A stretch of DNA of 35,129 nt, from NCBI GenBank assembly GCA_947486835.1, contig CANKVC010000003.1:1-35129 (forward strand). The letters are read 5' to 3'. This DNA comes from Cytophagaceae bacterium (GTDB lineage: Bacteria > Bacteroidota > Bacteroidia > Cytophagales > Spirosomataceae). Numbering within the stretch: the first letter of the stretch is position 1; the number at the start of each line of letters is the position of its first letter. The notes below the pieces were generated by a model. That model was not told the DNA's origin and did no database searches. It saw only the letters and a program-made list of their open reading frames with translations. This document shows positions 1-35,129 of this stretch, in pieces. A program made the position numbers and the translations under genes.

Positions 1-375
1 GGTTCGGCTAACAGCAAATGGTATTCAAGATCCATGGGCTTATTGGGCACGTTGTTATTACTTTTTTTAATCATCCATTTAAAACATTTTTGGTATTTTT
101 CTCGCCTGACAGATGATTTGACTGAAGCGCATACGCTATACAATGAAATGCAAATCGTTTTTGAAAGTCCTATTGTGGTGGTTATTTATGTGCTAGGTTG
201 CATCTCTTTGGGTTATCACTTGTTGCACGGATTTCAAAGTGCATTTCAATCCCTAGGATGGAATCATCCTAAATATTCCCCCACCATAAAATGCATTGGA
301 GCTATTTATGCAGTCGTTATTTCTGCCACATTTGCTTCCATGCCGATTGCATTTTATTTTCATTTGATTCATTAA
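1..375 (+). CDS. sdhC: Succinate dehydrogenase/fumarate reductase cytochrome b subunit (C-terminal part)
   Basis: This is the membrane anchor of complex II, passing electrons between the SdhB iron-sulfur centres and quinone through bound heme. The gene is cut by the left window edge: the frame is open from base 1 (GSANSKWYSRS precedes the first ATG at 34), so that ATG is internal and not the start. Visible are three hydrophobic segments, with histidines in IIHLKHFWYF and YHLLHGFQSAF that fit heme ligands of the dihaem cytochrome b558 type used by Bacteroidota. It ends 19 nt before sdhA, so it belongs to a C-A-B operon. Identification rests on these motifs plus the adjacent sdhA and sdhB; the fused single-anchor type without a separate SdhD is inferred from the gene order. 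Confidence 0.9.
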   Translation, partial: GSANSKWYSRSMGLLGTLLLLFLIIHLKHFWYFSRLTDDLTEAHTLYNEMQIVFESPIVVVIYVLGCISLGYHLLHGFQSAFQSLGWNHPKYSPTIKCIGAIYAVVISATFASMPIAFYFHLIH

Positions 376-394
376 TATCAGCCGATAAGAAATT

Positions 395-2374
395 ATGACA
401 AAAATAGACGCCAAAATCCCTGTTGGAAATTTAGCCGAGAAATGGACCAAGTTCAAATCTAGTGTTCCGTTGGTCAACCCGTCCAACAAACGTAGCTTGG
501 AAATCATTGTAGTAGGTTCCGGACTTGCCGGTGCATCAGCTGCCGCTTCTTTAGCTGAATTAGGATATAAAGTAAAAGTATTTTGCTTTCAAGATTCTCC
601 TCGACGTGCACACTCAATCGCCGCACAAGGAGGTATCAATGCAGCCAAAAACTATCAAAACGACGGAGATTCTGTTTACCGACTATTTTACGACACCATC
701 AAAGGGGGAGATTATAGAGCTCGCGAAGCCAATGTACATCGCTTAGCTGAGGTATCCGGAAGTATCATTGACCAATGTGTAGCTCAAGGTGTTCCCTTTG
801 CACGTGAATACGGTGGATTACTTTCAAACCGTTCATTCGGTGGAACCCAAGTTCAAAGAACTTTTTATGCGGCGGGTCAAACGGGCCAACAATTACTATT
901 AGGTGCATATTCAGCTTTGCAACGCCAAGTGGGCATGGGTAACGTGGAACTATTTACGCGACATGAAATGCTGGATGTCGTGACCATCGACGGAAAAGCC
1001 CGTGGCATTATCGCCCGTGATTCTGTCAGCGGAGCATTAGAAAGACATTTTGGACACGCCGTTTTACTATGTACCGGTGGATATGGCAACGTGTTTTATT
1101 TATCAACTAACGCCATGGGATCTAACGTGACCGCGGCATGGAAAGCACATAAAAAAGGTGCATTCTTTGCGAATCCTTGCTATACACAAATTCACCCTAC
1201 TTGTATTCCTGTTTCTGGCGATCATCAGTCGAAGTTGACCCTAATGTCTGAGTCATTGCGTAATGATGGCCGTATTTGGGTTCCCAAAAAAGAAAACGAT
1301 ACCCGCAAGGCCAATGAAATACCGGAGGATGAAAGAGATTATTACTTAGAACGCCGCTATCCTGCGTTCGGTAACCTAGTACCACGTGACATTGCATCGA
1401 GAGCAGCAAAGGAACGTTGCGATGCGGGCTTTGGAGTAGGTTCATCTAAAATGGCTGTTTACTTAGATTATGCAGCAGCTATTATTCGTTATGGAAAAGG
1501 GGAAGCCAATAAACACAATATGCATAGCCCGACCGATGAAGAAATTCAATCCATGGGAAAAGCGGTTGTGAAAGAAAAATACGGCAACCTTTTTGATATG
1601 TACAAGCAGATCACTGGAGAAGATCCATATGAAGTTCCGATGCGTATTTATCCAGCCGTTCACTACACCATGGGTGGACTTTGGGTCGATTATAATTTAA
1701 TGACAACGGTTCCAGGTTTATACGCCTTAGGAGAAGCTAATTTCTCGGATCATGGCGCTAACCGTTTAGGTGCTTCGGCATTGATGCAAGGTTTAGCGGA
1801 TGGTTATTTCGTGATACCATATACGATTGGTGCTTATTTAGCTGCTGAGATTCGTACGCCGTCTATGTCGACGGATTCTGAAGATTTTGTAAACGCTGAA
1901 AAAGCTGTTCGTGATCGTTTAGAGACCCTGATGAACATCAAAGGTTCAAAGCCTGTAGATTATTTCCACAAGCGTTTAGGTAAAATTATGTGGGATGAAT
2001 GTGGAATGGCCAGAAGCGAGAAGGGCTTAAAAGCGTCCATTAAAGAAATCCAAGCCCTTCAAAAGGAATTTTGGTCTGATGTTAAAATCCCTGGTGAAAT
2101 AGATAATTTAAACCCAGAATTAGAAAAAGCGGGCCGCGTGGCCGACTTCCTTGAATTAGGGGAATTAATGTGTATTGACGCCTTGGACAGAAATGAAAGT
2201 TGTGGTGGCCACTTCCGAACTGAATTCCAAACGGAAGATGGAGAAGCATTACGTGATGACGAAAAATACGCCTACGTAGCCGCTTGGGAATACGAAAAAC
2301 AATCCATTTTCAAACTTCACAAAGAAGAATTGAAATACGAAAATATCAAAATTGCTCAAAGATCTTATAAATAA
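395..2374 (+). CDS. sdhA: Succinate dehydrogenase/fumarate reductase flavoprotein subunit
   Basis: This is the catalytic subunit of complex II, interconverting succinate and fumarate with covalently bound FAD on the cytoplasmic face of the membrane. The 659-aa product has the FAD-binding GSGLAG at about residues 41-46 and the flavin-linking histidine in AHSIAAQGG (His73). It also has the substrate-site region [12 protein letters not shown], the catalytic-arginine region [16 protein letters not shown], and the second FAD contact [17 protein letters not shown]. Length matches the longer Bacteroidota/epsilonproteobacterial type. It sits 19 nt after sdhC and 9 nt before sdhB. Direction (oxidation or fumarate reduction) cannot be read from sequence; the dihaem cytochrome b type occurs with menaquinone. 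Confidence 0.97.
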
Positions 2375-2383
2375 ATCGATACA

Positions 2384-3142
2384 ATGGAAGGACATTTAAA
2401 CCTGACACTCAAAATTTGGAGACAAAAAAATACCCAAACGGCTGGTAAATTCGAAACCTACCAGGTAAGTGGTATTTCAACCGATATGTCATTTTTGGAA
2501 ATGATTGACGTGTTAAACAACCGTTTGATCGAAGAAGGAGATGATCCGGTGGCTTTTGATCATGATTGCCGCGAAGGTATTTGTGGTATGTGTTCCATGT
2601 ATATCAATGGTCGGCCACATGGACCTAATCGCGGAGTGACCACATGTCAGTTGCACATGCGATCATTTAAAGATGGAGAAACAATCACCGTGGAGCCTTG
2701 GAGAGCGAGTGCTTTTCCAGTGATTAAGGATTTGGTTGTTAACAGATCCGCATTTGACCGAATCATTGCCGCTGGCGGTTTTATCTCGGTGAATACGGGG
2801 AATGCGCAAGATGCGAATAACCTACCGATTAATAAAGATAATGCGGATGATGCTTTTGCCGCAGCAGCTTGTATTGGTTGTGGAGCTTGCGTAGCCGCCT
2901 GCAAAAATGCTTCTGCGATGTTGTTTACATCAGCTAAAATATCTCAATTAGCCTTATTACCTCAAGGACAAATTGAGGCCGCCACACGTGCGCAAGCCAT
3001 GGTGGCCCAAATGGATGAAGAGGGTTTTGGTGCATGCTCAAATACCGGTGCATGTGAAGCAGAATGTCCAAAAGGCATTTCAATCGAAAATATAGCTCGA
3101 ATGAACCGCGAATATTTCTCGGCAACTTTCAGCTCAAAATAA
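2384..3142 (+). CDS. sdhB: Succinate dehydrogenase/fumarate reductase iron-sulfur subunit
   Basis: This is the electron-transfer subunit of complex II, linking FAD in SdhA to heme and quinone in SdhC. In 252 aa it carries all cluster ligands. CREGICGMC (about 62-70) plus Cys88 hold the [2Fe-2S] cluster. [11 protein letters not shown] (about 163-173), GACSNTGAC and CEAECPKG (about 218-229) hold the [4Fe-4S] and [3Fe-4S] clusters. The N-terminal ferredoxin-like half and the C-terminal alpha-helical ferredoxin half are both complete. It is the last gene of the operon; a strong hairpin terminator follows 13 nt after the stop codon. Confidence 0.97.
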
Positions 3143-3155
3143 TATTCACCTAATG

Positions 3156-3184
3156 GCCCCTGAAACTTATTTCGGGGGCTTTTT
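3156..3184 (+). terminator. Rho-independent terminator of the sdh operon
   Basis: A 10-bp stem (arms 3156-3165 and 3170-3179, one G-T pair, four-base loop) rich in G and C is followed by five T. It lies 13 nt after the sdhB stop and only 6 nt before the likely thymidine kinase start. Confidence 0.9.
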
Positions 3185-3190
3185 ACGCCC

Positions 3191-3775
3191 TTGTTTCTAG
3201 AACCCAATCACTCGAAATCGACTCAAAAAGCTAGCTCATCTGGCTGGATTGAGGTGATCTGTGGCTCCATGTTTTCGGGTAAAACCGAAGAACTGATTCG
3301 AAGACTTAGGCGAGCAAAAATAGCCCAATTGCAAGTGGAGATTTTCAAACCTGCATCAGATACCCGTTATCATGATGAAGATATTGTTTCCCACAATCAA
3401 AATACCATCCGGTCCACCCCCGTGCATAGTGCGGTGGAAATTCTATTGCTGGCTGGAGATTGCGATGTGATAGGTTTGGATGAAGCACAATTTTTCGACC
3501 ATAGCATTGTAGATGTTTGTAATACATTGGCTAACCAAGGAAAAAGAGTCATCGTAGCTGGTTTGGATATGGATTTTAAAGGTCTGCCTTTTGGTCCCAT
3601 GCCGGATTTAATGGCCATTGCCGAATACGTAACAAAAGTCCATGCCGTATGTGTTTCCTGCGGTGGAGTTGCCCAATATTCATTTCGAACGGCAGCGAAT
3701 CAAGATACGGTGATGTTAGGGGAATCCGACACCTATGAAGCTCGTTGCCGTGCCTGCTTCCCTCTACAATCCTAA
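3191..3775 (+). CDS. tdk: Thymidine kinase, type II (TK1-like)
   Basis: It phosphorylates thymidine with ATP in the salvage route to dTMP. The 194-aa product shows Walker A GSMFSGKT (residues 25-32), the RRLRRAK segment, the catalytic-Glu motif DEAQFF (97-102), the lasso region, and zinc ligands CVSC (154-157) and CRAC (186-189), all intact. No ATG exists in frame before the Walker A motif; the only plausible start is TTG at 3191, giving MFLEPN, which resembles N-termini I recall for Bacteroidota homologues. That start lies 6 nt after the sdhB terminator T-run, leaving no obvious room for its own promoter. The cysteine-cluster gene follows after 3 nt, so the two are co-transcribed. Confidence 0.95.
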
Positions 3776-3778
3776 ATT

Positions 3779-4246
3779 ATGCCCAAAGATCCGTCCTTTA
3801 AAAAAGTATTTCAAAAAATAATAGCTAAAAAACCAAAGGACTTAGATAAGCAATTTGGGGAAGCTCATGAGGAAGTTTTTGAACAAATGGATTGCTTGAC
3901 CTGTGGAAATTGTTGCAAGACAACCAGCCCCATGTGGAATGAAACAGATATTCAGCGAGTAGCCCATTTGTTTAAAATGAAGGTTTCCGCTTTTTTAGAT
4001 ACCTATCTCGTTCAAGACTCCGACGGGGATTGGGTATATCCTGCGGCGCCTTGCCCTTTTTTAACGGCCGAAGATAATACATGTCAGATCTATGATCATC
4101 GACCGAAAGCATGTAAGGAATACCCGCATACGAATCGAAAAAATATGATGGGGATCATGCAACTAACGGCCAAAAACGTCCTTATCTGCCCTGCCGTAGG
4201 CCAAATAATGGAAAAATTAGAACAAGTTTACCTGAGCTCAAAATAG
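3779..4246 (+). CDS. YkgJ-family cysteine cluster protein (putative metal-binding)
   Basis: This 155-aa protein belongs to the widespread CxxxCxxCC-type family (PF03692), whose function is not established; metal or iron-sulfur binding is presumed. The signature is CLTCGNCC with Cys39, 42, 45 and 46, followed by Cys92 (APCPFL), Cys102 (NTCQIYDHRP) and Cys112 (ACKEYPHT). The fixed spacing of the downstream cysteines and the IYDHRP-x-AC-x-EYP block are typical of the family. A basic N-terminal stretch (first 25 residues) precedes the cluster. It starts 3 nt after tdk, so it is probably translated from the same mRNA. I see no partner that would fix its role. Confidence 0.85.
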   Translation: MPKDPSFKKVFQKIIAKKPKDLDKQFGEAHEEVFEQMDCLTCGNCCKTTSPMWNETDIQRVAHLFKMKVSAFLDTYLVQDSDGDWVYPAAPCPFLTAEDNTCQIYDHRPKACKEYPHTNRKNMMGIMQLTAKNVLICPAVGQIMEKLEQVYLSSK

Positions 4247-4304
4247 AATTTGAAAATCACGTCAAAATTGAGGAAATTCGTATATTCATAAAAATTAGAA
4301 TTCA

Positions 4305-5222
4305 ATGCCAGCAACTGAATACCTTGGAATCGATGTCGGTGGAACCGGAGTTAAAATGGGAATTGTACATGCCGACACGGGCCAAATAAACAATTTTCAA
4401 AGTTACGATACCGCTACATGGCGCGAATCAAACCATTTTTTAGATCGATTAGCGGATGCGATTGCTTTGCATTTGTACCAGCATAAAAATGTTCAAAAGG
4501 TGGGAATAGGCCTTCCTGGAATTTTAACAAAAGACAGAAGAACCTTAATTGAAATTACGGCCATCCCTGAAATTGACGGATCTCCCATGATTGATATGTT
4601 GGAAAAACGTTTTCCAGAACATACTTTTTTCATGGAAAATGATGCCAATGCGGCGGCTTTAGGTGAATTTTATTTCTCTCCGGAAAAATCAAACATGCCT
4701 GAAGACTTTGTATTCATTACACTGGGTACTGGCGTGGGCGGTGCAGCGGTCATCGACCGCAAAATATTTTTAGGAGGAGATGGAAATGCCATGGAACCAG
4801 GACATGTGCCTTCCAAAAATGGCAAAGTATTGGAAAGAAATGTAGGCAAGAAAGAATTACTTCAAATGGCCAACCGAATGAGAGCTGAATATACAGGGGA
4901 AACAAGTTTACCAAGCGATGGAACTATCTCAACTACAGCGCTAGTCGTTGCTGCAGAGGAAGGTGATGCATTAGCTCAAGCCATATGGGATGAAGTAGGA
5001 ACTCTTTTAGGGGATATGCTCGTGTCACTGATTCGGATTTTAGATATTAAAAATATATTTATTGGCGGTGGATTATCGGCTTCCTATGATTTTATTGTTC
5101 CAAGCATGGAAAAACAATTAAACTATTGGCTTACCCCAGCCTACCTAGAAAAATTGACCATAAAAAAAGCATTATTAGGAAATGATGCGGGATTATTAGG
5201 TGCGGCATCCTTGTGTTTTTAA
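4305..5222 (+). CDS. ROK-family sugar kinase (glucokinase-like)
   Basis: This is a probable ATP-dependent hexose kinase of the ROK fold, 305 aa. Visible are the phosphate-binding DVGGTGVKMG (10-19), GIGLPG (67-72), the catalytic aspartate in MENDANAAALGE (Asp113), the second phosphate loop LGTGVGG (140-146) and EPGHVP (164-169). The zinc-binding cysteine motif (CxCGxxGCxE) that normally follows in ROK proteins is absent: the aligned stretch SKNGKVLERNVGKKEL has no cysteine. This places it with the polyphosphate/ATP glucokinase-like ROK subgroup and not with canonical NagC/Mlc-type members. No DNA-binding domain is present, so it is not a ROK repressor. The substrate is inferred. Confidence 0.85.
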   Translation: MPATEYLGIDVGGTGVKMGIVHADTGQINNFQSYDTATWRESNHFLDRLADAIALHLYQHKNVQKVGIGLPGILTKDRRTLIEITAIPEIDGSPMIDMLEKRFPEHTFFMENDANAAALGEFYFSPEKSNMPEDFVFITLGTGVGGAAVIDRKIFLGGDGNAMEPGHVPSKNGKVLERNVGKKELLQMANRMRAEYTGETSLPSDGTISTTALVVAAEEGDALAQAIWDEVGTLLGDMLVSLIRILDIKNIFIGGGLSASYDFIVPSMEKQLNYWLTPAYLEKLTIKKALLGNDAGLLGAASLCF

Positions 5223-5323
5223 GAATAAATAGGCGTAAAATTCATTATTTCAATAATTTAAACACCCAGAATTCTATTATTTATATATAATATTTATAAA
5301 ATCATATTTAGAATAAAAATTGT

Positions 5324-5354
5324 TTGATAATCCAATTTAAAATTCTAATATTTG
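5324..5354 (+). promoter_or_regulatory. acpP promoter with AT-rich upstream tract
   Basis: TTG at 5324-5326 is followed after 20 nt by AATATTTG (5347-5354), a one-mismatch match to the Bacteroidota -7 element TAnnTTTG. The 50 bases upstream (about 5270-5322) are nearly pure A and T, as in an UP-element-like tract. The implied transcription start, near 5358, leaves a leader of about 30 nt before the ATG at 5387. Confidence 0.6.
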
Positions 5355-5386
5355 CATCGTTTTTCAACCCCAAAATTTTTAATAAA

Positions 5387-5620
5387 ATGTCAGATATTGC
5401 AGAAAAAGTAAAAAGCATCATCGTAGAGAAATTAGGTGTAGAAGCATCAGAGGTTACTCCTGAGGCATCCTTCACAAATGATTTAGGAGCTGACTCCTTA
5501 GATACGGTTGAATTGATCATGGAATTTGAAAAAGAATTTAGTGTATCGATTCCAGATGACCAAGCTGAAAATATCCAAACAGTAGGTCAAGCAATTGCCT
5601 ATTTGGAAAACGCGAAGTAA
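5387..5620 (+). CDS. acpP: Acyl carrier protein
   Basis: It carries growing acyl chains on a phosphopantetheine arm in fatty-acid synthesis. The 77-aa acidic product has the attachment serine in [10 protein letters not shown] (Ser37) and the usual four-helix length. The frame is open further upstream to a TTG at 5324, but that TTG is the -33 element of the promoter and would add 21 atypical hydrophobic residues; MSDIAEKVK is the normal ACP start. It heads the acpP-fabF-rnc cluster. A long hairpin with a T-run separates it from fabF and may keep acpP expression above that of fabF. Confidence 0.97.
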
Positions 5621-5642
5621 TCGAATCAAGATAATTAAATAT

Positions 5643-5713
5643 GTCAATTAGTACTAGGCAATGAATGAGGGATTTATCCTACATGATTTCTAGGACTAAT
5701 TGACTTTTTTTTT
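5643..5713 (+). terminator. Long hairpin plus T9 between acpP and fabF (attenuating terminator or palindromic element)
   Basis: The arms 5643-5657 and 5690-5704 pair at 14 of 15 positions. Inside, 5665-5673 and 5676-5684 pair again with one mismatch and one wobble. The 62 nt therefore fold into a nearly continuous imperfect hairpin. Nine T follow (5705-5713). The form fits an intrinsic terminator. Since fabF has no clear promoter of its own in the remaining 22 nt, partial read-through is likely. Confidence 0.7.
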
Positions 5714-5735
5714 GAACGATTAAAGAAAAAATCAC

Positions 5736-6983
5736 ATGGAATTAAAACGAGTTGTAGTCACAGGGCTAGGCGCCCTTACTCCCATTGGAAATACCGTTGG
5801 CGACTTTTGGGATGGTTTATCTACAGGAAAAAATGGTTGTGGTCCCATAACAAAATTTGACGCCGAAAAATTTAGAACTCGTTTTGCGTGTGAATTAAAA
5901 GATTTTAAGGTTGAAGACTTTATCAATCCCAAAGAGGCCCGCAAAATGGATCCTTTTACTCAATATGCAGTGGTAGCATCGGATGAGGCCATTGCTGATG
6001 CGGGATTTGACATGGAGACTTTGAACAAAAATAAGGTAGGCGTAATTTGGGGTTCTGGAATAGGTGGATTAAAGACCTTTGAGGACGAAATGATTTATTT
6101 TGGCCAGGGAGATGGAACACCTAAAATCAATCCCTTTTTTATTCCTAAAATGATTGCTGATTCAAGTTCAGGACAAATTTCCATTCGTAATGGATTTAGA
6201 GGTCCTAATTACGTGACTGTTTCAGCATGCTCATCCGCAAACAATGCGATCATTGACGCATTCAATTATATTCGAACAGGTAGAATTCATGTATGTGTGA
6301 CAGGTGGTTCAGAGGCGCCGGTGACTATTGCATCGGTCGGTGGTTTCACAGCGATGCACGCAATGTCAACTCGGAACGACGATCCTGCTACTGCATGTCG
6401 GCCCTATGACGTAGACCGTGATGGTTTTATTGTTGGTGAAGGTGCGGGGGCTTTAATTTTAGAAGAATATGAACATGCAAAAGCAAGAGGTGCCAAAATA
6501 TACGCAGAATTAATTGGCGGCGGTTTCTCTTCTGATGCGCATCACATCACTGCTCCACATCCAGAAGGTTATGGTGCATTATTGTCCATGCTAGACGCTT
6601 TGGAAGATGCGGGTATTAAACCAGAAGAAGTCGACTATATCAACACGCACGGAACATCAACCCCGATTGGAGATCCTCAAGAGATTAAAGCCATTGTCGA
6701 TTGTTTTGGCGAACATGCCTATAAAATGTCTATCTCGTCAACCAAATCCATGACAGGTCATTTGTTGGGCGGCGCAGGCGCCGTGGAAGCCGTGGCATCT
6801 GTGTTAGCGATCCAACATCAATTTGTCCCTCCTACCATCAATATATTCAACCGAGACCCTGAAATAGACCAGCGAATTGATTTGACAGAAAACGTAGGGA
6901 AGTCTAGAAAAATTGATATCGCTTTAAGTAATGGATTTGGATTTGGAGGCCATAACGCAACAGTCATATTTAGAAAATTATAA
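5736..6983 (+). CDS. fabF: 3-oxoacyl-[acyl-carrier-protein] synthase II
   Basis: It condenses malonyl-ACP with acyl-ACP during elongation of fatty acids. The 415-aa thiolase-fold protein has the Cys-His-His triad: Cys165 in VSACSSANN, His305 in NTHGTSTPIGD and His342 in SMTGHLLGGAGA, with the C-terminal glycine-rich NGFGFGGHN. Length is standard for FabF. The order acpP-fabF-rnc is the classical bacterial arrangement. It starts 22 nt after the T-run of the preceding hairpin and ends 3 nt before rnc. Confidence 0.97.
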   Translation: MELKRVVVTGLGALTPIGNTVGDFWDGLSTGKNGCGPITKFDAEKFRTRFACELKDFKVEDFINPKEARKMDPFTQYAVVASDEAIADAGFDMETLNKNKVGVIWGSGIGGLKTFEDEMIYFGQGDGTPKINPFFIPKMIADSSSGQISIRNGFRGPNYVTVSACSSANNAIIDAFNYIRTGRIHVCVTGGSEAPVTIASVGGFTAMHAMSTRNDDPATACRPYDVDRDGFIVGEGAGALILEEYEHAKARGAKIYAELIGGGFSSDAHHITAPHPEGYGALLSMLDALEDAGIKPEEVDYINTHGTSTPIGDPQEIKAIVDCFGEHAYKMSISSTKSMTGHLLGGAGAVEAVASVLAIQHQFVPPTINIFNRDPEIDQRIDLTENVGKSRKIDIALSNGFGFGGHNATVIFRKL

Positions 6984-6986
6984 TTT

Positions 6987-7730
6987 ATGCCCCTAAAAAC
7001 TCTTTTAAGTTGGATTAACCCAAATACCATAGACCTAAGAGAGAAATTTCTAAAAAAATCAGTGACGCATTTAATAGGCTCAACACCTAATAATTTAAAT
7101 TTATACCGATTAGCATTTTTACACGCCTCGGCATCCAAAGATAGCGTCGCTAAAACATACAAAGAGTCCAACGAAAGGCTCGAATTCTTAGGCGACTCCG
7201 TATTAGGAATGATAACGGCAGCCTATTTATTTAAAAAATTTCCATTTAAAGACGAAGGATTTTTAACAGAAATTAGGTCAAGAATGGTCAGCAGAGAATC
7301 ACTCAATGTGCTCGGCCGCAAATTAGGACTTGACGAAGTCATCGAATACGAAAATCAGAAAAAAACAATTTTGTCTCGCTCCAGTATGTATGGAGATGCG
7401 CTCGAGGCGTTTATTGGTGCCGTCTACTTAGACAAAGGCTTTGCCTTCACACAAAATTTCATCATTAGTAAGATATTGACGCAATATTTTGATTTAGAAA
7501 TTGTCGTTCAGAACAACCCCAATTTCAAATCATTGCTCATCGAGTGGGCACAAAAAGAGGGCAAGAAAGCCCAATTCACTCTGGAAGAGGAAGGTTTGCA
7601 CCACAATAAAGAATTTACCGCTTTCGTTCTTCTAGATGGAGAAAAAATCTCTGAAGGAAAAGGATATTCAAAAAAGAAAGCCGAACAAACTGCAGCGATG
7701 AAAGCTTGTGAAGAGTTGGGCATTAAATAA
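6987..7730 (+). CDS. rnc: Ribonuclease III
   Basis: It is a double-strand-specific endoribonuclease for rRNA processing and mRNA turnover. The 247-aa product shows the catalytic signature ERLEFLGDSV (63-72), the second acidic pair in YGDALEAFIGAVYLDKG (Asp137, Glu140) and a C-terminal dsRNA-binding domain (about 178-245, ending KGYSKKKAEQTAAMKAC). An N-terminal extension of about 35 residues precedes the RNase III domain. It is coupled to fabF (3-nt gap) and to the following acidic protein (6-nt gap), so its mRNA probably includes all three. Confidence 0.96.
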   Translation: MPLKTLLSWINPNTIDLREKFLKKSVTHLIGSTPNNLNLYRLAFLHASASKDSVAKTYKESNERLEFLGDSVLGMITAAYLFKKFPFKDEGFLTEIRSRMVSRESLNVLGRKLGLDEVIEYENQKKTILSRSSMYGDALEAFIGAVYLDKGFAFTQNFIISKILTQYFDLEIVVQNNPNFKSLLIEWAQKEGKKAQFTLEEEGLHHNKEFTAFVLLDGEKISEGKGYSKKKAEQTAAMKACEELGIK

Positions 7731-7736
7731 ACTCCC

Positions 7737-8801
7737 ATGAAAACACCTAGTTTATTTGCACACTATTGGTCCGAAAATGAAACATTGACCACTTTCCAAG
7801 AGGTGATGAATTGGGATATTAATCCCATCATCATTGAAATTATTCAAACCGAAATTACGCATCAACTCAATTCAGAATTCATCCAACATACTTTTCCTAA
7901 CTTCAATTGGGAATCCAATAGGTTTACAGAAAAATGGGGTTCAGCCATGCAAAGCCTGTTGATCAATGTAACCCTTCCTGAAAAAATTTGGCTGGATTGG
8001 ATTCAAGATTTAACAAACAAGACCATTGGGACAACAGACGAGGCTAAACCAGCTTCATTAGAAGAAGTCTACCCGTCTTTCGACGAATTGTTAAATGCTG
8101 AAGTGTATTATAGCTCACCAGCTGATTCATTAGAGGACATGAAAGAGGATGACGAGGTGATAGATGAGGTTATTGAGATTAAGGAGGAAGTCATAATCAA
8201 TATCGAAGAAGAAGAAGAAGAAGAAGAAGAAGAAGAAGAAGAAGAAGATAAGGATGAAGAGGAAGATGAGGAAAGTGATTTAAGGATAGATCAAGAATTA
8301 ACTAGCAGTAATGACAATGAATCTATCGAGATAGATTCCATCTTATTCGCTGAAGCTATCGAGGATAATGTGGATGAGAAAGATCAAGAATTTGTCCAAG
8401 AAAATATCGACATTGAATTTTCGGTATTAAATTTAGAAATTGGCTCCAAAGCCCCTTCAGAGAAAAAAATATTGGATATATTGGGTGATTCTCCTGAAGA
8501 AAAGGTTTTTGAGACGCTCCAAGCTAATCAAGACAATTCCCTAAAAGATCGAATTCATACCGAAATGACTTCGTCCTTAGCCGAAACCCTACCCCTTTTT
8601 CAAAAGATTAATTTCATTCAAAATTTATTTGAAGGAGATTCAACATACTTGGATCAAGTCATTCAATTCATAGATCATGAGGCGAATAAATCCACCGATT
8701 GGAAATCAATTTTACAAACAAAATATGCTGCATTCCAACGAGTCGACAATCAAGAATTATGGAATGAACTCTATGAACTCATCGAAAGGAAATTCAGTTA
8801 A
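7737..8801 (+). CDS. Uncharacterised acidic protein with a poly-glutamate tract
   Basis: I do not recognise a characterised family for this 354-aa protein. An N-terminal folded part (about 1-100, rich in Trp and Ile, beginning MKTPSLFAHYW) is followed by a highly acidic, probably disordered middle (about 120-240) with 14 consecutive Glu in an Asp/Glu-rich field. A helical C-terminal part follows (about 275-354, ELWNELYELIERKFS at the end) that resembles the conserved tail of several Bacteroidota hypothetical proteins as I recall them. No signal peptide or membrane segment is visible, so it is likely cytoplasmic. It is 6 nt after rnc and probably in the same operon. The acidity would suit a nucleic-acid-mimic or chaperone-like role, but that is speculation. 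Confidence 0.8.
   Translation: MKTPSLFAHYWSENETLTTFQEVMNWDINPIIIEIIQTEITHQLNSEFIQHTFPNFNWESNRFTEKWGSAMQSLLINVTLPEKIWLDWIQDLTNKTIGTTDEAKPASLEEVYPSFDELLNAEVYYSSPADSLEDMKEDDEVIDEVIEIKEEVIINIEEEEEEEEEEEEEEDKDEEEDEESDLRIDQELTSSNDNESIEIDSILFAEAIEDNVDEKDQEFVQENIDIEFSVLNLEIGSKAPSEKKILDILGDSPEEKVFETLQANQDNSLKDRIHTEMTSSLAETLPLFQKINFIQNLFEGDSTYLDQVIQFIDHEANKSTDWKSILQTKYAAFQRVDNQELWNELYELIERKFS
8205..8246 (+). repeat. (GAA)14 trinucleotide microsatellite
   Basis: Fourteen uninterrupted GAA codons encode Glu14 inside the acidic protein. The run is prone to slippage, but unit changes keep the frame. Confidence 0.97.
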
Positions 8802-8846
8802 GTGATCTAAATGATCAGTTTTTGACCAAAGTTTCAGGAATAAACG

Positions 8847-8879
8847 AAGTAGTTTCATCTAAAAATGAAACTACTTTTT
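8847..8879 (+). promoter_or_regulatory. 12-bp hairpin covering the start codon of the HhH barrel gene, followed by T5
   Basis: Arms 8847-8858 and 8865-8876 are perfect inverted copies with a six-base loop (CTAAAA). The right arm contains the ATG and codons 2-4 of the downstream gene and runs into five T (8875-8879). It could be the terminator of the rnc operon, or a translational lock on the downstream gene, or both. Confidence 0.65.
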
Positions 8880-10820
8880 GTTTTAATTTTATTACTAGCT
8901 TTTAAATCCACTACAGCCCAGCAGTCAGATATGGTTGCCGATGAGGAAAAGCAATCCAATTTTAATTATTTCCTACAAAATCCGCTTCAAATTAACCAAG
9001 TAACTGCGGATGAGCTTTCGGCTTTAGGAATTCTTACTTCTACCCAAATAGGAAACTTTATAGCACATAGGACTCAGATTCATCACTTTGAATCCATCTA
9101 CGAACTTCAAACAATTCATGGTTGGGACCTAGCCCTATTAAAAAAGATAAAACCATTTTTACGTTGTGATAAAATAAATAAAAAATGGTATGAATTTTTG
9201 GAGTCGAAACACCAAATAGTCATCCGAAACGAAAAAACCTTAGAAGAAAAAAAAGGATTTAGCCCTAAAGATTCCAGAAGTAAAACGAGGTATTTGGGTA
9301 ATTCCTGGGGCCAATTAGCTCGATATCGAGGCCAATTAAACAATAACTTACGCGTAGGTGCTTTAATCCAAAAGGATGCAGGAGAGGTAAATTACCTTGA
9401 TTTTAAAAGCATTTTTATCGAAATAAAGCCAAACCGTTGGGTCGATAAAATAATCATTGGAGATTTCATCAATCAATGGGGTCAAGGCCTAGTCCAATCA
9501 GGTGGTTTTTCATTAGGCAAAAGTTTTGAAAGCATCAAAGCCACACAAAAATTTCACTTGGGCGCTATTCCATATACATCTAGCGGAGAATCCTCTTTCT
9601 ATCGAGGATTAAATGTCCAATTTCATGTGAATTCATTTAATTTTCAAGCCTATAGTTCGATTAGAAATTTGGACGCTAGCCTGAGTTCGGATAGCACTAC
9701 AAATTCTAAAAAAATCAATTCATGGATTGAGGACGGATACCACAGAACATCCAGCGAATTATCTCATCATTCAAATGTTCAAGAAACCGCTTGGGGTGGA
9801 AGTATGCAATGGACTCACAAACCCACCCATTTGGCTATTCAATTTAATCTAGCCCATACACTATTTTCTTTAGAAAAATCAAAATCACTTTTGGCCTACA
9901 AGATGAATTCCTGGTCCGGAAACCAAGTTGAAAATTATTCCATTAGCTTTCAAGCCCCCTTTCATAATATTCATTTCACAGGCGAATTTGCCTGGATGCC
10001 TGAAAATCATTTTTCCCTAATTCAAGGCGGAGCCTTTGCCGTTTCTAAAAAAACAGATTTGTCCTACTTATGCAGATATTATGCAAAATCCTATTTCAGC
10101 CCTAAAGCCAAAGGAATTGGAGAAAGTGCAGAAACAAATAATGAAATGGGTTTATTTGTTGGGAATCAAATCACTTTTAACAAAAGAAATAAACTATCTA
10201 ACTACCTCGATATCTTTAAGTTCCCAGGATTAAAATATGAAGTATCCCAACCCAATTCTTGGGGATGGGAAATGCTGAGCCGATACCAATGGGAAAAAAG
10301 AGGAAAATATACGTTTTTTGGCCAACTAAAATGGACGTCTAAACAAAATGATATTTCCCGGATTAACAAGGAACTTTCTCGAAATCATTTAATACAAACG
10401 AGCTTAGATTTACATCAGTTTAAGACCAAGAAATTGGATTTCCATACGCGCATTATGACATGCTTATTGATAGGTGCAAACACAAACGAAACAGGTTTAC
10501 TCGTCTTACAAGATGTTAAATACCAAATACGGTCGCTGGGGATTCAAGCAAGGATAGGGTTTATTCGTTCATCCTCCTATGATTCAAGACTATATGCGTA
10601 TGAAGTGGGTGTACCGCTATCATTTTCACTCCCCGCCTATTATGGACATGGTTTCAGAAATTGCCTCGTACTGGATTATAAATGGACAAAAAATTCCATA
10701 TTTTCCCTAAAAATAGGAAGGACAAACTATATGGATCGGGATGAAATTGGCTCAGGACTAGAGCTAATCAGCGGCTCACACAAAACGGATGTGACTTTTC
10801 AGTGCCAACTAATCATTTAG
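8865..10820 (+). CDS. Outer-membrane-type protein with N-terminal helix-hairpin-helix domain
   Basis: This 651-aa protein has a signal peptide (MKLLFVLILLLAFKSTTAQ, cleavage after about residue 19). A ComEA-like tandem helix-hairpin-helix region follows at about 40-99 (INQVTADELSALGI, then FESIYELQTI). Residues 110-651 are rich in alternating aromatic and polar positions and read like antiparallel beta strands of an outer-membrane barrel. The family-like block GDFINQWGQGLVQSGG lies near 199-214. Homologues annotated only as helix-hairpin-helix domain proteins are common in Bacteroidota; none has a known function to my knowledge. HhH domains usually bind DNA without sequence specificity, so a role in DNA handling at the cell surface is possible but unproven. 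The end lies 1 nt from the convergent murB stop. Confidence 0.8.
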   Translation: MKLLFVLILLLAFKSTTAQQSDMVADEEKQSNFNYFLQNPLQINQVTADELSALGILTSTQIGNFIAHRTQIHHFESIYELQTIHGWDLALLKKIKPFLRCDKINKKWYEFLESKHQIVIRNEKTLEEKKGFSPKDSRSKTRYLGNSWGQLARYRGQLNNNLRVGALIQKDAGEVNYLDFKSIFIEIKPNRWVDKIIIGDFINQWGQGLVQSGGFSLGKSFESIKATQKFHLGAIPYTSSGESSFYRGLNVQFHVNSFNFQAYSSIRNLDASLSSDSTTNSKKINSWIEDGYHRTSSELSHHSNVQETAWGGSMQWTHKPTHLAIQFNLAHTLFSLEKSKSLLAYKMNSWSGNQVENYSISFQAPFHNIHFTGEFAWMPENHFSLIQGGAFAVSKKTDLSYLCRYYAKSYFSPKAKGIGESAETNNEMGLFVGNQITFNKRNKLSNYLDIFKFPGLKYEVSQPNSWGWEMLSRYQWEKRGKYTFFGQLKWTSKQNDISRINKELSRNHLIQTSLDLHQFKTKKLDFHTRIMTCLLIGANTNETGLLVLQDVKYQIRSLGIQARIGFIRSSSYDSRLYAYEVGVPLSFSLPAYYGHGFRNCLVLDYKWTKNSIFSLKIGRTNYMDRDEIGSGLELISGSHKTDVTFQCQLII

Positions 10821-10821
10821 G

Positions 10822-11862
10822 TCAATAAATATTCACTTCGGTTTCAAGGGAAATGCCAAATTTTTCAAAGACCGAAGCTTTGATTTTTTCAGCTATTACC
10901 AAGATTTGGATTCCAGTGGCATGCCCATAATTAACCAAAACCAAGGCTTGATTTACATGCACCCCCGCATCTCCGTCTCGAAAACCTTTCCAACCCGCTT
11001 GCTCAATGAACCAGCCAGCAGGAAATTTTATGTCCGTACTCGCCTCAACAGGATAATTAGGTATCCCAGGAAAAGAACTTATTAAACGATCAGCTTCTTC
11101 AGAGGTTACTGTTGGATTCTTAAAAAAACTTCCAGAATTTCCAATCTCTTTAGGGTCTGGCAATTTACTTTTTCTAATTTCAATCACCACGTTAGATATA
11201 TCGCTAATCGTAGGATTACTTATTCCTTTTGCATTTAAAACAGTTTGAATGGCCCCGTATGAAGTTTTAATATTCGGCTTTTTACTTAATTTAAAACAGA
11301 CGGTTGAGATCAAGTATTTACCCTTTCCTTCATGCTTAAAATAACTTTCCCGATAGCCAAATTGGCATTGATTTTTTTCAAATCGTTCCACAACTAAAGT
11401 TCCCAAATTCAAAGCCTCTAGATGATCAAATGTATCTTTAATTTCAACCCCATAAGCACCTATGTTTTGCATAGGGGCAGCGCCAACAGTCCCTGGAATA
11501 AGTGCTAGGTTCTCGATGCCGGACCATTGATGTTGCACTGCATAGCTAACCAAGTCATCCCAAGATTCCCCCGCACCACTTCGTAAAATGACGTGATCTT
11601 CATCTTCCTGTATAACTTCAAAACCTTTGATTTCATTTTTGACAACCAGCGCATCAATATCTTGTGTACATAAAATATTACTTCCTCCTCCTAAAAATAG
11701 ATGGGGAACATGTGCGTATTGGCCTGCTTTTAGTAAAGCCACATAAGATTCCAAACTCGAAATGATCGTAAAATATTGAGCCTTGACTTCAATCCCAAAG
11801 GTATTGTATTCTTTTAAAGAATAGTTTTCAAACACCTGTGGAACTGAATTGGATTTAGGCAT
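10822..11862 (-). CDS. murB: UDP-N-acetylmuramate dehydrogenase
   Basis: It reduces UDP-GlcNAc-enolpyruvate with NADPH to UDP-MurNAc in peptidoglycan synthesis. The 346-aa FAD protein shows LGGGSNIL (57-64), the FAD-binding IPGTVGAAPMQNIGAYG (122-138), the type I substrate residues in FGYRESYFK (Tyr170, Arg171), the catalytic serine in GNSGSFFKNP (Ser245) and the terminal catalytic glutamate (Glu342). The Tyr-containing loop marks the E. coli-like type I enzyme. It lies directly downstream of the MlaF-like gene with a 1-nt gap, so it probably shares that promoter. Confidence 0.96.
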   Translation of the reverse strand: MPKSNSVPQVFENYSLKEYNTFGIEVKAQYFTIISSLESYVALLKAGQYAHVPHLFLGGGSNILCTQDIDALVVKNEIKGFEVIQEDEDHVILRSGAGESWDDLVSYAVQHQWSGIENLALIPGTVGAAPMQNIGAYGVEIKDTFDHLEALNLGTLVVERFEKNQCQFGYRESYFKHEGKGKYLISTVCFKLSKKPNIKTSYGAIQTVLNAKGISNPTISDISNVVIEIRKSKLPDPKEIGNSGSFFKNPTVTSEEADRLISSFPGIPNYPVEASTDIKFPAGWFIEQAGWKGFRDGDAGVHVNQALVLVNYGHATGIQILVIAEKIKASVFEKFGISLETEVNIY

Positions 11863-11863
11863 T

Positions 11864-12592
11864 TTAAATTAATTTGGTCGATAAAAATTCTTGCAATTCA
11901 GGAACAGTATTCGACATCATATTGGTAGAATTTCCCTCCCACATCTTTTTTCCATCCTTCAAAAACATAATGTATTGCCCCATTCGCATCACAGAATTCA
12001 TATCATGAGAAATCACGATGGTCGTAATTCCATATTCAACCGTTATTTCCTGTATTAAAAGGTCAATTTTAACAGCCGTCAAAGGGTCTAATCCAGAGTT
12101 AGGTTCATCGCAAAAAAGATATTTAGGATTCATCACAATAGCTCTTGCGATACCCACCCGCTTTTTCATTCCTCCTGAAATTTCAGAGGGCATTTGGTTC
12201 GCAGCAGCCTCTAATCCTACCCTTTTTAAACATAACATGGCCTGCTCTGTTTTTTCTTCTAAACCTTGCGAAGTCAGTGTATCTAAAGGAAATCGAACGT
12301 TTTCCAACACCGTTTTTGAATCGAAAAGAGCTCCACCTTGAAAAAGAACTCCCATCTCCCTCCGAATGGCCTTAACAGTTTCCGGATCTGCATTCACAAA
12401 GTCTCTTCCATCATAAAGTACTTTGCCTTTCTCGGGTGACAAAATCCCAATCATACATTTCAATAAAACACTTTTTCCAGTACCGCTACCTCCGATCACC
12501 ATGTTCGTCATTCCTTGTTTGAATACACCACTTACGCCATCAAGAATGACCCTTCCCTCAAATTCCTTGTGTATACCTTTAATTTCAATCAT
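11864..12592 (-). CDS. ABC transporter ATP-binding protein, MlaF-like
   Basis: It is the ATPase of a phospholipid-trafficking (Mla/Mce-type) ABC system by similarity. The 242-aa product carries Walker A GGSGTGKS (34-41), a Q-loop FQGGALFDSKTVLENV, the signature SGGMKKRVGIARAI, Walker B LFCDEPNSGLDP and the switch VISHD. The GALFDSxTV Q-loop and EISGGMKKR are characteristic of MlaF/TTG2A. The frame opens further to 12628, but MIEIKGIHKEF at 12592 is the usual ABC start and the upstream codons overlap candidate -7 elements (12596-12603, 12616-12623). The permease (mlaE) and MCE protein (mlaD) that normally accompany it are not next to it here; murB follows instead. Confidence 0.9.
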   Translation of the reverse strand: MIEIKGIHKEFEGRVILDGVSGVFKQGMTNMVIGGSGTGKSVLLKCMIGILSPEKGKVLYDGRDFVNADPETVKAIRREMGVLFQGGALFDSKTVLENVRFPLDTLTSQGLEEKTEQAMLCLKRVGLEAAANQMPSEISGGMKKRVGIARAIVMNPKYLFCDEPNSGLDPLTAVKIDLLIQEITVEYGITTIVISHDMNSVMRMGQYIMFLKDGKKMWEGNSTNMMSNTVPELQEFLSTKLI

Positions 12593-12615
12593 GCTCAAAA
12601 TTAGGTATATTTTAT

Positions 12616-12623
12616 CAAAAATA
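12616..12623 (-). promoter_or_regulatory. Candidate -7 element for mlaF-like/murB
   Basis: TATTTTTG on the minus strand matches TAnnTTTG and implies a leader of about 20 nt. A second match, TAATTTTG, at 12596-12603 lies 3 nt from the start codon and would give a leaderless mRNA. No -33 TTG at standard spacing is seen for either. Confidence 0.4.
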
Positions 12624-12684
12624 AACACAAATCACCTTGACTAATTAGATGGAGTGATTCAAAAAAATGTGTAAATTGGTTTAT

Positions 12685-12692
12685 TATATTTG
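12685..12692 (+). promoter_or_regulatory. Candidate -7 element for the SPFH gene
   Basis: TATATTTG matches TAnnTTTG exactly. It includes the TTG at 12690 that could otherwise be read as a start, which argues for ATG at 12717 as the true start. Confidence 0.5.
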
Positions 12693-12716
12693 CTCAACTC
12701 ATTAAACCCAATCACT

Positions 12717-13622
12717 ATGTTTTTAATTATTGTCGGAATCGTCCTTTATTTAGCAGGACAAGGTATTGGTAGCCCCAATCTCGTATTTTCAAAATATAGC
12801 CCAACATTCAAAATTGTCGGTATTGTATTTGCCCTCATTGGCATATTAACCTCTGCTGTTAAGCAAATAGATGCTGGAGAAGTAGGGGTACAAAGTGTTT
12901 TCGGTAAGGTGGTTCCAGAAACCTTATCAAGTGGATTGAATTTTGTGAACCCCATTGCCAACGTGTATATTTTCGACGCAAAAACTCAAAATTATACGAT
13001 GTCCGCAGTCCATGATGAAGGAGATAAATCTGGTGATGATGCCATTCGCGTACTTACAGCAGACGGTTTAGAAGTAGTGGTAGACTTAACGGTATTGTTT
13101 AGAATTTTACCTTCTGAAGCACCCAAAATTTTAAAGGAAATAGGTGAAGATTATAAAAATAAAGTGGTTCGCCCCATTACCAGAACCATGATCCGTGATA
13201 ATGCCGTTTATTATGACGCTGTGGCATTGTATTCTTTAAAAAGGAATGAATTCCAAACCAGGATTTACAATGATATTGAGAAAAATTTCAAGAAACGTGG
13301 TTTAGTCTTAGAACAACTATTGATCCGAAATATCAATCTACCCAATTCAGTAAAACAAACGATTGAATCTAAAATTAACGCGGAACAAGATGCTCAAAAA
13401 ATGCAATTTGTCCTTCAAAAGGAAAAGCAAGAAGCGGAAAGAAAACGAGTGGAAGCACAAGGAATTGCCGATTATCAAAAAATATTATCTACCGGTTTGA
13501 GCGATAAACAATTGCAATACGAATCGATTATAGCTCAAAAAGAACTAGCTAAATCTCCTAATGCGAAAGTAATTATCATGGGAAGTGGTAAAGGAACGCC
13601 TATTATTTTAGGAAACAATTAA
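12717..13622 (+). CDS. Prohibitin/SPFH-domain membrane protein
   Basis: This 301-aa protein is of the SPFH (stomatin-prohibitin-flotillin-HflKC) superfamily, which forms ring-like membrane scaffolds that modulate proteases and membrane domains. Two N-terminal hydrophobic segments (about 1-17 and 30-47, the second preceding VKQIDAGEVGVQSVFGKV) are followed by the SPFH/band-7 domain (about 50-230) and a charged coiled-coil stretch with QKEKQEAERKRVEAQG. The C-terminal VIIMGSGKGTPIILGN is typical of prohibitin-like bacterial members. The start is ATG 12717; the TTG at 12690 lies in the -7 element. It is a single-gene unit closed by a bidirectional terminator. Confidence 0.9.
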   Translation: MFLIIVGIVLYLAGQGIGSPNLVFSKYSPTFKIVGIVFALIGILTSAVKQIDAGEVGVQSVFGKVVPETLSSGLNFVNPIANVYIFDAKTQNYTMSAVHDEGDKSGDDAIRVLTADGLEVVVDLTVLFRILPSEAPKILKEIGEDYKNKVVRPITRTMIRDNAVYYDAVALYSLKRNEFQTRIYNDIEKNFKKRGLVLEQLLIRNINLPNSVKQTIESKINAEQDAQKMQFVLQKEKQEAERKRVEAQGIADYQKILSTGLSDKQLQYESIIAQKELAKSPNAKVIIMGSGKGTPIILGNN

Positions 13623-13666
13623 CATGAATGAGTGAAACCATTCAAAATTTTATTGATAGATCTAAT

Positions 13667-13701
13667 AAAAAGGCCGAAGAAAATATCCTTCGGCCTTTTT
13701 T
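13667..13701. terminator. Bidirectional terminator between SPFH gene and ribBA
   Basis: A perfect 13-bp stem (13667-13679 with 13688-13700), including GGCCGAAG, has an 8-base loop and A-run and T-run flanks on either side. It serves the converging genes on both strands. Confidence 0.92.
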
Positions 13702-13714
13702 ATTTTTGTAATTC

Positions 13715-14935
13715 TTATTTGCTTAAAATCGAATGCCCCATCTTATCCCGCTTCGTCTCCAAGTACTTTTCATTGTGCTTGTTGGGCGCAATCTCAATCG
13801 GAATCGAGTCCACTATTTCAAGGCCATAGCCTAATAGACCTGCACGCTTCTTAGGATTATTCGAAATCAACCTAATTTTATGTGCACCCAAATCACGTAA
13901 GATTTGAGCCCCTACTCCATAATCGCGCTCGTCCATGGAAAAACCTAACTCCAGATTCGCCTCAACTGTATCGCGACCTAACTCTTGTAATTTATAAGCC
14001 TTTAATTTGTTTAACAATCCGATACCACGACCCTCTTGGAACATATATAAAATAACTCCTTTCCCTTCTTTTTCGACCATTCCCATGGCGGCGTGCAACT
14101 GATCACCACAATCACAACGGCAACTACCAAAAATATCTCCGGTCACACAAGAACTATGGACACGCACCATCACCGGCTCATTTACCTCCCATTCCCCTTT
14201 AACTAAAGCCAAATGAGTATCTCCCGTATTTTTTTGTTTGAAGGCTATCAATTCAAATTGCCCCCATTCAGTTGGCATATCCACACCAATCTCGCGAGTA
14301 ATCAACGATTCCGTATTTAGCCTATATTCAATTAAATCTTTGATGGTGACTAATTTGAGATCGAATTTATCAGCTATCTTTCTCAGATCTGGCAAACGAG
14401 CCATACTTCCATTATCATTTAATACTTCAATCAAAACTCCTGAAGGTTGAAATCCAGCTAACTTAGCAAAATCCATCGAAGCCTCCGTATGACCAGTCCG
14501 CCTTAAAACTCCTTCAGATTTACTCTTCAAAGGGAATATATGACCAGGTCGGCCCAAATCAGTTGGCTTAGTATTGAAATCCACTAATGCTTTTATGGTT
14601 TTTGAACGATCGCCCGCAGAAATTCCAGTCGTACAACCATTACCTAATAAGTCAACCGACACGGTAAATGGTGTTTCATGCGATGTCGTATTTTGATCAA
14701 CCATCATCTCCAATCCCAACGCTAAACAACGCTCCTCTGTTAAAGAAACGCACATAAGACCCCTAGCCTCTTTTATCATAAAATTGACCAACTCAGGAGT
14801 AATTGCCTCTGAAGCACATATCATATCACCCTCATTCTCACGATCTTCATCATCGGCAACAATAATAATTTTACCCAATTTAATATCCTGAATGGCGTCT
14901 TCAATACGGTCCAATCGAATAGGTAATTCCTTCAT
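13715..14935 (-). CDS. ribBA: Bifunctional DHBP synthase / GTP cyclohydrolase II
   Basis: It provides both precursors of riboflavin: 3,4-dihydroxy-2-butanone 4-phosphate from ribulose 5-phosphate, and the pyrimidine from GTP. In 406 aa the RibB domain (about 8-205) has the acidic loop [10 protein letters not shown] (28-37) and the [11 protein letters not shown] block. The RibA domain (about 212-400) has zinc ligands Cys263, Cys274 and Cys276 ([16 protein letters not shown]) and the FQEGRGIGL loop. Both active sites look complete. It is a single-gene unit; no FMN riboswitch-like leader fits in the short 5' region. Residues 214-225 look like the linker. Confidence 0.97.
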
Positions 14936-14962
14936 ATATCAATCAATAATTTAACGAAAACA

Positions 14963-14970
14963 CAAAGGTA
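14963..14970 (-). promoter_or_regulatory. Candidate -7 element for ribBA
   Basis: TACCTTTG on the minus strand, 27 nt upstream of the ribBA ATG, matches TAnnTTTG exactly. No TTG lies at the -33 spacing. Confidence 0.5.
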
Positions 14971-15023
14971 CGCAGATTTAGTTCCTATTTTACCTAAATT
15001 GCAACATAAATAACATGAAATTT

Positions 15024-15731
15024 ATGTCGATTGAAGTCCTACATCTAAGTAAATCTTTTGGCCAATCTGTGGCCATCAGTGACCTAAGTTTTGACTTAAA
15101 AATCAGCCAAATAACGGGATTTTTAGGTCCCAATGGGGCTGGAAAATCAACCACCTTAAAGATACTGATGGGGCTAGAAATTCCAAGTAGCGGGGAAGCC
15201 AGAATTTTGGGAATGGATGTGCAAAAACAAGAGATAAAAATCAAAAAGCAAATCGGGTATTTGGCAGAAAATAACCCATTATATCCCGAAATGTATATCA
15301 AAGAGTTTTTAACCTTTATTGGCAAAATTCATGGCATAAGTTCGACTGAATTAAATAAAAGAATTACAGAGGTCATCGAGTTAGTTGGTCTAGAAAGAGA
15401 ACAAAAAAAGAAAATAAAAGAAATCTCGAAGGGGTACCAACAACGAGTTGGCATCGCTCAGGCCATCCTGCATGATCCCAAAATATTAATTCTAGATGAG
15501 CCTACCAGTGGCTTAGACCCCAATCAAATGGATGAGATTAGGTCTTTAATTGTCGCATTAAAAAAAGATAAGACGATTTTATTTTCAAGTCATTTGCTAG
15601 GGGAAGTCAATGCCATCTGTGACCATGTTCTATTAATCGACAAAGGGCAATTGAAAGCTAATTGCAGCATAGAAGAAGCAAAAAAATACCCCGGAGGGCT
15701 TGAAGCTTTCTTTAAGGATAAAACTAATTAA
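15024..15731 (+). CDS. ABC transporter ATP-binding protein, GldA-like
   Basis: It is an ATPase of an export-type ABC transporter. The 235-aa product has Walker A GPNGAGKST, the signature ISKGYQQRVGIAQAI, Walker B ILILDEPTSGLDP and the switch FSSHLL. The blocks IGYLAENNPLYPEMYIKEFL and GLDPNQMDEIRSLI closely resemble GldA, the gliding-motility/Fld ATPase of Bacteroidota. It is about 60 residues shorter than GldA, lacking most of the C-terminal extension, and no gldF or gldG permease is adjacent. MSIEV at 15024 matches family starts; ATG 15015 is an alternative three codons earlier. Its last 8 nt overlap the convergent amidase gene. Confidence 0.88.
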   Translation: MSIEVLHLSKSFGQSVAISDLSFDLKISQITGFLGPNGAGKSTTLKILMGLEIPSSGEARILGMDVQKQEIKIKKQIGYLAENNPLYPEMYIKEFLTFIGKIHGISSTELNKRITEVIELVGLEREQKKKIKEISKGYQQRVGIAQAILHDPKILILDEPTSGLDPNQMDEIRSLIVALKKDKTILFSSHLLGEVNAICDHVLLIDKGQLKANCSIEEAKKYPGGLEAFFKDKTN

Positions 15732-16512
15732 TTAGTTCAAAATCATCAGCATCTAAATACGTAGGGAATTTTTCTCTAAATTCAATCAAGTCAGATTTTG
15801 AAATGGAATGAGTTTGTATCGCATCTTCGTTAGACAAATTCAACAAATCATTCCCTAAATACGAAATAAGAGCCGAATCACCCTGGTATTGAATTTCGTT
15901 TCCATCTTGGCCTATTCGATTCACTCCGACCACATAAGCTAAGTTTTCAATAGCACGTGCCCGTAACAATGTATTCCAGGCATGTGAACGAACGGCGGGC
16001 CAATTGGCCACATAAATCGCTAAGTCATAAGCCAAGTCGACGTTACGGGACCACACGGGAAAGCGTAAATCGTAACAAACAAAAGCCGCGATATTCCAAT
16101 TTTTATAAGAAATAATCTCCCTTTTATTTCCAGCTGTATAAAACTGATCTTCTCCTCCCATCCTAAATAGATGTTTTTTATCATAGCTGAATTTTTCACC
16201 ATTGGGTGTAAAAGCCACAAATCGGTTGAAAAATTGATTGTTTTCTTTGCATTTAATGCTCCCAACGACTAAAGCATTTAGTCGATTAGCCATCAATTTA
16301 ATCCATTGGATGACCGGGCCACGACCTATTTCAGCTCCTTTATCATTCATGCTAAATCCCGTGCTGAACATTTCAGGTAGGACCACCACATCGGTTTGAT
16401 TGGCTAAATACTGAAGTTTTTCCTCTAATAAGGCGCAATTTGCTAGAGGATCTTCCCAGGCAATTTCGAATTGAACTAAACTTACCCTCAAAGGATTATT
16501 GGGGCCGGACAT
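15724..16512 (-). CDS. Nitrilase-superfamily amidase (omega-amidase/YafV-like)
   Basis: It is a probable 2-oxoglutaramate/omega-amidase that hydrolyses alpha-ketoglutaramate or alpha-ketosuccinamate, a metabolite-repair and methionine-salvage side step. In 262 aa the catalytic triad is intact: Glu47 (VVLPEMFSTGF), Lys113 (YDKKHLF) and Cys146 (CYDLRFPVW). The EMFSTGFS and CYDLRFPVWSRN signatures point to the YafV/NIT2 branch and not to true nitrilases. It starts 11 nt downstream of the DUF4270 gene stop, suggesting co-transcription. Confidence 0.9.
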   Translation of the reverse strand: MSGPNNPLRVSLVQFEIAWEDPLANCALLEEKLQYLANQTDVVVLPEMFSTGFSMNDKGAEIGRGPVIQWIKLMANRLNALVVGSIKCKENNQFFNRFVAFTPNGEKFSYDKKHLFRMGGEDQFYTAGNKREIISYKNWNIAAFVCYDLRFPVWSRNVDLAYDLAIYVANWPAVRSHAWNTLLRARAIENLAYVVGVNRIGQDGNEIQYQGDSALISYLGNDLLNLSNEDAIQTHSISKSDLIEFREKFPTYLDADDFELIN

Positions 16513-16523
16513 GTACTGATGGA

Positions 16524-17900
16524 TTATTTTGCTTTGGCAATATAGGAATAATATATTTTCAACTTAGCTTTCAGTGCATTAAGAGGAATAAATCGCACAC
16601 TCTCGCTCGATATTTTAGCATTTCCTGAAGCATCCGCTGAAATGGCAGGAGTCAATAAAAAACCTAAATTAGCTTTGTTGCCAGTCAATAATGCTTGCAT
16701 AATCGTCGTAACATTAAAAGAATATGTATTGGTAAACGAATTATAAGTAGCCGTTTGAACTCCTGCAGCACCTTCGGCTACAAAGTATTTAAGTCCGTAG
16801 GTATTTCTCAAAGGTCTACTAGAACCATCCGATTCAATTAAGGATAATTGGCCTATCGTCTGACCCAAATCTAAATTATCCGCACCTTGGAAAACTAATT
16901 CTGCCTTATTAACCGCTATGTCATTGTTTCCTTTCAACTTAGTCAAATATGGCAAATCGATTTTAGTTACAATGCCAGTTCCCGATTGAACGTAAGTAGT
17001 GTTATTCGTTTTGAGTGAAGATATTTTATCCCCAGACTTGACTAAATTAGCTAATAACCCTACTTTTTTAGACTTAATCTGGTTGAAACGCGCATTGAAC
17101 TCAGGCGTATACGTATTCGATAAACTGAAATAATAGTTTAGAAAATACTTTAAAGTATCTCCTGGGTTATGCCAATGCAAAGTCATTTTGGAATAAGCAG
17201 GAGAGAAGTTTAATAAAGCGGCTTTCTTTGTTTCTGCTGTCTGAATATAAAAACCTTTAAAAAAATCTCTAAATGAAGACCCGCCACCAGAAATAGCTTT
17301 ATCCTTATACTTGGATATCAATTCCTTGCCTAAAGCCAATCCCATATGAAATTTCAATGTATCATATTGAACTGAATCACCATTGACCGATTTAGCATAA
17401 AGTGGCTTAGGAGTAAAGGTATGAGTCTTTAACAACTCCGGAAAATAAGCAACGGTAGAATTAGTAAAATAATTTATACTTCTACTTAAACTATCCTTCA
17501 AACGATAAACATTTATACTCTGTGGTTGAGTTAAATCACCCTGAAAATTAGTATAAACCAAAGACATTTTCAATGAATCCAAAATAGAATTCTCTTTGGA
17601 ATTCAACGTGTCTGCATTAGCTATCTGTGCGAAAACATCAGATGTCACATAACCCAGTTCAGGATGAAAATAAGAACCCAATAACAAGGAATTATTAGCC
17701 CCAGTGTAAATGGAATCAATCAAAACCGTGGATGAATTAACGGTTAATGTATCCGTGTAATTTAATCCCACTTCCACACTAAAAAGGTCAGAACCTATTT
17801 CTTTGGGATCATCACATGAGGACAAGAAAAGGGAAATAATTACCAACCATTTAAGCGCCGGCCATCTCAATGTAAGCTTTTTCGAAGAAATCGAGGTCAT
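16524..17900 (-). CDS. DUF4270 family lipoprotein
   Basis: This 458-aa exported protein has a lipoprotein signal (hydrophobic WLVIISLFLSSC, lipobox Cys29) followed by DDPKEIGSDLF, a start typical of DUF4270 proteins, which are known only from Bacteroidota and have no assigned function. The body is rich in Ser, Thr, Asn and aromatic residues, consistent with a beta-rich surface or periplasmic protein. The acidic residues right after the lipid cysteine resemble a Bacteroidota surface-export signal (inference). The frame opens to 17972; ATG 17900 gives a better leader, and TTG at 17870 would give a more standard one still. It overlaps the upstream GT5-like gene by up to 50 nt. Confidence 0.82.
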   Translation of the reverse strand: MTSISSKKLTLRWPALKWLVIISLFLSSCDDPKEIGSDLFSVEVGLNYTDTLTVNSSTVLIDSIYTGANNSLLLGSYFHPELGYVTSDVFAQIANADTLNSKENSILDSLKMSLVYTNFQGDLTQPQSINVYRLKDSLSRSINYFTNSTVAYFPELLKTHTFTPKPLYAKSVNGDSVQYDTLKFHMGLALGKELISKYKDKAISGGGSSFRDFFKGFYIQTAETKKAALLNFSPAYSKMTLHWHNPGDTLKYFLNYYFSLSNTYTPEFNARFNQIKSKKVGLLANLVKSGDKISSLKTNNTTYVQSGTGIVTKIDLPYLTKLKGNNDIAVNKAELVFQGADNLDLGQTIGQLSLIESDGSSRPLRNTYGLKYFVAEGAAGVQTATYNSFTNTYSFNVTTIMQALLTGNKANLGFLLTPAISADASGNAKISSESVRFIPLNALKAKLKIYYSYIAKAK

Positions 17901-18660
17901 TTTCGGCAATATTTTGGTGGGTTTTTTGTTTATGTTCATCAATAATTGATTGAATGCGGGTGTTATCCACATTTTCTAAGGATACTACTTTATCGGCAAA
18001 TTCCGCACCTATTTTAATAAATGCATGATAATCAGAAGTAGCTAAGCTACCCAAATGTACTTCATCTAAATCTCCAATTTTAACTTTTTCCAACAAATCG
18101 TCATTTGAAAACGTAAAATCAAAGGCGGAATTGTGTGGAGAAAAAATAGTTTTGGAATCTTTATAAATAGGGTGATTTCGGTAATGCGTGGAAATATACA
18201 AAGGCACTAAACTTGACATCCAATCGTTGCAATGAATGACATCTGGCGCCCAGCCTAATTTAATAACAGTCTCTAAAGCTCCTTTACAGAAAAATATAGC
18301 CCGTTCATGATTGTCAGGATAAAAATCACCCTCTTTATCATTTAAAACATATTTTCTTTGATAATAATCCTCATTATCGATAAAGTACACTTGCAATTTA
18401 GCCGCCGGAATACTGGCAACTTTTATGGTTAAGGGTTTCTCCTCATCGCCCATCGGAATCGTAATTCCGGAGAGTCGGACTACCTCATGCAATCGATTTT
18501 TTCGTTCGTTTATAGAACCAAATCTTGGAACCAATATTCTGATCTCCATCCCTCTCTCCTGCATGGCAGTAGGAAGATTGCGAACAAAACTGGCAATTTG
18601 TGATGTGTTTAGAAAGGGATCAACCTCGCTCGAAACGTAAAGAATACGTAATTTGGCCAT
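17851..18660 (-). CDS. Half-length, degenerate glycogen/starch synthase (GT5 N-terminal domain)
   Basis: This 269-aa protein matches only the N-terminal Rossmann half of GT5 glycogen synthases (normally about 480 aa). ILYVSSEVDPF aligns with the GlgA start, HCNDWMSSLVPLYI with HAHDWHAGLAPAYL, and FSPHNSAF with the VHN block. The ADP-glucose-binding KTGGLADV motif is replaced by LNTSQIASFV, losing the lysine and both glycines, and the whole C-terminal nucleotide-sugar domain is missing. Synthase activity is therefore unlikely. The intact frame and its coupling to DUF4270 suggest a retained non-catalytic role. I recall such short GT5 proteins next to DUF4270 in other Bacteroidota. Confidence 0.85.
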   Translation of the reverse strand: MAKLRILYVSSEVDPFLNTSQIASFVRNLPTAMQERGMEIRILVPRFGSINERKNRLHEVVRLSGITIPMGDEEKPLTIKVASIPAAKLQVYFIDNEDYYQRKYVLNDKEGDFYPDNHERAIFFCKGALETVIKLGWAPDVIHCNDWMSSLVPLYISTHYRNHPIYKDSKTIFSPHNSAFDFTFSNDDLLEKVKIGDLDEVHLGSLATSDYHAFIKIGAEFADKVVSLENVDNTRIQSIIDEHKQKTHQNIAENDLDFFEKAYIEMAGA

Positions 18661-18703
18661 TCTAAAATTATTTATGGGGAAAAATTATCCCAAAAAAACA
18701 ATG

Positions 18704-18711
18704 CAAAAGTA
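18704..18711 (-). promoter_or_regulatory. Candidate -7 element for the GT5-like/DUF4270/amidase operon
   Basis: TACTTTTG on the minus strand matches TAnnTTTG exactly and implies a leader of about 40 nt. Confidence 0.45.
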
Positions 18712-18793
18712 CAAAAAATTTATCGCATTTCCACACCATTATTAGTCCAAAGGTCTTTATTTTGCTAATTGATTTATTATCTAACCCAATTTC

Positions 18794-19792
18794 ATGCTAA
18801 AATCCATCATAAAGTATCTTTTCTCTACCGCATTAGCCTTAGGCTTGTTGTATTGGGCATTCTCGTCAAGTAACATACAGTGGCAAGATATATTTGATAC
18901 GTTTGCGGTGGCCAACTACCAATGGATTCTGCTCTCCATCCTCATTTCCATTTTTTCACATATTTTGCGTGCATGGCGGTGGGAACAGCTGCTCGGCGCA
19001 ATGAATTTTTACCCAGGGACGCTTAGAACCTTTTCAGCGGTCATGATTGGCTACTTTGCCAATTTTATCGTTCCTAGAATGGGGGAAGTTTCCAGGTGTG
19101 GATCCCTTACAAAAACGGCTAACATTCCTTTCACCCAATCATTTGGGACAGTCATCACGGAAAGGATTGTCGACTTGCTCGGTTTACTCTTTATCGTTTT
19201 CATCGCCTTTTTTATTGCTTGGGAACCGATGCAACAATATTTATTCCCTAATGCAACTATACCGTCAACCTATTTGATTGTGTCAACGATATTGATTTTA
19301 GGCGCTTTAATTATTTTGCTATTTTTATTTAAAAATAAAATCGAAAAACTTTGGGCATCCTTTACGTCAAATAATAAATTGGGCAAAATTTTAGCTGGCT
19401 GGATCGTTGGAATTTTAAGCATCAAAGACGTCAAAAACCCTCAAAAATTCATTTTTTACTCTGTCCTAATTTGGGTATGCTATTATCTTAACGCCTATGT
19501 ACTATTATTAGCCTTCCCCGTAAGTCAATCCCTCAGCCTTTCAGCCGGATTAATGGTTTTAGTCATGGGGACATTTGGCATGGCCACACCCACACAAGGA
19601 GGAATTGGCGCCTACCATAAATTGGTTTCCGCCACCTTGGTCTTTTATTTAATACCGGTGAAGGACGCAACTGTATTAGCGACCTTTTTTCATGGAACCC
19701 AAATGGTCACCATTTTGTTATTGGGCGGATTAAGTTTTATCTTAACCTTATTTTTAACACAAATCGATGCAAAACCCATTGAGTCAAAGTAA
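18794..19792 (+). CDS. Lysylphosphatidylglycerol synthase TM/UPF0104 flippase-like membrane protein
   Basis: This 332-aa integral membrane protein has about seven or eight hydrophobic segments (first at 7-23). Family landmarks are LRAWRWEQLL, a conserved block FIVPRMGEVSR, ITERIVDLLG, and GTFGMATPTQGGIGAYH near residue 270. These match the transmembrane domain family PF03706 (LPG synthase TM/AglD-like) without the catalytic cytosolic domain of MprF. Members are thought to move or modify lipids or lipid-linked sugars; the substrate here is unknown. The C-terminus overlaps rfaE2 by 26 nt, indicating translational coupling with a heptose-activating enzyme. Confidence 0.88.
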   Translation: MLKSIIKYLFSTALALGLLYWAFSSSNIQWQDIFDTFAVANYQWILLSILISIFSHILRAWRWEQLLGAMNFYPGTLRTFSAVMIGYFANFIVPRMGEVSRCGSLTKTANIPFTQSFGTVITERIVDLLGLLFIVFIAFFIAWEPMQQYLFPNATIPSTYLIVSTILILGALIILLFLFKNKIEKLWASFTSNNKLGKILAGWIVGILSIKDVKNPQKFIFYSVLIWVCYYLNAYVLLLAFPVSQSLSLSAGLMVLVMGTFGMATPTQGGIGAYHKLVSATLVFYLIPVKDATVLATFFHGTQMVTILLLGGLSFILTLFLTQIDAKPIESK

Positions 19793-20255
19793 AATCTTAG
19801 ATCTTATTTCGGCCATAGACCAACGAAATAATTGGAAAACCGATGAAAACGAACGCGTTGTTTTTACGAATGGATGCTTTGATATTTTGCATTTAGGCCA
19901 TGTCGATTACCTAGAAAAATCGAGCATGAGCGGTACAAAACTGATTGTAGGTGTAAACTCAGACCGGTCCGTCAAAGAATTAAAGGGACCCGAAAGACCT
20001 GTCAATTCGGAATATGCTCGAGCAAGATTAATTGCAGCTTTGGGTTTTGTTTCTATGGTCATTATCTTTGATGAAGATACGCCTTTGGATCTGATAAAAA
20101 CCTTGAAACCCGATGTGCTAATGAAGGGAAACGATTATAATTTAGAAACCATCGTGGGAGCCAAAGAAGTGTTGGAATACGGCGGTGAAGTTCTGACCAT
20201 ACCCCTTGTTCCCGATTATTCAACCACTGGAATTATTCAAAAACTAAAAAACTAA
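19767..20255 (+). CDS. rfaE2: D-glycero-beta-D-manno-heptose 1-phosphate adenylyltransferase (RfaE2/HldE C-terminal type)
   Basis: It transfers AMP from ATP to heptose 1-phosphate, giving ADP-heptose for lipopolysaccharide or glycoprotein glycans. The 162-aa nucleotidyltransferase shows VVFTNGCFDILHLGHVDYL (HxGH at 42-45), VGVNSDRSVKELKGPERPV and the end motif VPDYSTTGIIQKL, which defines RfaE domain II. The kinase domain (RfaE1/HldA) is not fused and not in the window. It begins inside the upstream membrane-protein gene and ends 4 nt before the metallopeptidase. Other cytidylyltransferase-like activities are possible but less likely given the C-terminal STTGII motif. Confidence 0.9.
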   Translation: MQNPLSQSKILDLISAIDQRNNWKTDENERVVFTNGCFDILHLGHVDYLEKSSMSGTKLIVGVNSDRSVKELKGPERPVNSEYARARLIAALGFVSMVIIFDEDTPLDLIKTLKPDVLMKGNDYNLETIVGAKEVLEYGGEVLTIPLVPDYSTTGIIQKLKN

Positions 20256-20259
20256 AATT

Positions 20260-20940
20260 ATGTATATCATCGCTATTTTATTTGGAGTGGCCGGAATGTT
20301 AATTTCCTGGAGATTGAAATCAAAATTTCAAAAGTATGCTCAAGAGCCTTTACAAAGTAATTTTTCTGGCCAAGAAATTGCCGAAAAAATGCTCGCTGAT
20401 CATGGCATTACGGATGTTCGAGTGATCTCTGTTGAAGGCCAATTAACAGATCACTATAATCCTGCGGACAAAACAGTGAACTTATCTAACGATGTTTTTC
20501 ACGGTCGAAATGCCGCCGCCGCCGCAGTATCAGCACACGAATGTGGCCACGCAGTCCAACATGCACGTGCTTATTCTTTTTTAGAATTCAGAAGCGCCAT
20601 GGTTCCCATGTTAAATGTGGCGAATGGATTTATGCCCATCTTATTGATGATCGGTATGTTTGTACTTTATTCAACAGGAAGTGTACTTCTATTGACCATT
20701 GGCGTTGCGCTTTTTGCCCTTGCCACGCTCTTTAGCTTTGTTACTTTGCCTGTGGAATTTGACGCATCAAATCGCGCTTTAGCTTGGATCAAAGAAAAAG
20801 GAATTGTCACGCCAACTGAATATGAAATGTCAAAAGATGCACTTTGGTGGGCAGCTATGACCTATGTGGTCGCTGCACTGGGCATGTTAGCCCAATTGCT
20901 TTACTACTTAAACTTATTAGGTGGTCGTAGAAATGATTAA
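20260..20940 (+). CDS. Zinc metallopeptidase, DUF232/PF04298 family (membrane-bound)
   Basis: This 226-aa membrane protein has an N-terminal hydrophobic segment (1-16), the zinc-binding HECGHAVQH (93-101) in a long helix, two central hydrophobic segments (about 113-165), a downstream conserved VEFDASNRAL block (probable third zinc ligand) and a C-terminal hydrophobic segment. This layout matches the YugP-like neutral zinc metallopeptidase family; substrates are unknown. It is the last gene of the three-gene unit and is followed by a strong bidirectional terminator. Confidence 0.9.
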   Translation: MYIIAILFGVAGMLISWRLKSKFQKYAQEPLQSNFSGQEIAEKMLADHGITDVRVISVEGQLTDHYNPADKTVNLSNDVFHGRNAAAAAVSAHECGHAVQHARAYSFLEFRSAMVPMLNVANGFMPILLMIGMFVLYSTGSVLLLTIGVALFALATLFSFVTLPVEFDASNRALAWIKEKGIVTPTEYEMSKDALWWAAMTYVVAALGMLAQLLYYLNLLGGRRND

Positions 20941-20961
20941 ATTCAATGATTACATTATAAC

Positions 20962-20994
20962 AAAAATGCCTCAAAATTCTTGAGGCATTTTTTT
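20962..20994. terminator. Bidirectional terminator between metallopeptidase and amino-acid permease
   Basis: A perfect 13-bp stem (20962-20974 with 20980-20992) has a five-base loop. A-run and T-run flanks serve both strands. It touches the permease stop codon at 20993-20995. Confidence 0.9.
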
Positions 20995-22705
20995 ATACAT
21001 TCAATTTACTTTTCCGATAACTATACCCAAAGTAAATCAATAAACCGGCCAAGCACCAATACAAAAAGCGCTCCCAATTCATTGCACCCATTTGAGTCAT
21101 TAAATACATATTCACCAAAAGACCCAATACAGGAATTAATGAAAGGTTATGCGTCACACTGAAAAAGGCTATAACAACCCAAATCAAGAAAAAACAAGTC
21201 ATAATCACATGATCGGCCTTTTCAGCGCCACTCCATATCCCCGAAAACCATTGTTGCCACGCGCTTAAAGTCGGCAAAGAAAGATATAAAGCAAGCACTA
21301 AGGAAAGCCCCACATAATATTTAGCATTGATGTACGGAATTTTAAACTTTGATTTTTTCTGATTTTCAGGGTCTAAATCTAAAATTAACACGCCCCCACA
21401 AACCAGCACAAAAGCAAATAAAGTTCCGATACTGCTCAGATTTATCACTTCCTCTAAATTGGCAAACAAGGCAGGAATTCCCACCAAAAAACCGGTCATG
21501 ATCGTTGAAAATGAAGGAGTCCTATACTTGGGATGAATACGCGAAAATGCTTTGGGCAACAAACCATCACGTGACATCGTCATCCAAATACGGGGTTGGC
21601 CCATTTGATAAACCAAAAGCGCACTCGTCAAAGCAATCACAGCACTCGCTGCCACAACCCCGGCCACGCCTGGCAAATTAACCTTCATAAACATAAAAGC
21701 TAATGGATCCTCAATTCCAGCTAATTCTCCCGAGGGAACAATGCCAGTCAGTACCAGCGTAACCATCACATATAAAACAGTGCAAATGATTAACGCCCAC
21801 ATCATTGCTTTGGGAATATCTCTTTGAGGATTTTTACATTCCTCCGCCGTTGTTGAGATAGAATCAAAACCAATATAAGCAAAGCAAACAGCAGCTACAC
21901 TCTTCAACACTCCACTAATGCCGTTAGGTGCAAATGGGGTCCAATTTTCTACTTGGACATAAAATGCCCCCACCCCTACCACGATAGCAATGACAGCTAA
22001 TTTGAGAATCACCAAAACATTATTCATATTTTTGGTTTCTTTGATGCCAATGTAAACTAAATAGGTAATCGCAGCTGTTATGAGCAAAGCGGGAATGTTG
22101 GCGACAAAATGCCAACCGAAAAAAACGGGGGCTGAATTAAACGCGACAAATCCTTCGCGTACATTGACCGACATTTGTTCTAATTTCTGACCCGCTTCTA
22201 ACGCTTGCAGAGCAGCTACGTGTGCTCGTTGGGCCGACAAATAATCCATGGTTAAAAATTCAGGCACATGAAATCCTAAACCCTCCAATAAATCCACAAA
22301 ATATTTAGACCAAGAAATGGCAACGGCCACATTGGATATCGCATATTCAAGCAATAAATTCCAACCTAAAATCCATGCCATCATTTCTCCCAAACTTGTA
22401 TATGCATAGGTATAGGCGCTTCCAGAAATAGGAACAGTCGCCGCAAACCGAGCATAACAAAATGCGGTAAACATACAGGCCAAAGCCGTAAAAACAAATA
22501 ATAATGAAACGGCTGGCCCCCCATTAGCGGAAGCCTGACCAATCGCTGAAAATATACTTGCGCCTATAATGGCCGCAACACCCATAAAGGTTAAATCTCG
22601 AACACCCAAGTTACGAATCATGGAATGACCCGCTAATTTTTCTACTTCTAACTGATCTGAAATGATTTTATCAATGGTTTTTTTTCGAAAAAGAGAAGCC
22701 CACAT
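20993..22705 (-). CDS. APC-superfamily amino-acid permease (cationic amino-acid transporter type)
   Basis: This 570-aa integral membrane protein has about 12-14 hydrophobic helices. The first helix motif GVAAIIGASIFSAIG, the block FCYARFAATVPISGSAYTYAY and AYIGFDSISTTAEECKNPQRDIP identify the APC superfamily, close to the CAT/YfnA amino-acid permeases. A cytoplasmic N-terminus of about 40 residues precedes helix 1. Substrate is not determinable from sequence; cationic amino acids are the family default. It is divergent from the glycosyltransferase gene with an 88-nt shared upstream region. Confidence 0.9.
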   Translation of the reverse strand: MWASLFRKKTIDKIISDQLEVEKLAGHSMIRNLGVRDLTFMGVAAIIGASIFSAIGQASANGGPAVSLLFVFTALACMFTAFCYARFAATVPISGSAYTYAYTSLGEMMAWILGWNLLLEYAISNVAVAISWSKYFVDLLEGLGFHVPEFLTMDYLSAQRAHVAALQALEAGQKLEQMSVNVREGFVAFNSAPVFFGWHFVANIPALLITAAITYLVYIGIKETKNMNNVLVILKLAVIAIVVGVGAFYVQVENWTPFAPNGISGVLKSVAAVCFAYIGFDSISTTAEECKNPQRDIPKAMMWALIICTVLYVMVTLVLTGIVPSGELAGIEDPLAFMFMKVNLPGVAGVVAASAVIALTSALLVYQMGQPRIWMTMSRDGLLPKAFSRIHPKYRTPSFSTIMTGFLVGIPALFANLEEVINLSSIGTLFAFVLVCGGVLILDLDPENQKKSKFKIPYINAKYYVGLSLVLALYLSLPTLSAWQQWFSGIWSGAEKADHVIMTCFFLIWVVIAFFSVTHNLSLIPVLGLLVNMYLMTQMGAMNWERFLYWCLAGLLIYFGYSYRKSKLNV

Positions 22706-22734
22706 AGTTGGTTTGTTGGATGTATTTACGCCAA

Positions 22735-22742
22735 CAAAAATA
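22735..22742 (-). promoter_or_regulatory. Candidate -7 element for the amino-acid permease
   Basis: TATTTTTG on the minus strand matches TAnnTTTG exactly and lies 29 nt before the permease start. Confidence 0.45.
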
Positions 22743-22781
22743 CATCTTTCTTCAAGAAATTCTAATTATGTCGATTTGTCT

Positions 22782-22789
22782 TACCTTTG
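22782..22789 (+). promoter_or_regulatory. Candidate -7 element for the glycosyltransferase gene, 4 nt from its ATG
   Basis: TACCTTTG matches TAnnTTTG exactly; the ATG begins at 22794. Transcription would start at or next to the start codon, so the mRNA would be leaderless or nearly so. Confidence 0.5.
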
Positions 22790-22793
22790 TATT

Positions 22794-23798
22794 ATGTCAG
22801 TCGCAATTGTCATCTTAAATTTTAATGGCCGAGGTTTTCTAGAAAAATTCCTTCCTGATGTTCTTTTAAATACACCAGAAGGAAAGATTTATGTGGCCGA
22901 CAATGGATCCACAGATGATTCCGTTAAGCTAGTTGAGGAAAAATTTCCACAGGTTACAATGATCCAATGGGCTAACAATCTTGGCTATGCGGGTGGATAT
23001 AATTTTGCCCTTAAACAAATTGAGGCGGAGTATTTTGTACTCATGAATTCAGATATTAAACCTCAAAAAGATTGGCTAAAGCCATTATTGACCTTCTTTG
23101 AGATGCATCCTAGTTGTGCAGCGGCGCAACCTTACATATTAGATTATCAACAACCTGAATATTTTGAATATGCCGGTGCCGCTGGTGGATACTGGGACCA
23201 ATTAGGTTATCCTTTTTGCCGAGGAAGAATCTTTGATCATTTGGAAAAAAATGAGAATCAATATCCCACATCATTTGTCAATTGGGCTTCAGGGGCCTGC
23301 CTAATGGTCAAATCAGAGCTTTTTTGGAAAGTCGGCGGTTTAGATGATTACTTTTTTGCTCACATGGAAGAAATAGATCTTTGTTGGCGCCTCCAAAGAG
23401 CCGGATATCAAATTGCAGCCGTGGCAGAAAGTCAAGTCTTGCACGTAGGAGGCGGGACTTTAGCACAAGGAAACCCCTTCAAAACCTATTTGAATTTCCG
23501 CAATAATTTGATCTTACTATACAAAAATGCAGACCCAGCACGTAAATTTACTACGATTTTAAAACGGATGATTTTAGATGGAATCGCTGGATTACGATTT
23601 TTAATGAATATGCAGTGGATGCAATTCTTAGCCGTATTGCACGCTCATTTCTATTTCTATAAGTATGTGATCTTTCACAAAAACAAACAGAATCTACCAG
23701 AAAGCCTTCAAAAAAAATACATTAACAGCTATCCTGGAATTATTGTTTTGGACTACTTCCTCAGAAAAATTAAGAAATTCTCAGATTTGAAATTTTAA
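22794..23798 (+). CDS. Glycosyltransferase family 2 (rhamnosyltransferase-like)
   Basis: This 334-aa GT-A fold enzyme transfers a sugar from a nucleotide donor. Visible are the N-terminal VAIVILNFNGRGFLEKFLP, YVADNGSTDDSV (33-44), the NNLGYAGGYNFAL block (61-73), the metal-binding NSD (85-87, MNSDIKP) and the acceptor/catalytic region FFAHMEEIDLCWRLQRAG. The C-terminal 60 residues are basic and aromatic and may bind membrane. The frame is open to 22662, but that would extend into the divergent permease gene; MSVAIVILNF at 22794 is the family start. A role in cell-surface glycans is likely; acceptor unknown. Confidence 0.92.
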   Translation: MSVAIVILNFNGRGFLEKFLPDVLLNTPEGKIYVADNGSTDDSVKLVEEKFPQVTMIQWANNLGYAGGYNFALKQIEAEYFVLMNSDIKPQKDWLKPLLTFFEMHPSCAAAQPYILDYQQPEYFEYAGAAGGYWDQLGYPFCRGRIFDHLEKNENQYPTSFVNWASGACLMVKSELFWKVGGLDDYFFAHMEEIDLCWRLQRAGYQIAAVAESQVLHVGGGTLAQGNPFKTYLNFRNNLILLYKNADPARKFTTILKRMILDGIAGLRFLMNMQWMQFLAVLHAHFYFYKYVIFHKNKQNLPESLQKKYINSYPGIIVLDYFLRKIKKFSDLKF

Positions 23799-24016
23799 AT
23801 ATCCCAAACAGAAGGATTGTTCCTTTGCCGAAGATAGCGCCTTATGTTCATCCAAAAAGCAAGGATTAGATAAATGATGATGGGAGAACCCATGGTTAAA
23901 AAAGAAGTATAGATAAAATACAATCGAATGCTACTTGTCGAAATTTTGAACTTTTCACCTAATCGAGTACAAACTCCAAATGCCTGATTTTCAACGAAAT
24001 ATTTAATTTTATACAT
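23795..24016 (-). CDS. Small PspC-domain membrane protein
   Basis: This 73-aa protein has the PspC layout: a short soluble start (MYKIKYFVENQAFGVCTRLGEKFKI), then IRLYFIYTSFLTMGSPIIIYLILAFW as one or two membrane helices, and a basic C-terminus. PspC proteins respond to envelope stress in other bacteria, but small stand-alone members in Bacteroidota are uncharacterised. Its last 4 nt overlap the convergent glycosyltransferase stop. A candidate -7 element lies 18 nt before its start. Confidence 0.85.
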   Translation of the reverse strand: MYKIKYFVENQAFGVCTRLGEKFKISTSSIRLYFIYTSFLTMGSPIIIYLILAFWMNIRRYLRQRNNPSVWDI

Positions 24017-24034
24017 ATCGATTAAATTATATCA

Positions 24035-24042
24035 CAAAATTA
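24035..24042 (-). promoter_or_regulatory. Candidate -7 element for the PspC gene
   Basis: TAATTTTG on the minus strand matches TAnnTTTG exactly, implying a leader of about 14 nt. Confidence 0.45.
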
Positions 24043-24155
24043 GGAATAAGATCCGAAAATAACATCGCCGAAAATACATAAAACTATTTAATTATATAAA
24101 TTATTAAAATATTGATATTTATTTTAGAATAAATGTAAAAATATTTTCTTTTTTC

Positions 24156-24185
24156 TTGCATACAATATAATTATTTATACATTTG
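24156..24185 (+). promoter_or_regulatory. Promoter of the cold-shock gene
   Basis: TTG (24156-24158), then exactly 19 nt, then TACATTTG (24178-24185): a perfect match to the Bacteroidota TTG-N19-TAnnTTTG promoter. The 90 bases upstream are extremely AT-rich. Confidence 0.8.
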
Positions 24186-24188
24186 ACC

Positions 24189-24330
24189 ACTTAAAAGATT
24201 TAACATATCCTTAATTTCGACTTTCTCCTCTAGTTTCTCCTCTGATTTTCCAGGTTATTGATTCTATTAAAGTTTGTCGGCTTAAAGGTTTTTATCTCTC
24301 GAGGGTATTAATATTTTTAACATTTTTTTT
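24189..24330 (+). promoter_or_regulatory. Long 5' untranslated leader of the cold-shock gene
   Basis: About 140 nt separate the predicted transcription start from the csp ATG, far longer than other leaders in this window and reminiscent of the cspA-type thermosensing leaders. It holds a tandem pyrimidine repeat, TTTCTCCTCT at 24222-24231 and 24234-24243. The rest of the gene-free stretch (24017-24188) contains only the two divergent promoters and AT-rich DNA. Confidence 0.55.
24222..24243 (+). repeat. Tandem pyrimidine repeat in the csp leader
   Basis: Two copies of TTTCTCCTCT with a 12-nt period. The sequence resembles the anti-Shine-Dalgarno region of 16S rRNA and a typical pyrimidine-rich ligand of cold-shock proteins. 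Confidence 0.85.
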
Positions 24331-24525
24331 ATGCAAACTGGTAAAGTAAAATTTTTCAACGAGACGAAAGGTTTCGGATTCATCGTTGATGATCAAACAG
24401 GTGAAGACATTTTCGTACACGTAACTGGCCTTACAGGCGTTACTATCCGCGAAAATGATTCAGTATCTTATGAAGTTACTGATGGAAAGCGTGGCGCAAA
24501 CGCTATCAACGTTAAGAAAATCTAA
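24331..24525 (+). CDS. Cold-shock domain protein (CspA family)
   Basis: This 64-aa single-domain RNA chaperone binds single-stranded nucleic acid and melts structure. It carries RNP1 KGFGFI (13-18) and RNP2 DIFVHV (26-31), the paired aromatic surface motifs, and the C-terminal GKRGANAINVKKI strand. Length is standard. It has its own strong promoter and a 140-nt leader, and its stop codon sits in the loop region of a transcription terminator. Binding of its own pyrimidine-rich leader is a reasonable but untested autoregulation idea. Confidence 0.96.
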   Translation: MQTGKVKFFNETKGFGFIVDDQTGEDIFVHVTGLTGVTIRENDSVSYEVTDGKRGANAINVKKI

Positions 24526-24543
24526 TTTTCTTACGTTTTTTTT
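24509..24543 (+). terminator. Intrinsic terminator overlapping the csp stop codon
   Basis: Left arm 24509-24521 (ACGT, one bulged T, AAGAAAAT) pairs with 24525-24536 (ATTTTCTT, ACGT) around a three-base loop, followed by a run of T to 24543. The stop codon (24523-24525) lies at the hairpin tip. Confidence 0.7.
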
Positions 24544-24621
24544 GATTAGAGCAAATCAGGATTAAACAATATATATAGGATTACCTATTTAAGATTGCAA
24601 AATTGATCTCTAGTTGAAGAG

Positions 24622-24657
24622 AAAAAAAAAGCCCTCAGAAATGAAGGCTTTTTTTAT
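24622..24657. terminator. Bidirectional terminator between csp and lysS
   Basis: A short stem (AGCCCTC with GAAGGCT, one mismatch, six-base loop) is flanked by A9 on the left and T7 on the right. It probably serves lysS on the minus strand. The remaining gene-free DNA from 24658 to 24736 shows nothing recognisable. Confidence 0.75.
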
Positions 24658-24736
24658 TTTACATGGTTCTGTTTACAAACTGAATACTATTTTCTACAGT
24701 TCAGTGGCCCAAAGTTAAACTTAAGCCTGAAGCAAT

Positions 24737-26449
24737 TTAAGAAATCCAGGCAATCACCTCCTCTTTGGTAGGCATGGATGAATCAATTTTCAATTTCTTT
24801 CTCATTCCACCTAAATCATTAAAAACTTTATTTGGATTGGCTTCTTTCAAAGCATCCAAAGTCAAAATTCCCATTTTCTGTAATGCTGGAATCCAAATTT
24901 CGGGTACCCCTGCGCTGATAAAATCTTGATCCGAAGATACTTCTTTCATGATTTCTGGACGCATTTGAGGAAAAAACAACACCTCTTGAATCGAGGATTG
25001 ATTCGTCATCAACATAGTTAATCGGTCTATTCCGATCCCAATACCCGACGTAGGTGGCATCGCATACTCCAATGAACGTATAAAATCATAATCCATCGCC
25101 ATCGCTTCATCATCGCCTTTTTCCGCTAATTTAAGTTGGTCCTCAAATCGCTCTTTTTGGTCAATCGGATCATTTAATTCGGAATAGGCATTTGCAATTT
25201 CTTTTCCATTCACAAATAGTTCAAAGCGTTCCACTAAACCCTCCTTCGATCTATGCTTCTTGGTTAGCGGAGACATTTCAACGGGATAATCAATAATGAA
25301 TGTGGGCTGAATTAAATTAGCTTCCACCTTCTCACCAAAAAGCTCGTCGATCAATTTACCTTTCCCCATTTGAGCATCCACTTCCATCCCAAAAGATGTA
25401 CATTTTGCTCTTAATTCATCTTCAGAAAGCTCATCTACATTCACGCCAGAATATTTCAAAATAGCTTCTGAAATACTTAATCGAGGATATGGACCAGCAA
25501 ATTCAATATGATTATCTCCCACTGAAATCTTAGTTTGACCATGTAAGGTCAAGGTTACCTTTTCAAAAATCTCCTCGGTCAAATTCATCATCCAATGGTA
25601 ATCTTTGTAAGCCACATAAAATTCTAAAGAGGTAAATTCAGGATTATGGGTTCTATCCATCCCCTCATTTCTGAACATCTTTCCAAACTCATACACTCCA
25701 TCAAATCCACCTACAATCAAACGCTTTAAATAAAGTTCATTGGCAATGCGCAAAAACAAAGGCATGTCCAACGTATTATGATGTGTTTTAAAGGGTCTCG
25801 CCGAGGCACCCCCATGAACCGATTGCAAAACAGGAGTTTCCACTTCTAACCAACCCCTTTGGTCAAACATCGTCCGCATCGTCGAAATAATCTTAGCGCG
25901 TTTAACGAAAATATCTTTAATGGAGGGATTTACGATCAAATCCACATATCGCTGGCGATACCTCATTTCAGGATCTGAGAAGGCATCATAGGTTTGACCA
26001 TCAGCTTCTTTCACCACTGGAAGTGGCTTCAGCGCTTTGGATAGCAAAGTAAATTCGCTCACATGAACCGATATCTCCCCAACTTGGGTCGTAAAAGCAT
26101 AGCCCTTGATACCGATAATATCTCCTATATCTAGAAGGCGTTTAAAAACGGTATTATACAACGTTTTATCCTCTCCTGGACATAAATCATCTCTTCGAAA
26201 ATACAACTGAATACGCCCATTCGCATCTTGTAATTCAGCAAATGAAGCATTTCCCATGATGCGAAATCCCATTAACCTACCAGCTAAACTAACTTCTTGG
26301 AAATTATTTAATTCAGGTTTATATTCGGCCAAAATCTGAGAAGAATAATGGCTGACCAAAAATGCGGCCGCAGGATAGGGATCGATTCCCATGCCAATAA
26401 GTTCCTGTCTTTTTTGACGTCTCAATAATTCTTGCTCACTTAATATCAT
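24737..26449 (-). CDS. lysS: Lysyl-tRNA synthetase, class II
   Basis: It charges tRNA-Lys with lysine. The 570-aa product has the N-terminal OB-fold anticodon domain (about 55-150), motif 2 MFRNEGMDRTHNPEFTSLEFY (quoted in part: FRNEGMDRTHNPEF), the YPVEMSPLTK block, ELNDP and motif 3 GIGIGIDRLTM. After the usual end of the enzyme (about residue 500) it carries a tail of about 70 residues (GVPEIWIPALQKMGI, then TLDALKEANPNKVF) that reads like a small helix-hairpin-helix module. The tail fits the longer LysS I recall in Bacteroidota. It is a single-gene unit; upstream DNA is shared with htrA. Confidence 0.97.
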   Translation of the reverse strand: MILSEQELLRRQKRQELIGMGIDPYPAAAFLVSHYSSQILAEYKPELNNFQEVSLAGRLMGFRIMGNASFAELQDANGRIQLYFRRDDLCPGEDKTLYNTVFKRLLDIGDIIGIKGYAFTTQVGEISVHVSEFTLLSKALKPLPVVKEADGQTYDAFSDPEMRYRQRYVDLIVNPSIKDIFVKRAKIISTMRTMFDQRGWLEVETPVLQSVHGGASARPFKTHHNTLDMPLFLRIANELYLKRLIVGGFDGVYEFGKMFRNEGMDRTHNPEFTSLEFYVAYKDYHWMMNLTEEIFEKVTLTLHGQTKISVGDNHIEFAGPYPRLSISEAILKYSGVNVDELSEDELRAKCTSFGMEVDAQMGKGKLIDELFGEKVEANLIQPTFIIDYPVEMSPLTKKHRSKEGLVERFELFVNGKEIANAYSELNDPIDQKERFEDQLKLAEKGDDEAMAMDYDFIRSLEYAMPPTSGIGIGIDRLTMLMTNQSSIQEVLFFPQMRPEIMKEVSSDQDFISAGVPEIWIPALQKMGILTLDALKEANPNKVFNDLGGMRKKLKIDSSMPTKEEVIAWIS

Positions 26450-26480
26450 GCTACATTTATATTTTCAAAGGGCAAAAATA

Positions 26481-26495
26481 GCCAAATCATTTGGC
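26481..26495. promoter_or_regulatory. Perfect 7-1-7 palindrome upstream of lysS and htrA
   Basis: GCCAAAT-C-ATTTGGC lies 31 nt before the lysS start in the divergent lysS/htrA region. It has operator-like symmetry. One or two such palindromes are expected by chance in a window of this size. Confidence 0.3.
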
Positions 26496-26546
26496 AAATA
26501 AAACTGCTAGGCGAGTTAGATAAAAACTTAAAACTTGTTAATAAAA

Positions 26547-26576
26547 TTGTAGACCTTAAACAATTGAGTACATTTT
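26547..26576 (+). promoter_or_regulatory. htrA promoter
   Basis: TTG (26547-26549), 19 nt, TACATTTT (26569-26576): one mismatch from the Bacteroidota consensus at exact spacing. The predicted leader is about 50 nt. Confidence 0.6.
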
Positions 26577-26633
26577 TACGTTAAATTCGCACATTCAAAA
26601 ACCATAATCACAATTAATAAAAGATCCTTATAA

Positions 26634-28115
26634 ATGAAAAATCAATTAAAATCCTATGTAGTCATTGCGCTTTTATCCAGTGGAATTTCTTTAGGCGCAT
26701 TTCAATTATTTAATTTGGGTTCAAAAAATACATTAGGCGAAGTCCCTTCTGCATTTACAAACACGGTCTCGAGCATCAATGTCCCCGGAAATCCAGGGGA
26801 ATTTACTTATGCAGCCGAAAAAACCACCCCTGCCGTGGTTCACATCAAAACTAAAATGGAACAGAGATCGCGCCAGCAATTTTCTAGTCCATTTGACGAT
26901 TTATTTGGCGGATTTGGTGATCCATTTGGTGGTGGAGGCGGCGGTGGTCGTAGACAAGCACCTCAGCAACAAGAGGCTTCTGGCTCAGGCGTCATCATTA
27001 GCGCTGACGGGTATATTGTAACTAATAATCACGTAGTAGCTGAAGCAAGTGAGATTTCAGTGATCTTGAATGATAAAAGAGAATTTAAAGGTAAGGTTAT
27101 TTCGACGGACCCTTCATCTGACTTAGCTGTCATTCAAATTAAGGCAAGTGGCCTTCCATTCCTAACATTTGGAGATTCAGATGCATTGAGAGTTGGAGAG
27201 TGGGTATTAGCCGTTGGGAATCCTTTTAACTTAGAATCAACCGTTACGGCAGGGATTGTATCTGCCAAAGGTCGTCAGAATATCATCGATCGCGATGGAG
27301 ACATTAACCCATTGGAATCATTTATCCAAACAGATGCAGCAGTTAATCCAGGAAATTCTGGAGGTGCACTTGTCAACTTAAAAGGCGAGTTGATCGGTAT
27401 TAATACAGCCATTTATTCACGCACAGGCCAATTTGCTGGATACTCATTTGCCGTTCCCGTAAGTATTGTCAAAAAAGTTTCAGGTGATTTAATCAAGTAT
27501 GGCAATGTCCAAAGAGGTTTCCTTGGGGTTAATATCCTAGAAGTAAACTCGAAATTAGTAGATGAAAAAGATCTTAAAGTAAAAGATGGAGTCTATGTAG
27601 GTGGATTTGCTGAAAACTCTGCAGCCAAAGATGCAGGCATTAAAATCAATGATGTGATCATGAAGATTGACGGAGTGGATACAAAATCAACGGCCAAACT
27701 CATGGAGATTGTTGGCAGAAAGAGGCCCGGTGAATCATTAAATGTTTCTGTAAATCGCGATGGCCAGATTAAAGAGTTCAATGTAACCCTGAAGAATAAA
27801 GATGGCAACACTTCTATACTTAAAGGAGACATCGGCGAAACGTATAAATCAGAGTTCTTAGGCGCCAAATTCGGTTCATTAAGTAGTGCAGATAAAGAAA
27901 AGTTTAAGTTGAGTTCTGGAGTTAAGGTGGTTGAAGTTACCACAGACGGAAGATTAGAAATGTATGGCTTATCCAAAGGATCCATCATTACCAAAATAAA
28001 TGATAAGGCTGTGAATAGCCCTAAAGAAGCTACGGAATTATTAGAAGCCAGAAGAGGTCGAATTAAATTAGAAGGAATTGACGTCGACGGATCTAGATTT
28101 ATCTACGTACTTTAA
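26634..28115 (+). CDS. Do/DegP-family periplasmic serine protease (HtrA)
   Basis: It degrades or holds misfolded envelope proteins. The 493-aa product has an N-terminal signal or anchor (about 7-26), a protease domain with His133 (NNHVV), Asp163 (SSDLAVIQI) and Ser242 (NPGNSGGAL), and two PDZ domains (about 295-390 and 405-490; the first begins YGNVQRGFLGVNI). A glycine-rich loop with FGGFGDPFGGGGGGGRR (about 91-107) lies before the catalytic His, equivalent to the LA loop of DegP. All catalytic residues are present. It is a single-gene unit with its own promoter and terminator. Confidence 0.95.
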   Translation: MKNQLKSYVVIALLSSGISLGAFQLFNLGSKNTLGEVPSAFTNTVSSINVPGNPGEFTYAAEKTTPAVVHIKTKMEQRSRQQFSSPFDDLFGGFGDPFGGGGGGGRRQAPQQQEASGSGVIISADGYIVTNNHVVAEASEISVILNDKREFKGKVISTDPSSDLAVIQIKASGLPFLTFGDSDALRVGEWVLAVGNPFNLESTVTAGIVSAKGRQNIIDRDGDINPLESFIQTDAAVNPGNSGGALVNLKGELIGINTAIYSRTGQFAGYSFAVPVSIVKKVSGDLIKYGNVQRGFLGVNILEVNSKLVDEKDLKVKDGVYVGGFAENSAAKDAGIKINDVIMKIDGVDTKSTAKLMEIVGRKRPGESLNVSVNRDGQIKEFNVTLKNKDGNTSILKGDIGETYKSEFLGAKFGSLSSADKEKFKLSSGVKVVEVTTDGRLEMYGLSKGSIITKINDKAVNSPKEATELLEARRGRIKLEGIDVDGSRFIYVL

Positions 28116-28148
28116 ACACAGATTTTAAAATCTAATTTTCTTTAAAAC

Positions 28149-28180
28149 AAAAAACCCGAGGCAAATGCTTCGGGTTTTTT
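28149..28180. terminator. Bidirectional terminator between htrA and pdhB
   Basis: A 14-bp stem (28149-28162 with 28167-28180, one G-T pair, four-base loop) has ACCCGAGGC/GCTTCGGGT in the core and A6/T6 flanks. Confidence 0.9.
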
Positions 28181-28199
28181 AATGCATTAAATTATATAC

Positions 28200-29183
28200 T
28201 TAAGATTTATATAAAACTTGTTTTACTGCTTTAATCGTTCTTTCTACACTTGGTAAAATTTCCTCGATTAACGTAGGCGCGTAAGGCAAAGGCAAGTCAC
28301 GTGAATTCACACGAATCACAGGAGCATCTAAGAAATCAAAAGCCCAACGTTGTAAATGATAAGCAATTTCAGAAGAAATAGCCGCTAATGGATTTGCTTC
28401 TTCCACAACTACACATCGATTGGTTTTTTTAACTGATTCCACTACGGTCAAATAATCAATAGGGCGGACACTGCGCAAATCAATCACCTCAACGGAAATT
28501 CCTTGCTTCTCTAACTCTTCTACCGCAGGCATCACCACACGAGACAACATTTTACCGAAAGTCACTAGCGTAACGTCTTTACCCGCTTTCACAATATTAG
28601 CTTTTCCGATTGGAATCAAATATTCTCCATCGGGAACTAATCCTTTGTCTCCATACATCACTTCCGATTCCATAAAAATGACCGGATCATTATCGCGAAT
28701 GGAAGCTTTTAATAAACCTTTTGCGTCCGCTGGATTGGATGGAACAACCACTTTCAAACCAGGTGTATTGGCAAACCAATTTTCAAAATTAGATGAATGT
28801 TGGGATGACAATTGACCCGCATTTCCTGTTGGTCCTCTAAAAACAATCGGGCAAGAATATTGTCCACCTGACATGGACATAATTTTTGAAGCCGAATTAA
28901 TTACTTGGTCTATGGCAACCAATGAAAAATTGAATGTCATGAATTCTACGATGGGTCTTAATCCATTCGCAGCAGCACCTACTGAAATTCCTCCAAATCC
29001 CAATTCAGCGATCGGTGTGTCAATCACACGATCCGGACCAAACTCATCCAACATCCCCTGGGAAACTTTATAGGCCCCATTATATTCAGCCACCTCTTCT
29101 CCTATAAGGAAAACACTTGAATCAGTTCGCATTTCTTCTTGCATGGCTTCACGCAAGGCTTCTCTAAATTGAATTTCTCTCAT
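28200..29183 (-). CDS. pdhB: Pyruvate dehydrogenase E1 component, beta subunit
   Basis: Together with the alpha subunit it decarboxylates pyruvate to feed the dihydrolipoyl acetyltransferase. The 327-aa product begins MREIQFREALREAMQEEM and shows the TPP-contact EEVAEYNGAYKVSQGM, the GVSIT-like DTPIAELGFGGISVGAA block, FRGPTGNAGQLSSQHS, and the C-terminal transketolase domain with TLVTFGKMLSRV and VVVEEANPLA. The alpha subunit (pdhA) is not next to it, so the E1 genes are split in this genome. A 2-oxoisovalerate E1 beta is the alternative, but the sequence resembles PdhB more closely. Confidence 0.93.
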   Translation of the reverse strand: MREIQFREALREAMQEEMRTDSSVFLIGEEVAEYNGAYKVSQGMLDEFGPDRVIDTPIAELGFGGISVGAAANGLRPIVEFMTFNFSLVAIDQVINSASKIMSMSGGQYSCPIVFRGPTGNAGQLSSQHSSNFENWFANTPGLKVVVPSNPADAKGLLKASIRDNDPVIFMESEVMYGDKGLVPDGEYLIPIGKANIVKAGKDVTLVTFGKMLSRVVMPAVEELEKQGISVEVIDLRSVRPIDYLTVVESVKKTNRCVVVEEANPLAAISSEIAYHLQRWAFDFLDAPVIRVNSRDLPLPYAPTLIEEILPSVERTIKAVKQVLYKS

Positions 29184-29216
29184 AATGATAAATTAAGTAT
29201 GCAACCTAATCGGGAG

Positions 29217-29246
29217 CAAAATTAGGCAAGAAAATGCATACAACAA
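29217..29246 (-). promoter_or_regulatory. pdhB promoter
   Basis: On the minus strand, TTG (29246-29244), exactly 19 nt, then TAATTTTG (29224-29217): a perfect Bacteroidota promoter. The leader is about 30 nt. Confidence 0.75.
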
Positions 29247-29291
29247 AACCAAAATTAGGTTTCTCATGCTCCCAATTTGATAAATTCTAGG

Positions 29292-29299
29292 TATTTTTG
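29292..29299 (+). promoter_or_regulatory. Candidate -7 element for aroB
   Basis: TATTTTTG matches TAnnTTTG exactly and contains the TTG at 29297 that could be misread as a start. It supports ATG 29324 as the true start. Confidence 0.5.
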
Positions 29300-29323
29300 A
29301 TAATAATTAGAATTTCTACCCAA

Positions 29324-30352
29324 ATGACTGTTAAAATAGCTCCCATTTCTGAATCATTGGCCACTTTTTTTGACCAAAACGAATATTCGCACATCGCTAT
29401 TTTGGTCGATGAATTTACAAACAAATATTGTTTGCCTATCATTCAAGATTTGTTGCCTTCTAATTTCACCAAAATTCTGATTAAATCTGGAGAGCATCAT
29501 AAAAATTTAGCTACCTGTGAGCAGGTTTGGGACCGAATGACAAAGGCTAATATGGATCGACATAGTTTATTGGTCAATTTAGGTGGCGGTGTCATAGGCG
29601 ATTTAGGAGGTTTTTGTGCCTCCACCTACAAAAGAGGAATCGATTTCATTCAAATTCCTACTACATTATTAGCCCAAGTGGACGCGAGTGTAGGGGGTAA
29701 ATTAGGCATCGACTTCCACGGACTAAAAAATCATATCGGAGTTTTCCAATTGCCTAAAGCCGTATTAATTGACCCCAAATTCATTGATACCTTATCGATC
29801 CAACAAAAAAAATCTGGCTTTGCTGAAATTATCAAACATTGCTTAATTCGCGATGAAAAGGAATGGAGTGCGATACGCCAACAAAGTTTCGAGGAATTGG
29901 ATTTATCAAAATTAATTGCTCATTCAGTTGCGATCAAAGAAGCGGTTGTTTTAGAAGATCCAAAAGAAGCGGGCTTACGTAAAATATTAAATTTTGGTCA
30001 TACCTTAGGCCACGCCATTGAAACCTATTTATTAGATAAGGGGAAAAGGAAGATTTTACATGGAGAGGCGATTGCGATCGGCATGATTGTAGAAGCATTT
30101 ATTTCCCATCAACGCGATTTAATTAGCCTACAAGAACTTGAAGAAATAGAATCTTATTTGTTTGAAAACTATGGTCGGGTCAAATTGCACACAGAAGAAA
30201 TTTCTAAAATTATCGCATTAACTGCTCAAGATAAAAAGAACAAAGGCAAAGAAATTCGCTTTTCATTGTTGACCGGATTAGGCGATTGTGGATATGATAT
30301 CCCTGTTAGCGCCTCAGAAATGAAGAAGGCCATTCAGTATTACTTGAATTAA
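29324..30352 (+). CDS. aroB: 3-dehydroquinate synthase
   Basis: It cyclises DAHP to 3-dehydroquinate, the second step of the shikimate pathway, using NAD and zinc. The 342-aa product has the NAD-binding NLGGGVIGDLGGF (85-97), the IPTTLLAQVDASVGGK block (111-126), the zinc-ligand regions FAEIIKH and NFGHTLGHAIE, and HGEAIAIGM. The N-terminal domain is a few residues shorter than in E. coli. ATG 29324 is preferred over the upstream TTG, which belongs to the promoter. The first shikimate enzyme (DAHPS-CM) is also in this window at 33790-34884 but is transcribed separately. The stop directly abuts the convergent gatC stop. Confidence 0.95.
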   Translation: MTVKIAPISESLATFFDQNEYSHIAILVDEFTNKYCLPIIQDLLPSNFTKILIKSGEHHKNLATCEQVWDRMTKANMDRHSLLVNLGGGVIGDLGGFCASTYKRGIDFIQIPTTLLAQVDASVGGKLGIDFHGLKNHIGVFQLPKAVLIDPKFIDTLSIQQKKSGFAEIIKHCLIRDEKEWSAIRQQSFEELDLSKLIAHSVAIKEAVVLEDPKEAGLRKILNFGHTLGHAIETYLLDKGKRKILHGEAIAIGMIVEAFISHQRDLISLQELEEIESYLFENYGRVKLHTEEISKIIALTAQDKKNKGKEIRFSLLTGLGDCGYDIPVSASEMKKAIQYYLN

Positions 30353-30640
30353 TTATTCGATTACCTGCGGTACTTTAAAATATTGCTCGTTGGTATCCGG
30401 CCCCAAAGCCAATGCTTTTTCCTTGGACAAATCTTGTTTAGCCACATCTTCTCGAAATTGATTCATGGCCGGTGTCATATGAACTAAGGGCTCCACATGA
30501 TCCGTATTCACCGCATTAAGCGCTTCCATCCAGTCAAGAACCTTGTTGATGGATTCTTGCATCGGTTCGATTTCATTGGGGTTTAATTCCAAACGAGCCA
30601 AATGGGCAATCTTTAATACATCTTCCTTATTTACTTTCAT
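30353..30640 (-). CDS. gatC: Asp/Glu-tRNA amidotransferase subunit C
   Basis: It is the small stabilising subunit of GatCAB, which converts Glu-tRNA(Gln) and Asp-tRNA(Asn) to the cognate amide form. The 95-aa product is of standard length with the family pattern DVLKIAHLARLEL, INKVLDWMEALNAVNTDHVEPL and the C-terminal YFKVPQVIE. gatA and gatB are not present here. It overlaps the preceding small gene by 14 nt and is in the ridA-gltX operon. Pairing with a glutamyl-tRNA synthetase gene suggests the indirect Gln-tRNA route. Confidence 0.95.
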   Translation of the reverse strand: MKVNKEDVLKIAHLARLELNPNEIEPMQESINKVLDWMEALNAVNTDHVEPLVHMTPAMNQFREDVAKQDLSKEKALALGPDTNEQYFKVPQVIE

Positions 30641-30818
30641 CTTCTTTCTGAATTAACTTTTTATCATCTGGCATTTCCTTGTCCAAAAAGGAATTTAATT
30701 GGTCGCGATCCATCGAAGAAATAATTTGACCAAACGAATCAATTTTCATTTCAAAACCTTCCAAATTAGGATGCACCTTAGGTTTTTTTTCGATCGGGTT
30801 GATTATTTTTTTTGCCAT
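30627..30818 (-). CDS. Small conserved-looking hypothetical protein between gltX and gatC
   Basis: This 63-aa charged protein has no signal peptide or membrane segment. Its centre, LEGFEMKIDSFGQIISSMDR, followed by DQLNSFLDKEMPDDKKL, resembles small Bacteroidota proteins I recall in this position, none with a known function. The frame runs to 30839, but MAKKIINPIEKK at 30818 starts 1 nt after the gltX stop, which suits translational coupling; the 3' end overlaps gatC by 14 nt. Being wedged between a tRNA synthetase and an amidotransferase subunit suggests a link to tRNA charging or translation. Confidence 0.8.
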   Translation of the reverse strand: MAKKIINPIEKKPKVHPNLEGFEMKIDSFGQIISSMDRDQLNSFLDKEMPDDKKLIQKEDESK

Positions 30819-30819
30819 T

Positions 30820-32322
30820 TTATCTTTTATTGAATGCATCTATTGCATGGGTAAGCCGAAGCAAAACTTGCTCTTTACCCCACAATTCCATTGAGATCAT
30901 CAAATCGGGTCCTGCCCCATTTCCACTTAAGGCGACGCGCAACATTTGCATCACCTTTCCCATTTTGATACCGGCCTCTTCTAATTTCACATGAATGAAC
31001 GACTTAATGGAATCAGCTTCCCAAAGCTCTAAATCAGGCAAACTTTCCTTTAAAACTTGTAAGCCCTTTTGCGATTCCTCGTTCCATTTATTTAATACGA
31101 CTGCCTCCTCGTAGATCGTAGGCAATTCCGTAAACTCCTTCACTTTTTCACCCAATTCCTGAGGAAAAGTAATCCGATCTAAAAATAAATGCACAAATGA
31201 TTCTGCTTCTTTTTTAGGCAAATCGGGTAAATATTGAACAGCTAGAGTACTAACATCCTGTAATTTAAGGTATTGCTCATTAAACCATTTGGCTTTATTT
31301 ACGTCAAATTTAGCCCCTGCCTTATTGATTCTCTCTAATGAAAAAGCAGAAATCAATTCATCTAATGAAAATAATTCTTGTTCTGTTCCTGGGTTCCAAC
31401 CTAAAAAAGCTAAGAAATTAATCATGGCCGAAGGAAGATATCCCTCTTGTTTAAAGCCCTTTGAAATAGTTCCTGTTTGTGGGTCCTTCCATTCTAAAGG
31501 AAAGACAGGAAATCCGCCTAAATCCGCATCTCTTTTTGAAAGTTTTCCATTCCCTTCCGGCTTTAGTAACAGGGGTAGATGGGCGAATTGTGGCGGCTGC
31601 CAACCAAAAGCCTGGTACAACAATATATGCAATGGAGCTGATGGAAGCCATTCCTCGCCACGAATCACATGAGTGATTTCCATAATATGGTCATCCACGA
31701 CATTGGCTAAATGGTAAGTTGGCATACCATCCGATTTCATTAAAACTTTGTCATCGATACTGGACGTATGAACATGTACCCAATCGCGAATGCTATCTTG
31801 GAACCGTATTTCCGCCTTCGCTGGAACTTTTAATCGGATTACATAGGGCATCCCTGAAGCGATCAAATCACTTATTTCCTGCTCAGACATAGACAAAGAG
31901 TTCTTTAATTTGACTCTTGTTAAAGCATTGTATTGAAACGCGCTTCCTTTACTTTCGTAGATTGCTCGCATCGCATCCAACTCCTCAGAGGTGTCAAATG
32001 CATAATATGCTTTTCCTGAATTGATTAATTCGTCTGCATATACTTTATACAATTCCTTACGCTCACTTTGTCGATAAGGTTCATGTGGACCGCCCACGCC
32101 TATTCCTTCGTCGGGCATAATTCCCAACCATTTTAAAGAATCTAAAATATAGTTTTCTGCACCTTCAACAAAGCGGGTTTGATCAGTATCTTCAATACGT
32201 AATATAAAAGTACCCCCTAATTTATGCGCTAATAAATAATTATATAAAGCGGTTCGAACCCCTCCTATATGCAAAGCACCTGTGGGACTTGGGGCAAATC
32301 GAACTCTTAATTTTTTAGACAT
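30820..32322 (-). CDS. gltX: Glutamyl-tRNA synthetase
   Basis: It charges tRNA-Glu and, if non-discriminating, tRNA-Gln. The 500-aa class I enzyme shows the HIGH-type motif PSPTGALHIGG (11-21), the editing-free insertion with FILRIEDTDQTR (39-50), the GEEWLPSAPLH block and the KMSKS-type KLSKR (260-264). The C-terminal anticodon-binding helices are complete. It lies 6 nt downstream of ridA and 1 nt upstream of the small gene. Presence of gatC supports a non-discriminating enzyme (inference). Confidence 0.97.
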   Translation of the reverse strand: MSKKLRVRFAPSPTGALHIGGVRTALYNYLLAHKLGGTFILRIEDTDQTRFVEGAENYILDSLKWLGIMPDEGIGVGGPHEPYRQSERKELYKVYADELINSGKAYYAFDTSEELDAMRAIYESKGSAFQYNALTRVKLKNSLSMSEQEISDLIASGMPYVIRLKVPAKAEIRFQDSIRDWVHVHTSSIDDKVLMKSDGMPTYHLANVVDDHIMEITHVIRGEEWLPSAPLHILLYQAFGWQPPQFAHLPLLLKPEGNGKLSKRDADLGGFPVFPLEWKDPQTGTISKGFKQEGYLPSAMINFLAFLGWNPGTEQELFSLDELISAFSLERINKAGAKFDVNKAKWFNEQYLKLQDVSTLAVQYLPDLPKKEAESFVHLFLDRITFPQELGEKVKEFTELPTIYEEAVVLNKWNEESQKGLQVLKESLPDLELWEADSIKSFIHVKLEEAGIKMGKVMQMLRVALSGNGAGPDLMISMELWGKEQVLLRLTHAIDAFNKR

Positions 32323-32328
32323 ATTTGA

Positions 32329-32700
32329 TTATTTATAGGCAATGCAAGAAATCTCAACGCGAACATTTTTGGGCAATCGGGCTACTTCTACGGTCTCACG
32401 AGCCGGTGGATTTGCCGTGAAATATTGGCCATATACACCATTGATTTGACTGAAATGATTCATGTCCTGGATAAAAATCGAACATTTCACAACCTGTTCA
32501 AATGAATATCCCGCCTCTTTTAAAATATAACCCAAGTTTTTCATGACTTGATCAGTTTCTTCTTCAATACTTGCGCCTGATTCAAAGGCGGAAAGGGCGA
32601 TTTGACCAGACACATATAAAGTACCATTCACCTCAACAGCCTGTGAATAAGGACCTATGGGAGCAGGAGCGTCTGTAGATAAAATTATTTTTTTTGTCAT
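32329..32700 (-). CDS. ridA: RidA-family enamine/imine deaminase
   Basis: It hydrolyses reactive 2-aminoacrylate-type enamines released by PLP enzymes. The 123-aa product has the standard length and all landmarks: GPYSQAVEVNGTLYVSGQI (16-34), NPPARETVEVARLP with substrate-binding Arg101, and VRVEISCIA with Glu117. It is the first gene of the operon with gltX, the small gene and gatC. Its start codon shares a base with the -7 element of the divergent transporter gene. Confidence 0.95.
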   Translation of the reverse strand: MTKKIILSTDAPAPIGPYSQAVEVNGTLYVSGQIALSAFESGASIEEETDQVMKNLGYILKEAGYSFEQVVKCSIFIQDMNHFSQINGVYGQYFTANPPARETVEVARLPKNVRVEISCIAYK

Positions 32701-32707
32701 ATCTTTG
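32700..32707 (+). promoter_or_regulatory. Candidate -7 element for the EamA transporter, 7 nt from its ATG
   Basis: TATCTTTG matches TAnnTTTG exactly. It overlaps the ridA start codon on the other strand and lies 7 nt before the transporter ATG at 32715, implying a leader of at most a few bases. Confidence 0.5.
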
Positions 32708-32714
32708 AAATGAA

Positions 32715-33617
32715 ATGCAAGTTACCAAAATCACCTCATTTATAATAAACAAAAAAGGAATCTTCTTTATGTTGATTTCCTCCCTTTGCTTTGCTTCTAT
32801 GTCAGCCATGGCCAAAGATTTAAGCGAAAAGTTTTCCTCGGTGCAGTTGGTATTTTTTAGAAGTGCTGTAGGCCTTCCCTTTTTATTTACCAGTTTATGG
32901 CTTAAACCTGCGGTCCAAAAAGGAGGTAAATTATATTTCATAATTCTTCGAGGCATCCTGGGAGCCTTTACTTTATACTGCTTATTTTACACGCTGGAAC
33001 ACCTGAGTTTATCCTTAACAAATACGTATGGCCAAGCATTCCCTTTGTTCATCGCTATTTTTAGTTTTTTCATATTTCCCACTGAAAAATTATCTCGACA
33101 CCAAATCATGTATTTGCTCGTCGGCTTTTGTGGAATAATTCTGATTTTTAGGCCAGAGACCAACGGCACATTATTGCATCATAGCACGGGCATTATTTAT
33201 GCAATCGGAACGGCATTGGGATACATTGCGATCAAAGAGGCGCAAAAATACTATGATTCCAGGTGGGTGGTTATTTCATTCATGGGTGCAGGGCTCATCG
33301 CCTCTATTCTTTCATTGTCCTTTGGGACGTTTACGGACCTTCCGAATAGTTTCCTGACAGGGAAGTGGATAGCGCCGAGTGCCAACGAATGGCTGCTCGC
33401 CTTAATTATGGGCCTTTTAGCACTAGGAGTACAATATTTTACCACTCAAGCTTTGTTAAATGAAAAAACAAGCATCGTGGGGGCCATTGGAAATAGCAGT
33501 GTTTTGTTTTCTATCTTGATTGAAATAATTTTGGGCCATGGCTTTCCAAGTCCTATCGTATGTCTGGGTATTAGCTTAGTTGTATACGGCAGTTATCAGG
33601 TTAGCAAAGGAGATTAA
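32715..33617 (+). CDS. DMT-superfamily (EamA) transporter
   Basis: This 300-aa integral membrane protein has ten hydrophobic segments arranged as two EamA repeats (about 14-145 and 155-297). The opening KKGIFFMLISSLCFASMSAMAKDL and the block FFRSAVGLPFL (47-57) are typical of the family, as is the second-repeat YFTTQALLNEKTSIVGAIG. Substrate (amino acids, nucleobases or other small metabolites) cannot be told from sequence. It is a single-gene unit, divergent from ridA. Confidence 0.9.
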   Translation: MQVTKITSFIINKKGIFFMLISSLCFASMSAMAKDLSEKFSSVQLVFFRSAVGLPFLFTSLWLKPAVQKGGKLYFIILRGILGAFTLYCLFYTLEHLSLSLTNTYGQAFPLFIAIFSFFIFPTEKLSRHQIMYLLVGFCGIILIFRPETNGTLLHHSTGIIYAIGTALGYIAIKEAQKYYDSRWVVISFMGAGLIASILSLSFGTFTDLPNSFLTGKWIAPSANEWLLALIMGLLALGVQYFTTQALLNEKTSIVGAIGNSSVLFSILIEIILGHGFPSPIVCLGISLVVYGSYQVSKGD

Positions 33618-33720
33618 TTCAGGATTCAGACGCGACAAAAAGCAAATAATTTTAAGCTTAGAAATCAGCGTCCATCGAATAAATTGAATTGAGCAAATTC
33701 TATCATATTAGATACATAAA

Positions 33721-33749
33721 AAAATCCCCCTGAAATGCAGGAGGATTTT
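33721..33749. terminator. Bidirectional terminator between EamA transporter and DAHP synthase
   Basis: A 12-bp stem (33721-33732 with 33738-33749, one mismatch) has a five-base loop, with an A-run on the left and T-rich DNA on the right. It lies about 100 nt after the transporter and 40 nt from the DAHP synthase stop. Confidence 0.85.
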
Positions 33750-33789
33750 AAATTTTTCATTCCACAAGGGAATTCAAAATACATGTGAA

Positions 33790-34884
33790 TTATGCAGTTG
33801 CCGAGTTCATTACTTCGGTTTGCTTACGGATTGATTCAGAGTGAATCAATTTAAACAACTCCTCTACAAACTCAGGATATAAAGCTAAACCTTTAGCTTG
33901 ATTTGCACGATCACTATGAAGTTGCTTCCAACGATCTAATTGCAAAACAGCTACATTATTATCGCGCTTGTACTCACCTAATTTTTCTACTACGGCCATG
34001 CGAGCAGCTAAAACTTCTAATACCTCACGATCAATATTATCAATTTTCTCACGAAGGCTAGCTAATTCATCTGAAAAATCAGCGCCATAATTTGCATTAC
34101 GCACATCTAATTCACGTAACATCTCACCTAATTTCTCCGGGGTAACTTGTTGGGACGCATCAGACCAAGCCGCATCAGGATCTCTGTGCGTCTCGATAAT
34201 CATACCATCATAATTCAAATCAAGGATTCTTTGAGATAATTCCATCAATAAAGCACGCTTTCCAGCCATGTGAGACGGATCACCGATCAATGGCATTTGA
34301 GGAAATAAACGCTTTAACTCAACAGCCATAGCCCACATAGGTGAATTACGGTATTTCGTTTCTTGCGCATTTGAGAAACCACGGTGAATCGCACCTAATT
34401 TCTTAATACCAGAGCCTTGAAGACGCTCAAATGCACCTACCCAAAGAGCTAAATCTGGATTTACTGGATTTTTAACTAATACTGGAACATCAACACCCTT
34501 AAGTGCATCTGCTAAATCTTGAACATTGAATGGATTCACAGTCGTACGTGCACCAATCCACAATACATCAACGCCATATTTCAAAGCCAACTCAACATGC
34601 TCAGGTGTAGCCACCTCAATCGCCAATGGCAATCCAGTTTCTTTTTTCGCCTCTACTAACCACTTTAAAGCGGGCTCTCCCATTCCTTCAAAACTACCTG
34701 GACGCGTACGTGGTTTCCAAACTCCAGCACGCATAATATGTGCATAACCCTCCGCTTTAATGCGACGAGCTGTTTCTAATACTTGCTCTTCTGTTTCAGC
34801 TGAACACGGACCCGCAATAATAAGGGGTTTACCTTCCGTCTGAATCCATTCCTGCATAGGAATAATGTCTAAATTGGCATTCAT
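33790..34884 (-). CDS. Bifunctional DAHP synthase (type I-beta) / chorismate mutase (AroQ)
   Basis: The N-terminal domain condenses erythrose 4-phosphate and PEP to DAHP; the C-terminal domain converts chorismate to prephenate, so the mutase likely acts as the allosteric sensor for the synthase. In 364 aa the DAHPS domain (about 10-260) shows AGPCSAET with the metal cysteine (Cys27), RAGVWKPRTRPGSFEG, IGARTTVNPF, LVKNPVNPD, GDPSHMAGKR and ETHRDPDAAWSDA. The AroQ helices (about 274-355) carry LREKIDNIDREVLEVLAARM. This fusion order is typical of Bacteroidota. No clear promoter was found in its 5' region; a 5-bp hairpin (34902-34918) lies in the leader. Confidence 0.95.
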   Translation of the reverse strand: MNANLDIIPMQEWIQTEGKPLIIAGPCSAETEEQVLETARRIKAEGYAHIMRAGVWKPRTRPGSFEGMGEPALKWLVEAKKETGLPLAIEVATPEHVELALKYGVDVLWIGARTTVNPFNVQDLADALKGVDVPVLVKNPVNPDLALWVGAFERLQGSGIKKLGAIHRGFSNAQETKYRNSPMWAMAVELKRLFPQMPLIGDPSHMAGKRALLMELSQRILDLNYDGMIIETHRDPDAAWSDASQQVTPEKLGEMLRELDVRNANYGADFSDELASLREKIDNIDREVLEVLAARMAVVEKLGEYKRDNNVAVLQLDRWKQLHSDRANQAKGLALYPEFVEELFKLIHSESIRKQTEVMNSATA

Positions 34885-34971
34885 AATACTTCTTACGTTT
34901 TCAGGCAGCTTTCGCCTGTGATTTATGATTATTTATTTAATATGATACGAATATCGGTCAATATAAACTCT

Positions 34972-34979
34972 TATATTTG
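34972..34979 (+). promoter_or_regulatory. Candidate -7 element for the proline dehydrogenase-like gene
   Basis: TATATTTG matches TAnnTTTG exactly, 18 nt before the ATG at 34998. Confidence 0.5.
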
Positions 34980-34997
34980 CAAGCAATTTTGTACCAA

Positions 34998-35129
34998 ATG
35001 ACCCTAAATACTTCATCAAACGAATTGAAAAAGCTTTCCTTTGAGGACACCCACATTGCCTTTGCCTCCAAAAATAATTTCGCACTACAAAAAGCCTATT
35101 GGATTTTTGCCATAATGAATCAAAATTGG
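34998..35129 (+). CDS. Probable proline dehydrogenase, N-terminal fragment
   Basis: The frame opens at ATG 34998 and runs off the right window edge after 44 codons. The stretch LSFEDTHIAFASKNNFALQ followed by KAYWIFAIMNQNW resembles the N-terminus of stand-alone Bacteroidota proline dehydrogenases as I recall them (SFEDTEIAFxSKSxxxLKKAYxLF). That enzyme oxidises proline to pyrroline-5-carboxylate with FAD. Catalytic parts are outside the window, so the call rests on a short stretch. Confidence 0.6.
   Translation, partial: MTLNTSSNELKKLSFEDTHIAFASKNNFALQKAYWIFAIMNQNW

Follow-up and report, generated by a model that had tools for sequence, protein, structure and literature searches.

In pilus-based competence, the PilQ secretin is the gate for DNA in the outer membrane; secretins are multi-subunit assemblies and are used with type IV pili. 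To our knowledge, little has been described of how DNA crosses the outer membrane in Bacteroidota. In Riemerella anatipestifer, RA0C_RS04915, a proposed outer-membrane barrel, and RA0C_RS02645, a predicted periplasmic HhH protein, are both essential for transformation; the transformation proteins of this species include RA0C_RS04915/RS04920, and the screen concluded that its transformation machinery is unusual (PMC8459023). A literature search found no paper on a protein that joins an HhH domain to a barrel.

The window, the whole stretch of 35,129 nucleotides that was analysed, comes from the Aquirufa lineage of the Cytophagales, and its close named relatives are Aquirufa and Cytophagaceae MAGs. 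Its HhH-barrel gene (8865..10820, forward strand) encodes 651 residues plus the stop codon and is present once in the window genome. The signal peptide, HhH and beta-rich part that a sequence-only reading had assigned to this open reading frame were recovered by reading of the sequence, Pfam and AlphaFold. The signal peptide predicted by reading the sequence, residues 1-18 (8865..8918, forward strand), reads MKLLFVLILLLAFKSTTA|QQ. Its predicted cleavage between A18 and Q19 fits the Bacteroidetes Q-rule, by which a Gln follows the cleavage site (PMC10653852). Among close relatives, selection on the gene is purifying, with dN/dS of about 0.13-0.16 over the whole gene and 0.06-0.14 over the HhH domain.

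The barrel part covers residues 115-650 (9207..10814, forward strand). The AlphaFold model, built with 71 homologues, has a pLDDT of 87.8 and a pTM of 0.81, and consists of helices in residues 24-98 followed by 24 long strands in residues 115-650, as counted on the model; the barrel topology suggested from sequence is therefore also what structure prediction returns. With its signal peptide and its predicted closed antiparallel barrel, whose closure is judged from strand order, the protein has the characteristics of an outer-membrane beta-barrel. The HhH domain would lie on the periplasmic side, because an even number of strands follows it. The barrel part of about 540 residues is matched by no Pfam or NCBIfam family. 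Foldseek returned generic large barrels at TM scores of about 0.35-0.47 (TonB-dependent receptors, the usher FimD and the barrel of the Mtr complex), and no other kind of fold came up among either solved structures or viral models. The probable extracellular loops carry conserved motifs, among them KDAGE, GQGL..GF..GK..E, G.HRT.SE, NE.G and YAYE. Across the 71 sequences, conservation is 0.60 for residues assigned to the lumen and 0.39 for those facing the lipid, an uncalibrated comparison, and the net charge of the lumen is positive in all 71, with a mean of +8.6 as a raw value uncalibrated against other barrels. A positive, conserved lumen of this kind fits DNA as the cargo, with both values uncalibrated against other barrels.

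In six Aquirufa species the barrel gene contains an in-frame TGA at one shared codon (about codon 545), in the context GAY TGG GGA TGA CTR. The carriers are L056, L057, L058, L060 and L024-L029, of which L056, L057 and L060 are the isolates A. nivalisilvae, A. beregesia and A. ecclesiirivi. Purifying selection acts on both sides of this codon, with dN/dS of about 0.09-0.15 before it and 0.10-0.21 after it, at dS from about 0.7 to saturation. Insertion of selenocysteine was rejected, since no selB exceeded the cut-off in ten Aquirufa genomes and no covarying structure was present. A genome-wide reassignment of TGA was not supported, as TGA ends other genes at the same loci. Stop-codon readthrough is the likeliest cause of the conserved TGA, and would make this gene a candidate case in an outer-membrane protein.

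The ComEA-type HhH domain (HHH_3, PF12836) occupies residues 41-100 (8985..9164, forward strand), as placed by Pfam, a genome search, a ComEA profile match and a census of the hairpins. The window protein lies just below the Pfam cut-off (8.9e-6, 26.2 bits against 27), and relatives exceed it, with 38.6 bits in L081 and 41.5 in L126; in all, 21 of 22 relatives are matched, the best at 2e-11. A profile of 22 family members matches solved ComEA over the HhH region (8dss at 4.7e-7, and also 8dfk). The ComEA family cut-offs are missed: the window protein scores 20.7 bits against 152.35 for the comE model TIGR01259, for which the best relative tested reaches 33.6, and the score for TIGR00426 is 28.3 bits against 53.1.

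Canonical HhH hairpins touch the phosphates of DNA through a GxG motif. The tandem HhH of the sequence-only reading resolves into one HHH_3 domain with two hairpins, the first of which is without GxG in the window's lineage. The window's hairpins, LGILTS and IHGWD, both presumably periplasmic, are degenerate, and the hairpins are degenerate in the Cytophagales and Sphingobacteriales. Among the 71 aligned sequences, GxG is found in none at hairpin 1; at hairpin 2 the first glycine is kept in 36 and the second is replaced by Asp in 58. Some deeper branches retain GIG in hairpin 2 (L181, L182 and L195). The glycine hairpin that the sequence-only reading named as needed for DNA contact is absent at hairpin 1 and altered at hairpin 2 in the window's lineage and survives in some deeper branches, so the domain partly fails the check set by that reading. 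The positive charge expected alongside it does not discriminate, since the net charge of the domain has a family mean of -3.2 and that of ComEA 8dss, counted from the profile alignment, is similar at about -2; charge was therefore dropped as a pointer to or against DNA binding. The simplest inference from the sequences is that the domain derives from a ComEA-type DNA binder and has since decayed in the window's lineage. Nearly every surveyed genome has further HHH_3 proteins, and one of them is usually a small ComEA-like protein of about 140-365 aa, so the HhH of the barrel is not necessarily the chief receptor for DNA. Such a separate small protein is usual in barrel-carrying genomes as well, which counts against a role of the barrel in DNA uptake. 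The window genome, which is 90% complete, yielded no small ComEA-like protein, and the HHH_3 search found just the barrel and a 720-aa protein that is probably Tex.

The barrel family is found by profile search in 206 of 238 Bacteroidota genomes that are at least 95% complete, some of the weak matches covering the HhH alone. Families were named from named loci or from gene content; f25, which is probably Flavobacteriaceae as judged by gene content, and f24 have no barrel apart from weak matches at the HhH level.

Outside Aquirufa, 57 of 91 loci have, directly upstream and on the same strand, a gene for one outer-membrane protein of about 272 aa; its most frequent arrangement is a 4-bp overlap with the start of the barrel gene. 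The model of this protein (pLDDT 92) has a helical N-terminal part and 14 strands that form a barrel, and the nearest folds are PorV and FadL structures, headed by PorV of the T9SS translocon (TM 0.78, 6.2e-11). The closest NCBIfam family is PorV_fam (PorV/PorQ), at 51.8 and 35.5 bits against a cut-off of 90. Among Cytophagales other than Aquirufa, a full-length barrel match in a genome goes with a strong partner match, even where the two genes are unlinked (G037, G041, G055 and G056), and genomes lacking the barrel gave no strong partner match. Across the phylum, with tables read by eye, the partner is matched at 1e-12 in 131 of the 206 genomes that have the barrel and in 2 of the 32 that do not (Fisher 3e-10, from these counts and ignoring relatedness). 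All Aquirufa genomes searched gave weak partner matches and no strong one. The window gene at 7737-8801 was considered as the missing partner and rejected, as it matches neither the partner profile nor a membrane family. It lies between rnc and the barrel gene and encodes an acidic protein of 354 aa with a long Glu run, which is conserved across the compared Aquirufa loci and has no family match.

Co-occurrence with comEC and dprA, which had been proposed as a check, was run and proved uninformative, because both genes are near universal (each in 235 of 238 genomes). The link to competence genes emerged instead in a stronger form. In Arcticibacter pallidicorallinus (L126), the partner (9124-9930), the barrel (9920-11959) and comEC (11956-14118) form an overlapping run, the last confirmed by Pfam ComEC at 3.7e-55. 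Four further f22 genomes (L131-L134) also have comEC directly after the barrel. In this family, Sphingobacteriaceae as judged from one named member, comEC directly follows the barrel stop at each of the 30 loci read, these being the best 30 barrel loci fetched from its order, and the partner is upstream in 26 of the 30. The barrel gene is therefore encoded with a known competence gene in one family.

Positions compared by eye revealed no adjacency of barrel and comEC in other families (in G037 they are about 11 kb apart), so the linkage rests mainly on this one family. In the window genome, comEC (C8) and dprA (C47) are not adjacent to the barrel. Two f23 genomes, G090 and G146, and the L067 locus have a divergent dprA about 4-5 kb from the barrel, a few genes off. 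The remaining neighbors in other families are mostly housekeeping genes that vary by lineage, and in many Cytophagales loci genes for an Omp85-domain protein and an lgt-like protein lie close by, the latter recognized by reading its sequence.

Some genomes without the barrel keep comEC, namely those of one genus of the comEC-linked family (g40) and those of f25, so any role of the barrel must be lineage-dependent. In G269, the one g40 genome read, comEC is retained beside the same merR-type gene while partner and barrel are both missing. Set against the locus of G135 (L133), that of G269 (L148) lacks the two as one unit between the merR-type gene and comEC. In seven genomes of the comEC-linked family (G307, G379, G381, G391, G326, G350 and G420) the barrel match is split or contains internal stops, which may reflect repeated gene decay, with contig or gene ends as the alternative cause. 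Among genomes at least 93% complete, four from two families have no comEC match and no barrel match either; three of them belong to f55 (G222, G262 and G270) and G043 is a member of the order, and G222 and G262 are also without a dprA match.

With comEC next to it at every locus read in one family, the barrel may be a missing entry gate for foreign DNA, and this operon is the evidence from gene order that points to a role in competence DNA uptake. We consider it probable, on balance, that the barrel and its PorV-like partner make up a two-barrel outer-membrane complex that feeds DNA to ComEC. In most lineages the large barrel would act with the 14-stranded PorV/FadL-like barrel encoded directly upstream, and in the window's lineage it would stand alone. 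Double-stranded DNA from the surface would pass through or along the 24-stranded barrel, and the periplasmic HhH domain would receive it or dock a small ComEA-like protein, before handover to ComEC at the inner membrane. Also in favor of this reading are the retention of comEC without the pair in G269, the nearby dprA in another family, the joint lack of comEC and barrel matches in four genomes, and the GIG hairpins of some deep branches. Against uptake stand the confinement of the comEC operon to one family, the degenerate HhH hairpins and the absence of the partner from the surveyed Aquirufa. The broader proposal, which we hold tentatively and with rather less than even confidence, is of a pilus-independent, non-secretin DNA gate, formed by a fusion of a barrel with a ComEA-type domain and usually accompanied by a PorV-like barrel, in most Bacteroidota outside Flavobacteriaceae, where a different barrel would serve. 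If the reading is right, a single gene pair present in most of a phylum that is dominant in gut, soil and water would stand as a candidate for the outer-membrane step of horizontal gene transfer.

The main rival to DNA uptake is a protein translocon of the SprA-PorV type, which we regard as unlikely while still giving it real weight. PorV is the closest solved structure to the partner (TM 0.78) and PorV/PorQ its closest NCBIfam family, FadL-like subunits accompany large barrels in both SprA-PorV and BamA-BamG (PMC12578637), and degenerate HhH hairpins would suit the docking of a protein. There are f35 genomes, however, that carry the barrel and show no SprA match, so the barrel is not a part of the T9SS, and a T9SS component was rejected on this ground; moreover, comEC is the only informative operon partner found.

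The confinement of the comEC linkage to one family, the loss of the barrel from many genomes that keep comEC and the housekeeping neighbors elsewhere would also suit a nutrient or general channel, for nucleic-acid fragments, nucleotides or another solute, that has no part in transformation and is linked to comEC by an accident of lineage. This seems less probable still than a translocon, since the conserved loops and lumen indicate a specific, constrained job and the linkage holds in 30 of 30 loci of the comEC-linked family. Least probable, and in our judgment very unlikely, is a factor for outer-membrane biogenesis or envelope maintenance that would pair with a FadL-like subunit much as BamA does with BamG. 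The Omp85-domain and lgt-like genes near the barrel in many Cytophagales loci and a weak BamG match of one partner (0.0013) speak for such a factor, yet that match, at 17.9 of 250 bits, misses the BamG cut-off, and many genomes as large as those of free-living bacteria have lost the barrel.

Among known systems, ComEA shares with the present protein the HHH_3 double-hairpin domain, the profile matches to 8dss and 8dfk and, in one family, the coupling to comEC. ComEA is small and stand-alone, whereas here the HhH forms the N-terminal part of a protein that continues as a 24-stranded barrel, its hairpin 1 in the window's lineage has no GxG, and the ComEA model gives 20.7 of 152 bits. Riemerella competence likewise belongs to Bacteroidota and involves a barrel and a periplasmic HhH protein. 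Compared by description, RA0C_RS04915 has a carboxypeptidase-regulatory domain and is reported only from Flavobacteriaceae, and RA0C_RS02645 has its HhH at residues 236-301 with no barrel described; the barrel and the HhH, assigned there to separate proteins, are joined in one polypeptide here. Since each of these proteins is essential for Riemerella transformation, the pairing of barrel and HhH is plausible, again by description. SprA-PorV resembles the present pair in combining a very large barrel with a 14-stranded subunit of the FadL fold, but SprA has about 2,400 aa, while the barrel here has about 540 residues, carries an HhH domain and is found in genomes without SprA. The proposed likeness to PilQ lies in letting DNA cross the outer membrane, which in the present case would take place in a barrel predicted to be a single chain rather than in a multi-subunit secretin.
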